DNA of 64,000 nt from Patiria pectinifera (Eukaryota > Echinodermata > Asteroidea > Valvatida > Asterinidae): assembly GCA_029964075.1 (NCBI GenBank), contig CM057147.1, forward strand, positions 17,567,513-17,631,512, written 5' to 3'. Numbering within the stretch: the stretch's first letter is position 1; each line of letters opens with the position of its first letter. Both the position numbers and the translations under genes were made by a program. Under the pieces are notes generated by a model, which worked only from the letters and a program-made list of their open reading frames with translations, ran no database searches and had not been told where the DNA came from. Shown piece after piece: positions 1 to 64,000 of the stretch.

Positions 1-40
1 GCATTCCAGGAAGTAATGTCTCTTTCACGTTTTCAGAAAT

Positions 41-385
41 GAGAAGTTAGTGTTGATTTTGTTAATTCTAAAAGAGATATTTCTTTGATCACGATATTGC
101 ACTCCCCCTCCTTAAGAGCGGTAGAGGCACACGAGACCATCGTAATACGCACTCGGCTCACATACCCCTTCCGCCATAATTGGATAGATGTATCAAAATT
201 ATTGATTTGCGTTGCTATAGTAAATAATTCTGACACTGAAACTGAAAAGGAAAATTTTATCAAAATGCGGCGGGCAGAGGCAATTAATGGTTGTGTCTCT
301 TTTGTACATGTTCATAAAATATTCAAGACTTCAGCCCGTTTGTTAAATTTCTACGCTGCAGGCACAAAGCAGGATGGCTAATATT
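41..385 (+). repeat. Dispersed repeat, copy A (MRRAEA repeat family)
   Basis: This stretch is a diverged copy of the repeat that recurs five more times between 10.7 and 18.2 kb. Shared landmarks in the same order are a TATTTCTTTG block near 80, a TTCCGCCA block near 170, a 'GACACTGAAACTGAAAA' block near 232, and an ATGCGGCG block at 265. From 265 a short open frame begins MRRAEAINGC and stops after 39 codons. It could be a remnant exon or simply part of a transposable element. The similarity is seen directly; any coding role is doubtful. Confidence 0.6.
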
Positions 386-2040
386 ATTAATAGGGTACAT
401 GCAGGTACAGGTAACATTGGATGCATGAATTAAAATCGCTGCTTGGTTGACCATGGGCTCCGTGCACATGTACTCCTTTAACAAAACGGCCAGAAAAGGA
501 GAGTTGGGGAAGTCTTGTTCCCGGTCCATCCACTGCGTATTTCGAATGATCCAAAGTTATTGTGGGACGGGGATTAGGCTGGAAGACCATCGCAACCTCT
601 AAGGTTTGATCAATCGTTGACATCTCTGCCAATATGGCTGACTGATTCACAAAAGGTGTATGAAGTTAACAGTATTTTTTTGGGCTGTGATATAAAATTA
701 GATATTTTATAGAATATAGGCCTGCTGTTATATGAAATGTTTAGGGGATGAGCTCAATTCTTGATTTAGAATGCTTATGAAGTGTGTTGAGATTTTTAAG
801 CGTGTGTGGTGCCGTGTACAAGCATGCCATTGTGAATCTCTAAACAAAAGAGGTCCACATAGAGCAGCGACGTTGTGTGGACCTGCCCGTGTCCGCACGA
901 GGTTTCCCCCTATCTGGAAAATAGGTTTAGAGGCATGTGTTGTGACCAGTATGCACATTACGTAATAAACCAGTCAGGCGTGACTTGGGCCATGCTGCCT
1001 GCTGCATGCGACCCAGTACAGTCAGTCGTTCCATGAACCTACACCTGTGCACATGTGGTTTGTCTTCCGTGTCAACCCTTTCCCCAGGCGGTTCAACTGT
1101 GCGACTCTGGTGCGACTCCTCCTTGGTATTGGTAAATATACTAGGATACAACATTGGCGACGAGTATAAACTGTTGCGTGCTGAACACTTATTTGCCAAA
1201 ACCATCTAATTCTACCTCCATGCCAAAACTTACACAACGCCGTACTTTTCAAAATTACAAGCTCGGCGTCTGTTGAACTTGTAAGTTCTATCATAGAGTT
1301 ATTTTAGCTTTAATATCCCTCGTTGTTGTCCTCAAAAGGAAAAGCAACAATTCATTATCACGCTTTCTAAGATTAATCATTTTGTATGAATTATATATTT
1401 ATATTGTATAAATAAACAGAGATCTGCTATAAGCCTTGCTGCGAGGTGCGTTATTGGAAAAGCCAATGAACTGCTAAAATCAGCCAGCTTCGTTTTTCTA
1501 AAAATTACTGCAAGTCAGGTCAAGCTGTTGTGTTGCATATCACTCCCGACAGTGGCGCTTGCAGTAAACTAAGTGAGTGATACGGTATTTACCATTTGTA
1601 TTATAGCAGATTTCAAACTCTGTGTAAAAACAGCAATTAAACTGTTTTCCCAACATGGCCATCAACACAAATAAGGCGTCCGTGAAACAATTGACGACTT
1701 TACCGGGTATCGGGATCAAATTTGCGGATACAGCACATGTTTGGGTTAGGTTTATCGGTCGCAAAATAAAGAGGAACACTCAAGGAAATCATGGTAAAAA
1801 TATGGGTTGAAAGAGTGTTCACAGTGGGAGTAAATAGAGTTGTTTTTGCCGGTTTTCTTAACTACACGAAAACAGGAATGTCCGCAGTAGTTATGTGTAA
1901 ATTATACGACTGAGGACTTGGGACAATGTGCGATAACAATGGGCCTGGCGCTGCCCGAGGACCAGGGCACTAGTCCTCGGAAGAATTTCTTGTACAAACC
2001 TTATGCCAGGAGCTGTCGAGAAAAAAGTCGAAATACATGT
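386..2040. other. No recognisable gene
   Basis: Both strands carry only short open frames with no known motif. A short hairpin (CCGAGGACC ... TAGTCCTCGG) lies near 1955-1981. I see no RNA gene, no clear transposon end and no splice-consistent coding run. Confidence 0.5.
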
Positions 2041-3359
2041 ACCCTATTTGTTTTGGTCATTATTTTTTACTGTTTGACGGTTGCCCATAAAATTAAATAT
2101 CATTATGTTATAGAGTCATAATGACAAGTCACTGGACGAAATTTCAATTTTCAAATAACGTTGTTTTGGGAGCAACAACTCCAACAAAAATTCCAAACGC
2201 CTTGGAGATCTACGTATCAATTAGGTCTATGGGAGTCGATTTACAGATTCGAATTTTGTAGCAGAAAAAGTTGACTTTCTTTTCTGAATAGAGGCTCTGG
2301 ATAATTTTTTTTAAGAGAAGTCAGTCCGAAATTTTGCACAAGACGAAGATCACTAGTTTCCACTCAAGCACGACGATAAAACCATGCTCCCATAGGAAAG
2401 CACACGAAAGTGCGAGGTGTATCTCCAGATCGTTGTGTAAAAAAAAATATTAAAAAAAATAGGAACATTCCCGCCTGGGGGTGTCAACAGCCTTGGCGGT
2501 TCCGCAACAAATGCTCCGTCAGTTTGATGGGCATCTCAAACGTCTTGGAGAGTTGTGAGTATTAAAAAAAATAAAAAATAAAACATAGGAAGTACGTGTA
2601 ATTATCACTTAGGTCTACGGCCGGGAGTCAATTTACAGACCTGTCTGAAACCCTAGTGGTCTCGCTCCATGCCTACTTTTATTTTTTGGGTGTTTTTTTT
2701 TTACAATAGAGGGCGCGCCACATATTCTCGATCTCCACCACTAAATTCGGTTTGGGGGCAACTACTCAAGAAATACAAGATGTATTAAACTGAATTTTCA
2801 CCCGCTGATTTGTCATGATGTTTAGCATTAGGAGATTTAATTTCACATGAAACCGTTAAATAATTAAGCTATTATGACCGTGACACCACAGTGTTTTAAG
2901 CGCGACAAATACAATCCGAATGAAAGACAACCTGGATTTTTCGCGTTTAACACACTTCATTGTTGCGATCATAATTATGTTTATTGCTCGACGGTTTCTC
3001 ATAATATTTAAACTTCTAATGTTACACATCGTGGAAAATCAGTGCACGAAATTTCAGTTTCATACATCTTGTATTTCTTTAGTTGTTTCTCGAAAACGAG
3101 TTGATCTTTTTGTTCAATTGTGCAGCATCCGTGTTGATACTTTGTGGAGGACACCACTATTTATGTGGCGCGCCCTCTATTTAACGAAACTTAAAGTAGG
3201 CACGTGTGCACGTTTGTCTTGGCTCAAGTGTTTAGCGACTTTCTCGAGAAAAAAAATTCATTTGTTGTTTGACGGTTTCTCACGAATTGAAACACCTGAT
3301 GTAACACGTTTTCCCCTGTAGTAATTGTTGATTTTTAAGTCGGATTAGAATTTTCAGTT
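2041..3359. repeat. Diverged duplicated AT-rich blocks
   Basis: Segments around 2060-2270, 2600-2650 and 2960-3330 share diverged phrases such as 'TGTTTGACGGTT', 'ACGAAATTTCA' and 'GTCTA(T/C)GG..GAGTC(A/G)ATTTACAGA'. This points to old local duplication or a decayed repeat family. A long open frame from 2920 to 3321 crosses these blocks but has no recognisable domain, so I treat it as chance. Confidence 0.4.
2705..3181. mobile_element. Possible short inverted-repeat element
   Basis: A perfect 20-bp inverted repeat (AATAGAGGGCGCGCCACATA) occupies 2705-2724 and, on the other strand, 3162-3181. It bounds 477 bp with no coding. The GGCGCGCC core is notable in AT-rich surroundings. It could be the termini of a MITE or the trace of a local inversion. 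No convincing target-site duplication is visible. Confidence 0.4.
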
Positions 3360-4095
3360 AGGCCGATTTTCTGTACACCGTAACTTCACTTTGGATGGGT
3401 TTTGTCCGCGTTACTAACAATTATATTGACGCCAATTACCTGTGTGTTTTCTCTCAATATTTCAAAAGCTTACGTTGCCAATTATGCTCAAAATCTAGGA
3501 AAAAATTCAATCCAATAAAACTAATAGTTTTGGAGTTATCGTGTGACATAGGTCCGTGTGATTGTGTTTCTGTTTAAATAGTAAGGCCGATTATCTGGAC
3601 ACCGTGACTTCATTTTGGCAGTTTTGTTTTGGTTACAAAAAAAAATTATATGGACCGTCGAAACACTATATTTTTTACTCAATATTAAACAGGCTTGTGT
3701 TCCCAGTCATGCTGAACAGTTAGGCAATATTTAAACCCAATAAATTACAAAAAAAAATTAGTTATCGTGTGACATAGGTGTGATTGTTTTTCTGTTTAAT
3801 AGTTAGGCCGATTTTCTGTAGACCGTGACTTCACTTTGGATACAGGTTTTGTCCGTGTTACTAAATATTATATCGACGCCGATAATGTGTGTGTGTTTTC
3901 TGTCAATATTTAACCTGCTTGTGTTGCCAGTCATGCTAAACCTCAAGGAAAAATTTCAATCCAATAATAGTTTTAGAGTTATCGTGTGATATAGGTGCGA
4001 TTGTTGTTTTTTTCCTGTTTAATAGTAAGGCCGATTGTCTGGACACCGTGACTTCATTTTTGCAGTTTTGTCTGTGTTACCAAAAATTATATTGA
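3360..4095. repeat. Tandem repeat, ~222-bp unit, about 3.3 copies
   Basis: The start phrase AGGCCGATT recurs at 3360, 3584, 3805 and 4028, giving units of 224, 221 and 223 bp. Each unit keeps the same order: 'ACCGTRACTTCA', 'TATATTGACGCC', 'TCAATATTT', 'AGTTATCGTGTGA'. Divergence between units suggests an old array. No open frame is shared among units. Confidence 0.85.
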
Positions 4096-5069
4096 CGCCG
4101 ATAAACTCTTTATTTTCAAAAGGTATCAAAAGGGAGGGGGACCCTCAACCCCCACGCCCACCACGAACAAATGAAAAAAAAAAACCTTAATTGTCCTTAA
4201 GTTCCCAGAATAACGTCATCCCTCATTGCAAATCTTGATTCAGGCCTTTGGTCTTTTATGTGTAGACCGCAACGCCTCATCCGCCTCCTCATTCCCTCCC
4301 CTTTGACAAATCTTGGACTTAAAAAAACTCAGCCACCCGGCCCCTCCCACTTCATTTTGAAATATTCTGGATCCGACACTCTTTAGTCGATTCTCCTTAT
4401 CACTCATTTATACCAAATCTCAAATCAAAATCACTTTTATCTCCCTGAATTAATTGACGCCTCTGAAATTAAAGATTGCAAGAGAATACTTTGAAATGAT
4501 TTGATACTCATCGCCGACAGTTTAAGAGTTTCGTTTACTAAGTACCATTTTATTAGATTGCCGGGAAAAAAAATTGTTTCACAATTTCTCACTGTTTTTG
4601 TTTCAGCTGCCTGCTGGATTCAATCTTGGACCACATAATTATTATCATATTATTGAAACATACTTGTTTTCAGCTTTTATGTTGGTAATTTGCCGTAGAC
4701 TTCGCTTCAAAAGGTGAAATATATTTTTAACTCTATAAGAATGAACCTTCATATAATTTTATATAATTACTTTGTAACTTCAATAACATAGTTTCATCAT
4801 GTGCCTTAAATTAAAAAGAAAAGTTGAAAAATTCACAAATAAGCACTTTCTACATCTAAATATTTCATTGTCAATAACAGAAATGTCCATAGATGCAGAT
4901 GCATTTAATCTTTTGAGTTCTAAAACTAAGCATAAAACAGCGTTTGTCATTTATTACAATTTCTTACTGACATCACAAGACTTTGACATCAAATTATTTA
5001 CTAAATTATCTTCACAGTCATTTGAATGGATGTGTGTTGACTTGGCAATATATAGTGGTCAGAATGATT

Positions 5070-5075
5070 TTTATT
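5070..5075 (-). terminator. Candidate poly(A) signal for lectin 1
   Basis: AATAAA on the minus strand lies 76 bases after the lectin 1 stop codon. The matching position in the second lectin copy reads ATCAAA-like sequence, so the hexamer is not kept there. Confidence 0.4.
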
Positions 5076-5150
5076 TTCTTTTGGATAGCGGTTTCGAATC
5101 TCTAGTCGCACAGAGACTATAATTGACCAGTTCATAACGACGTTGGGTTC

Positions 5151-5853
5151 TTAAAAGTACAGCTGTGGTGCAGGTCGGACGCATATGGCAAGGACTTGTC
5201 GATCACATGGCAAGTCATTCCATTTCCCTTCTGGCCATACCTCAGCGCAGTGCTCATTAGAATTCGCGTTATCGGGTTGATTGTCTGCCCAATTCCTGAA
5301 CTCCACCTCGTCAGTTCCATCCTGACACTTCCATGTAGCTATAAATCAAAAACAAAACAAAATAAATCAACAAATAAATACCTGCAGATGTAGGAATCGA
5401 CAAACCACTATGATTCTTCAAACGAAACACCTCTGATCTTTTATTTGTTGAAATTCTGTTAGTAATTGTGCCTCCTGATTCTTTGCATCTCCTAACAATT
5501 CTTTGAAACAAAAAATGTCGAACATAACATTTCAACAAACCTTCCTCGAGATCGCTGCAGTTGATCCAAAACTCGGATGGAATTGGCTCTAGCAGCAGGA
5601 GGAAATCAGCTTCCTCCTGAGACCGTGGCACGACCAAGACACTTTCCATCTTGATGCACTCATCTTTTGCCTCAGACCAAGTCAGAGGCTTCACGGTGGC
5701 TTTGTAACATTTGCCACCCCACTGGATCCAAGTAGAAGGACACGCCCCTCTGCGACCACCAATGGAGGCCTTACACATCTCGTCACCACCAGTGCAACCC
5801 ATGATCAGATGAAGGCTTATCAAGCCAAAGATGAGCCGTTCAGACACCATCAT
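5151..5853 (-). CDS. Secreted C-type lectin 1 (two exons)
   Basis: Joining 5853-5541 and 5338-5151 gives a 166-residue protein with one 202-bp phase-1 GT-AG intron. Residues 1-23 look like a signal peptide (MMVSER then LIFGLISLHLIMG). The rest is one C-type lectin domain: CPSTW at 38-42, GGKCYK at 47-51, WSEAKDEC at 59-66, an FWIN variant of the WIGL motif at 95-98, QPD at 125-127, WND at 144-146, and framework cysteines 66, 135, 149 and 157. Cysteines 38 and 49 fit the extra N-terminal disulfide of long-form domains. QPD is the family's galactose-type calcium-site motif. The product is probably an extracellular sugar-binding immune or recognition protein. A second in-frame Met follows the first, so the start may be either. 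No transmembrane segment or second domain is seen. Confidence 0.85.
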
Positions 5854-5930
5854 CTCTCAGGCCTCAAAAACTGGTGTCTGCTTCTGAAATGATGACTGCA
5901 CATCGTGTTGAATCATCGAAACAGAAAAAT

Positions 5931-6264
5931 ATCGCAGCACTGGTCCTCATTTTCTTTTAATTAAGAGTGGAGATACCAAGACACGATGGAAACTCCTCCT
6001 TTTGTATCTTAGACAATAGACCCTGCGCGTTGAGGGCGTCTCGAATGGTATCCTTTGTTATATTAATTTGTTCACGGTGACTGCACCAAAGGTTTATTCA
6101 ATACAAAACCACCCGCGTCCTCTTATTATGCAGAATTGATCATTGGCAGTAAACGTTTGACTCCTGTTGCCATATTGTGTTTGTCATCGGGAGACATTTC
6201 AAATTTAATGTAAAAGTTAACCTGCGATTAAAAATGAGATGTCTGCCATGCATTTTGTACTCAA
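5931..6264. other. Upstream flank of lectin 1, no gene seen
   Basis: This AT-rich stretch lies between the lectin 1 start side and the 3' end of a non-LTR element. It may hold the lectin promoter, but I see no distinctive element. Confidence 0.4.
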
Positions 6265-7254
6265 TAAAGACATAATAATAATAATAATAAACCATTCTTA
6301 TAAAGCGCATTTTACACGGGGTCCCAATGCGCTGAACAATTAACAGAGGAAAACACTAACATTATATATCATTTGCAGTGAACAGATGGGTTTTAAGATT
6401 AGCTTTGAAAATGTCCAGGGTTGGGGCTTCCTTGATGTGATTGGGTAGTTTGTTCCAGAGGGTTGGGGCTGCAGATGAAAACGCTCACTGACCGTATGAC
6501 CTTGTCGATGTTGAGGAGCAGGCGAGCAGGGATTGTGAGCTTGATCGAAGATTTCTACGAGGTTCATATTTATGGATTAATTGCTGGAGGTAAGTAGGGG
6601 CGAGACGATGGAGACATTGGTATGTTAGGAGAAGGGTTTTGTAGATTATCCTCCTCTTGACTGGGAGCCAGTGCAGATTACGCAGAATAGGTGATATGGG
6701 TTGATGGGGCTTCGAGAGGGTGACTAGTCTTGCAGCTGAGTTTTGGATGCGTTGGAGTTTGGCGATTTGTGAGTCTGGTAGCCCTTGAAGTAAACTGTTG
6801 CAAAAATCTAGGCGACAAGTAATAAACGCATGAGCAAGCTTTTCTGTGGTGTGCGGGTCGAGGAATTTGCGGATCTGTCCGATTTTATGAAGGGCAAATG
6901 ATGCAGACCGACAGATGCTATTGATGTGCGTGTCCATTTGTAGATTAGGTTGCATTGTAACACCCAGGTTTCGTACCTTAGAAACGGGCTGGATGGAAGA
7001 GTTGCCGATATGAACAGGGGGGAGTTGAGTATGGCTTCTATGGCAGGATGTTATATGAAGGACCTCCGTTTTGTCTGCATTTAATTTCAGTTTATTTGCT
7101 GTGGACCATGATTTAATGTCGTTAAGGCAGAGTTCTAACTGGGGAATGGCTGTAGGTCGATCCCGCTCTTTCAAAATGATGTAAACTTGAGTGTCGTCAG
7201 CATAAATCATTCTTCCGACACCGTGGGCCTCAATTATGTCAGTCAAATACTGTA
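6265..7254 (-). pseudogene. 5'-truncated CR1/L2-type non-LTR retrotransposon
   Basis: The minus strand encodes the C-terminal half of a reverse transcriptase. It has the YADDTQ catalytic motif near the start, then the conserved tail signatures LQRIQNSAARL and LHWLPVKRRI. The reading frame from 7246 stops at 6485. The tail then resumes in another frame (APTLWNKLP, then a stop near 6370), so at least one frameshift breaks it. The 3' end is an (ATT)n tract at 6273-6290, typical of CR1/L2-like elements. Endonuclease and the RT fingers are absent, so the copy is 5'-truncated and dead. The clade is inferred from the tail motifs. Confidence 0.85.
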
Positions 7255-7719
7255 ACCCCCACGGTTAGTCACCAAAAATCTTAAAATCGCTCGGCCGTGG
7301 TTATTAGAAAAGCGTGGGGCGTGGGATGGAAACTACATGACACTATAGGGGGCGCTGTTCAGGACACGAATGCACATGTATGCAGACGTGCGTGCTTACG
7401 TCCCTTGACCTAACATCAAAACGGTGCATTTAAAGCTTTTCTATACTATGTTCTCCATATTTTTTTACTATTTAACACACTTGGACTATTGGAAAGTTAA
7501 AAGAAAACGTCAACATCGGCATATTTCGGTTTCTCGCCACAAAATTGTTGGGGAGGGGGAGATTTTCCAATGGCCCTTCCATCCCTTCAAACAAAAGGGG
7601 GCATATATCCTCCCCCACCTCCACTCCCAAGCCCACCCCAACCCCATCCCCACCCCAGGATTTATGCCCTTGCCCAGGGCATAGGTAATGGAACAACCAG
7701 AACCTCTGTTATTTCAAGC
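7255..7719. other. No gene; C- and G-rich simple stretches
   Basis: The region holds unique sequence and a pyrimidine-rich stretch (7600-7665) that creates overlapping spurious open frames. No motif is recognised. Confidence 0.4.
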
Positions 7720-8687
7720 ATTTCGCAAAGGCGGATCCAAGGGGGGAGGGGACCCCATCCCCCACCCACACCGAAAACTGATGGAAAAAACTAAAATTTT
7801 CTTAATTTCCCGGAATACCGTCATCACTCATGACTGTAAATCTTGATTCACTGCTTCAGGCCCCTCCCCGATCGACAAATCTTGGACTTACAAAAACTCA
7901 GCCACCCCCTCCCCCTTTAAAAAAAAATCCTGGTTCCGTCACTCTTAAGTCGATTCTCTTTATCCCTCATTTCTCCCAAATCTCAAATAAATATCACTCT
8001 AATCTCCCTGAATTAATTGACGCCTCTGAATTAAACATGTCAAAAGAATACTTGAAAATGATTTGATGCTTACTGCAGACAATTTTGGAGTTTATTTCAC
8101 TAAATACCATTTTATTAAATTACTGGACACAGATTTCTTTTTCATAATTTTCTCAAAGTTCTAGCTGCCTGCATTTAAACTAATTATTTGTGATTGTTTT
8201 ACCGTACATTATTTTCAAGATATAATTTCTGTCCTCTCGATTTTTTTCTAAAGGGATTTTTATACCAAGCGAGAGTTGAATTATTGTCTGACTGCAATAC
8301 ATTTGCAACGTATTATTATTTCTAAGCCAAACGTCGATTTGTTTTCTTGTTGTCTCATTTAAAAGTGAATACTATGAACGGCGTTTGTATTTCAGAAAAA
8401 ACAGCAATTATTCCTTAAGTTAAATTTGAAAACAGCACAGACAGTAGTTTTGGATTAATATAATTACATACAATTTTCGAACCACTTTCAAAAATTTGAA
8501 AACAATTTCTGTCGTATTTTACATTTAAGACTCTAACTAAAAGTATTACCTTCACAATTATCTTTCACAATTATCTTATTTCAATTATCTTCATAGTCAT
8601 TTCTATACATGTATTTCGACAAAGTCAACCTATATTGGCCAGAATAAGTTTTGATTTTGATTTGGATAGCTGTTTCGAGTCTCTATA

Positions 8688-8804
8688 CAGGCGCGGATCC
8701 AGAGGGGGGTTTTGGGGGGTCAACCCCCCCCCCAGCTCTGTCCACAAAAAAAAAAAAAATCCATACAAATTCCAAAAAAATAAGTCGAACTGGATCCGCC
8801 CCTG
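8688..8804. mobile_element. 117-bp MITE with GCGGATCC termini
   Basis: The insert starts CAGGCGCGGATCCAG and ends in the complementary CTGGATCCGCCCCTG, with G/C and A homopolymer runs between. It is flanked by CTATA on both sides (8683-8687 and 8805-8809). The paralogous site near 5100 in copy 1 lacks the insert, which confirms both boundaries. The termini resemble hAT-type ends, but a 5-bp duplication is shorter than the usual 8 bp. Confidence 0.85.
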
Positions 8805-8855
8805 CTATAGTCGAAAGGAGACTATAATTGACCAGTTCATAATGACATTGGGTTC

Positions 8856-9588
8856 TTAAAAGTGCAGCTGTGGTGCAGGTCGGATGCATATTGCACGGAC
8901 TAGCGACAGATCGCAATTCACGTCATTCCATTTCCCTCCTGACCATACCACAGCGCAGTCCTCATTACCTCTGTCGTTACTAGGTTGCCTGTCATGAGTG
9001 TCCCAATTCCTGTACTCCACTTCGTCAGTACCATCCTGACACTTCCAAGTACCTACCATAAATAAATGAATAAAAAAAAAAAGTAAATAAATAAATACAC
9101 ACCAACCAATAAGTACTTGCAGATGCAGACATCGACAAACAATAATAATTCTTCAAGCGAAACACCTCCGATCTTTTATTTGTTGACATATTCTGTAATA
9201 TTTGTGCCTCCTGATTCTTTATCCTTATTAAATCATAAACATTTTTTGAAACAAAAAGTAACACTTAAAATTTCAACAAACCTTCTTCCTCGATATCGTT
9301 GCAATTGATCCAAAACAGGTTTTCAGCCTGTGGCACTAGCGGCTTGAGGAAATCAGTTTCCTCCTGAGACCGTGGCACGACCATGGCACCTCCCATCTTG
9401 GTACACTCATATTTTGCCTCAGACCATGTCAGGGGCTTCATGATGACTTTGTAGTATTTGCCGCCCCATTTGATCCAACTAGAAGGACCCGCCCCTCTAA
9501 TGGAGGCCTTACACATCTCGTCACCACCAGTGCAACCCATGATCAGATGAAGGCTTATCAAGCCAAAGATGAACCGTTTACGCACCAT
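8856..9588 (-). CDS. C-type lectin 2, cysteine-poor paralogue (two exons)
   Basis: Joining 9588-9282 and 9052-8856 gives 167 residues, with the intron at the same position and phase as lectin 1 (229 bp, GT-AG). The signal peptide core LISLHLIMG is identical to lectin 1. The C-type lectin domain keeps WSEAKYEC (55-62), FWIN (92-95), WND (144-146) and framework cysteines 62, 135, 149 and 157. Two features differ. Both cysteines equivalent to lectin 1 C38 and C49 are gone (now G34 and Y45), removing one disulfide cleanly. QPD has become QPS at 125-127, losing an acidic calcium ligand. The start was chosen to match lectin 1; an upstream in-frame ATG at 9675 has no signal-like sequence. The gene is intact and could make a lectin with changed or lost sugar binding, or be an early pseudogene. 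Confidence 0.8.
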
Positions 9589-9702
9589 GATTTCTCCGGT
9601 CTTACCCCACTGGGGTCTAGTGCTGAAATGACTAAACCGCCCCATATCAAGCTCTCGTACACCAGACCTCATCAAATATGCAGTTGATCAGATGAGTGGT
9701 AA

Positions 9703-10312
9703 TACGGAGCCCTTGAAGTGCCATCCAATATGTTGAGATCCAGCGATAATTTATCACAGAATGACGACATCGTAAAACTAGAGGGTCGACATCCTGAAAT
9801 AATTTATCAAAGGATAACGACATCCCGAGGGTATAGGGTGTCGAAAACTTGAGAAGATTTATCACAGGATGAGGACTTTCTGAAAGAGAGATTGCTTTCT
9901 CACCGCTCCACTAAACAGCATTTAAAATTGTCTTAGGATGTCGACATTTGGCTTTTAGGATGTCTTTATCCTGTCAACATCCTAGTTTTAAGATGTGATC
10001 ATCTCTTGATAAATTATCTCAGGATGTCGACATTTTAAGAGTAAAATGTCGTCATCCCAACTCTAGAGCTCCGTAGCTGTAGGATGTAGACATCCAGAGA
10101 ACATTAATCCCAGGATGACGACATCCATAAAAAAAAGGTCAAATGTCAACATCCCATTTGTGGAGTAATGAGAAACCAACCCTACTTTCAGGATGTCGTC
10201 ATCTCATGATAAATTATATCTAGATATTGACATCTTACGCGTAAAATGTCGTCATTTCGAGATAATTGTTTCACGATTTCAACATCTTGGATGGCACTTC
10301 CAGAGCTCCGTA
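9703..10312. mobile_element. Palindrome-rich inverted-repeat element
   Basis: Terminal inverted repeats of roughly 40 bp (TACGGAGC..TTGAAGTGCCATCCAA at the left, its complement ending CTCCGTA at 10312) bound 610 bp. The interior is a series of GGATGTCGACATCC-like and TGTCGTCAT motifs in both orientations (for example 9757, 9809, 9937, 10030 and 10080). No open frame is present. It looks like a non-autonomous foldback or MITE. No clear target-site duplication is seen. Confidence 0.7.
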
Positions 10313-10689
10313 GTAGAATCCATCATTTAGCCATTCTTTATGGTGCGAGCGCCAATGATTCAGTGAAAACCAATTTTACTCGAATGTATTCACTTTCGTC
10401 CGGAGTTCGCCAATATGGCGTTTCATATTGTTTGTTGCCACTTTTTTTTCAAATGTCTGGGTTACAGAAAATTCACATAATGTCTTACATTATTTTCAGC
10501 CTACGGAGGAAATGTTGAAAGTTGTGTTATGTATAAAGTTGTACTGACATACATGACGTGCACAGAATTAAGAAACAATCATGAAATAACTTTCGTTTTA
10601 ACGACACCTCAATTAAAAACTCACGTCACTTCTACATGTATCGCCCCAATTGTTATGCTTTTAAACTCGCCGGGCATGCTCAGACATCT
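10313..10689. other. No gene seen
   Basis: AT-rich sequence between the inverted-repeat element and the repeat array. No motif is recognised. Confidence 0.4.
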
Positions 10690-10938
10690 AGAGTAAACAG
10701 ATATGAGAATTCGGTGTTAAGATTTTCATTTTAAAAGGAATATTTCTTTGCACACTTCTTTTTAAAGAGTAGAAGAGCACACAGGCTATCGCACTCGCCT
10801 CACAGACACCTTTCCGCCAACTGCGGTATACGTACATGTAACATTTTCACAAATTGACTTGATGTATCTATACAATTATTGAAAAGCATTGCTAGAGGCT
10901 AATTCCGACACTGAGACTAAAAATGACATTTTATCAAA

Positions 10939-11175
10939 ATGCGGCGCGCAGAGGCAATTAATGGTTGCGTCTCTTTTGTTGACGTTCATAAATTATGCAA
11001 AACTTCAGCTCGTTTATTTCATATACATGCAGCGGTACAAAAGGAACAATGAATATACTGATGATCATAGGGTTGTTCACGATGAAAACGTACGCGGTTG
11101 CTATGATGCAAAGCGTACATGGCAATTATCATCTATGGAGAAGCTGGTAGAAAGCCTAGAGCGCATCAGTATCGG
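10939..11175 (+). repeat. MRRAEA repeat, copy B
   Basis: The short frame starts ATGCGGCGC at 10939 and ends after about 36 codons. Compared with other copies it has silent changes (TGC for TGT, GTT GAC for GTA GAT) but a diverged tail. Confidence 0.6.
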
Positions 11176-12723
11176 CTGAACAGTGCATGGTTGTATACTC
11201 TTTAAAGGGAAATGATAAGAAGGGTACAGTCTCATCAGTAATGTAATTTAATTCTTCAACAAAAGTCGGCCCATTAAGATTATTGATAAAAAGTGAGAAA
11301 ATTTACCTAAAACGTCGTCCTATACCTCTATTCCAAACCGACTTCATATTCCCAAACCAGTCATAAACCCCCGTGACCTAATAAATGGATCAATAAAAGT
11401 TGGCGCTCAATCCAAGGCAATAAACTACTCTCGGAAATCTTTTTCAACCCCCCTTATATTACCTTCCAAAAAGGCCCTAAAATCATGCGGGAGAAACTTA
11501 TGGATGCAACCCTGCAAATAAATTCCCACAGACACTATTCTTTTAAAACATACTCAGAACTCTCACAGGTATTTAAGTTGCACAGAAAAATGATGATCGA
11601 CATGTCGTCTTTCAATTTCTTTTCATTTTTTGGTGGGTTGACCATTGACTTTTCGAGAAATTCTCGCCCAAAGAAGACGACCCCTATTTTCCCCAAAGCG
11701 GAACGGCAGCCATCTTAAAAAACGATCCCTCCACAACATGGCAAAATAGCGCCACTTTCGAGCCCAATTGTATCCAAAATGCTCAGAATTGGAAGCCCCG
11801 AGTCCGGGCCAAAGGTTCATTGCCATATCTCTTCAATTCCCCAATGTTATGGCTCCCAGAACTCTCTAATATAGAATAATTTGAGGGTTATTACTTTTAT
11901 TCATGAGCTCGGCGGATGGATTTAGGCCTATTTACCGGTGTGCACCCTTAAGGACCTCACGAGGAAGCCATTTTGGTTGTGTTCCCTGCATGTATTTTAT
12001 AAATTGTGAACTGTTGAACGGGATGGTGCCAGACTATTTGTGCACTCTAGCCTCACTTTCAATTTTGTTTGTTATTTTTTTAATTTTGATGAAGTCATAA
12101 TGATGTATAAAATAGTCACATGTACGAATATTTTGAAGTAAAACGGATATCTTCACTGTAGCAGTTTAGAAAACCTAGCAAGCTGGTCCCAATTCCAAAT
12201 CCAACAAAATAATATTCATTTGATTCAAAATGGCTATTCACTGGATGCCTTTTGTATGCATCTGTGTACACAATGGGACCATTTATTTGGCGTCTGGGGA
12301 TGCTGGGTAATCCTATATGATAGTACTGCCCGGCTCACCAGTGTCAGTGTCTGTCAGGTACAAAGAGGGGATTATTAATAGCCCTCCCTGGGACAACAAA
12401 ATGGTTGTTGTTTTTTTAGCTCGTTTGTTTGTAGATTGTGTTTAACCAGCTTACAAACTCATGGGGCATCGACCGGGGGAACATCTGTGGTTACAGTAAA
12501 CAAAAACAAAGAAATGTAGATCCTAAACTTAAAAAAAGGTAGGCCCACATGTAAACAGGTATTTTGAAGGTGAATACGTGTGTGGTACATTTTGAAACGG
12601 TGTGCGTTTAGGTGAAGTTGAAGGTGAAACTTCGCATAAATTGACTTGATATATCTAAATTATTGAACAGCATTGCTAGAAACTAATAAAAGACACTGAG
12701 ACTGAAAATGACATTTTACCAAA

Positions 12724-12935
12724 ATGCGGCGCGCGGAGGCAATTAATGGTTGTGTTTCTTTTGTAGGTGTTCATAAAATATGCAAAAGCTTCAGCTCGTT
12801 TATTTCATTTCTATATAAATGCAGCGGTACAACTACTGATTAATGACATCATTAGAGTTGTTTTCAATGAAAAGGTATTGATGCTGTGATGCAAAGCGTC
12901 ATGACAATTATCATCTATGGAGAAGCTAGTAAAAA
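12724..12935 (+). repeat. MRRAEA repeat, copy C
   Basis: The short frame starts at 12724. One extra base near 12787 shifts the frame relative to the other copies, which argues against coding here. Confidence 0.6.
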
Positions 12936-13669
12936 GCCTAGCGAAACTGCGAAGGGTAGCCTCATCAGTAATAGAACTTATACTTCTTCCCCCAAAAGGT
13001 CCATTATTGATAAAAAGAGTAATACCCATACCTCTATTCCGAACCCCAATTTTTCTAAACCAGCCATAAACCACCGTGACCCAAAAAGCCTGACACTGAC
13101 GCTTAATCCAAGGCAACAAACTACTCTCGGAAATCTTTCCCCAAACCCCCTTCATCATTGCCTTAAAAAAGAGGCTCACTCCGCGAGAACCTAGAGCCAA
13201 ACCGAACCCGACAAGCCGAGAACCCAATCCACAACAGAGTCGGGTTTCTTCCAAGAAGCAGCTGAACCATACGAAAAGCTTAATATATTGCTGTCCCAAA
13301 CCGAAACCAACTAAATCCAATGGCTTCTACATAAAACATTTAAAAAAAGCGAGCTACGACCCTTTTGCGAGTGATGACCGATTCCGTCTAAATCACCCAT
13401 ATTATTAGTGCACCCCAGTATATAAGTTTCCATAGACACCAGTGATAAATCCTATACACAATTCTCTTTAAAAAATACTCATCAGAACTCTCAAAGGTGC
13501 ACAGAAAAACGATGATCAACATGTCATCTTTCATTTTCTTTCAAATTTTTGATGGTTTGCCCAATGACTTATTGGAGAAATTCTCACCCCAAAAAATAGT
13601 CACACGAACATTTTGAAGTAAATATTTCCATTGTAGCAATTAAAAAGAAAAGACAAAGTCTGCCAATCA

Positions 13670-14375
13670 TAGTCTGGTTCCCAGACCAAAAGATTCTGAC
13701 TTCCCCTGATGAATCTTAGGTCAGGCAGCCTCCTTGGCTAAAAATAAACATGACGACATTGATGGCCATTTTTCAAAGCTCGGCTTCGTTTCCGATTCGC
13801 TTTATCACTTTTAGCGTTTATTAGTGTTCTGATCATTTTTTTTTAATAAATCACTTGCTTCGTAATATCATTTATGATAATACAGTTTGATGTTTCTGTA
13901 AGATAACATTGACTAATGTTGATCTGGAATCTTTAAAATTAGGCACCCAAATAGCACTGTTAGCAGGCGGAGCCGAATGAAGACCGAGTTTTGGAAAATC
14001 TCGGTAACGGTCGTCAAATTCAAAATTATACATGACGTAGCAAAAAGTTCGCCAATACGATCCGAGTATATTTGATGCACAAAATCGTCGCTGAATTTCA
14101 ATTTTTCTAAATGAAAGCGATGAATAGTAATTATCAAGTCATAAAAAAAAAGCAATTAACAGTTAATTAAACCTATATTATACTCGGAAATACTCGGGCG
14201 CTATCCGAGTGTCGACGAAACGAATTCGGCAAACTTCGGAAATTTTCGGAAAAAGGAGGAATTCCTCCCGTTTTAGTCACGTAACGTAAATTGTAATACA
14301 ATGTATTACCGGAGGCTACCAGACCTAAGTTTCATCAGGAATAGTCAGAATCTTTTGGTCTGGGAACCAGACTTA
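13670..14375. mobile_element. hAT-like MITE, copy 1 (706 bp)
   Basis: The element has perfect 31-bp inverted termini beginning AGTCTGGTTCCCAGACC. GCCAATCA flanks it on both sides (13662-13669 and 14376-14383), an 8-bp target duplication. The host repeat unit reads through uninterrupted in the paralogous unit near 12170, which marks the insertion cleanly. The TAG-like start and 8-bp duplication fit hAT elements. No transposase is encoded. Confidence 0.88.
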
Positions 14376-14659
14376 GCCAATCAAAGCTGGTCCCAAATTC
14401 CACAAAATTCTATTCATTTGATCATGATTCCGAATGGTTATTCACTGTAAGTCTTTTGTGTATCTGTGTACACAATGGGACCATTCAGTCAGCGTTACGG
14501 GGTAACCCTACTCTATAGCACTACCCGGCTCAGCAACAGTCAGTGACTCTGGGTGAAACTTCACAAATTTGCCTGATACTTCAAAATTATTGAACAGCAT
14601 TGCCAGAAACTAATACCCGACACTGAGACTAATTACAATGACATTGGAAATAGCAAAAT

Positions 14660-14880
14660 GCGTCGCGCGGAGGCAATTAATGGTTGTGTCTCTTTTGTAG
14701 ATGTTCATAAAATATGCAAAACTTCAGCTCGTTTATTTCATTTCTACTCGCAGCGGCACAAAGACGGATGAATAATGATATCATTAGAGTGGTTTTCAAT
14801 GAAAAGGTATTCTTGCTATGATGCAAAGCGTGTGACAGTAATTGTCATCTATGGAGAAGCTGGTAGAAAGCTTGGCGAAC
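14660..14880 (+). repeat. MRRAEA repeat, copy D
   Basis: The short frame at 14660 gives an intact MRRAEAINGC.. peptide ending QRHKDG then TGA, nearly identical to copy F. Confidence 0.6.
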
Positions 14881-14960
14881 CGGTATCGGCTGACGCACGC
14901 AGCGCGTGATTATGTTTTTTTTGGAAATTGAAAGGTTAACCAGGGTGGCCTTATCAATAA

Positions 14961-15490
14961 CTAAAAAGCACTCAGAGAGCGCAAACCTCCGCCAAGGCTG
15001 AACAATTCCCCGCCATATTGTCAGTACACCCAATAGAAATACTCCGCACATCCACTGAACTTCTTTATTTTATTGTACTTTCCCCACTCCCCATAGTATC
15101 AGTCCATTGACCTGTTGGTTTCAATAGTGTGCGCGCTATGTGGTCATACACTGCACGCTGCGTTACCCACACACGTCTCTACACATATTCGAACATACAA
15201 AATGGTGAAGAATCCTTTTAAACAAATCCTGCATCCAGAACCCGATCCGGATCACTTCCAATATCTAATCGATTTGTACTTGTACCAAGGACCACACCTA
15301 AAGAAAATTTAATGAAAGACCTTCCGTAACTTTTTGAGTGATCCTGTTAGCAGACCAACCACCAAACAAATAAACTAGAAAGTACTCAGAGAGCCCAAAC
15401 CTCCGCCAACGCTAAACAATTCCCGCCATAATTGTCAATAAGCCCAAACGAAATACTCGCATATTCCACTGGACTTTCATATTTTACTGC
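14961..15490. repeat. Two-copy ~115-bp direct repeat
   Basis: 14961-15075 and 15372-15490 share 'GTACTCAGAGAGC', 'AAACCTCCGCCAA' and 'AACAATTCCCGCCAT' in order. The sequence between them has no recognisable gene. Confidence 0.65.
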
Positions 15491-16165
15491 ACATTTATGT
15501 CAACAGGATTGCACATAATTCTGAATGTGTCCAAAAATAGCAATGTTGGTCACTTAAAGGGAAGATACACAATTGCAAACATCAAAGAACGGAATGATCA
15601 AATTATCACGTAATACCTTACTGAATTGTTAGGGAATGACAGTCTAAAGCATCCTTTAAAACCGTGGCTCTTGGTGTGCTGTCATTTTCAAGAAAAAATG
15701 TATTTTTCCAACGCTGCTCGGCCGACCAGCGTTGTCAGGGAACCAGACTTCAAGAATATAATAGGTTTTCTTGGTTTTTCCAGCATCTACAAGCCTAAAA
15801 CGTGAAGTAAGTCAGTCTAACAACATTTTCTATAACATACTAATCCTCCAAATCCATTTTTTCCCCTGAAAATTGCAGCAAAAGCAAATGTTGTACATTC
15901 CCTTTAATAGTGTTACTTATTTCATAAAACATTATCCTTAACCTGAACATTTTGTAGTCTACATGTATGTATATGCATGTACTGTTTTCGGTACCATTTG
16001 TCATAAATTGCATACATTTGTACACATTATCACTGTTGTGGGCCTAGTAAAGAGTATGGCTGTATTGCTGAGGAATTTCTGCACTGATTAGTCGTTATTT
16101 GAGCGAGAGGTGCTCAGTAGTTTTTGAGTTAGACAAAAAAAGTATTGGGGGAGACTTTCTTTTTT
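15491..16165. other. No gene seen
   Basis: AT-rich sequence. A hairpin (CCAACGCTGCTCGG/CCGACCAGCGTTG) lies near 15709-15737, followed by GGGAACCAGACT (15740), which resembles a fragment of the hAT-like MITE end. Confidence 0.4.
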
Positions 16166-16380
16166 GGTTGAGTGTATATAGAGTGAACAAAACCAAAGAA
16201 ATGTGAATGAATTGCCTCTCTATACGGGTATAAGTGAAAGTGAATACGTTTTTGCGATATTTCGAAAGGTGTAAATTTAGGTGAAACTTCACAAATTGAC
16301 TTGATGCATCTAAATTATTCAATAGCATTGCTATATAGAAGCTAATTCCGACATTGAGACTGAAGAAGACAATTGATCAA

Positions 16381-16595
16381 AATGCGGCGCGCGGAGGCAT
16401 TTAATGGTTGTGCCTCTTTTGTTGACGTTTATAAAATATGCAAGACTTCAGCTCGTTTATTTCATTTCTACACGCAGCGGTTCAAAGAAGGATGCATAAT
16501 GACATCATTAGAGTGGTTTTCAATAAAAGGGTATTGTTGCTGTGATGCAAAGTGTATGGCAATTTTTATATCCTTCGTTTATCACCGTGCATGAC
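16381..16595 (+). repeat. MRRAEA repeat, copy E
   Basis: The frame from 16381 stays open for 71 codons, longer than in the other copies, because the usual stop is lost by a substitution. It also carries the GTT GAC silent variant seen in copy B. Confidence 0.6.
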
Positions 16596-16649
16596 GTGCA
16601 AGGCCAAAGGAACACGTTGCAAACCACCATGCGACTAGTCGGTTCGGAG

Positions 16650-17370
16650 TAGTCTGGTTCCCAGACCAAAAGATTCTGACTATTCCAGCTGATGAATCTT
16701 AGGTCAGGCAGCCTCCGTGGCTAAAAATAAACATGACGACATTGATGGCCCTTTTTCAAAGCTCGGCTTCGTTTCCGATTTCACTTTATCGCTTGTAGCT
16801 TTTAATGTTCTGATCAAATTTCTAAATAAATCACTTGCTTCGTAATATCATACAGTTATGACAATACAGTTTGATGTTTCTGTAAGATAACATTGACTAA
16901 TGTTGATCTGGAATCTTCAACATTAGGCACCCAAATATCACTGTTAGCAGGCAGAGCCGAATAAAGACCGAGTTTTGGAAAATCTCGGGTAACGGTCGTC
17001 AAATTCAAAATTGTACATGACGCAGCAAAAGGTTCGCCCATACGATCCGAGTATATTTGATGCACAAAATCGTCGTTGAATTTCAAGTTTTCTAGATGAA
17101 AGCAATGAATATTAATTATCAACTCATTTAAAATAAAATTAACAAGCAATTAGCAGTTAATTAAACCTATATAATATACTCGGAAATACTCGGGCGCTAT
17201 CCGATTGTCAACGAAACGACTTCGACAAACTTCGGAAATTTTCGGAAAAAGGAGGAATTCCTCCCGTTTTAGTCACGTGACGTAAATTGTAATACAATGT
17301 ATTACCGGAGGCTACCGGACCTAAGATTCATCAGGAATAGTCAGAATCTTTTGGTCTGGGAACCAGACTA
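16650..17370. mobile_element. hAT-like MITE, copy 2 (721 bp)
   Basis: Same family and orientation as 13670-14375, with the same inverted termini and interior (including a 'TTACCGGAGGCTACC' block near the right end). The flanks GTTCGGAG (16642-16649) and GGTCGGAG (17372-17379) match at 7 of 8 positions, consistent with an 8-bp target duplication plus one mutation. Non-coding. Confidence 0.85.
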
Positions 17371-17967
17371 GGGTCGGAGTAGGTATCGAGTTTCAGGTGC
17401 TCTTTTTATCAATAATGGGCCCACCTGTTTTTAAAGTGTTATTTCTGATGAAGCTACCCTGTTTAACCTTTCAATTCCCCAAAAGCATACAATCGCGCGC
17501 TGCATGCTCAGCCGATACCGGTTCCTCAAGCTTTCTACCAGCTTTTCCACAGATGATAATTTATTGTTGACACACAATGTCATTTAAATTTAATTTTCAA
17601 AGCCTTCTACCATTCTAGTCTTAATTTCCTGAAACAGGAAGGTACAGACTTGTTAGAAGCAACTACCAAGTATAACACATTTGTCACTTTTAACGTGTTA
17701 TTAGTATCTTGCTTGTTGAGGAGGGAAGTATCTTTACATTAATAATGGGAACACAAAAAAGAGTAAACAAAAACAAAGAAATGTGGAGTGAGGAATTGCC
17801 TGTCTATACAGGTATAAGTGAATGTTTATGCGTTTGTGGTACATTTCGAAAGGTGTCAATTTAGGTGAAACTTCACAAATTGACTTGATGCATCTAAACT
17901 ATTAAATAGCATTGCTATAGAAGCTAATAATTCCGACACTGAGACTGAAAAAGACAGTTTCTCAAAA

Positions 17968-18185
17968 TGCGGCGCGCAGAGGCAATTAATGGTCGTGTCT
18001 CTTTTGTAGATGTTCATAAAATATGCAAAACTTCAGGTCGTTTATTTCATTTCTACACGCAGCGGCACAAAGACGGATGAATAATGATATCATTAGAGTG
18101 GTTTTCAATGAAAAGGTATTGTTGCTTGATGCAAAGCGTACGGCAATTATATTGAGAAGCTGGTAGAAAGCTTGACGAATCGGCA
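17968..18185 (+). repeat. MRRAEA repeat, copy F
   Basis: Intact short frame from 17968, ending QRHKDG then TGA, as in copy D. Confidence 0.6.
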
Positions 18186-18199
18186 TCGGCTACATGAAC

Positions 18200-18625
18200 A
18201 GCTCATAGCCTCATTGTAATCAGTAATAATACAGGGGGGGGGTAAGGGGGTATTGAACCCCACCCCCCCCCCAATATTGTGTCACCAGCGCTTACCGCCC
18301 CCGCCATATTTGTAAATTGTGCCCTTCTTTTGTTAACAAGCGCCTTTTTTTCTGAACAAGTGCCCTTTAAAAACAAAAAAAGTTGTGCCTTTTTTTGTGG
18401 CATAGTCTCTTTTTTTTCGCGCACGTATCGCCCTGAAAAGCACCATTGTAGTGTGCATAATCGTCGGTTTTGAATAGCCCCCCCCCCGCCCCCACTATTT
18501 GATTTTACTGAGGCCAAGTGCCCGAAGAAAAAAACGTGTCTACATTTCAGTATGGATGTGCAAGTGCCCTTTTCAAGAAACTTTTAACCCCCCCCCCCAA
18601 TAAAAAATGACCTTGCTATGTCTCT
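18200..18625. other. G/C homopolymer-rich, no gene
   Basis: Several runs of 8-11 G or C (18232-18241, 18261-18273, 18478-18488, 18588-18598) and runs of T/A. This resembles the interior of the small GCGGATCC elements seen elsewhere, but no termini are found. Confidence 0.4.
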
Positions 18626-18639
18626 TCCATCTGTAGATC

Positions 18640-19255
18640 AATTAATTTTCACCTACGTAACCTCTGGCAAATTCGTAAATTCATCGATGACAACACATGT
18701 CACCATGTTGTTCGTACATTTATAACATCCCGGCTTAACTACTGCAATTCTCTTCTATTTGGTATAACCCAAGGTGAAAAACATAGACTACAAAAAATTC
18801 AAAACCGTGCTGCTCGGCTCATCTTCTCTGTCAAATGCACTGTGGATGCTACTTCTCTCATCACCAATCTTCACTGGTTACCCATCCAGCAGCGTATAGC
18901 ATTCAAAGTTCTTTTGATTGTGTACAAGTGCCTACATGGTATTGCTCCTCCTTATTTGTGTGACTTACTCACTTTGTATCAACCAGGCAGACCGGGATTA
19001 AGATCTTCCAATGATAAACTTCTTCTCTCTATTACTACAGGTTCAAAATCCCTTGGAGATAAATCTTTTTCAATAGCAGGCCCCAAATTATGGAACACTA
19101 CTCCCATCAACATCAGGGATGCCCCATCTATCACCATTTTCAAGAAACGTCTTAAGTTTCTTATTCATTACTTCCTAGTCCTCTCTTGTAGTTGTACAGC
19201 GCTTTGGTCTATTTTGTAAAAGCGCTTTATAAATACTTTATTATTATTATTATTA
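18640..19255 (+). pseudogene. 5'-truncated CR1/L2-type non-LTR fragment
   Basis: The plus strand keeps only the C-terminal tail of a reverse transcriptase: TSRLNYCNSLLFG, LQKIQNRAARLIF, NLHWLPIQQRIAFKVL, and a terminal AGPKLWN block ending in a stop near 19219. The frame is open across about 190 codons. A (TTA)n tract at 19237-19255 closes the element. It is a different subfamily from 6265-7254. Catalytic motifs are absent, so it is inactive. Confidence 0.85.
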
Positions 19256-19720
19256 CGCGTTATACGCCCCTGTACTCCTAGTCAAGATCCCTAGAGGATG
19301 TTTCAGGAGGAAACCAACTAAGTACCAAGTAAGTACTCAGAGACAAATATGTTTTCGCAAAATATTGTCGTCACTTATGTTTAAAGATCAATATTTTAAT
19401 ACCATTAAATGTAATGTTTTCAATATGCTCATGTAGGTGAGAATTCCTGTCAAAAGTGGGTTTCCCTTTTTTGCACCATGCGCCCTGTACATAGAACTTA
19501 CATTCCGAACCGACCTCCGACCGCTCGCGCGCATGGCGGTTCGTGTCTGTTCGGCCAAATTTCCGGATTATGTTTATTTTTCAAAGCTTTCAAAGCCGAT
19601 TGTGTTGGTGGTTTAATTTCAGTCATAACATAAAACAGGAGAAGTTTCAGAAGTTCGGATGCTCGTAAGTTATAATGTTCAATAAGCAATTTTAAGAATG
19701 TTTTGTGGTCATCAACTATT
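19256..19720. other. No gene seen
   Basis: Unremarkable sequence with no recognised motif on either strand. Confidence 0.4.
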
Positions 19721-19725
19721 AGACA

Positions 19726-20081
19726 CGGGCGCGGATCCGGAGGGCGGTAGGGGGTTAACCCCCCTCTCAGCTCTGTCAGATTTTTTTTTATTTTGTTATA
19801 GAAATTCATAAAAAATAATGATAACTCCCCCCTCCGCTCTGACACCCCAAAACAATAATACTGGTATTAATATTTTGATAGATACGCCAATAGATACACC
19901 CAAAATACGGTCAGATGCTGGGTTGCGGGGGTATTTGTACACTATCGTCGGATTTCAACAGCGCCCCCAATGAAAGTATGGTACGAGCCCCTCCCCCCCC
20001 CCATGAAAAAAACTGTCTACATTTCAACATTAATTTGCTGATGAACCCCCCCCCCAGCAAAAATTCCTGGATCCGCCCCTG
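19726..20081. mobile_element. 356-bp element with GCGGATCC termini
   Basis: It begins CGGGCGCGGATCCGG and ends CCTGGATCCGCCCCTG, with AGACA on both sides (19721-19725 and 20082-20086). The interior has C/G runs and a diverged internal direct repeat (around 19940-20030). Same terminal family and same 5-bp duplication length as 8688-8804 and 44051-46462. Confidence 0.7.
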
Positions 20082-20086
20082 AGACA

Positions 20087-20640
20087 ACTGTATACCTAGA
20101 ACTATCAAATAAAAAGGGCCTTCTCCTTTTTAAGACACATATCGCACCGTGTAAGCTTAATATGCTCAATAAAAAAATCAAAAATATAAAGGCCCTCATC
20201 CATCTGTTAAAAAAAAAAACCGGACGACCAACTGGTGTCAAGAACAAAATTGGAATTGTTTCTCAGTCCCTGGTTCAAATCATGTCATTTTTGCAATAAA
20301 TGACCTTCATTGAGATGATATATGAAGACAAACGTGGGGTCGGGTTGCAACATTTCCCCCCCCCCTTTTTTTTCTTGGCACAGTGGAGGATTTTTAATAT
20401 TCCTCCGTGCCTGGTGGCGGCTGCCTTGTGATAGCTGCGTACGGTATACAGTGCGGCTGTTATAAATATTTAATACAGCTACAGGTAGGTAACTCCCGAA
20501 TTTGACAAAAGAGGGCGCTGTTGCGTGGCACGAGCATGGAAGTGCGAACTTGGACCAAGTTCGGGCAAGGACCATTAGTTGACTAGTGGTTGATTTATGA
20601 CGTACCTTACGCCTGCGCACTGGTAGCAACGTGCGAACGT
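20087..20640. other. No gene seen
   Basis: A short AGTTGACTAGTGGTTGA phrase near 20577 has an approximate inverted counterpart near 21690-21714. It could mark an outer element around the reverse transcriptase fragment. That is speculative. Confidence 0.3.
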
Positions 20641-20659
20641 CTCTGGTCAAAATGTCATC

Positions 20660-21667
20660 ACAAAACTTCTGGATCCTGGCTCTCTGCTAGCGTTATGAAT
20701 GCGCGCGGCTATTGGTTACCAGCGAAGCAACCAACCCCGGCTGGTTCCAATTCTCTTCACTCTATACCTGGCAAAAGCACTGAGACAACTTGACCCGGAA
20801 ACACCCGAGACACCATTCACTCTTCAGGATCACAATTACTGCACGCAGACACAGTCCCAATCCCTTCCTGTGGAACTCGAGAACAACAGCTACGCCATTT
20901 GCCCGCCAGCATACTTTGAGATGGGATTACAGTATGCTGATGACATCACTTGGGCAAGTAACAATATCCACCCGATAACAACTGTGGGGAGGAAGGCACC
21001 TGAGGTACTAAAAGAGCGAAATCTCACAGTAAACACGTCAGAGACAGAAGAGAAACACCTCATCAGTAGAAACGGAAGCAACACCAGTTGGAAGAAATGC
21101 ACTGAGCAAGATATTACCAGGAGGAAAATACTTTCGATGGTATCTTTCAACAAATTCAGGAATGTCTTCAACAGTGATGCAATCTCAAACAACACGAAAC
21201 TCAAAACATTCCGCGCCTTCATAGCATCTGTATTCCTATACAACAGCGAACTATGGACATTGACTAAGTCACTAGAAGAGAATATTGATGCATTTCACAG
21301 AAGACTCTTGCGCTCAATCCTTAATATAAAATGGCCCAAGAAGATCACCAATAAAGAACTGTACAGGAGAACCAACGAGATCCCTTGGAGTACTGCCATT
21401 ACCCGAAGACGTTTTAGGTGGACAGGCCATCTCCTGAGACTACCCGAGGAAGCTCCTGCCAAGCAAGCACTTCTAGAGGCAATCCGCAAGAACAAGCTAC
21501 CAAGAGGGGGACAACGAACCACGTGGCTGAAGAGAGTAAACAAGGACCTGACAACCACGGGGGTGAACATCAAGGATCGATGCACGTGGCACGTGGCATC
21601 AGACAGAGAACAGTGGAGAACACTTACAGAGTGCGCGATGTCAGATCAACTTGACGCAAGCGCCTAG
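20660..21667 (+). pseudogene. Non-LTR reverse transcriptase, C-terminal part
   Basis: An open frame of about 320 codons carries an RT motif B-like LVPILFTLYLAKAL, the catalytic YADDITW near codon 80, and a tail with IDAFHRRLLRSILNIKWP and RRRFRWTGHLLRLP. This tail is typical of 'endonuclease-reverse transcriptase' non-LTR elements. Endonuclease and the first RT domains are missing, so the copy is truncated. The stop lies only 57 bp before a foldback element. The open frame suggests a fairly recent insertion, or chance survival. Confidence 0.8.
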
Positions 21668-22075
21668 ATGATGGTTCCAAATAGTCGACTAGCGTAGTCA
21701 ACCACCGTCGACTAGACAGAGTTCGACCTGGCTCAAGTCAAGGTAACCGCGGATTCGGCCGGATTTCTAGCCGCGTATTCAACCGCGTATTCAGCCGCGC
21801 ATTCACCAAAAGTCGAAAAATATATAATACATGCTGCAAAAGGTGATCTGTTTTCCAGATAGATAATTTATTTGATTCAACGAATTTTTCAATATAAACG
21901 ATAATTATCAATTTTTTTACGCTGTATCAAAATTCACAATTAAAGCAACCATGTTATCAACGAGTTTTGAAATTTTGATGTAATCATTACTTAGAAATTA
22001 TCTGCTTAATTGGAATCATCACATTTAACGTAATTTTTCAACGCTTTTAGAGATGTTGAAAAGTAAATGCATCAT

Positions 22076-23585
22076 TTAAAACAAAGTGTACACCACATGT
22101 TGTCAAAAACTCATAATTGTATTGCATCATCTACGACATCATGTGACTGGACACACTTCATTTTGGTATTGGCTTCAGCCGAACACTAATTAGTGCCTAA
22201 TTGGCCCCTTAAAGTGACCCAATTTCCCCGGCACTATCAGAATGCATTCTTTTCAACAGCGTACATCACTGCTCCTTTAAAACAAAGTGTACCTTACATG
22301 TTGTCAAAAACCCATAATTTTATTGCATCATCTACGAGATCATGTCACTGGGCACACTTAATTTTTGGTATTGGCTTCATCCAAGCACTCATTAGTGCCT
22401 AAATCGCCCCTTAAAGTGACCCAAATTTTCCCGGCACTATCAGAATGCATTCTTTTCAACTGCGTACATCACTGCTCCTTTAAAACAAAGTGTACCTCAC
22501 ATGTTGTCAAAAACCCATAATTTTATTGCATCATCTACAAGATCATGTCACTGGGCACACTTAATTTTGGTATTGGCTTCATCCAAGCACTAATTAGTAC
22601 CTAATTGGCCCCTTAAATTGACCCCATTTTCCCGGCACTATCAGAATGCATTCTTTTCAACTGCGTACATCACTGCTCCTTTAAAACAAAGTGTACCTTA
22701 CATGTTGTCAAAAACCCATAATATTATTGCATCATCTACGAGATCATGTCACTGGGCACACTTAATTTTGGTATTGGCTTCATCCAAGCACTCATTAGTG
22801 CCTAAATCGCCCCTTAAAGTGACCCAAATTTTCCCAGCACTATCAGAATGCATTCTTTTCAACTGCGTACATCACTGCTCCTTTAAAACAAAGTGTACCT
22901 CACATGTTGTCAAAAACCCATAATTTTATTGCATCATCTACAAGATCATGTCACTGGGCACACTTAATTTTGGTATTGACTTCAGCCGAACACTAATTAG
23001 TGCCTAATTGGCTCCTTAAAGTGACCCCATTTTCCCGGCACAGAATGCATTCTTTTCAACTGCGTATATCACTGCTCCTTAAAACAAAGTGTAACCAAAA
23101 TTTGTCAAAAACTCATAATTTTATTGCATCATCTACGAGATCATGTCACTGGGCACACTTGATTTTGGTATTGGCTTCAGCCGAACACTAATTAGTGCCT
23201 AATTGGCCACTTAAAGTGACCCCATTTCCCCGGCACTATCAGAATGCATTCTTTTCAACTGCGTATATCACTGCTCCTTTAAAACAAAGTGTACCCCACA
23301 TGTTGTAAAAAACCCTTAATTTTATTGCATCATCTACGAGATCATGCGACCGGGCACACTTTTTTTTGGTATTGGCTTCATCCAAGCACTCATTAGTGCC
23401 TAATTCGCCCCTTAAATTGGCCCCATTTTCCCGGCACAGAATGCATTCTTTTCAAATGCGTATATCACTGCTCCTTTAAAACAAAGTGTACCTCACATGT
23501 TGCCAAAAACTTGCAGTTTTATTTCATAATCTACGAGATCATATCAATTGGCACACTTAATTTTGGTAGAGGCTCGAGCCCAAAA
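22076..23585 (+). repeat. FB1 left-arm tandem array (~200-bp units)
   Basis: AATGCATTCT recurs at 22241, 22444, 22645, 22847, 23044, 23243 and 23440, so units are 197-203 bp, plus a partial first unit. Each unit carries 'CTCCTTTAAAACAAAGTGTACC', 'GTTGTCAAAAAC' and 'TTAGTGCCTAA'. Confidence 0.9.
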
Positions 23586-23589
23586 CTCA

Positions 23590-25055
23590 AGCGCATAATG
23601 AGTTTTTGGCAACATTGTGAAGTACACTTTGTTTTAAAGGAGCAGTGATGTACGCAGTTGAAAAGAATGCATTCTGATAGTGCCGAGAAAATGGGGCCAC
23701 TTTAAGGGGCCAATTAGGCACTAATTAGTCCTTGGATGAAACCAATACCAAAATTCAGTGTGCCTAGTCACACGATCTCGTAGATTAAGTATTACAGTTA
23801 TGAGTTTTTGACAACAGGTGAGGTACACTTTGTTTTAAAGGAGCAGTGATGAACGCAGTTGAAATGAAAAGAATGCATTTTGATATAGTGCCGGGAAAAT
23901 TGGGTCACTTTAAGGGGCCAATTAGGCACTAATTAGTGTTCGGCTGAAGCCAATACCAAAATTAAGTGTGCCCAATGACATGATCTCGTAGATGATGCAA
24001 CAAAATTATGAGTTTTTGACAACATGTGGGGTACATTTTGTTTTAAAGGAGCAGTGCTATACGCAGTAGAAAACAATGCATTCTGTGCTGGGAAAATGGG
24101 GCCACTTTAAGGGGCCAATTAGGTACTAATTAGTGTTCGGCTGAAGTCAATACCAAAATTAAGTGTGCCCAATGACATGATCTCGTAAATTCTGCAATAA
24201 AATTATGAGTTTTCGACAACATGTGAGGTACATTTTGTTTTAAAGGAGCTGTGATGTACGCTATTGAAAAGAATGCATTCTCATAGTGCCTGGAAAATGG
24301 GATCACTTTAAGGGGCTAATTAGGCGCTAATTAGTGCTTGGGATGAACCCAATACAAACATTTAGTGTGCTAAGTGATAAGATCTCGAAGATTATGAATT
24401 AAAATTATGAGTTTTTGACAACATGTGGGGTACACTTTGTTTTAAAGGAGCAGTGATATACATGTACGCAGTTGAAAAGAATGCATTCTGTGCCGGGAAA
24501 ATGTGGTCACTTTAAGGGGCCATTAGGCACTAATAAGTGTTCGGCTGAAGCCAATACCAAAAGTAAGTGTGCCCAATGACATGATCGCGTAGATGATGCA
24601 ATACAATTATGAGTTTTTGCAACATGTGGGGTACACTTTGTTTTAAAGGAGCAGTGATGTACGCAGTTGAAAAAAATGCATTCTGATAGTGCCGGGAAAA
24701 TGGGGTCAATTTAAGGGGCTAATTAGGCACTAATTAGTGTTCGGCTGAAACCAATACCAAAATTAAGTGTGCCCAGTGATATGATCTCGTAGATTATGAA
24801 ATAAAACTGCAAGTTTTTGGCAATATTTATGGTACAGTTTGTTTTAAAGAAGCAGTTTTAAACGCTAAAGAAACGAACGCATTACAATAGTGCAGTAATA
24901 ACGGCGTCACTTTAAGGGGCCAATTAGGCACTAATTAGTCCTTGGATGAAGCCAATACCAAAATTAAATGTGCCCAGTCACATTGTCTCGTAGATTATGC
25001 AATAAAATTATGAGTTTTTGACAACATGCGAGGTACACTTTGTTTTAAATGATGC
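23590..25055 (-). repeat. FB1 right-arm tandem array (inverted)
   Basis: About seven units of the same ~200-bp sequence on the opposite strand (GAATGCATT near 23665, 23873, 24072, 24272, 24478, 24674 and a diverged one near 24877). The array ends where the unique terminal sequence begins. Confidence 0.9.
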
Positions 25056-25408
25056 ATTTACTTTTCAACATCTCTAAAAGCGTTGAAAAATTACGTTAAA
25101 TGTGATGATTCAAATTAAGCAGCTAATTCCTAAGTACTTATTACATAAAAATTTCAAAACTCGTTGATTACGTGGTTCCTTTTATTGTGAATTTTGATAC
25201 ATGTACATCGTAAAAAAACATTGATGATTATCGTTTATTTTGAAAAATTCGTTGAATCAAATAAATTATCTATCTGTAAAACAGATCACCTTTTGCAGCA
25301 TGTATTATATATTTTTCGACTTTTGGTGAATGCGCGGCCGAATACGCGGTTGAATACGCGGCTAGAAATCCGGCCGAATCCGCGGTTACCTTGAGCCAGG
25401 TCAGAGTT

Positions 25409-25815
25409 AAGTTCGGGCGGGTCGTAGGTGACTTCGTCATACACGCGCACGCACCACTGATTACGAGCGCCCATTGGATATTCACTGAAGTTGTGTTAAC
25501 CTCCGGTTCCATTGGTGCCATGCTACACGTACACCATGCATCATGGCTAAGTTCAGATGACGTCACACTTACAAACCGGATAGTCCTTGCGCGAACTTGC
25601 CCTATATAGTCCTTGCGCGAACTTGGCCTAATTACTTGAAGGTTGAGGTTCGTCAGATTTGAAATCGCCGACTCCGGAAACAAAGTTTGAAGTGACATTT
25701 GTTTGCTGAGGAATGTGACTTGATACAGGAGAACTTTAGGTAATTAATAGTTCAACTAATTTCTTTATTTCCCTACTTTTATAGTAGTTTTAGTCCTACA
25801 ATCTTGCGAAACTCG
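25409..25815. other. Unique spacer between FB1 and FB2
   Basis: Includes a 30-bp local direct duplication (TAGTCCTTGCGCGAACTTG at 25580 and 25609). No gene is recognised. Confidence 0.4.
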
Positions 25816-28800
25816 AGACCGGCAGCCCAGAGCATTTTGATCAAACGAACGATCGAGGTACCGATATCCGAGCCCAGAAACATTTATTGTGTAACCTAAC
25901 ATAATCAGATATGGATGTCTGCCGGGAACCCCCTGCTGCATGTGGCCCCTGGGGCCCAAAAGAAGGGGGCAAATAATGGGCTGGATCAAACATTCGAGGG
26001 ACCACATAAAACCAAGTTTAAATGAACAATTACACCCTACTAGGTATAAAATATCCATTGCCAGACAAATTGTCTGCTGCATAGGACCCGCCAGACACAC
26101 CCAAAGTGGATGGAGGAGGGGCGTGGCCGTCACCCCCTCCTTTTCATTTTCGCTGATACGGTTACAACGTGATGATTCACAAAAAATGAAACTAGTTTAT
26201 ATTGATGCCTTAGCACTTGTAGAAAATGAAAATGTAACTTAAGAGTGATTTCAGGTCAGGCTAATTAGTTTAAGAATGGGGCAGAAAGCGCGAAGGGGGG
26301 CGTGGCTGCCACCCCCTACGTGTACATTTCGGCTCATATCGTCGCAATGCAATTTTTAAATAATGCCAAATTTCTCTGACAGGTGTGCTAATGTCTTGCA
26401 GTTATTTTGACACCAGTTGTATGCCATTAGGGCATACCTTCTTTAACAAATGTTCATTTTCCAGAACAGGCCTAAGTTAACATTTCCCATTGATAATGTA
26501 CACGTGTGCACATATGCATGGAAGTGCACATGAGAGTGGCTACTAACAGGTCAAATTGAAACTTCCCAGATGCATTACCAATTTAAGAGTATGAAAATAA
26601 ACCCATGTTTTATTGGTGCCTGGGTAGCTTTAGAAAATTACATCTTAATAATGATTTTTAGACAAATTAACTTAAGAAAAGAATGGAGGGGGCGTGGCCG
26701 CCACCCTCTCCATGTGTATTTTTGTCTATATCGTCACAATGTGTTTGTTTTTAATGGCGCCAAGTTCCTCTGACATGTTTACTGATGTATTTTAGTTGTT
26801 TTAAAAGCATGAAAACAGAGCTCCCATTTATAATTGAACAACTGTTCCCATTGATAATGTACACACATGCACAAGTGCATGGCACCGGTAGTGCGCATGA
26901 GAGTGGCAGATGGAATTCATTTAAAACTTCCCAGAGGCATTAAAATTAAGAGTACGACAATATAACCAGTTTTTGTTATGCCTTAATTGGTAGTTTTAGA
27001 AAATTACAATGTGCCGGTTTTAGAGTAGACAAATTAACTTAAGAGTGGTGCAAAAAGAGTTGGCCGCCACCCCCTCCATGTGCATTTGTGCCTACATTTG
27101 TATATTGTCACAATGCATGTTTTGATCGTACCAAGTTTCTCTGACATGTTTGCTATGCATTGTAAAAGGTTGAGTTAAAACTTACACTACAGATGTCAAG
27201 TGGACCTCTTATTATAAAACTTTATAAGTAATTACAACACACAGGTAGCAGATGACTAGTCAAAGTGGTTTTGGGACTTGAGTCTGAAGATGGAATTGAA
27301 TCTTATTGAGCAGTATCGACTGTTAAAGTCAAACATCTTAAACAGTTGTTTACTTTGAGATCAAACAATTTGTATATACAATATATATACAAGTTAAGTT
27401 CCATATACAATATAAGTAATGATCCGATATGGAAAAATTCATAATTGCCAGAGGCCATGGCTTTTGTGTACATTTGTAGGCTATTTATTCGCTAACTACA
27501 AGTAGTTAACTTAGGCAATTTTTTTTCAGAACCCAATTCTAATTGTGTTCATGCTATGAAAAGAATTTTCGTGCAGGGCATTCCATCTCTGACCTCTGGT
27601 GTGCTTCAAGAGATCAATGTTCAAATGCCCAAGGTTTTTGGTGATATCATGAGGGTAGAAAAACCTCAATGGTGATATTAACCATGGAGCAGGTGCATAC
27701 TTGTGTTCCCCAATACCGATGTTCCCCAATACCAATGTTCCCCGAAATCCTTACCCTATAACCCTAACCCTTATCCTAACCCTTATCCTAACCCTAACCT
27801 TAACCCTACGCCTAACCCTAGCCCTCTATCCTAAGGATCTTGGGAAACATCGGTATTGGGGAACATCAGGTAGACTATGTATTAACTAAGTAAACCCTAC
27901 TTTTTCACGACCCACATCTAAACTTCTAGTCTTCTTGCCAAGATATGAATTTCCACATAGGCTATATGGACAGTTCTTGTCTGACCTCTGGTGACCTTTA
28001 AGAGGTAACTGAGTGAACTTTGTATACCCACTTTACTTCAAAATGCGACCTTTTTCTTGTTAAGAATTTAGACCCCAGAGACAATTTTCTCACATCCTCT
28101 GGTCTCCACCCCCCTCCTCCCTTTTTAATGCCGAAGCAAGTGCAAATGAATATTTACAACAGGCACATCGGACAAACGTCGCACTCTGACGGTGACCAGT
28201 TGGATTGATAGAGTTAAAACGTGGTTTACCCAAGTTGATATGGATACAACTGGTGTAATAGTGAATACTGCTATACATTGAAAAATGTGTTAAAATGTGC
28301 TCAATTTTGTACAAAATATTTGACCTTAACCGCCCTGCACTGCTGCCCATTAAGATTTAATTCTGTCTTCAGCCCAATCCACAAAGCCGTTACTGTTCTA
28401 TGACTAGTCATCTCCTGCTAGTCCTGTGTGTTTAAATGTAATTACCGGTACTTAGATAAAAAAAAAAACACCACCGGACATCTGAAGTACATATGTGAAC
28501 TTTCAATTGAACCTCTACAAATATTTAGTTGCCATGGTCATCTAAAGTCGGCACTCTCATGCGCACTGTCATAGACATAAACATGATCATGGAAAAGTTA
28601 ACATTAGGCTTCCCTGTTTTGGAAAACGGATGTTTGGCGACGAAGGTGTGCTCTATTTTCATCATATTTGTTTCAAAGCAACTGAAATACATCAGTAAAT
28701 ATGTCAGAGAAACTTGGCAGGATTAAAAACAAACACATTGTGATGATATGGACGAAAATGCACATGGAGGGGGTGGCGGCCACGCCCCCTCCACTCTTTT

Positions 28801-29673
28801 CTTAAGTTAATTTTGTCTAACCTGAAATCATTCTTACGATGTAATTTTCTAAAACTACCAAGGCACCAATAAAACATGGTTTTAGTTTCATACTCTTAAA
28901 TTTGTAATGCATCTGGGAAGTTTTAATTCAATCTGTTAGCCTGAGCCACTCTCAAGTGCACTTCCATGCATATGTGCATACGTGTACATTTTCAATGGGA
29001 AAAGTTAACTTAGGCCTACCTGTTCTGGAAAATGACCATTTGTTGACGAAGATATGCCCTAATTTCATACAACTGGTGTCAAAATAACTGCAAGACATTA
29101 GCACACCTGTCAGAGAAATTTGGCATTATTTAAAAATTGCATTGCGACGATATATGCCGAAATGTACACGGAGGGGGTGGCGGCCACGCCCCCCTTCGCG
29201 CTTTCTGCCCCACTCTTAAACTAATTAGCCTGACCTGAAATCACTCTTAAGTTACATTTTCATTTTCTACAAGTGCTAAGACTTCAATATAAACTAGTTT
29301 CATTTTTTGTGGATCATCACGTTGTAACCGTATCAGCGAAAATGAAAAGGAGGGGGTGACGGCCACGCCCCTCCTCCATCCACTTTGGGTGTGTCTGGCG
29401 GGCCCTATGCAGCAGACAATTTGTCTGGCAATGGATATTTTATACCTAGTAGGGTGTAATTGTTCATTTAAACTTGGTTTTATGTGGTCCCTCGATTGTT
29501 TGATCCAGCCCATTATTTTCCCCCTTCTTTTGGGCCCCAGGGGCCACATGCAGCAGGGGGTTCCCGGCAGACATCCATATCTGAATATGTTAGGTTACAC
29601 AATAAATGTTTCTGTGCTTGGATATCGGTACCTCGATCGTTCGTTTCATCAAAATGCTCTGGGCTGCCGGTCT
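25816..29673. mobile_element. Foldback element FB2 (3858 bp)
   Basis: The termini AGACCGGCAGCCCAGAGC (25816) and its complement (ending 29673) start long inverted arms: 25816 to about 27170 and 29673 back to about 28545. Each arm holds repeats of a GGGCGTGGCCGCCACCCCC block (26115, 26298, 26690 and 27055 on the left; 28770, 29175 and 29360 on the right), spaced about 185 then 370-400 bp. The ~1.4-kb loop contains a telomere-like insert. Mirror-image open frames in the two arms (25765-26133 and 29356-29700) follow from the palindrome and are not evidence of genes. No target duplication is evident. Confidence 0.8.
27703..27864. mobile_element. Small inverted-repeat element with telomere-like core
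   Basis: GTTCCCCAATACCGATGTTC at 27703 is mirrored by the sequence ending at 27864. Between them, 27750-27832 is a degenerate run of CCCTAA/CCTTAT hexamers, the metazoan telomere motif. It could be a MITE that expanded an AACCCT microsatellite, or a captured telomeric fragment. Confidence 0.7.
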
Positions 29674-29693
29674 ATCTGGCCGGTGTTACTATT

Positions 29694-29975
29694 TACTGGA
29701 AAACACCGGAAAATACCGGAAAATACAAAAAACTACCGGAAAACACCGGAAAACTACCGAAAAACACCGGAAAATTACCGGAAAACTTCCGGAAAATACA
29801 TTTAATACCGGAAAACACGCTAAATACCGGAAAACACCGAAAAACCACTAAATACCGGAAAACACCTGAAAACACACTAAATACCGGAAAACACACTAGA
29901 TACTGGAAAACACTTGAAAACACACTAATTACCGGAAAACACACACAAATCCCACTAAATACCGGACAACACCTA
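29694..29975 (+). repeat. ACCGGAAAAC minisatellite
   Basis: About 20 imperfect units of ACCGGAAAACAC / ATACCGGAAAA, starting right beside the FB2 right end. Absence of stops in A-rich units creates long spurious open frames here. Confidence 0.9.
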
Positions 29976-30620
29976 ATTTTTGAACTTTTTTGGGTAGTAG
30001 CAAATGTTGACAACGTCAATTATTTTTGCGCCAGTGTAACATGTTTTTTTTTTTTTACCTATTTAATATTTCCCAAACAAAATTCAAAACAGGTTACCAA
30101 GCTGCATGTTCATTTAGAAGTTTGGTCCATTTTATTCTTCGTTTCTGTTTTAAAATGCTGGTGTGCGTTGCTAAAAAAAAACCTTGCATCTAGTCGTTTA
30201 AGTGCTATTTGCTTCAGAATAATACAGAGTACATATTCCCCTAGCCTTTTAAAAAAGATGTGCATTCAATTTGGAATAACAACCCCCCCCCCTAAAAAAA
30301 ACCACCAACAACAACAACAACAAAGAAAAACCCATTTATTTATCATTTATTCATGTACATGTACATGATACAGGCCTTTACAGGGGTGAAATTCCATGTT
30401 TATTTCAGTTTCCCTCACTTTTTGTTTAAACTTTTCCCTGGACCTTTGAAAAAATAATGCCCAAATAAAATCCAGCTCCAAAAAAAGGCCCTTCCAGAGA
30501 ATGATTGACAGCGGCATTGTTCAAATTGATACAATGCTGCTCTCGTTGTTACAAAGTATATGCGGTTGGGTTCAGCTGTAGGCCATCGAACTTTAAATCC
30601 TTTGATGACTTGCTGCCAGT
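29976..30620. other. No gene seen
   Basis: AT-rich, with a C-run, (CAA)n near 30303-30322, and a TACATGTACATGTAC palindrome at 30352-30366. Confidence 0.4.
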
Positions 30621-31276
30621 AATTCGTCACCGACACCACGAACTGACACACTCTGCATCACATGTGTACAAAAAAAATTAAAATTTCAAATTTCCTTTTT
30701 TTGCACATATTAGCAGTTTGTATCATGAAGTTTAACATGACGAGGTTAAAATTGCTGAAATCATCTAAAATAAGCGAATTTTACTAATGAATTTTCAAGA
30801 AATTTGTCAATTTTGGTGTTTTCGGTTACCACGAAGTGACACTGCACAGGTTGTCAGTTCGTGAAAACCAAAATGTACGTGTTTTCGGAGAGTTGACGCG
30901 TTTTGGGAGAGTGCGCGCACGCATGCGCAGTGCGTTCGCGCACTCTCCCAAAATGGGTCAATTTTGGTTTTCACAAACTGACACTCACTAACGCTATTGC
31001 ATGCGCGCACTCTCCGAAAAGACGTACATTTTGGTTTTCACGAACTGACACCCATTTTAATCATTTAATTGCTAATTAACTAAGCAGATTTTTACAATAT
31101 AACGTTTATAATTGAGTAGTGAAAGCATTTTTACGTTGAGTGATACTAAAACCTCTAAGATAAATGGAATATTTTACTGAGTAAATTCGTGTCAAACCTT
31201 TAAAAGCGTTTTTCTCCGATTTGTATTTCTGCAACGCTGACCACCGGGTGTCAGTTCGTGGTGTCGGTGACGAATT
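30621..31276. mobile_element. 656-bp MITE with iterated CACGAACTGACAC motif
   Basis: Perfect 29-bp inverted termini run 30621-30649 and 31248-31276 (AATTCGTCACCGACACCACG...). The interior repeats variants of the terminal CACGAACTGACAC/GTGTCAGTTCGTG motif near 30831, 30855, 30970 and 31035. It also has a long imperfect hairpin around 30885-31020 rich in GCGCGCAC. No coding. Iterated subterminal motifs like these often bind transposase. Confidence 0.85.
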
Positions 31277-31353
31277 GGAAGACTCTTAGATGATAAACAG
31301 TGATGAGAGTATCCAATGAAATGAGTCGGTTAACACCCCATCTGGCAATCACT

Positions 31354-31857
31354 AATTTTTCCCTGCAGTGACCTATCAGGCTATCACTCAGCCATCAGAA
31401 AGCGATACATGTAGGCCTAGGCCTATGTCCTAAAAAGTCAAATTTAGCAGGGAAAATATTGAAATAGGCCCTATTTACTGAGAAAACACTTAGAAATTTT
31501 CAGACCAGTCTCATACTCATAGGTTTGTGCACTGGGTGACAAGTGATGGCCACTCATGGAGGAAGGTATGGGCCACTCAAACATTACCCACGATCCAGTT
31601 CAGGGAATTTTTCCCTGCAGTGACCTATCAGGCTGTCACTCAGCCATCAGAAAGCGATACATGTAGGCCTAGGCCTATGTCCTAAAAAGTCAAATTTAGC
31701 AGGGAAAATATTGAAGTATTTACTGAGAAAACACTTAAAAAATGTTCAGACCAGTCTCATACTCATAGGTTTGTGCACTGGGTGACAAGTGATGGCCACT
31801 CATGGAGGAAGGAATGGGCAACTCAAACATTACCCACGATCCAGTTCGGGGAAATGC
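31354..31857. repeat. 252-bp tandem duplication
   Basis: 31354-31605 is repeated almost exactly at 31606-31857. Few differences are seen, mainly a 7-9 base indel near 31465, so the duplication is recent. Confidence 0.9.
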
Positions 31858-34093
31858 CCGCTTGTTTTGTAACTGGTCTGTGAAAGGAAACGCGTAGAAC
31901 TTAAGTCAAAATTCTGGTTTCCTGTGGAACATAGCCATCATCTAGTATCATTTTGGGAAAAATTCGGCTACCCGATCACCACTTTTTTCAATTAATTTTC
32001 TAGCGCCAAAAGTTGCATCTTTTGTGGTTATTCCTTCCACTTTCCCTCCTCTACTCTCACCCTCTCCTTTCCTTAATTTCCATTTATCAATCAGTCACTT
32101 ACTTCATCGAGATTTGAACCTCGGACGCTTGCTTGATACACGAGACTCTTAACCGCTAGGCCGCGCACGATCGCTGTTGCAATGATCAAGCTTTGGACGT
32201 ATTTGAAGTATCCATTGAAATAAACTAAATATTCATAAAAAATAAAAATTCATAATGACGTATTGCACTATCATTGGCCGGCTCATGCGACGTCATGGTT
32301 ATCGATGTCATGCGTATAACGTACCGCTGTCTCAGACACTTCAATCAGTTTTGACCTGCTGCTTCAACTCAGATCTGCACTACATGTGCATGCAAAATGT
32401 GCTTTAAAAACACATTTTTACTAATTTTTTTTCGCATGTCCACTGTTTCCTGGATTTCTCTTGGTTGAAATCACAAGGCAAGGTGAAAATTTGGATGTTT
32501 GGCGGCAGGTACGTGGTGATCGGATAGCCGAATTTTCCCTCATTTTGTATTTACTAGGCCTATGTAAGGTTTTCTTGTAAGGAAATAATCTCAAGTATCA
32601 CTGAGTATTAATGATTTTGGCATTTAAATTAAGTTGATTGCCATTTTCGCTTTGAACATTTCAACATTTATTTCATGTTGGTAAAATTAGGTATACATTT
32701 ACAACAATAAATAATAATATAATTACAATTATTTACACAAGTAAAACATTACTTAATCTGCTAGTTACCATCACGAAAACCTTCTGAGGACTTGGGCTGA
32801 GGTCCTCAGGTTTATTGTTTCAAATCCTCAGGGATAACCAGCTACATACATGTAAAGCTGTTTTACAGATGAATATGCACACCCAGACTGGGAGTAGGCT
32901 AGTCTGAGGAGCAGACATTCACGTGTGCAGAGCCACACGAACCAACGTCTGATATATCCTAGCATGCAAATTGTATGCGGCCCTGCGCGCCAGCCAATCG
33001 GAGTCGACTTTAGAAACGGTGACGTCGTTTCAATAAGAATTGTGGACTAAGCTGTCGAGTGGGCAATCTGACTGCCATATTTTTGTCGTACAGCAACTGG
33101 TTACGGCCCAGAAGACCCGATACAAAGCGCCCACTGAATGGTCAGAATCACGAGGTCAAGACCAATATGCGAGTCGTAAGGTCAAAAGTTGGTGTGATGT
33201 ACTTGAGTGAATTTTACCAACTCAACCAGAACCAAAAGACGCAGTCTGTTTTGCATAATTAATCGCCGAATCTGTTTGCATAGACTGGGACCTTGTGTGC
33301 AGAACAAACATGCAAAATAAAATCTTGCCAACTTTACTCACCCTTTAGCCAACAAACGTCTCCAAAATTTTCACGAGGCAAAGACAAGGTCCTCAGTATT
33401 TCACCAGCCAAGTTTGAGGTCTCAATTCAAATTTTTAATGTGAGACTTTTCTTCAACAATTTGAAGCTGAGAGTGAGGGCCAAGTGATTCTGATTTGAAG
33501 CCTAAGACTAGACTGGTACATACATGTATATAACTTCTTGAAAAAGATTGACCATTCCGTAATCTGGTGGCATGATTATATTATGGAGATAATGTGTAGA
33601 AATAAGGACTCATGGTACCGGGTGGTTTTTTTGGCACGGTTGATTGATGCAGTACTAATGGGGTGTTGGACTGGTGTTGGTTCCATGTGGCAGTTTATTT
33701 TCTTGTATTGCATGTTTTCAATATCTTAAGTTTTGGGACTCTCGTAGTACACAGTATTGAGTGTCGCACATTTTCGAATTAGTACACACTACATGTGCGC
33801 AGCCGTTGTAGCCTGATTTGCATGGACACCGACACATGTACATATGGACTCTGTGCGCAAACAAGAGAGGGTGCTTTTTGAGAGCCCAGTGGACAGGACA
33901 TGTCATGAGCGCTTATGGCGTGAAGTATTTCTGATTGTGCACATAGCCATATCTTCTTCACATGAGGGTCATGTATCGTCGACATTGCATTCCAATGTTT
34001 CTCCCAGTGGTCTGTACTTGTGTATGGAGCCCATACAACTTGTTGGGGTCGCACACCCGTCCAAATTTCATTAATAATAACAAAATGTGTCCA
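31858..34093. other. No gene seen
   Basis: No coding run with a recognisable domain. A CCAATCGG box and CpG-rich stretch at 32980-33030 would suit a promoter, but no exon follows that I can support. A tRNA-like segment is listed separately. Confidence 0.4.
32104..32175 (-). repeat. tRNA-like segment, probable SINE head
   Basis: On the minus strand, GGCCTAGCGGTTAAGA resembles an A box and GAGGTTCAAATCTCG a B box. The acceptor ends do not pair, so a working tRNA gene is unlikely. Confidence 0.45.
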
Positions 34094-34098
34094 TAAAG

Positions 34099-34883
34099 TA
34101 TAGCCGACTACAGCTATAGACTTGTGTTGTCAAATGGTTGTGAAGAAATTTGTCCCATGGTACAATATACGCTTCCTTTAAGTCTTTATTTACAGTTCAA
34201 TCAAGTAGAATCAATTGCAGAAATGAGGTTTTGATGTACAGATGTAGGATGGAAGTAATGAAGTATGGAAGTACGGTAGGAAGGAAGGAAGGTTTTGCTG
34301 GAAACAACAAAATATAAGGGGAAATTATAAACTAATACAAATGGTAGAATAAAGTAAATTGGGTACACAAAAAGGAAATAAACAATTAGATATTAAACTA
34401 GTAATAATTAAAGTATAAGATAAATGAAGAAAAACTATGTACTTACTACGCTGGGGGTGTTGCCAAAATTGGGTGTCTAACTGTGTGCAAATCTAACGGT
34501 GTGTAAAACAAACGGTGTATGAAAACAGGTGTTGTAGGTTTGGACACTAGCAACAGAATGATGGGAAAATGGGCTAAAACTATGGTCAATGCACAGACAG
34601 TGTCCTAACAGGGTGAATTATGGCGCCTTAGGGAATGAGTTGGGAGAGGTTGCTATGGGGACCGCCACCCAGGCCTGGCAGAGTTGGGCAAAACAAGGTC
34701 GTACAGGGATCGGGGACTGTGGTCAAGGGATCTTACACTAAATTGTACATCTAAATTGTACAAGTACATGGTCTGAGCTAGATAATGAGGATAAAATATT
34801 TTCTAAACCTAGAGATTATTAAATGGTAGTAATTAAAGACAAAAATAATAAGAAAAGTTAAATAATACACAACGTGCGATACA
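34099..34883 (-). repeat. BEL/Pao 3' LTR
   Basis: On the minus strand it starts TGTATCGC at 34883 and ends GGCTATA at 34099, close to the TG...CA rule with one mismatch. AATAAA on the minus strand at 34190-34185 fits an LTR poly(A) signal. The first 182 bp match the 5' LTR remnant. Confidence 0.6.
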
Positions 34884-35034
34884 CCGACCCCGATGACATA
34901 TCTGATTGTGTCATCCACGAAAGTCAAGGACAGTTGTGCTCTAAATCTCTCTATGAAATACTAAGCAGATTTAATATGAAGAAGACTAGTTCCTAAAATG
35001 TAAGGAAACTTAAGCTGAATAGCTTCACTAATAA

Positions 35035-36120
35035 CTAAGTGTTATCATTATCGTCCTCATTCTGGCTGGTATCAGTCGTCGCAGTTGGTGGTGTCAACTC
35101 GGCTTCAAGAAGACAGATCTTGTCAGTCGGTCTAACGTACACTCCGGCTTGGGTTTTGACTCGCACGGAGCGGACATATCCATCTTTCCCTGGGTGCGTG
35201 GCAACAATAATTGACCCAAAGGCCACTTGCTGCGTGGGGTGCTCTCGTGACGGATCAAAACAAGGTCTCCAACCTGAAGATTTCTTCGCAGATGTAACCA
35301 TTTCTGGCAGTGCTGCAGTGATGTGAGGTATTCCTTCAACCATCGGGTCCAGAAGACATCAGCGAGGTACTGGACCTGGCGCCAGCGTCTCTTATAGAGA
35401 TCCTTGGTATCGAAGTGTCCAGGTGGTAGGGTCTGACCAGATCGAAGGAGTAACAGGTGGTTGGGTGTGAGAGGTGAGGCATCTTGGGGATCATCTGAAA
35501 GCTTTGTGATGGGACGTCCGTAACTTACTATTCCCTCAACAATACACATCAGAGTGTTTAATCCTTCGTCATCAGTCAGCTGCTGGTGAAGGAGACTTCC
35601 TAGGATAGAGCGAATGGTTCGTATCTGTCGTTCCCAAACTCCACCCATTGGTGAAGCGGCTGGTGGATTAAAAATCCATTGGACTTCTCGCTGGTGCAGG
35701 TAGCTCTCTATTTCGTGCTGATTCCAGTCTTGTTTGGTGCTGATTCCAGAGCACGACGAAGTTCGCGTTGAGCTCCTACGAAGTTGGTCCCATTATCCGA
35801 GCGGATTTGGGCTGGCTGTCCCCGGCGACTTATAAAGCGCTGCAGTGCGTTTATGAAGGAATCCGTCTCTAGGCTCTGGCAGACCTCTATGTGGATGGCT
35901 CTAGTGGTGAGGGAGTACCATATTGCTTCAACTCACTGCGGGCTCTTTTCCCCATGAAAGGGCCAAAGAAATCAACACTTACGGTGCTGAATGGTGCTGC
36001 TCCATGGGTTACTCGATCCTTGGGCAGGTCCGCCATCACTTGGGTTTCAGGGGTTGCCTTCCTCTTCTTGCATTCTAGGCAGCGGCGAAGAACGCGCTTA
36101 ACAATGGCTTCACTGTGGAC
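35035..36120 (-). pseudogene. BEL/Pao integrase and C-terminal region, broken
   Basis: Pieces lie in three frames. They are: an integrase core start (SVDFFGPF) just before the stop at 35887; IRSDNGTNF near 35800, with the second catalytic Asp; [11 protein letters not shown] near 35640, with the catalytic Glu; then a DUF5641-like stretch ([21 protein letters not shown]) ending at 35035-35094. Each junction is a frameshift or stop, so no active integrase is made. Confidence 0.8.
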
Positions 36121-39100
36121 AGGTTTCACACATCGTAGTACCTTCATTCCTGCTATCAACGGCAGATCTGTGAACCGCCGTTTCCACTGCTCGAGAATGG
36201 TGCTGGGAATAGGGTCATCCCATCCTATCTTAAGGCGGCAGAGTGTCTGGAAGATCATCTTTGCCTTTAGGACGAAGGGGCTGACAAATCCAAGTGGGTC
36301 GTATATTGAGCTTGTGACGCTCAGCAATCCTCTTCTGGTATCGGGTTTCTCTTTTAGGTTGGTGTCAAATCCAAAGGTGTCTGTCTCGATCTTCCAAAGT
36401 ACTCCCAATGCTCGCTCTGAAGGAAGTAGTTCCTTATCTAGGTCCATGGACGTGACAGCCTTTGCACACTCAGCCTGGGGTAGTGACTTCAACACGGCGC
36501 GAGAGTTACTTAACCACTTGGTCAGTCGGAATCCTCCACGGGCTAGCAACTCACGTAACTGACTGACTAGTCGAGTGGCTTCATCTTCAGAAGAAACGGA
36601 TTTGAGGCAGTCGTCAACATAGAAGTTTTGATCTATGGTCTCAATGGTGGCGGTGTCGTACAACTCATGGTAATCTTGTGCTACACGCTTCAAGGTGAAG
36701 TTAGCACAACTTGGACTCCAAACTCCTCCGAATAAGTGAGCTGTCATCCGGTACATCAGTGGTTGGGACTCAATATCGTCTCCCTTCCACCAAAGGAAAC
36801 GAAGGGCGTCTCGGTCAGCCATGGACACACGAACCTGATGAAACATGCCTTCAATGTCGGCCATGAGAGCTATGCGTTCTTGTCGGAAACGTAGAAGAAC
36901 TCCGATCAGCTTGTTTGTCAGGTCAGGTCCTTGATAGACGGTGTCATTAAGTGAGGTACCTTGGTACCGGGCGGTGCAGTCATATACAATGCGAACCTTG
37001 TCTGGTTTACGCGGGTTGATCACAGGATGATGTGGCAGGTACCAGACACAGCCATCTCTTTGATCAATGTCCTCCGCAGGAACTGGCTCTGCATATCCCT
37101 TCTGAAGGAGATCATGGATGCCACTGATGTACTTCTCCTTGAGTGAGGGGTCTTTGGAGAGACGCTTACCCAACAATTTAAGTCGGTGTTCTGCCATCAA
37201 CCTGTCATTGGGAAAATGTGGTGGTCTTTCCTTGAATGGAATGTCCATGGTGTAGTTAACTCCGTCACGGTGCAGTGAGTTCTCCCAAATTGAAAGAACT
37301 TTCGTTTGGCTGACAGCCATCGTCTCGTTGTCACTGCCCACGGTTTGCACGTCATCAATCCTCCAAAATCTTTCAACCTGGCGTTGAAGATCCATGTCTG
37401 GTTTGACGAAGTAGGAGGATGAAGACTTGGGCGTCTTCTGGTGTGTTACTGGACCATTTAGGGTCCATCCCAAAGCGGTCTTGGTAGCATAAGGTTCGCC
37501 TTTTAAGCCAGCGCGAACCTCCCTAGGTATCATTATGTCTGGGACGTCTTGTCCAATAAGAAGGTGTACATAGTCAATGTTGACATCTGGTATCGGTAAA
37601 TCACTGAGGTGTGGCCAGAGGCTCAGGTCTTCTTGAATGGCAAGACTGTCAAGGCCGACGTTTAGCTGGGGCCTCGTAAGAACATCAGACAACGAAAATA
37701 GGTGTGTGTCATCAAGGTCGGCCACCTCGAGGTGGACGACACTGGTGTGTACTTGAACTTCTTTCTGGTCAAGTGTAGTGAGTCTGATGGTGTCCTCCTT
37801 GCCGTAGATGCCTAGGCGTCGTGTCAAATCCTCTGAGCAGAAGCTCTGCGTGGAACCGGTATCTAAGCAAGCATAGGTTTTCACAAACTGCTGTTCCCCG
37901 CGACCTCTGACCTTAACAGGAACTATGGGTAGTGCAATCTTTCCAGCGCCGACCCCAGTGGAGTTACAGACAATTATGGGATTGTCTGCGGGTTGAGCTT
38001 GGGATGAGCTTGAAGACCCACCTGTTGTAGATTGGCCATTGTCGGTGGCCCCTGAGGAACGTGGGTCGTTTTGCGGGCGTGGGAGGTGCAGGTACTTGTT
38101 GTGCTTTTTGCCGCATCCTTGGATTGAGCACACAAAGGGTCGTGGGCAGTCCTTACCCAAATGTCCAGGCTTGTAGCAGTTGACACAGAGTCTCTTGCCC
38201 TGCACAAAGGCAAGCCGGTCCTTAACTCTGAGTGACTTGAATGTGTTGCATTGGTTGAGGTGGTGGTTTTGTCCGCAACTGGGGCAGGGATCAAGAGGGA
38301 GTGAGGTTGGCTTTGGTTTGGGCTTGTCATTAGGGTTTGTCACTGCAGATGTGGTTTGGACGCCAAAATTCGTCCGTCGGTCACTTGACTTGTTTACCTT
38401 TGGCTTGGTGTCTCCTCTGGTTGATCCTCTCTGGATGATTTTGCCAAAGACTGGGTCTCGAACCTCCTTGTGTTTTTTGCCGCATCCTTGGATTGAGCGC
38501 ACAAAGGGTCGTGGGCAGTCCTTACCCAAATGTCCAGGCTTGTAGCAGTTGACACAGAGTCTCTTGCCCTGCACAAAGGCAAGCCGGTCCTTAACTCTGA
38601 GTGACTTGAATGTGTTGCATTGGTTGAGGTGGTGGTTTTGTCCGCAACTGGGGCAGGGATCAAGAGGGAGTGAGGTTGGCTTTGGTTTGGGCTTGTCATT
38701 AGGGTTTGTCACTGCAGATGTGGTTTGGACGCCAAAATTCGTCCGTCGGTCACTTGACTTGTTTACCTTTGGCTTGGTGTCTCCTCTGGTTGATCCTCTC
38801 TGGATGATTTTGCCAAAGACTGGGTCTCGAACCTCCTTGGCTGCCGTTGTCACAAACTGCGTGACGTCATCAATATTTGGGGGTCTAGATTTGGTGCTCT
38901 TTAGTTTGTGTACCTCTCGTAGCCATCTGGTTTTCAGGTGGTATGGTAGCTTGTCAACGATGAGGAGTAGGCTGCTTCTGTTGTTTAATTCGTTGAGGTA
39001 TCCCATGGTGTCGAGTGTCTCACGACAGCATCGCAAATCATCTGCGAGATCTTGCAGGGATTGGTTGTCTGTGACATTGGGCCTCATTGTCACCTTGTCC

Positions 39101-39440
39101 ATCCATGATTGTGATATGGTGTGCTCATCGCCGTATCTCTCCTTGAGGAGATGGAGCGCGAGAGTATAACCCTCTGAGGGTTCCTTCACGGTGCAGCACC
39201 GGAGAAGTTGCCTTGCCCTTCCGGTGCAGTACTGGAGCAGACGTGTCAATTTGGCACCGTCACTTACTGTCTCCCTTGCAACGGTGCTCTGGAACTCACG
39301 GATGAATGTCCAGTACTTAAGTGGATCGCCATGGAATGTTGTGAGTTCCGCCTTGGGAAGTTGAAGTGCCTCCACCAGGGATTGCTGATGAACACGCGTG
39401 TCTCTGATCAGTTCGTGTAGTAGGTATCCCATGTCGGGTT
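36121..39440 (-). pseudogene. BEL/Pao gag-protease-reverse transcriptase
   Basis: An open frame of about 1,180 codons, with residues numbered from 39642. A gag DUF1759-like stretch lies at 95-270 (FHGDPLKYWTFIREF). Two tandem copies of a cysteine-rich plus CCHC module follow (CVNCYKPGHLGKDC at 363-376 and 486-499). The aspartic protease DTG is at 594-596. RT has MADIEG at 926-931 and YVDD at 1008-1011. The A17-like region follows (GLLSVTSSIYDPLGF). After residue 1174 the frame passes directly to integrase-type sequence, so the RNase H region is missing by an in-frame deletion. The gag start lies in another frame, so a frameshift near 39430 also interrupts it. Confidence 0.85.
38102..38839 (-). 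repeat. 369-bp tandem duplication within gag
   Basis: 38102-38470 and 38471-38839 are nearly identical. The length is a multiple of three (123 codons), so the frame survives and the zinc-knuckle module is doubled. Confidence 0.92.
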
Positions 39441-39757
39441 GCAATTGATGGAGCAGCAGCGGGTGTGGGAATGGTGAATGGTGTTGGTACATAACTGGGC
39501 TGTGTAAACTGCAATGGGGTATGCTCATGTTCCAGAGGGTGCTTCGGTGTAGGTTGGGGTGTAGGGTTTGTTTTGAAGCACACTTCTGAATTTGCCTCCT
39601 CAGCTTCAGCATATGTCCTTGCAAGAGCATCGGCTCTGGCATATTTCACCTTCAGCTCAATTTCTCGTCTTCTCTGCTCTAATTTGAGATGGCGCTGCTG
39701 GGTTTCGATTTGAACTTGAAGAGTTTCAAGTTCAAGGGCATTCTGCTCCTCCATCAT
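39420..39757 (-). pseudogene. BEL/Pao gag N-terminal region
   Basis: From two adjacent ATGs at 39757-39752 the frame begins MMEEQNALELETLQVQ. It then has a predicted coiled coil rich in Glu, Lys and Arg (residues 5-50), a Pro/Thr-rich linker, and loss of frame near 39430. The start codon abuts the 5' LTR remnant with no leader, so the original N-terminus may be missing. Confidence 0.7.
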
Positions 39758-39938
39758 GCAGGGGTCGGGGACTGTGGTCAAGGGATCTTACACTAAATTG
39801 TACATCTAAATTGTACAAGTACATGGTCTGAGCTAGATAATGAGGATAAAATATTTTCTAAACCTAGAGATGATTAAATGGTAGTAATTAAAGACAAAAA
39901 TAATAAGAAAAGTTAAATAATACACAACGTCCGCTACA
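39757..39938 (-). repeat. BEL/Pao 5' LTR remnant (182 bp)
   Basis: Matches 34702-34883 with about five differences. It starts TGTAGCGG at 39938. The remaining ~600 bp of LTR, the primer-binding site and the leader are absent. Confidence 0.8.
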
Positions 39939-39943
39939 TAAAG

Positions 39944-41240
39944 AATAGATTATCAACTTTGCTACCTAAAAAAGAAAACCACACAAAAAATTGCTAAAAG
40001 ATAAGTCGCGGCGTGACAGCGGAGCTTGCTTTGAAATTCAAGGGCAATCCCTTGCATCTATTACTTCCCAGAGCGTTGGGCCGTGCTACAACACTGCCAG
40101 CAGCTGCCAATCAACAAACCACAATCCTCGCATAATCATCAGAAATCTCACTCCATTCCATCTGCCGTCGGCATTCCTGCAGCTTTGGGATTTTGCATCA
40201 ATTTCTCTGTGGTATGGTTCATATTCTTTCACTTTTTCTTCCTGTAGTTAAAATTGACGAACAATTGTAAAAGCCAATTTTGAGGTGGCTCCACGTCTGC
40301 GCGCATGCCGCACGCTTTCTTGAAGACGAGGTGCGCGCCTGTTTTGATAACCCTATTGGTCGAGGGAGCGCGGAGTGCGTACCTGAGCGCAAATTGCTTG
40401 AGCCTGGTGCCACCACAGAAAATGGCTGTCACAGCCATGACAGCATTACGTGTAGTCTTTAAAGGACGCAATGTAATTTTTTAAAATGCAATCCTTGAAA
40501 ATGCACCTTTGTGTCCATTTCACATTGTTTTCAACTTCTGTTTTGCCATTTTAAAGGGTATTTTGGTGCTTATGTTGTTTTTTTTATACTAGGGCCAAAT
40601 TGTGATGTCATTCCGGGTGGAAACTGCTTTCAGCACAAAACGTTGCTAGAAGTTTGGATATTTTGCTGTCGTAAATTTTGTTCTCTATTTGGTGGTCCGT
40701 TGTCGTGTATGTACGTTGCAGTAAGCCAATCAAGCAACCCTCTCTCACAAATGTTTTAAGTAAATTTTGGATTTACAATTAGAACAAGAAACTGAATAGT
40801 GTCTTCGATCCTGGAATGACATCACGGCAACAGCGCCCTCAGTTGTTCGGAAAAGCATGGACAGTTTCAAATGTTCAAAGACAAAAATTAAAGGAGTGCA
40901 CTTTTCAATCAAATTTACCAAAAGGGATGTCAAATATGTAGTTTTTATACATTTAAGAGGAGTAGAAAGTTGCACGAAATGTGTTCCTCTCAGAAAATGC
41001 TTTGCATGCCCCTTCAATCAATCATTTGGCTCGTACTGTCCACCCTATTCACCAGCACTGGGATAGCTAATTTCTGATATGGAGGAAATGCAACTTATTA
41101 TGGGTAGTTTACTGCACGATCAATGTAATGTATACATTCTGTGTGGCATGCAAAACAGGGGACATAAAAGTTACAGAGCTGGCAAAATCTATTCAATATG
41201 AACCTGAAGGTTTAAGCTGTCACCAGCACCGGATATACGG
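39944..41240. other. No gene seen
   Basis: No domain-bearing open frame. Short frames near 40219-40471 overlap on both strands and look accidental. Confidence 0.4.
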
Positions 41241-41888
41241 CGATACTTCCACTACCTTGAGACGCAAACCACCTGTACTATTAGATGGAGATTGGAGAAT
41301 CTATTAAGAAGAAATATGATACCGAGATCTCTTGATTCGGTTGAGTAGTTTTTGCTGCAGAACCTATTTTGTGAGGCACACTGTATCTTTCACGGGGGGG
41401 GGGGGAGGGGATTATTACGTAACAGTATTATTAATCCCTCATTCCAATTACAATGTATAATATGTAAGTCTTAATTCGCGGGCACAGTTTAGTAATTCAA
41501 CATGTTCAACAGGACAAAATGACAGTAGTATGTTGGGTCTTCATCGGACAAGACAACAGAATTTTATGCACAAAGACAATGGACTCATTTGCATATCAAT
41601 GAAACTAATTAGCATATCGATGGATGATGTTAGCATAATAAAAGAGCGCATGGGCGTATGTAAGTTTTACCGGACAAGGGATGGGTCTAAAAAATGTATT
41701 GGACAAAGGGGGCAGCCCACCCCGCTAGATGGAATAGTGGACAGAGGAAGACCTGAACCGGAATAGCGAACAAAGGGAGACTTGAGCCGGATTATCGGAC
41801 AAAGATGAATGTCAAACGTTTGAAATGACCATGACTATCATTTGTATTCATTCAAATTAGTGTGCCAACAGTGAATAATAAAAGCAAA

Positions 41889-42092
41889 ATGCAGGCCACA
41901 CCAACAGAGCGCCAATTAAGCCGACTAGCTGGAAATCTTGTGAAAAAATGTTTTTACTCTGGTAAAAATGGAGAGTGCGAGCGACCTTGGGAGAAGTTAA
42001 TGATGAATCTCGGTCTATCAAGAGCCGCTATGTATAGACATTTAGAGGAAAACAAATTTTGTGAATGGGGGCAATGTTTTAACGCACTTATA
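41889..42092 (+). pseudogene. Death-domain-like coding segment, left arm
   Basis: The frame from 41889 gives MQATPTERQLSRLAGNLV, a charged loop, PWEKLMMNLGLSRAAMYRHL, and FNALI, where it runs into the minisatellite. Helix pattern, the W..L...LGLS core and spacing match the first four helices of a Death domain (Death-fold adaptor superfamily, protein-protein contacts in apoptosis and innate signalling). The right-arm copy at 51258-51499 supplies the remaining helix. The domain call is from pattern recognition and needs a profile search. This copy is 3'-truncated. Confidence 0.6.
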
Positions 42093-42600
42093 GATTTACT
42101 CACTTACTCATTTCGTTACTCATTTACTCATTTGACTAAATGATGAGTGATGATGAGTAACGAAATGAGTAAATGAGTAACGAAATGAGTAAATGAGTAA
42201 CGAAATGAGTAAATGAGTAACGAACTGAGTAAATGAGTAAAGAAATGAGTAAATGGGTAACCAAATGAGTAATCAAATGAGTAGCAAATGAGTGAATGAG
42301 TAACGAACTGAGTAAATGTGTAACGAAATGAGTGGCAAATGAGTGAATGAGTAACGAACTGAGTAAATGAGTTGCAAATGAGTAAATGAGTAATCAAATG
42401 AGTAGCAAATGAGTGAATGAGTAATCAAATGAGTAGCAAATGAGTGAATGAGTAGCAAATGAGTAACCAAATTGTGACGAAATGAGTAACCAAATGAGTA
42501 GCAAATGAGTGGATGAGTAACGAAATGAGTAAATGAGTAACAATCTGAGTAAATGAGTAACGAAATGAGTAAATGAGTAACGAAATGAATAACCAAATAA
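42093..42600. repeat. GAGTAAATGAGTAACGAA minisatellite
   Basis: About 30 imperfect units of ATGAGTAA/ATGAGTAACGAA. The first 50 bp are the reverse complement (TTACTCATTTCG) of the rest, forming a foldback start. It abuts and truncates the left Death-domain segment. Absence of stops on the minus strand creates spurious long frames. Confidence 0.92.
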
Positions 42601-42666
42601 GTAGATATATATTAAATGATTTCATCCGTTCCTTAACATTCGGAGAATAACCTTCAAAGCTTCAAC

Positions 42667-43317
42667 ATGAATACTATTTCTGCAGTCAAACCCTATGCTT
42701 GTCACCAGTGTGACAAACGCTTTGGACGGAGATTAACCTCTTGAGACATACCGAAAATGCACATGCTGAAGATGAATCCGACATAGACGAAGTTGAGGTG
42801 GATAATTCTGAACCTGAATTTAAAAGCAGTAGATTTGAAGATCCGGAAATGGAAAACTATGAAACTGAATCTACGTATGATGAAGACGAAGATCTTGATG
42901 AATCATCTGATGAAGATGAGTCTAGTTCTGATTTGGAAGACAATGCAGCCTATTTAAACTGGTTGGGAGAGGCAAAAGAAGCGATTGATGAGATGTGGAG
43001 TGAAAAACATGAAAAGTACATCAACGAGGGCATGAGTGAAGATCAGGCCACGGAAAAGGCCAACAGGAAGACCTTGTGGGCAGTCAAGCGAATATTTTTC
43101 AACAAATACAAAGATTTTTTTGTCAAGTTACATACATCTGAAAGATAATGATACTCATCAAGAAATTGTGGACGAGATCGAAGACAGAGTCAATCATTCC
43201 GGTATTCTACTGCCCACGGTTGTCAGCCGGGTCATATCTAAACACCAGGCCAAATTTGACGGCCTGTTCCATCAATTAGATGAAGATGACGTTAACAAGG
43301 AAGACAGTGACGATTAA
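42667..43317 (+). pseudogene. C2H2 zinc finger plus acidic protein, frameshifted
   Basis: The start at 42667 gives MNTISAVKPYACHQCDKRF, the first half of a C2H2 finger. Its His half (LRHTENAH) lies one frame over at 42741, so a single-base indel breaks the finger. A long Asp/Glu-rich linker follows (42770-42950), then a helical region with NWLGEAKEAIDEMW and EGMSEDQATEKA. A second break at about 43128, where ACAT is duplicated, moves the remaining ~60 codons to another frame, ending in an acidic tail at 43317. I recall similar uncharacterised C2H2-acidic proteins from repeat-rich invertebrate genomes but cannot name a family. Function is unknown; it may be DNA-binding and element-encoded. Confidence 0.6.
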
Positions 43318-44045
43318 AGACTAGTCAACGTTACATTAAGATCACTGATGATTTAATTGCAAAGAATACATTTAAAAACAAATTTAAAAAACACACGAGT
43401 GTTTCATTGACAAATGACGTCAATAAAGCAATAATGTTATCATGTATACACTTTCTGCAGTTGTATTTTTCTTTGTTGGTGTTGTCTTACAGTTAAACAA
43501 TTGGGAAAGACCTACTGTCAAGCAGTCATATAATTAGTGTTTGGACACGCCCTGTCAATAATCCCCTAAATGTTTACGGTCTTTAATGCTTCATGTATGG
43601 CTTTATCACGCACCGTGTCCAACTTTGGGACTTTGTTGGGGTAAAAAAAGTTAGTTGCCTTATGACACTCTAAATCTTCAATATAAAATAGAAGTACATA
43701 CTATTGCTTTAACACAAAAAGACCTAGTTACATATATATCCTTGATTTTGTAAACAAGTCCGGCACGGTGGTACACTGGTTCGGTGCATTCCTGTACAGA
43801 CAACGGTAAAGGGGTATTAAGGCTTGAAATCATGTTTAGTCAGTCAACTTCATTGACTTCTTTCACGTGCAGATTTTTGAAGCTCCCGCACATGCCGTGC
43901 GCTGCCAATTAAGTCCCATTGTCCAATAAAGGGAGTCAGCGTTCACTACTGTTGCGTAACTCCTGGCAATCGATATTTAGAACGCTCAATAATCCATCCC
44001 CCACTGTACATGCAGGTATAGTTCAGTCGGTGAAAGATAATCGAT
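43318..44045. other. No gene seen
   Basis: 3' flank of the broken zinc-finger ORF. AATAAA at 43422-43427 could serve as its poly(A) signal. Nothing else is recognised. Confidence 0.4.
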
Positions 44046-44050
44046 ATAAT

Positions 44051-46462
44051 CAGGCGCGGATCCAGGGGAGGGCCGCGGGGGCACGTGCCCCCCGTCAAAT
44101 TTGAGTCAAAAAAAAAAAAAGAATAGAAGGGGGAAAAAGAGGGCGCCGTTATTAAACACGAGTCTGCAAACATTGCGTACTCGAGAAGCTTCGAAATAAA
44201 CCGCGATCCCATCGTACGTACCCCGTACCGTACTACTAGTACGTACGTATTACCCTGCACATGCCGTTATTAAATGCGATTCATACGAACGTATACACGA
44301 TTTATTCTCTACGAACATGCAGCTTTATGTGCGCGACAAACACACGTTGCGCAGTGCTCTTTGGACCACACCATTGGTCAAGGGTGTGTTTTAGTAAGAA
44401 CAATTTGCCAGCAGTTCCACGCGCTTTTGAATTACAAATTATACTTTTTTCACGGAGTCCAAAACATGCCCTTGTTTTAAATTGACTTCTTCAACGTCAC
44501 GTCATCATATAATTTTCGTTAAGACTTTATTCGAGAAACGATGTAAAACCCTGAAAAATTGAAACACCCCTGAAGGTCATGGATCCGTCCATAAAACTTT
44601 TTTTTTAACGAAGAAAGTTGAGATCCAAAAGTTGGGTTTTGACGTTACTACGCGTTGCAGAAAATATAAATCTGATAAGTTTGGTACATAAAAGAGATTT
44701 GTTTGTCTGAGGACAAAAACAATCAGCAGTTATTGCCCAAAGGCAAGTTTTAGCACTCGAGACATGCTCTTGCAAGCTAGACGGAACGCAAGTGTGTTGC
44801 TTTTTGAATGGCAAGCGAGATAAATTTGATCGTAGTTCGCCGGTGGCGACGCGGGCCGGCATCCGTACCGGGCCGGGAGGTATTCACCTATTCCCGATGT
44901 CTATTTCTCAATGTTATCATCAACAATTATTTACTGTAATTTTTTTTTAAATAATTAATGACGAATCCACCTTCAAAATTGTACCATGTGGAAATTGCAA
45001 TCATGGCGCCGAAAGACCCGATGTCTATTATAATGTAAAGACCAGACGCAGTGTCTCACACAATGTCTTGCTGCGCCGCCGATCTGCCGATGGTTTATTT
45101 ACAAATACATGCACGTGTAATAGGCCCTGTTCTTGAAATTGAAACTGGACTGAATTAAAAGAACATTTCTTTAAAATGTTTGGGCTTTTTACATCATGCA
45201 AAAAAGAGGGAGAAACTTGGATGACCGTATGATTAATTTCTGTAGTCATGAGATAAAACTGAGCTGTGAAGTTACAATGCAGGCTAATTGCTCCTCTGTT
45301 TTAGTTTGATTAAATTACACTAATTCTAAACTTGAATTCAATTAACATGTTCAAGCGGTTTCTTCTTGTTGATAAACTGAAAATTTCAACTTGAAACAAA
45401 ACATTAGAAAGCATCCTTACACCAGTTTACAAACTAAGTTTTTACAATTCCTTTTTCAAAAATATAATGCACGAAGACATGCAGACGAAAATACATGGTA
45501 TGAAGTGAAGAACAGAAGAAACTGAGAAGGCTTGTAAAAGCAAGATTGTATTTTAATCAATGAAAAAAATCTTATAATCTTAAAACAATTTACTCAAATA
45601 ACTCCGGAGAAGAGGGGCCAGGAATTGCCTCAGATTGCACCACAGAGCATCTAGAATCCAAAATTTCCCGGGGCCCTTAAGCGGGCCCCGGACCCCACGC
45701 CGAAAGATGATCGCGCTCCGCACTGGTCTTCGGAAAGATGCCCTATACTCATCCTTGCAAGATACAATTCTTTTTCAAAAATAAGCACGGAAATAACTAT
45801 GCAGACGAAAATGTTTGGATATACAAGTGAAGAACAGAAGAAACTGAAAAGGCTTGTAAACGCAAGAGTATATTATAAACCAATGAACAACATCCTTATA
45901 ATCTTAAAACGTTTTGCTCAAATAACTCAGGGTCCGGTAAAAAGGGCAAGGAATCCCCTCAGAATACACAACAGAGCATCTAGAATTCTAAATTTTCCGG
46001 GGCCCTTAAGTGGGCCCCGGACCCCACGCAGTAAGACAGGCGTAATCCACCCTCGCATTAGTCCTCGGAGCAAATGCCACAACACATCGTTGCAACAGTT
46101 TACAAAACGAAGTCAATACAATTCCTTTTCCAAAATAAAAAGCAAGAAAATATAAAGACGTAAAATGTTTTCGACTTTCAAGCACACAGTAACTTAAAAA
46201 TTGTAAAAGTAAGAGTATGTTTTACAAAAATCATTAAAATCTTAAACACTTTTGCTCAACTAATTCAGGGGAAAGGAGCCAGGAATCGCCTCAGATTGCA
46301 CCACAGAGAATCTAGAATCCAAAATGTCCGGGGCCCTTAAACGGGACCCCGGACCCCACGCCGTAAGGGTATCGCGCCCCGCGCTTGCATTAGTTCTCGG
46401 AGCAAATAATTTTGCTCCAACAGTGTGCCCTCCGTCCAAAAAAAATCCTGGATCCGCGCCTG
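44051..46462. mobile_element. 2.4-kb element with GCGGATCC termini
   Basis: It starts CAGGCGCGGATCCAGG and ends CCTGGATCCGCGCCTG, with ATAAT directly repeated at 44046-44050 and 46463-46467. Same termini and duplication length as the 117-bp and 356-bp elements, so it may be a longer family member. The interior has no clear transposase. A minus-strand frame at 44605-44862 is unrecognised. The right half is a three-unit tandem array. Confidence 0.8.
45475..46437 (+). repeat. Tandem repeat, ~320-355-bp unit, three copies
   Basis: Units start near 45481, 45801 and 46157. Each holds 'GAAGAACAGAAGAAACTGA'-like sequence, 'CAGAGCATCTAGAAT', and the near-palindrome GGGGCCCTTAAGCGGGCCCC (exact in unit 1, one or more changes in units 2 and 3). 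Confidence 0.88.
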
Positions 46463-46552
46463 ATAATGAACACGTCGTGAAAGAATTACGTCTTTAGCTA
46501 TTAGGGAAACAGCGCTATCTGATCGGACGGTGTAAATATACAATGTGTACAT

Positions 46553-49500
46553 TAGTGGAGCTGCTTAGGTCCATATTTTTGGCCAAAATCGTGCACTTTG
46601 TGTTAAAAGCATGAAATTTGGCATGTGGGGTCAAAATGGGCTAGAAATCATTTTAAGATCGGGACCCATCCTGGATTTTGCCCATTTTGGGGGCGGAGCT
46701 TGATTTTTTAAAAAGGGGGCGCAAACTATAAAAACTGTATTTAACATCCATTTCCCTCATTTTTTCTTTGCGTTGAAGTAAACTAAAACATAAAATAAGA
46801 CATTCCAGCTTGTTAACACCTGTTATTTTCCACCCATTTTGTGGGCGTGGCCTAAATGTGTAAAAGAGGCGGTATATATAAGCAGTTTGGTTCAAATATG
46901 GAAAATACCATTCAGTTTGGTGGTAAAATCTTGTAAATATGCATGTTTAGTCGAAATGAGCTGAAAGTCATTTTAAGGGATGGACCCATCTTGGATCTTG
47001 CCCATTTTGGGGGCGGAGCTTGATCAGTTACAAAGGGGAGTGCAAATAAATACAAATTTAGAAAAATTGTATTTAACATCCATTTTCCTTTGTTCTTCAT
47101 GCTTTTAAATACACAGAGACATGATAAAAAAATTCAAACATTCTAACACTTGTTATTTTTTGTGGGCGTGGCCTAAATATGAAAAGGAGGCCGCACATTA
47201 AAGCAGCTTCATTCAAACGAGGGAAAATGCAGCACTTTTGCTGGTAAAACACAAATTCTGCATTGGTTAACTATGTTTGCCATACACTGTAAAGTAAAGA
47301 TAAGTTTAAAAGGTTGCAAGGATTTTGCCCTGTTAGGGGTGGAGCTACATTTTAAAGTAGAGGGCTGAATATTCGCATAGAAAGGTAAAAGGTGGTAATA
47401 TTTCTGTGGTCATATTTCTACTGGGTATACTCACTCAAAGTGGTTTCATGTCCTTAGATGTACTGGAACATACAGCCTAGGCCAAAAAATAGTTCTGCTT
47501 CCGATAACATGGCATTTGAAAATAGGGTAGGAAGGTAAGTGCATTCTTTTTGTGTTGATCATATGTAGGTGTCTGTGTGTAGTCCATGGTAAAAGGTGGT
47601 AATTGATGGTTTTTATTTAATTTTTTCATTGTTCCCAAAACAAAATTAGGGTAGGGGCTGTCAAAATAGGGTAGGTGGGGTAACCGGAAGCAGAATCATT
47701 ATTTTTTGGCCCTATGTGTAAATATTGAAGCAATTGCCAAGTCAGAGTCAATGGCTGTGGATTCTCTCTTCATTGATAGGACTACAGTCTATTGAAAGTT
47801 AACCCTATCACTATCAGGACTGGGGTGTTTTGTATCTGCTTAAGACCGAATTGCTGTTCCCCCTCACTGATCCCCCATTGTAATTCCTTTTTTTTTCTCT
47901 CGTGATTTTCCTAATATTTGGCATGAATGTTGGTTGGCCAGTACTGTATATGATGTCATTTTGGTAGATACCACATTTAGAGTGCACTTTCGAAATCCAC
48001 CCCATCTAATTCCATTTTGTTTTACAAACACCCACATGAATTCAAAACGTCTGCGCCCAGAACGCTTTTCTGCGCAAAAAAGTGAGGAGTTAGCGTTCTG
48101 GTGATTTCATATAGCTCTGTGGGTACAACCCGATCACAATTTTGAAATGGTCACAATTTTTCTTTTGCCCTTATGTATACTTTTATTTTTTTTCAAGATG
48201 ATGCTCCGCTTCTTTTCTTCTAAACAGTACCTTGTAACATGAAACTTTGAACAAAAATTAACCCTTATCCAACATCTTCAAAAGTGACCATCGCTTGAAC
48301 GAAGTCTTGAACAAAATAAAACCCACGTTGATATTTTGTAATCAAAATGAAAGAGCCCCCCCCCCCCGCAGCACGTCCTAGAAAGTTGGACTTTATAAAA
48401 ACCATTCATCAAACTTTTACCAAACTTACCCTTGCATATTCTATGGAAAAAAACGTAAAATTATGAATTTGTGAGGTTTTAGGAGCGTGACGTCATCAAA
48501 CCGGAAGTTGTCATAGGGAGAATTAGAAAATGATTAGACCCGTAGACCCTTAGACCCTTAAAGTCTCACATGTATGTTAAAGTTTTGGAATTTCTCTCGT
48601 TTCCTAAATATTTGCCCAAATTCCATAAAACTTGGACACAAGGGTCATTGGGTAGCAAAGATAATGTGCGATATATTTTAGATCAAATGTCATGGGTCAA
48701 CGGTCAACTGAGGTTAATCATGATGTAATTAACAGTTTTGGGGGAAAGCTAACAACATTCTACATGCTTTCATGGATTTTGATGAAACTTAGATGCAGTG
48801 ACCCTTGGGTGCATGAGAAGACACAATTCTTCATGGAATTACTGAGGTCAAAGGTCATCTAGGGCTCATTAGAGGTCATTGTTCAAATATGCTTCAAATG
48901 TTTCTTTGTCTAGTACAGAATTTGATGGATTATAATGTTACTTAGAAGTTGGATGGATTGATCTTTTGGTTGGGGTTCATCACAACTCTTCCAAAATTGG
49001 AGGTCAAAAGTCATGTAGGGGTCATTTGAGGTTGTTGTTTAAAAATGCACAAAATGTCAAGAACTTTTTTTTTAAGAACACAAAATAGGTGACACATGCG
49101 ATCCACAGATATAAGTCTTGTATTAATTCGTATCAAGTGACAATGTTCGTGGCACAAATAATGGCACAAATAATGTTATCAGCTACATTGTTGCTGTGAC
49201 GTAAACAGACTGTGCTTTCATTACATACATTTACTCATTCCTACATGTAGTTTGTATATTTTGGAATTGTTTATCAAAGTGCAAGCACATTTTTAAGAAG
49301 CTACATAATTTCTCAAAAATATTAATCCCACCTTTTCAAACATCAAGATATTACTTTCCAAGTCCAAACATCCATATGATATAAATCCAGCAGTACACAC
49401 TGCAAGGAATTGACGTATACTCTGCGCATATTTTTTAAAATTATTTTCATGTATACATGCCCATATATACATGAAAAGCACTTGCAAAAATAGGTGAAGT

Positions 49501-50457
49501 CCACCGTTGCCGCCCCCCCCCCCCCGGTGATGCCAGAAGTGTTTACAAACAAGGAAATGCCGCAGCTGCTGTAACCTACATGTATGTTACTTGTAGCCAA
49601 TCACACTAATTTAAATATGAAATATTTAATCTTCTAGAATATTCAACCCCTACTTTAAATTGTAGCTCCACCCCTAAAAAGGTAAAACCTTGCAACCATT
49701 TCAAACTGATCTTTACAGTGTATGGCAAACATAGTTAACCAATGCAGAATTTGTGTTTTACCAGCAAAAGTGCTCATTTTCCCTCGTTTGAATGAAGCTG
49801 TTTAATGTGCGGCCCCCTTTTCATATTTAGGCCACGCCCACAAAAGGGTACAAAATAACAAGTGTTAGAATGTTTGATTTTTTTTTATCATGTCTCTGTG
49901 TATTTAAAAGCATGAAGAACTAAGGAAAATGGATGTTAAATACAGTTTTTCTAAATTTAAATTTGTTTGCACTCCCCTTTTTAACCGATCAAACTCCGCC
50001 CCCAAAATGGGCAAGATCTCAAATGGATCCACGTCTTAAAATGATTTTCAGCCCATTTCGACTAAACATGCTGATTTTTAAGATTTTACCACCAAACTGA
50101 ACGGTATTTTCCATATTTGAACCAAACTGCTAATATATACCGCCTCTTTTACACATTTAGGCCATGCCCACAAAATGGGTGGAAAATGACAGGCCCTAAA
50201 TTCCTAGAATGTCCTATTTTATGTTGAAGTTTATTTTCAAAGCATAGAAAAACTAGAAAATGGATGTTAAGTACAGTTTTTATGAGTTTTTATTGTTTGC
50301 AAACCCCTTTTTCAAAAAATCAAGCTCCGCCCCCAAAATGGGCAAAATCCAGGATGGGTCCCGATCTTAAAATGATTTCTAGCCCATTTTGACCCAGCAT
50401 ACCAAATTTCATGCTTTTACCACAAAGTGCACGATTTTTCGCTTAGCAGCTCCACTA
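46553..50457. mobile_element. Foldback element FB3 (3905 bp)
   Basis: Outer termini TAGTGGAGCTGCT (46553) and its complement (ending 50457) bound ~800-bp inverted arms (46553-47352 and 49655-50457). Within each arm a ~320-bp unit repeats, marked by GGGGGCGGAGCTTGAT and GTGGGCGTGGCCTAAAT. The 2.3-kb loop carries repeated 'GGTCAAAGGTCAT' phrases (48840-49015) and no gene. FB3 lies inside the larger inverted-repeat structure. A short CAT duplication is possible at the flanks. Confidence 0.82.
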
Positions 50458-50590
50458 CATGTAGGATGCAGTCACGTGTACATACTGTACACACCGTACC
50501 GAGTGAGCCGACTCTGAAAGTTTGTACAATTTTCTACGACCACCGCACACAGATACGTACATATATGGTTCTGGTGGTAATGTGGAAGAA

Positions 50591-50745
50591 TACAGTCGCC
50601 TCTCTTTATAACAAGGTCGATGGGACCATAGAGCTAAAGGACAGCGAAACAAAGAAACACAAAGAGAACCTGAGATTTGTGACCTCCGTCAGAATTTGCT
50701 CTTTATAAGCAGAACCTCTTTATAATATAATGAAAGTCGACTGTA
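50591..50745. mobile_element. 155-bp pogo/Tigger-like MITE
   Basis: Starts TACAGTCGCCTCTCTTTATAA and ends TTATAATATAATGAAAGTCGACTGTA-like sequence. The termini are inverted (CAGTCG...CGACTG) and bounded by TA on both sides, as in Tc1/mariner-pogo elements. Confidence 0.7.
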
Positions 50746-51250
50746 TTGTGCAATTGTTATTGCACCTGGATAACACACACGATATGACAAGGCAAATATC
50801 GGTGCAGAAGCACGGAGTTATTTATTTGCTCCATGATCGGTGCGGTCATCGAGGGGTGATCGACCATCGGTCTCTGTATAGAACGCATGGATTCATTAGC
50901 TCTCTGATCTATTATTAACACAATTCCTCCATGGTTAAAACAATCATCGGACTATACCGTGCAAGTACGCTGTTCACCGGTGAGTGTTTGTTTACTACAA
51001 ATACCTAAATTAATTTTTTCAAACTTTTTTAAAACTTGACTAGAAGAAACTCTTGTATGTCTGTACACGTACACGAACTTGTCCGTGTGGATTGCACAAT
51101 GGACTACCGGGATCAGTCATTCGCAACAAATCTTAAGGGTTGTTCCATTCTAGACGATGTTCGCCGTACTCGATAATAATTTACTAAAAGATAAATTCTT
51201 CAATTAGACAATCATGCATAATTGTTTCTTTCTTTCTTTCTTTTTTGGAA
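50746..51250. other. No gene seen
   Basis: Contains a short hairpin near 50840-50870 (GGTGCGGTCATCG / CGACCATCGG) and a (TTTC)n tract at 51222-51242. Confidence 0.4.
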
Positions 51251-51257
51251 GGGGGGA

Positions 51258-51499
51258 AGGGTAATGGTTTACTGCAGCAAAAATTGTAAGCGTTATGATC
51301 AATACCGCAAAATCGACAGGCATTCAATAATAGTTCAATCGTGGCATTTTTATATTCGCGTCGTTTCCACTCTATAAGTGCGTTAAAACTCGCACTCGCA
51401 CTCGCACTCGCACTCTCCATTTTTACCAGAGTAAAAACATTTTTTCACAAGATTTCCAGCTAGTCGGCTTAATTGGCGCTCTGTTGGTGTGGCCTGCAT
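51258..51499 (-). pseudogene. Death-domain-like coding segment, right arm
   Basis: From 51499 the minus strand repeats the MQATPTERQLSRL start seen in the left arm. It then enters an (AGTGCG)n tract and a stop. In another frame, 51387-51258 encodes FNALIEWKRREYKNATIELL and a Cys-rich end (CRFCGIDHNAYNFCC). WK...NAT..LL is the classic last-helix signature of Death domains. The middle of the domain, present in the left arm, is missing here, so the copy is broken. Whether the Cys/His-rich tail binds metal is unknown. Confidence 0.6.
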
Positions 51500-52027
51500 T
51501 TTGCTTTTATTATTCACTGTTTGCACACTGCTTTGAATGAATACAAATGATAGTCTTGGTGTCCGATAATCCGGCTCAAGTCTCCCTTTGTTCGCTATTC
51601 TGGTTCAGGTCTTCCTCTGTCCGCTATTCCATCTAGCGGGGTGGGCTGCCCCCTTTGTCCAATACATTTTTTAGACCCATCCTTTGTCCGGTAAACCTTA
51701 CATACGCCCATGCGCTCTTTTATTATGCTAACATCATCCATCCATATGCTAATTAATTTTATTGATACGCAAATGAGTCCATTGTCTTTATGCATTATGC
51801 ATAAAATTATTTTGTCTTGTCCGATGAAGACCCAACACACTACTAAATGACTCCCGACTTTGTTTCACAAAATAGGCTCTAGAACAAAAACTACTGGACC
51901 GAATCAGGCGATCTTCCTACCTTTTTACTTTTATCACAATTTCCCATGCATTGGTATAGAGGTTGTTTGAGTTTCAGGGTAGCGAAAGTACGTAGTTTTC
52001 TTCTTTTTTTTTGGGCCACCCTGTATA

Positions 52028-52640
52028 TGACTGTAACAAAATTATGACTTAATGTTATGTATCAATAAATAATTTAATTTTAATGCTATGGTTATATTGG
52101 TTTAATGCCTGGTGGTGAATAGACACGTGGGGGTTGGCAAAATAAACAACCAATGATTTCCTTTTTAATTTTCTATGTTTTTTTTTTCGTTTTCTTTTTT
52201 GTAATTTTAATTTGGTTTCTCTCTTTATATTTGTTAGATTTATTGTCTTCTCTTGTTAACATACCGGTTCATGTGTATGTAGTACGTTTACTGAAATTGC
52301 AAAACAAAACTACCAGTATGTACAATGCATATATACAATCTATAAAAATTACCACAAGCTATCCAGCATGCTTTGAATTGACAAATTTGTTAAATTTGAA
52401 CATCAATAATTTGCCACCAACGTAAAAATAGTCTGCCCCCTGCAGCAAATCATTTTAGGCAATAATTTTTGACAAAACTCAAACTTCTAAGAGAAATTTG
52501 GAAAACAAAATTATGAGCTTGCCCCCAAGGCTGTATGAGAATCCAGGAAGTTCTAGGAAACGTTTTTAAAAATTAAGTAATTGATGGGGAGTTGCCGGAA
52601 CTAAGGCACGAGAGATCGTAATTTTAACACTTCTTTTACA
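52028..52640. other. Upstream of TANGO2; no other gene
   Basis: AT-rich. TTTTACAG at 52634-52641 is a plausible splice acceptor for an exon carrying the 5' UTR and first TANGO2 codons, implying an upstream leader exon not identified here. Confidence 0.4.
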
Positions 52641-52773
52641 GGTCCCGTTGATTCCGAGCACTGAACCGACATCAGCTGAAAGATAAAACCACTGGTTTAA
52701 ACTTCATGACGTGTGCCAACTGGTCATTCCCTCAAGAACTCTGCAGAGAATTAAAAGACGCTACAGTGCACGT

Positions 52774-52915
52774 ATGTGTCTGACGGCGTTTGTGTTAAAC
52801 CCAGACCCCGGGAATGGCGGATATCGTCTCATGCTCGCCTTCAACCGAGATGAGATTTACAAGAGGCCCACCAAACCAGCCGAGTTCTGGGACAGGAATT
52901 CTGACATCATAAGTG
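52774..52915 (+). CDS. TANGO2: TANGO2 coding exon 1
   Basis: ATG at 52774 begins MCLTAFVLNPDPGN; the conserved family motif NRDE follows (AFNRDEIYKRP), then FWDRNSDIISG, ending at a GTAAG donor in phase 1. MC at the start and the NRDE motif define the TANGO2/NRDE family. Family members are cytosolic or mitochondria-associated proteins of about 270-280 residues, linked to Golgi organisation, lipid/acyl-CoA and heme handling; the exact reaction is unsettled. The four exons here encode about 150 residues, roughly the N-terminal half, with phases 1, 1 and 2 that join cleanly. Family members keep a TYGLSN block right after the end of exon 4; I found none before 64000, so the rest lies beyond the window. 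Introns are full of repeats. Confidence 0.92.
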
Positions 52916-53139
52916 GTAAGATGGAGAAATCTGAACGATACACAATAGACCATTATCATGTTACCGCCATCCTGATTTTTAAATTCAAATCAACGTAACC
53001 AAAATGAGGTTGGAAGGAAAAATAGTCTGGTTCCTTTTTCTTTTAGCACAAAAAACATCATTCAGCACTGTTATTGGATACAGGAAACATGACTGAAATG
53101 GTTGCAGCAGCCCTCACTGACCCATGTGACCTGAGCTCT

Positions 53140-53385
53140 GGCCAATTTCATAGAGCTGCTTAAGCACAAAATTTGCTTTTCAAATCACAAAAAACCCTTG
53201 CTTATTATAATCAGTTCATCACCGGCCAAAACGCCATTCCATGTACATTGCTTGTGACTGGTATACTAGCTGTTGTTTACTTAGCATAACAATCGCATGG
53301 AGTTTTGGTGGGTAACCTGATTATATAACAAAATTTTTTTGTGCTTAAGCAAATTTTGTGCTTAAGCAGCTCTATGAAATTGGCC
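53140..53385. mobile_element. 246-bp MITE in TANGO2 intron 1
   Basis: Nearly 38-bp inverted termini: GGCCAATTTCATAGAGCTGC at 53140 and its complement ending at 53385, followed inward by TTAAGCACAAAATTTGCT on both sides. Non-coding. Confidence 0.85.
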
Positions 53386-53919
53386 CCAGCTGGCTGCTAG
53401 ACCTAGATCCGGGTACTGGAAAGTCAGCGTTGCCATTGTTGCCGTGGAATGAAACAATCCATCTGTCACGTCATGAAATTATTCTTACCATTGCTCTCAT
53501 TAACATTATTTGTATAATAACCATTTCCAAGTGAAAGTCAATGAGTCGATCGGTCAAGTAAAAGAGGATTCCAGCTGAAATGGCCCTCTCTCTGACGGAC
53601 ACAAATTTGAGATTGGAAAAGTGTAATTTTGGAATCATTGAAAACTGACCGGTTGTTCGTCTGTTATAACTCCAAAGTGGCTTGCTAAAGTGCCATTCTG
53701 TCACAATAATTGTCTAGGCTGCATGATAAAAAAAAAGAACAAGTTAAGTCTGTCACGAGCCAAAGTGGCCCATCAGGCCGGCGTTTATTTCCGGTTTCAG
53801 TAGCATGAAACTACTGAGAATATTTCAGGCATGCAACTTTTCCGTGGATCTGCTGATGTCCTCGTTTTTCACTTCGCATGAATGTCATTACGAATTGAAA
53901 AATACTGCACAAAGTCTTG

Positions 53920-54310
53920 TGTGGGTTGGGGTTTCCTCATGTTTTTCTAAATTCCCAGATGCATGCCTGATATTTCTATTCCCCCTGGACGGGATGCTAG
54001 TCTATCGCAGGTTACTCCCCAGCTAATACCGGTACCCATTTACACTCCTAAGTGGAGAGAAGCAAGTGGGGATGAAGTGGCTTGCCCATGGACACAACAC
54101 ATGTCCAGCAACTGGATTTGAACCCCTGACTCTCTGATCATGAGTCACGAACCTATAACCACGAGGCCGCACTCCCCACAGTGCTCCTGGGTGGACAGAG
54201 GCAAGTGGGGGTGAAGTGGCTTGCCCAAGGACACAGCGTATGACCAGCGGCTGGATTCGAACCCCTGACTCTCTGATCATGAGTCACAAACCCGAACCCC
54301 TGAACCACAC
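53920..54310 (-). mobile_element. tRNA-derived SINE, dimeric
   Basis: Two similar ~125-bp units (54055-54168 and 54183-54310) on the minus strand each have an A-box-like GCGGCCTCGTGGTTATAGG or variant, a CTCATGA anticodon-like loop (CAT), and a B box GGGGTTCAAATCC/GGGTTCGAATCC. A conserved AAGTGGCTTGCCCAWGGACAC body follows. The lower part (53948-54040, CTGGACGGGATGCTAGTC) looks like the SINE 3' body. A tRNA-Met-like origin is inferred from the loop. Confidence 0.75.
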
Positions 54311-54383
54311 CCTCCCTTGGCCGTAGGGCTTCAACTTTAGATCTTCACATTTCCGTTCATTCATTAGTTCTTGTGTTTTTCAG

Positions 54384-54506
54384 GTCAGGATATGTTTGTA
54401 GGTAAGGAGGGAGGTACCTGGCTAGGTATGAGCCGATCGGGCCGGCTGGCCATGCTTCTGAATATCCTTCAACCTGAAGGGATTAACCGTGATGCTAAAG
54501 GAAGAG
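54384..54506 (+). CDS. TANGO2: TANGO2 coding exon 2
   Basis: Starts after TTTTTCAG and ends before GTGAGT; 123 nt, phase 1 at both ends. It encodes [20 protein letters not shown], the family's highly conserved GGTWLG block, then [14 protein letters not shown]. Reading frame and phase continue from exon 1. Confidence 0.92.
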
Positions 54507-55115
54507 GTGAGTATGTTGAACAGGTGACCCACCTGCCCGTCAATCAAAGAGTATGCATTGACCAATTAGATCATGAGTTTTTGTCTGGTGACCACAACAG
54601 CTCAGTCAAACTCTGTCAAAGGCACCGTGAGAAATGTACACAAATCACTCGAGGGTGGGGCTCACAGCAAATTATGGAAACATTGACTGGTGTGCAGGGT
54701 TCGTACTTATCAGGCTACTGAAACAGACTCTTAACTAGCCAAATAAACGTGTAGATAGACACAGAAACGTGGAGTCACTTTTTACATCTGATAAGCCCTC
54801 ATCAGAATAATCGTAAACAAAATAGGGATCCCCCTAAGGCCAGAAAAAAAGTCTCCGGTTTCTGGTATGCGTGCGCGTCGCCGTAGCCATGCGCGTCGGC
54901 AACATTAAAAAAAATTGTTTTCAATGTAAGATGATGTCTCAAAACCACCAAGCTCACTGGTTTGACTGGAATCCTGCTGCTGCACAATTTTAACATGTTT
55001 TTAGATGGGGTTATGATCGAGTATAAGCTTTATGTGGCCTCTCTTGGCTCCCATATATTTTCAATTTAGTTGGGCACCATATGCAGTCATCAGCCGACAT
55101 TTGAAGAAAAAAAAA
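54507..55115 (+). other. TANGO2 intron 2, 5' part
   Basis: No gene or clear element before the repeat blocks starting at 55116. An open frame follows the donor to 54720, but it lacks family similarity. Confidence 0.4.
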
Positions 55116-57310
55116 TAGAAACTAGAGGTATGCGTCTGTTTTGAACAGAGCACACGGCTTTTCCGTTGTCCGTATTTTTGTGTTTGATAATATTTGTTTT
55201 AAAAAATCGGACAAATGACTCTATATTGTGGAGTACTTTCAAATTGATTTGACTTGGGATAGGCCTAATGTGCAAATTAGAAACTAGGAGAAATAATAAA
55301 CTTTCAAAAATTAATACTAGAGGTTTGTCTGTTTGAACAGAACACAGGGCTTCTTTGTTTTTTTAATTTTATGTGAGTAAAAATCTATGATACATTGTTA
55401 TATATTATGTTTAAAAAAGTATGATATTATGTGAAGATTGTATATTATGAAGTATTTTGAAATTGATTTGACTTGGGATAATGTGCATATTAGAAATTCG
55501 GAGAAAATAAGAAATAATGAAAATTAATTTTTAAAAATGAACTGATGACGTCATGGTGACGTCACTTCACATTTGTCATCAAAGCCCATGTAGGATCGAC
55601 ATATTGTCGCTTATAGAGTGTGTAAGTCTCGCGCGGAAAGGTCACCAACGTGTGGTTGATTTTGTTTTCTATAATACTTTGTTTTTGCTAAGGCCTGAAC
55701 AAAAAACGGCCATAAATGATGATAACAAATTAGAAATGAATTTCCCATAGTATCAGAATTTGCATTACTGTTTTTCTACTAATAAAAAGTAAATAAATAG
55801 ACGGGGTAGAGGGAGATAGATGCAATCAATAACATTGGCGTAGTTAACTTCTATAGTAGAAAAATATACAGGGCGGCAAATCATTTCAACGGCGATAGCC
55901 ATGCACACACGGTTGAGTGGCAATAGCCAAGTGCGTACAGTACAGCCAAGTGAGTATATAATTTACGTCAATAGAGGGCAGCAGATACATTTAATGTTTA
56001 ACTTGCATTGCATTTATAGCTGCCGAATGCTAAACAAAACTAACCATTAAATGTATATGCTGCCCTCTGTTGGCGAAAGGAATACTTGCTCTACGTGCGC
56101 ATTATTGCCCAAAATCGGGAATTGCGTGATTTCGTCCGTTTTTAGACTAAAAAGTCTCCTTTAAATTTCTGGAAAATCTGGCTTTAGGTTGGGTCTTTTA
56201 CATTTGTTTCGAAGTTTGTAATTGATCGGATTCAAGATAATTCCGAACTTGTCAATTGAAAAACGTAATGAAACTTTGAAAGAAAAATAACACGTTATAA
56301 AAAAATAATGATGACGTTAACATGACGTATTTTTTATTTTAAATGTAACATACACATAACTGTATATTTGCCAAGTTTCAGCCCAATAGAACGATAGGTA
56401 TAAAATGTTTAAATTATAATTTGTAAGATGAGGTCACATGACTAATGACGACGTCATTATGATGTGACTTGTTTAAGACCAACTTTCCCGAAGGGCCTTG
56501 TACTGTGCGTAGTTTAAAGTTAATAATGATCCTATTTCATGTACAATTTTTCAAGTAGAAGAAAATGTCAAAGTTTTAAAAAATTATAACAAATCAAGCG
56601 ATGACGTCATCATGACGTCACTTCGGATTTTGCATACTAGTTACTGTATCTGCATATCCACCAAGTTTCAAGACGATCAGACTTACCCTTATATGTGAAA
56701 TACAAAAATTGCATTTTTGATGACGTCATTATGACGTCATGCACTTTTCACTTTTTGGTATGCATTACCTAACAAACCCATTGCAAAAAGATTTTTGAAT
56801 TTACCATGTTCCGTTGATAAGATATGGTTTGAGGGTCCAAAACTTCAAAAATTCTTATAAAATCACACGATGACGTCATCGTGAGTCACTCCAATTTTTA
56901 CCTATAACACATCCCGGTCTACCTACATACCAAGTATGAACCAAATTGGACTTACCATTCTCGCGATATAGGGCCCTAAAGTATGCACCTTTAAGATGAC
57001 GTCACATGACCCATGATGACGTCATCGTTGCGTCTATCTTCGCGAAAGACCTTTGCTATATGTTCTTTGACTATGTAAAGTTTCAATGTTATATGAGTAT
57101 GCTTTATGCAAAAAGTGCCGATCAGAAAAAACGTGCACAAAGTCTATGGCATTTTGGTTGGAAGTCCCAAGAGGAAAAAAAAAAAATAAAATAAGTATAG
57201 AAACAAAGGCTTTTCCGCATTTAAGCGGAAAAGCCAAAAAAAAAATAAGTACAGAAACAAAGGCTTTTCCGCATTTAAGCGGAAAAGCCAAAAAAAAGCT
57301 GTGTCGCCGC
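55116..57310 (+). repeat. TGACGTCA-rich repeat, left block
   Basis: Starts with two tandem ~200-bp units (55116-55312 and 55313-55515) that open with an ACTAGAGGT..GTCTGTTT motif. It then has units carrying TGACGTCA palindromes (about nine between 55545 and 57022) alternating with 'CCAAGTTTCA..CGAT' phrases. It ends with two 55-bp units bearing an 11-bp-stem hairpin. The same family lies inverted at 59030-62430. Confidence 0.75.
57208..57289. repeat. Two perfect hairpins GGCTTTTCCGC/GCGGAAAAGCC
   Basis: 57208-57235 and 57262-57289 each form an 11-bp stem with a short ATTTAA loop, in two near-identical 55-bp tandem units. Confidence 0.9.
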
Positions 57311-57796
57311 ACCACTTTTGGGGCAAGCTCCATACCAGAAACGGAAGACTTTTTTTTTGGCCTAACACGAAGCTGGATAGCTCAATTGGTAGGGTACAGA
57401 TACACTGTTTGGGAGATGAATATTGAAACTTCTTTGTTGAACAAAAAATTAATCAACTTTAGTCTAGTGTTATTAACTGGAAATGATTTGGGTGGTTAAA
57501 AGAAATGGGGTGGTGAACAGTTTTTGGATCTTCCCTTTTTGAAAATGTCAGGAAGTTCTGGAAATCATGAGTCCTAAAATTTTTTTAGGAAAGTGAAGAA
57601 AAAACTGGTAGGGTTGGAACAATGTAGCATAGTTTGGCACATTTCCATTTTCTTGGAATGTTACCAACTCTCTTTAAAATCCAACTCTCTTATAGGATTT
57701 TCCCTTGGGACTTTTTAAAGTGTCTGGCATTGAATTGTAATTAGAAAGTTTTCAATAAAATTTCTCAAATGGCTCTGCACTTTTCTTTTCACACAG

Positions 57797-57911
57797 GCTT
57801 CCTTGTGTCGGACTTTCTGGAAGGAAGCATGGATGGCCAGACCTACCTCCAAGGCATAGCAAAGGAATGCGATTCATACAACGGCTTCAATCTCATCACT
57901 GTGGAACTTGG
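57797..57911 (+). CDS. TANGO2: TANGO2 coding exon 3
   Basis: Follows TTCACACAG and ends before GTAAGG in phase 2. Encodes GFLVSDFLEGSMDGQTYLQG, then YNGFNLITVELG. The YNGFNL block is a family signature. Frame and phase fit exon 2. Confidence 0.92.
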
Positions 57912-58007
57912 GTAAGGAAGCCAGGCTATGAATAAACAAAAAATTGCATTGGGCAAGACAGAAAGTCGTGCTGTAAAAATAATCTTTGCATTTCACAATC
58001 ATAAGAA

Positions 58008-58077
58008 GGTGATTGAGTGGTAAGACGTCTGCTCGAGAAAGTAGAAGGTCGTGGGTTCGAGTCCCATCCGAGTGACT
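58008..58077 (+). repeat. tRNA-like segment in TANGO2 intron 3
   Basis: TGATTGAGTGGTAAGACG resembles an A box and GGGTTCGAGTCCC is a perfect B box. Acceptor ends do not pair convincingly, so a SINE head is more likely than a tRNA gene. Confidence 0.5.
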
Positions 58078-58199
58078 TTAGCGCGTAATCTCACGAGACA
58101 ACACTGAACATACAGTGTTTATAAAATACGTTGGTGAAGAGCAAAACCCAAAATTGCATTTCACATTGCTTTTATTTTTACTTTGACTTTTGTTTTCAG

Positions 58200-58276
58200 G
58201 AATAAGGGAAGCATAGATGCTAACTACTACACAAATTATGCCCCGGAGTGGAAAGACCCCATCAAACTGAACCGAG
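58200..58276 (+). CDS. TANGO2: TANGO2 coding exon 4
   Basis: Follows TTTTGTTTTCAG and ends before GTTGTT in phase 1. It encodes NKGSIDANYYTNYAPEWKDP and IKLNRG, matching the family's YY.N....DPI.L..G region. The donor (GAG|GTTGTT) is weaker than the others. The next exon is not found in the remaining 5.7 kb. Confidence 0.88.
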
Positions 58277-59029
58277 GTTGTTGCTGTTTCTTAGACTTAT
58301 ATGCTTGTTAATATATTGACTTAAAATATGGACTCTGTGGAGTAACTGTATTTTATGCAAGCCACTGAAGTACAAAATGTACACATAATGTGCACTACAC
58401 TGCACTGGTTTGGGCAAGTGAAAGATATGCACTGCGCTAGCCAGTTTTAATCTACATGTAAATTTGCACAAACCTGTAGCAGGCGCGGTTCTAGAGCCAA
58501 CATTTTTTTGGGTGGAGCTAGCAGGATGGATCCAGAATTTTTTTCAGGGAGGCGTGCTGAAGTGTAAAGTGGGGGGGGGGGTAGCCAATCCGACTCGAGA
58601 CCCATTTTCTGTGACTTGGACTCGGAACTCGAGTTGCATTGACAATGTTGGACATTGATGGATGAAGCATAGTTAAGATTTGATAATTAATACAATTATT
58701 AATAACAGGTAATAAATACTGATTTTAACTAATATCAAAGCACTTTACATTATTATTACCAAGGATCTTAGGCCAATGAAATATTCCAAATACAATCTTA
58801 TTCCAAATACAATCCATGGGTGTCGCCAGGATTTTCTCTAGAGGGGGGCAAAACATATTTTTGCAAAAAAATGCCTGTATTTCTCAACACATTCTCGATT
58901 TCTCAGTTTTAGAGGGGGGCAGGGACATTTTGCCCCCCCCCCAACTCATTAAATTTATACCACTATGACTTCGCGCTGCTTTTTCTTTTCTTATTAGCTA
59001 TTTCGGTGTACGCACCGAAACAGCTCTTG
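58277..59029 (+). other. TANGO2 intron 4, 5' part
   Basis: Holds GC-run repeat fragments: 58480-58580, beginning CAGGCGCGGTTCTAG like the GCGGATCC family, and 58810-58940, with two AGAGGGGGGCA motifs and a C-run. No exon is recognised. Confidence 0.4.
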
Positions 59030-62000
59030 TTTTCGTTAAGATTTTTGGCTTTCTATTTTTGGCTTTTCCACATAGTGCGGACAAGCCTTTGTTTTTGTTC
59101 TTTTTTTTTTTGGCTTTTTCGCAATTTTGCGAAAAAGCCATTCTGTCTGTTCTCATTTTTTTTTTTTCATCTTCATCTTCTGTCTTCTTTTGTCGCCTAA
59201 ACCCCATAGACTTTGTGCACGTTTTTTCTGGCCTCCACTTTTGGCATTAATATTTGTCATACATCATTCTAAGTTTGCATATTAGCATAATCCCTATAGC
59301 AAAGATGTGTCCCGAAGATGACGTCATGGTGACGTCATCGACTAATTTATTATAGATTTTTGAATATTTAATTTTTCCCATAGACTTTGTACACAGAAAT
59401 TTAAGAAAAAATTGTCAATTTTCAAAGGGCATTTTTGACTCTTTGCCGGTAATTCATTTGCACCAATCTTTTTCCAAGCAAAGACCCTAACTTAAACAAC
59501 ATTGTGTAATGATGACGTCATGATGACGTCATCCGGTGTGTATTTATAGGCAATTAAATTGTGACACTTTTAATATTTAAAAATGCATAAGAAATCAACC
59601 GTACGCGTCCGCAGCATTCTGTTACCGGCAAGTGGTAGGATAGGCTGAGGTCTTTATTTCATTCAGTGTGCATGAAATCACGTGACCCTTGCTTCCGGTC
59701 GAAAAAGGCCAAAACCGGAAGTGGCTTATTATTTGAAAATGGTAATAGATATGAACTTGCTTTTAACGGTGTTAGTCTCGTGGCTAAAAGTGTTCTTCAA
59801 ATCATCTACCAATGACGTCATGCAATCTTCGAGCGCCCTCTAGCGACAGGTTGAACATTTGCAAAAATGTATTTTGAATAGATGTCTGTGGCGAAGTTTG
59901 TCGGAATCGCCTAAATATTGGTGAATATGATGACCTTGACCCACTTAAGACGTGTGCGAAGTTTTAGGCGAATGACGTCATCAGACCGGAAGTTATAATA
60001 AAAAGACCCTTTTTCATTTGAAAATTCCTGAAAAATCAACCATGGCAGTTTTTATGTTAGTTTTTACTTTAATTGTCGATACATCGTATGTCAGTCAGCC
60101 TGCAGAGCACGTGTTGCCGAGGTTAAATCCTGTCCACATCACAGTGACCGTTTTAGCCGATTGTCGGCTAACTTTGACAGATTTTATGTTCATGCATGCG
60201 CACAGTCAGGGAAGTATAATAGAAAAACATAATGCCGAAAAGCCCTATGTTACGTATTTAAAGGTGCAGTTTTTCTGCAGTGGGATTTTCCACAAGTCTT
60301 TTCCTATACAACACTGATATCTTACTGAGTAGTTCTGAACTTCAGCCGAGAATTACTATGAGAAGGAAAGAGAATTTTTTTTTTTCGCACTGTCATTCAA
60401 TTGAACATATTCCTAAGGGTCAGAATATCATGTAATATTTCATAAAAATGTTTCAGTTCAAAGGCAAATTACAAATTTAAAGGTGCAATTTTTCTGCAGT
60501 GGGATTTCTTTAGCCCGTTAACTTTGTACACGTGTTAGCCCATTGACTTTGTACACGTTTTCAAGCCACCATTTCTATAACTTAGCGATCTGGAATTGCC
60601 ATCAATGTTACAGCTAAGGAAGACCCTCATACAAATATTATGCCAAGACTATGACGTCATGATCTCGTCATCACCTAATATTTTTTATTGATTTTTGAAA
60701 ATTTACGTGCATATTATGAAGTCCTATATCTACAGAACTGTAAGTCTGATTGGGTTGAAACCTGGTATGCGGCTAGACCGGGATGTGTTATAGGTAAAAA
60801 AAAATAGGTGACACCACGATGACGTCATCCGGAGATTTTATATGAATGTTTGAAGTTTTTGACCTTTTAGCCATATCTCATGAACGTAACGTGCAAAATT
60901 CAAAATTCTTTGTGTATTTGGTCTGTTAGGTAAAAGGTATTTGCACAAAATTTTGAAAAAATATATCTGACATCAATATGACCTCATAAAAATGCAATTT
61001 CTAAAAATACATATAAGGAAAGGTCTGACTGTCATGAAACTTAGTGTGTAGATAAATAATGGTACTAGTATACAAATTTTAAAGTGACGTCACGATGACG
61101 TCATCGTTTGGTTTTTATATTTTTTAGATATTTATAATTTTATTGTGCTTCTACAAATTGCACACTTTCTTTCATCGGATTGACATTAAACTTGGTTCAA
61201 ACCAAAATCCAAATGACAAAATGTGCATTGAGAAGGGTCTTAAGGATGACGTCATTGCAGGGCAAGTGACATCATTTGATAAAATTATACTTTAGGAATT
61301 ATTCTAAGCGTTTTGAACAACCTTTAACTGCATAAAGCACTCTGAAAAGTGACTGCAAAAGGACAAACGAAACAAAATGCGAAAAAGCCCTGTGTTCTGT
61401 TTGCAAACAGACATACAGCTCTAGTTTTTTTTTCTCCTTTTTCAGACTTTTTCTCCATAGGTTTAACACACGTTTCTTCTGGCAGTCCACTTCGATCAAT
61501 TTCAGACTTGGTGCATACTTAGACCACCAATCACAGATAGTCCTAGAAGAAATTCGTGACCTTGACGTCATCAGGTGTCGGGTTACGTCACATAGACGCA
61601 TTTTTCCCCATATGTTTTGTACACGTTTTCAAACACTCCACTTTGGCCTCTTCGTAAATCCGATCGACCTCCGACTTGATACATACTAAGACCATCACCC
61701 ACAGATGGTCCTCGAAGAAATTCGTGATCGTGACGCCATCAAGTGTCAGGATACGTCACATTAAAGATGTATTTTTCCCCATAGGGTTTGTACATGTTTT
61801 AAAACGCTTCATTTCGGCACTTTCGTAAATCCGATGGACGTTACACTTGGTACACACCTATACCATCACCCACAGATGGTCCTTGAAGAAATTCGTGATT
61901 GTGATGTTATCAGGTGTCACGTTACTTAACATTAAAGATGCACATTTTCCCCATAGGTTTTGCACACTTTTTAAAACGCTCCACTTTGGCACTTTCGTAA

Positions 62001-62430
62001 ATTTGATCGACTATATACTTGGTACACACTTAGACCACTACCCATAAATGGTCCTAGAAGAAATTTGTCATCGTGGCATCATGAGGTGTCAGGTTACATC
62101 ACATTAAAGATGCATTATTTCCCTATTGGTTTTGTACACGTTTTTCTTCAAACTGAACTTCGGAAGTACAAGTCTGATTGGGTTAAAACTTGGTATGCAT
62201 ATTGACATGGATGTGTTATAGATGGAAATTGAAGTGACATCATCATCAAATGTCATGTGAAGTCCCTTAAATCGGCATTTTATTCCTTTGTCTATGATCT
62301 ACAGAACTAAAATGTTCGATTCTCCATAGGTTTTGTACAGGCGTTTTCCTTCAATTAGTACATTTTGGCTTTTTCATAGATCTGATTGACTTCAGACTTG
62401 GCAGACACACATATCACCAGCCCCAGATGG
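59030..62430 (-). repeat. TGACGTCA-rich repeat, right block (inverted)
   Basis: Opposite orientation to 55116-57310. It opens with the hairpin GGCTTTTTCGC/GCGAAAAAGCC (59112-59139) and has about 13 TGACGTCA palindromes between 59321 and 62453. The ACTAGAG/GTCTGTTT end motif sits on the minus strand near 61390-61425. From 61440 a ~150-170-bp unit repeats at least five times ('CCCATAGG(T/G)TTTGTACA', 'CACCCACAGATGGTCCT'). Confidence 0.75.
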
Positions 62431-62715
62431 TCTTAGAAGGTTGTCGTCATGTTGACGTCATCAGGTGTCATGTGAGGAGAAAACTGGGCAAACCCATATG
62501 GGCTAGGAAATGGGTTGTATGTATAGGTCTGATTGCGTTGAAACTTTGCATGCCCATTCACATTGGGGTGTCTTTCATATGAAAATATTAGGGAAAAGGC
62601 TGGACTGGCCCATGTGGGAAAATACGGGCTGACCCATGTGGGCGTCATATGGGATAAATCTGGGTACGCTCATATGGGCAAAATACGGGCATTGGCCCAT
62701 ATTGGGATCTGTTAT
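62431..62715. repeat. CCCATATGGG palindrome cluster
   Basis: CCCATATGGG or close variants (CCCATGTGGG, CATATGGG, CCCATATTGGG) occur about eight times in 230 bp, from 62491 to 62706, with GAAAATACGGGC/CAAAATACGGGC spacers. Confidence 0.8.
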
Positions 62716-62932
62716 ACATGTATTTGATAATATAGCTGAAATCATCGTGATGTCCTTAGCTGTCATGTGAGGGCGCTCTCACTTTGTATCATTTCTAGCC
62801 AAATATCTCCACAGTTATGTATGCGTCCGATTGGGTTGAAACTTAATTTGCATTCACACAAACTTGGATTAGTTATACACCTGAATATAGGTGAAGTCAA
62901 GAGGACATCATCGGTCGTGCCCCTACGAAATA

Positions 62933-63255
62933 CTCTTATAAGAATCTTATAAGAATCTTATAAGAATCTTATAAGAATCTTATAAGAATCTTATAAGAAT
63001 TTTGTAAGAATCTTATAAGAATCTGAGAACCTTCTTATAAGAATCTTATAAGAATCTTATAAGAATCTTATAAGATTCTTATAAGTATTTTATATGCAAA
63101 TAAGTAAGATCTTATAAGATTCTTATAAGATTCTTATAAGAATCCCGGCATGGCCAACAAAATACTCTTATAAGAATCTTATAAGAATCTTGTCAGAATC
63201 TTATAACAATCTTATAAGAATAGTCACAGAATCTTATAAAAATCTTTTAAAATTT
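62933..63255. repeat. 11-bp TTATAA satellite with internal inversion
   Basis: AATCTTATAAG repeats almost perfectly from 62940 to 63075. The orientation then flips (CTTATAAGATT, 63075-63145) and returns (63165-63255). The unit core TCTTATAAGA is itself a palindrome, so the array can fold extensively. Confidence 0.93.
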
Positions 63256-64000
63256 TTAAAATCTTACAAGATGATGTTAAACATCTTATAACATTTTAAA
63301 AATATTGTAATACTTTTCTTATAAACCTACATCATAAATAGACATGCTCGTTACTAAACATCTATGAAAACCCATGACTAACAAAAATATCTTGTGTTTG
63401 CTGATGAAATAAATATTTTAAAAAAAATGACACCTCAACAATTAATGGATGCCAGGACAGTAAAAGTAGGCTAAAAGAGTTAATTTAATAATTACAGTTT
63501 GTTTCAGGACAAAACAACACAGGAAACTGATCATATAATTAACAGCTTTCAGAGGAAAAGTTGAAATACAATAATTATTTTCGTTTGGTTTTACCACACG
63601 TTAAATAAAGTGATCAGAACCAGTCATCTGATTTATAAAATACATGTATTCTAAAAAAGGTACTTAACATCTTCCAAAATGCATACATGTACATGAGTTC
63701 GTTTCTGCATTCAGTATTGGATGTTGAACAATAGAGGACAATGGGGTCCCCAATTCCCGAGAGGTCCCATATTTACAATCGTGTACAAAACATGTGGGAG
63801 ATCGGTCTCCCTGAAAAGTCAGAGTACAAACAAAAAAGAGACATATAGGCGTCCTCGATTGCAGGAGATTTAAAACTTTCAATGTAGTGAAGGGTCTTTG
63901 TTCTCTGCGGCATGGACGTCTCCAACATAATACATCAGATCATATGTCCTGGTTTACAGCACGGTAGCAGTGGCCAGCAAAGCGAACTCGTCGTTGAGCA
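63256..64000. other. No gene seen
   Basis: AT-rich sequence, presumably still within a TANGO2 intron. No exon-like coding matching the family is found. Confidence 0.4.

Follow-up and report, generated by a model that had tools for sequence, protein, structure and literature searches.

A CRADD-like death-domain gene of Patiria pectinifera Polintons and its fragments in the inverted repeats of a short Polinton-derived element

Polintons (Mavericks) of the sea star Patiria pectinifera carry an inward-reading open reading frame (ORF) of ~100–131 aa, essentially one death domain, between a terminus and the integrase module. The window, the whole 64 000-nucleotide stretch analysed here (contig CM057147.1, positions 17,567,513 to 17,631,512), contains a short element with fragments of the same gene in both of its arms. 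The initial annotation had inferred a Death domain in transposon inverted termini, and this is supported; two outcomes named there as refuting it, the lack of a significant Death-fold profile hit and an arm that never accompanies the domain in genome copies, were both checked and neither applies. Beyond that first reading, the element has its origin in a Polinton/Maverick, of which it is a short form, and autonomous Polintons count the Death ORF among their genes.

The two arms form the terminal inverted repeats of a single transposed element (Table 1). They pair without gaps in two blocks, 41566–41801 with 51560–51795 (236 nt, 96%) and 41828–41981 with 51407–51560 (154 nt, 97%), and the window has two copies of a 33-base terminus, one at 41524 (+) and one at 51844 (−), against none expected (100 shuffles). 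The inverted arms were thus correctly read as element termini and the repeat is real, but its true limits lie outside the 41889–51499 first assigned to it. The terminal motif is exactly (AGT)2//(ACT)2, with AGTAGT at 41524 and ACTACT ending at 51844, and a flush 7-base duplication, AAATGAC, flanks the element (41517–41523 and 51845–51851). Section 7 of PMC8097293 gives (AGT)2//(ACT)2 as the ends of vertebrate Mavericks. The window holds no match to the integrase, the protease, the capsid candidate or two neighbouring ORFs, and no PolB match is listed there; therefore, the element is a non-autonomous derivative and not a Polinton.

Table 1. Features of the window element (positions in the window)
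Feature	Position	Strand	Remark
Complete Polinton-derived, non-autonomous element, enlarged by nested insertions	41524..51844	.	Termini AGTAGT...ACTACT read directly
Left terminal inverted repeat	41524..42094	+	Inner boundary inside Death ORF near codon 70
Left Death-ORF copy	41889..42143	+	Codons 1 to ~70; tandem-array sequence follows, with a stop
Tandem array, TGAGT-type ~20-bp units	42096..42607	+	Adjoins left repeat
Broken C2H2 zinc-finger plus acidic ORF	42729..43353	+	~245–259 aa in relatives
Nested insertion	44056..46465	.	~330-bp repeat units inside; flanks contiguous or nearly so in related copies
Second nested insertion	46550..50473	.	Own long inverted repeats
Right Death-ORF copy, 3′ piece	51187..51444	−	Other frame, codons ~65–100, FNALIEWKRREYKNATIELL
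Right Death-ORF copy, 5′ piece	51386..51499	−	Codons 1 to ~29; GAGTGC repeat follows
Right terminal inverted repeat (aligned part)	51407..51844	−	

The reading of the 10.3-kb element as a single original unit was rejected, because nine further copies with two ends measure 4.1–6.0 kb and the excess consists of two later insertions amounting to ~6.3 kb. A third candidate insertion, 50593–50743, was also rejected. It is present in L011, L013, L014 and, in part, L016, and missing in L009, L010, L012, L015, L017 and L021; kept in some copies and missing in others, it is therefore probably an old part that some have lost. The zinc-finger ORF of the window corresponds to C19:17610241-17610865, and in the relative P0004 the zf-C2H2 profile scores 22.5 bits, below the cut-off of 25.2. 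The TGAGT-type array adjoins one repeat in related copies too.

Both arms share the inward-reading start that had been noted earlier, with ATGs at 41889 (+) and 51499 (−). The left frame keeps the reported LGLS helix, reaching LGLSRAAMYRH and then FNALI before it enters the tandem array and a stop. The right frame reads MQATPTERQLSRLAGNLVKKCFYSGKNGEC and runs into the GAGTGC repeat; FNALIEWKRREYKNATIELL follows in a different frame, the middle of the copy having been lost to this short repeat. The proposal that each copy was damaged differently does not hold for the left copy. Truncation of one copy near codon 70 is common to nine of 11 two-ended copies (the window, L009–L014, L016 and L020, with L015 and L017 departing from the pattern); thus, the left copy was not separately damaged but is cut by the element's design. 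By itself, the left fragment gives no Pfam Death match, the right 5′ piece no Pfam match, and the right 3′ piece 15.8 bits, under the cut-off of 22.6. Neither window fragment passes alone; the significance of the assignment comes from family members without internal stops.

In most short elements with two ends, a zinc-finger ORF core lies between ends that both hold the first part of the gene, and one of these ends has the gene in full, though often broken. An arm together with the domain is present in 19 of the 20 related loci fetched; L023, an interior piece, has none. The query used to select these loci contained part of the Death ORF. Flush, exact 6-bp target duplications flank six of the 12 copies with both ends (L009–L013 and L020), and the window copy has its flush 7-base repeat; the duplications are shifted or one base off in L014, L015, L017 and L026, and L024 has none. 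Among the fetched short-element loci, the ORF is whole only in L010 and L014, and in L017 it is open over codons 8–101. Three loci with a window-type end and a different interior (L018, L019 and L028) gave no match to five core-gene queries. These five queries gave 0 matches in the window and L009–L066, and an autonomous element with exactly the ends of the window family was not found; L046 comes nearest, its similarity at the terminus being short (score 40 versus a maximum of 25 in 500 shuffles). An ORF beside L016 (P0005) was considered as a Polinton integrase end and rejected, as it has no Pfam support and occurs in 150 scored copies at 85–100% identity.

A Death ORF lies 4–16 kb from PolB in 12 of 18 PolB clusters, 11 of them in the same order and orientation, with the Death ORF on the opposite strand 7.1–15.7 kb downstream of PolB; in the other it lies 4.1 kb upstream. 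The chance of linkage is ~0.007 per cluster [Poisson P(≥12) 5e-20], with 112 of 113 Death matches entered and all 40 PolB matches merged into the 18 clusters. Within 20 kb, 13 clusters have a match and five have none; at C7:14904961 the sole match is of fragment type, at a distance of 19 kb and differently arranged. In five of eight fetched pieces, two of them PolB-linked (L061 and L065), the Death ORF sits 597–746 bp inside the terminus. The linked element on C6 contains a PolB of the protein-primed type (PF03175, over cut-off, in an open frame of 1454 aa), an integrase with rve (58.6 bits) and Chromo (37.4 bits) domains, both over cut-off, and an adenovirus-type cysteine protease [Peptidase_C5 (PF00770), 26.1 bits, cut-off 21.3]. 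Immediately ahead of the protease lies an open frame of 384 aa, a candidate for the double jelly-roll capsid protein, that matches nothing in Pfam and nothing informative in the PDB. A genome-wide Peptidase_C5 scan returned 0 matches, although the C6 protease passes the cut-off; thus, the scan missed at least one.

The Death-domain assignment made from the window letters is borne out by the family: each of the 12 ORFs in alignment A1 exceeds the gathering score for Pfam Death (PF00531), 22.6 bits (range 23.0–37.9), with L063 (23.0) and L065 (25.3) nearest to it. These 12, also used for the selection pairs, were chosen as those reading without an internal stop. Left aside were L059 (frame change near the C-terminus), L060 (masked stretch), broken copies, the open second copies in L048/L052 and L057, L034/L017, and P0003, an open piece of a frameshifted copy that scores 37.5 bits. 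In a profile comparison with the PDB, CRADD scores 9e-11 and the next molecule 6e-4. No other Pfam domain, CARD included, appears in the 12 ORFs at E ≤ 0.01, and several Polinton-end forms have a basic (KRKR-type) N-terminal extension. On these comparisons, the Polinton ORF is a CRADD-like domain and not a CRADD protein. An NCBIfam search with three proteins gave nothing useful, and scans of viral_contigs with the Death alignment and the capsid candidate, and of phages by tblastn, gave no relatives.

A possible source is visible in the same genome. A host locus has a CARD at C21:9880722 and, ~1.2 kb downstream on the same strand, a CRADD-like death-domain frame; the best solved relatives of the CARD are APAF1 and CARD9, with RAIDD at 4e-4. 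Since the host death domain is 52% identical to Polinton copy L046, we infer that an ancestral Polinton captured a CRADD-like death domain without its CARD. The short elements, in turn, look like satellites of Polintons. In L070, positions 1–518 are 99.6% identical to the Polinton end L059 and positions 518–1001 are 92–98% identical to the window family, so that in this one chimera read the interior beside the zinc-finger core is joined to the end of a different Polinton.

The account that we favour, and consider somewhat better than an even bet, is that of a short Polinton-ended element whose fragment-bearing arms moved in trans and whose parent Polintons use the captured domain as a decoy. 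An ancestral Polinton would have taken up the death domain and left the CARD behind. The lone death-domain protein would then bind host death-domain partners, the PIDD–RAIDD–caspase-2 platform being a first guess; as it could not recruit a caspase, cell death would be dampened during Polinton replication. The window element would no longer produce the protein and would be mobilized in trans by Polinton proteins, and its arms may carry a gene fragment because the inverted repeat formed in, or extended inward through, the gene. That the domain is a decoy blocking death signalling is less certain than its capture and is suggested by the domain make-up. A more specific reading, which we put forward only tentatively, holds that the host-derived lone CRADD death domain jams a PIDD–RAIDD–caspase-2 response to Polinton replication, and that a set of satellites exploits these Polintons by fitting one shared zinc-finger core with the ends of the lineage active at the time; use of those ends would explain the death-domain gene pieces in the inverted ends.

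A pro-death or NF-κB-type role is also compatible with a lone death domain.

A lone death domain can, in principle, act as a nucleator or as a cap. The Polinton protein might accordingly signal actively, nucleating a death-domain platform for, e.g., particle release or a change of host state. The FADD, TNFR1 and RIPK1 domains also give weak scores in the PDB comparison, and the genome has at least 150 strong Death matches and therefore many potential partners; however, CRADD leads the other solved domains by a wide margin and no further Pfam domain accompanies the Death match, and we regard active signalling as unlikely.

Codon comparisons show the Death ORF to be under purifying selection between diverged families. 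From the 12 ORFs, 66 pairs were computed, many of the wider ones saturated, and nine were tested for significance. The dN/dS ratio is 0.14 for L062–L061, both PolB-linked and with a dS of 1.6, near saturation; it is 0.44 for L061–L064, 0.36 for L061–L066 and 0.20 for L046–L010 (one-sided p 7e-15 to 9e-4 across the four). The loci L064 and L066 have Polinton-type ends and no PolB match nearby. Two further pairs fit purifying selection (L063–L066, p 8e-7; L046–L048, p 1.4e-5), two are weak (L064–L066, p 0.024; L061–L063, p 0.034), L014–L010 shows no significant constraint (p 0.26), and L055–L057 has a dN/dS of 2.3 on 10 changes. This bears on whether the domain is passive cargo, captured by chance, without a role and spread by lying inside or beside an inverted repeat. 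Most short-element copies do have frameshifts or stops, and a frame change near codon 20–23 recurs in many; therefore, the short elements probably moved without an intact ORF. However, 10 of the 11 PolB-linked matches in the common arrangement have no internal stop (one of the ten spans codons 3–69 only, one holds a masked stretch, and L059 shifts frame near the C-terminus), the position of the gene recurs, and the synonymous excess already points to constraint. Passive carriage is thus distinctly improbable.

Two further readings have little to recommend them. The ORF could be a small AlpA-like helix-turn-helix regulator of the element and the Death match a look-alike: Phage_AlpA matches the LGLSRAAMYRH helix at 14.2–14.8 bits and the N-terminus is KRKR-type in several forms, but the AlpA match is below its cut-off of 21 and covers ~20 residues, whereas the Death match passes in every family ORF, spans both halves and shares its CRADD similarity with the host CARD-plus-death-domain locus, so that this reading is very improbable. 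The short-element families are numerous and have the domain at both ends, which would fit an independent acquisition from the host there, with the Polinton copies secondary. However, several of the forms at Polinton ends have an extra N-terminus and are thus longer, and they are diverse yet constrained; the L070 end, moreover, is nearly identical to that of a Polinton, and we give this reading hardly any credence.

With MITE-like non-autonomous derivatives of DNA transposons, the short elements share inverted repeats of their own, target duplications, a lack of matches to core genes and, presumably, movement in trans. They differ in that their long repeats include part of a viral accessory gene and their interior occurs on more than one kind of Polinton end. 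The likeness to Polintons/Mavericks (adintovirus-type) lies, for the window family, in the AGTAGT//ACTACT ends and 6-bp duplications, and, for the linked autonomous element, in PolB, the rve-chromo integrase and the adenovirus-type protease. Modules on opposite strands, and an accessory region that separates the terminus from the integrase module, likewise agree with section 7 of PMC8097293; here, however, the accessory gene is a CRADD-like death domain, and the window element is without the tested core genes. CRADD/RAIDD is the nearest solved death domain, but its N-terminal CARD is absent from the 12 ORFs. In PMC4457926, a CARD protein of grouper iridovirus, 91 aa long, is described as inhibiting apoptosis. 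It is likewise a small single-domain death-fold protein in a DNA virus; however, it is a CARD and not a death domain, and belongs to another virus group. An iridovirus 'vTRADD' was dropped as an analogue, the protein being a viral TRAF according to PMC3352826. A search of the available library for Polintons together with a death domain found no paper.

Polintons encode capsid genes, although according to PMC8097293 their particles have not been observed. A conserved host-derived cell-death gene would be needed more by an infecting virus than by a quiet transposon, and the finding therefore bears on whether animal Polintons are viruses. With the host locus, the Polinton gene and decaying copies in apparent satellites present in one genome, capture, selection and decay can be compared directly.

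The two arms of the large inverted repeat recognized in the initial annotation belong to one element, of which they are the terminal inverted repeats. The element ends in AGTAGT...ACTACT, the 33-base terminus occurs twice in the window (none expected from 100 shuffles) and AAATGAC is found on either side. The two repeats share 95% identity over aligned columns, or 96–97% in ungapped blocks, and those of each of nine other two-ended copies, which are 4.1–6.0 kb long, share 96–99% in the same kind of alignment. Two segments, 6.3 kb in all, are best read as later insertions; related copies spanning those points are without them, and comparison with these copies shows an original element of about 4 kb.

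Features of the window element, with the order of parts in the short elements
Feature	Position in window	Remarks
Whole element	41524–51844	
Inverted repeat		Left end of element; first ~70 codons of Death ORF inside
Tandem array, TGAGT-type		Next after left inverted repeat
C2H2 plus acidic ORF	42729–43353	After tandem array; ~245–259 aa in relatives
Spacer		Right of C2H2 plus acidic ORF
Remainder of Death ORF		Opposite strand, after spacer, continuing into right repeat
Probable later insertion	44056–46465	
Probable later insertion	46550–50473	Has long inverted repeats of its own, 357 nt at 90% and 135 nt at 96%; internal repeats too
Repeat units	45503–46385	Spacing ~322–332 bp; similar short pieces in fetched loci L015, L021, L022, L023
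151-bp stretch	50593–50743	Present in some related copies, absent from others

Both ends carry parts of a Death ORF, a frame that is essentially one death domain reading inward. Given the order of parts, the ancestral element had a Death ORF of about 103 codons at its right end and only the first part at its left end. The left truncation is structural, because one end is cut near codon 70 in nine of the 11 two-ended loci (the window, L009–L014, L016 and L020); the exceptions are L015 and L017, where the Death ORF extends to codon ~101–103 at both ends. The earlier proposal that each copy was damaged differently therefore fails for the left copy. In the right copy of the window, codons ~30–64 were additionally lost to a GAGTGC repeat and the frame has changed. 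The Death ORF is mostly broken in the short elements; among the fetched loci it is whole in L010 and L014 and open over codons 8–101 in L017.

The assignment to the Pfam Death family (PF00531) holds for intact relatives but not for the window pieces alone: the left piece gives no Death match and the right piece scores 15.8 bits, under the cut-off of 22.6 bits, whereas all 12 ORFs of alignment A1, from relatives without internal stops, exceed it (23.0–37.9 bits). Among solved structures the profile matches the CRADD death domain best (9e-11), followed by ankyrin-3 (6e-4) and FADD (8e-4). A match to the AlpA helix-turn-helix is weak and under its own cut-off. In none of the 12 ORFs does Pfam detect a CARD.

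The same ORF is a gene of autonomous Polintons, recurring near PolB. Genome scans, which score the best candidates only, gave at least 113 Death-ORF and at least 40 PolB matches, and the listed PolB matches merge into 18 clusters. Among the matches listed, 13 of the 18 have a Death-ORF match within 20 kb, where about 0.007 per cluster is expected by chance, and five have none. In 11 clusters PolB is followed, 7.1–15.7 kb downstream, by a Death ORF on the opposite strand; at L046 the two share a strand, with the Death ORF 4.1 kb upstream of PolB. One further cluster has a fragment-type match at 19 kb in a different layout. In small pieces fetched around eight Death ORFs, five of them PolB-linked (L059–L062 and L065), the AGTAGT... 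element end precedes the ATG by 597–746 bp in five (L061 and L063–L066, of which L061 and L065 are PolB-linked); in the L059, L060 and L062 pieces the end is outside the fetched stretch or was not found. For L046 and L055, both from the genome scan, the distance from an AGTAGT end to the ATG is 569 and 479 bp, respectively. In two further pieces, taken from the element on C6 of the genome, the Death-ORF strand also encodes an integrase with rve and chromodomain, a protease of adenovirus type and a PC4-like ORF (34.9 bits), while PolB occupies a 1454-aa frame on the opposite strand. The PC4 (p15)-like ORF (L067:47–640; cut-off 25 bits) has the Death ORF on one side and the integrase on the other. 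Vertebrate Mavericks have two modules on opposite strands, flanked by accessory regions (PMC8097293), and the C6 element agrees on both points; the Death ORF sits in the accessory region adjoining the integrase module.

The short elements resemble Polinton satellites. A second set of genome matches, frequently paired in inverted orientation at a spacing of 4–5.6 kb, covers about residues 3–60 of the Death ORF. At one of these ends, L070, positions 1–518 are 99.6% identical to the Polinton end L059, a stretch that takes in the first ~80 Death-ORF codons of L059; positions 518–1001 are 92–98% identical to the window-family interior. In this case at least, one interior has thus been attached to the ends of more than one Polinton, which explains the presence of a Polinton gene fragment within inverted termini. 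Template switching or recombination could have made the join. The C2H2 plus acidic ORF may be the satellite's own factor; Pfam gives no match for its C-terminal part. Its family, with at least 164 genome matches, falls into several subfamilies, whose identities to P0004, the protein of a relative, are about 93%, 68% and 55%; the matches are often paired in inverted orientation about 1–4 kb apart. L016:6074–6535 is an ORF of another element, for which the best 150 of 728 candidates scored show 85–100% protein identity, most in 340-aa frames.

A host locus on C21 of the genome combines, on one strand, a CARD match (73.5 bits) and, about 1.2 kb downstream of it, a death-domain frame (53.0 bits; best solved relative CRADD, 1e-16) with 52% identity to the Polinton copy L046. 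Judged by distance and strand, the two are probably exons of one gene. We call it CRADD-like on architecture and death domain only, because its CARD is closest to APAF1 and CARD9 (RAIDD, 4e-4). Compared by eye, this frame is the one common to the best 150 of 595 Death candidates and the listed Death-ORF matches. Several Polinton ORFs start at the same point as the host death domain, and a Polinton probably captured that domain alone. At least 150 strong Death matches in the genome, against only 11 CARD matches, point to a large death-domain expansion in the host. Two of the CARD matches lie on opposite strands about 45 kb apart (C21:9835651–9835899 and C21:9880722–9880970), and only one is near the CRADD-like frame among the Death-ORF matches listed.

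Synonymous changes exceed non-synonymous ones between diverged Death ORFs. The dN/dS value is 0.14 for the PolB-linked pair L062–L061, with synonymous sites near saturation (beyond it in many wider pairs), 0.20 for L046–L010, 0.36 for L061–L066 and 0.44 for L061–L064; the one-sided p values of these four range between 7e-15 and 9e-4. Evidence from close pairs is weak or uninformative (L064–L066, p 0.024; L061–L063, p 0.034; L014–L010, p 0.26), and L055–L057 has nine non-synonymous changes and one synonymous.

Among the titles and abstract openings listed, none describes a death domain in Polintons, the founding adintovirus paper lying outside the search; adintovirus with apoptosis gave one paper, on an oyster birnavirus, and neither PMC4028283 nor PMC8097293 has a match to "death" in its main text.

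The death-domain ORF was observed directly, as were its place in the elements, the sequences related to it and a single modular junction. The protein may bind host death-domain partners. It might have an activating role. A small viral death-fold inhibitor has a precedent in the iridovirus CARD (PMC4457926). PDB entry 2OF5 holds a CRADD chain together with that of an LRR-and-death-domain protein, which we take to be PIDD. The CRADD–PIDD complex activates caspase-2. As an inhibitor, a death domain without a CARD could occupy PIDD, and no caspase would be recruited.
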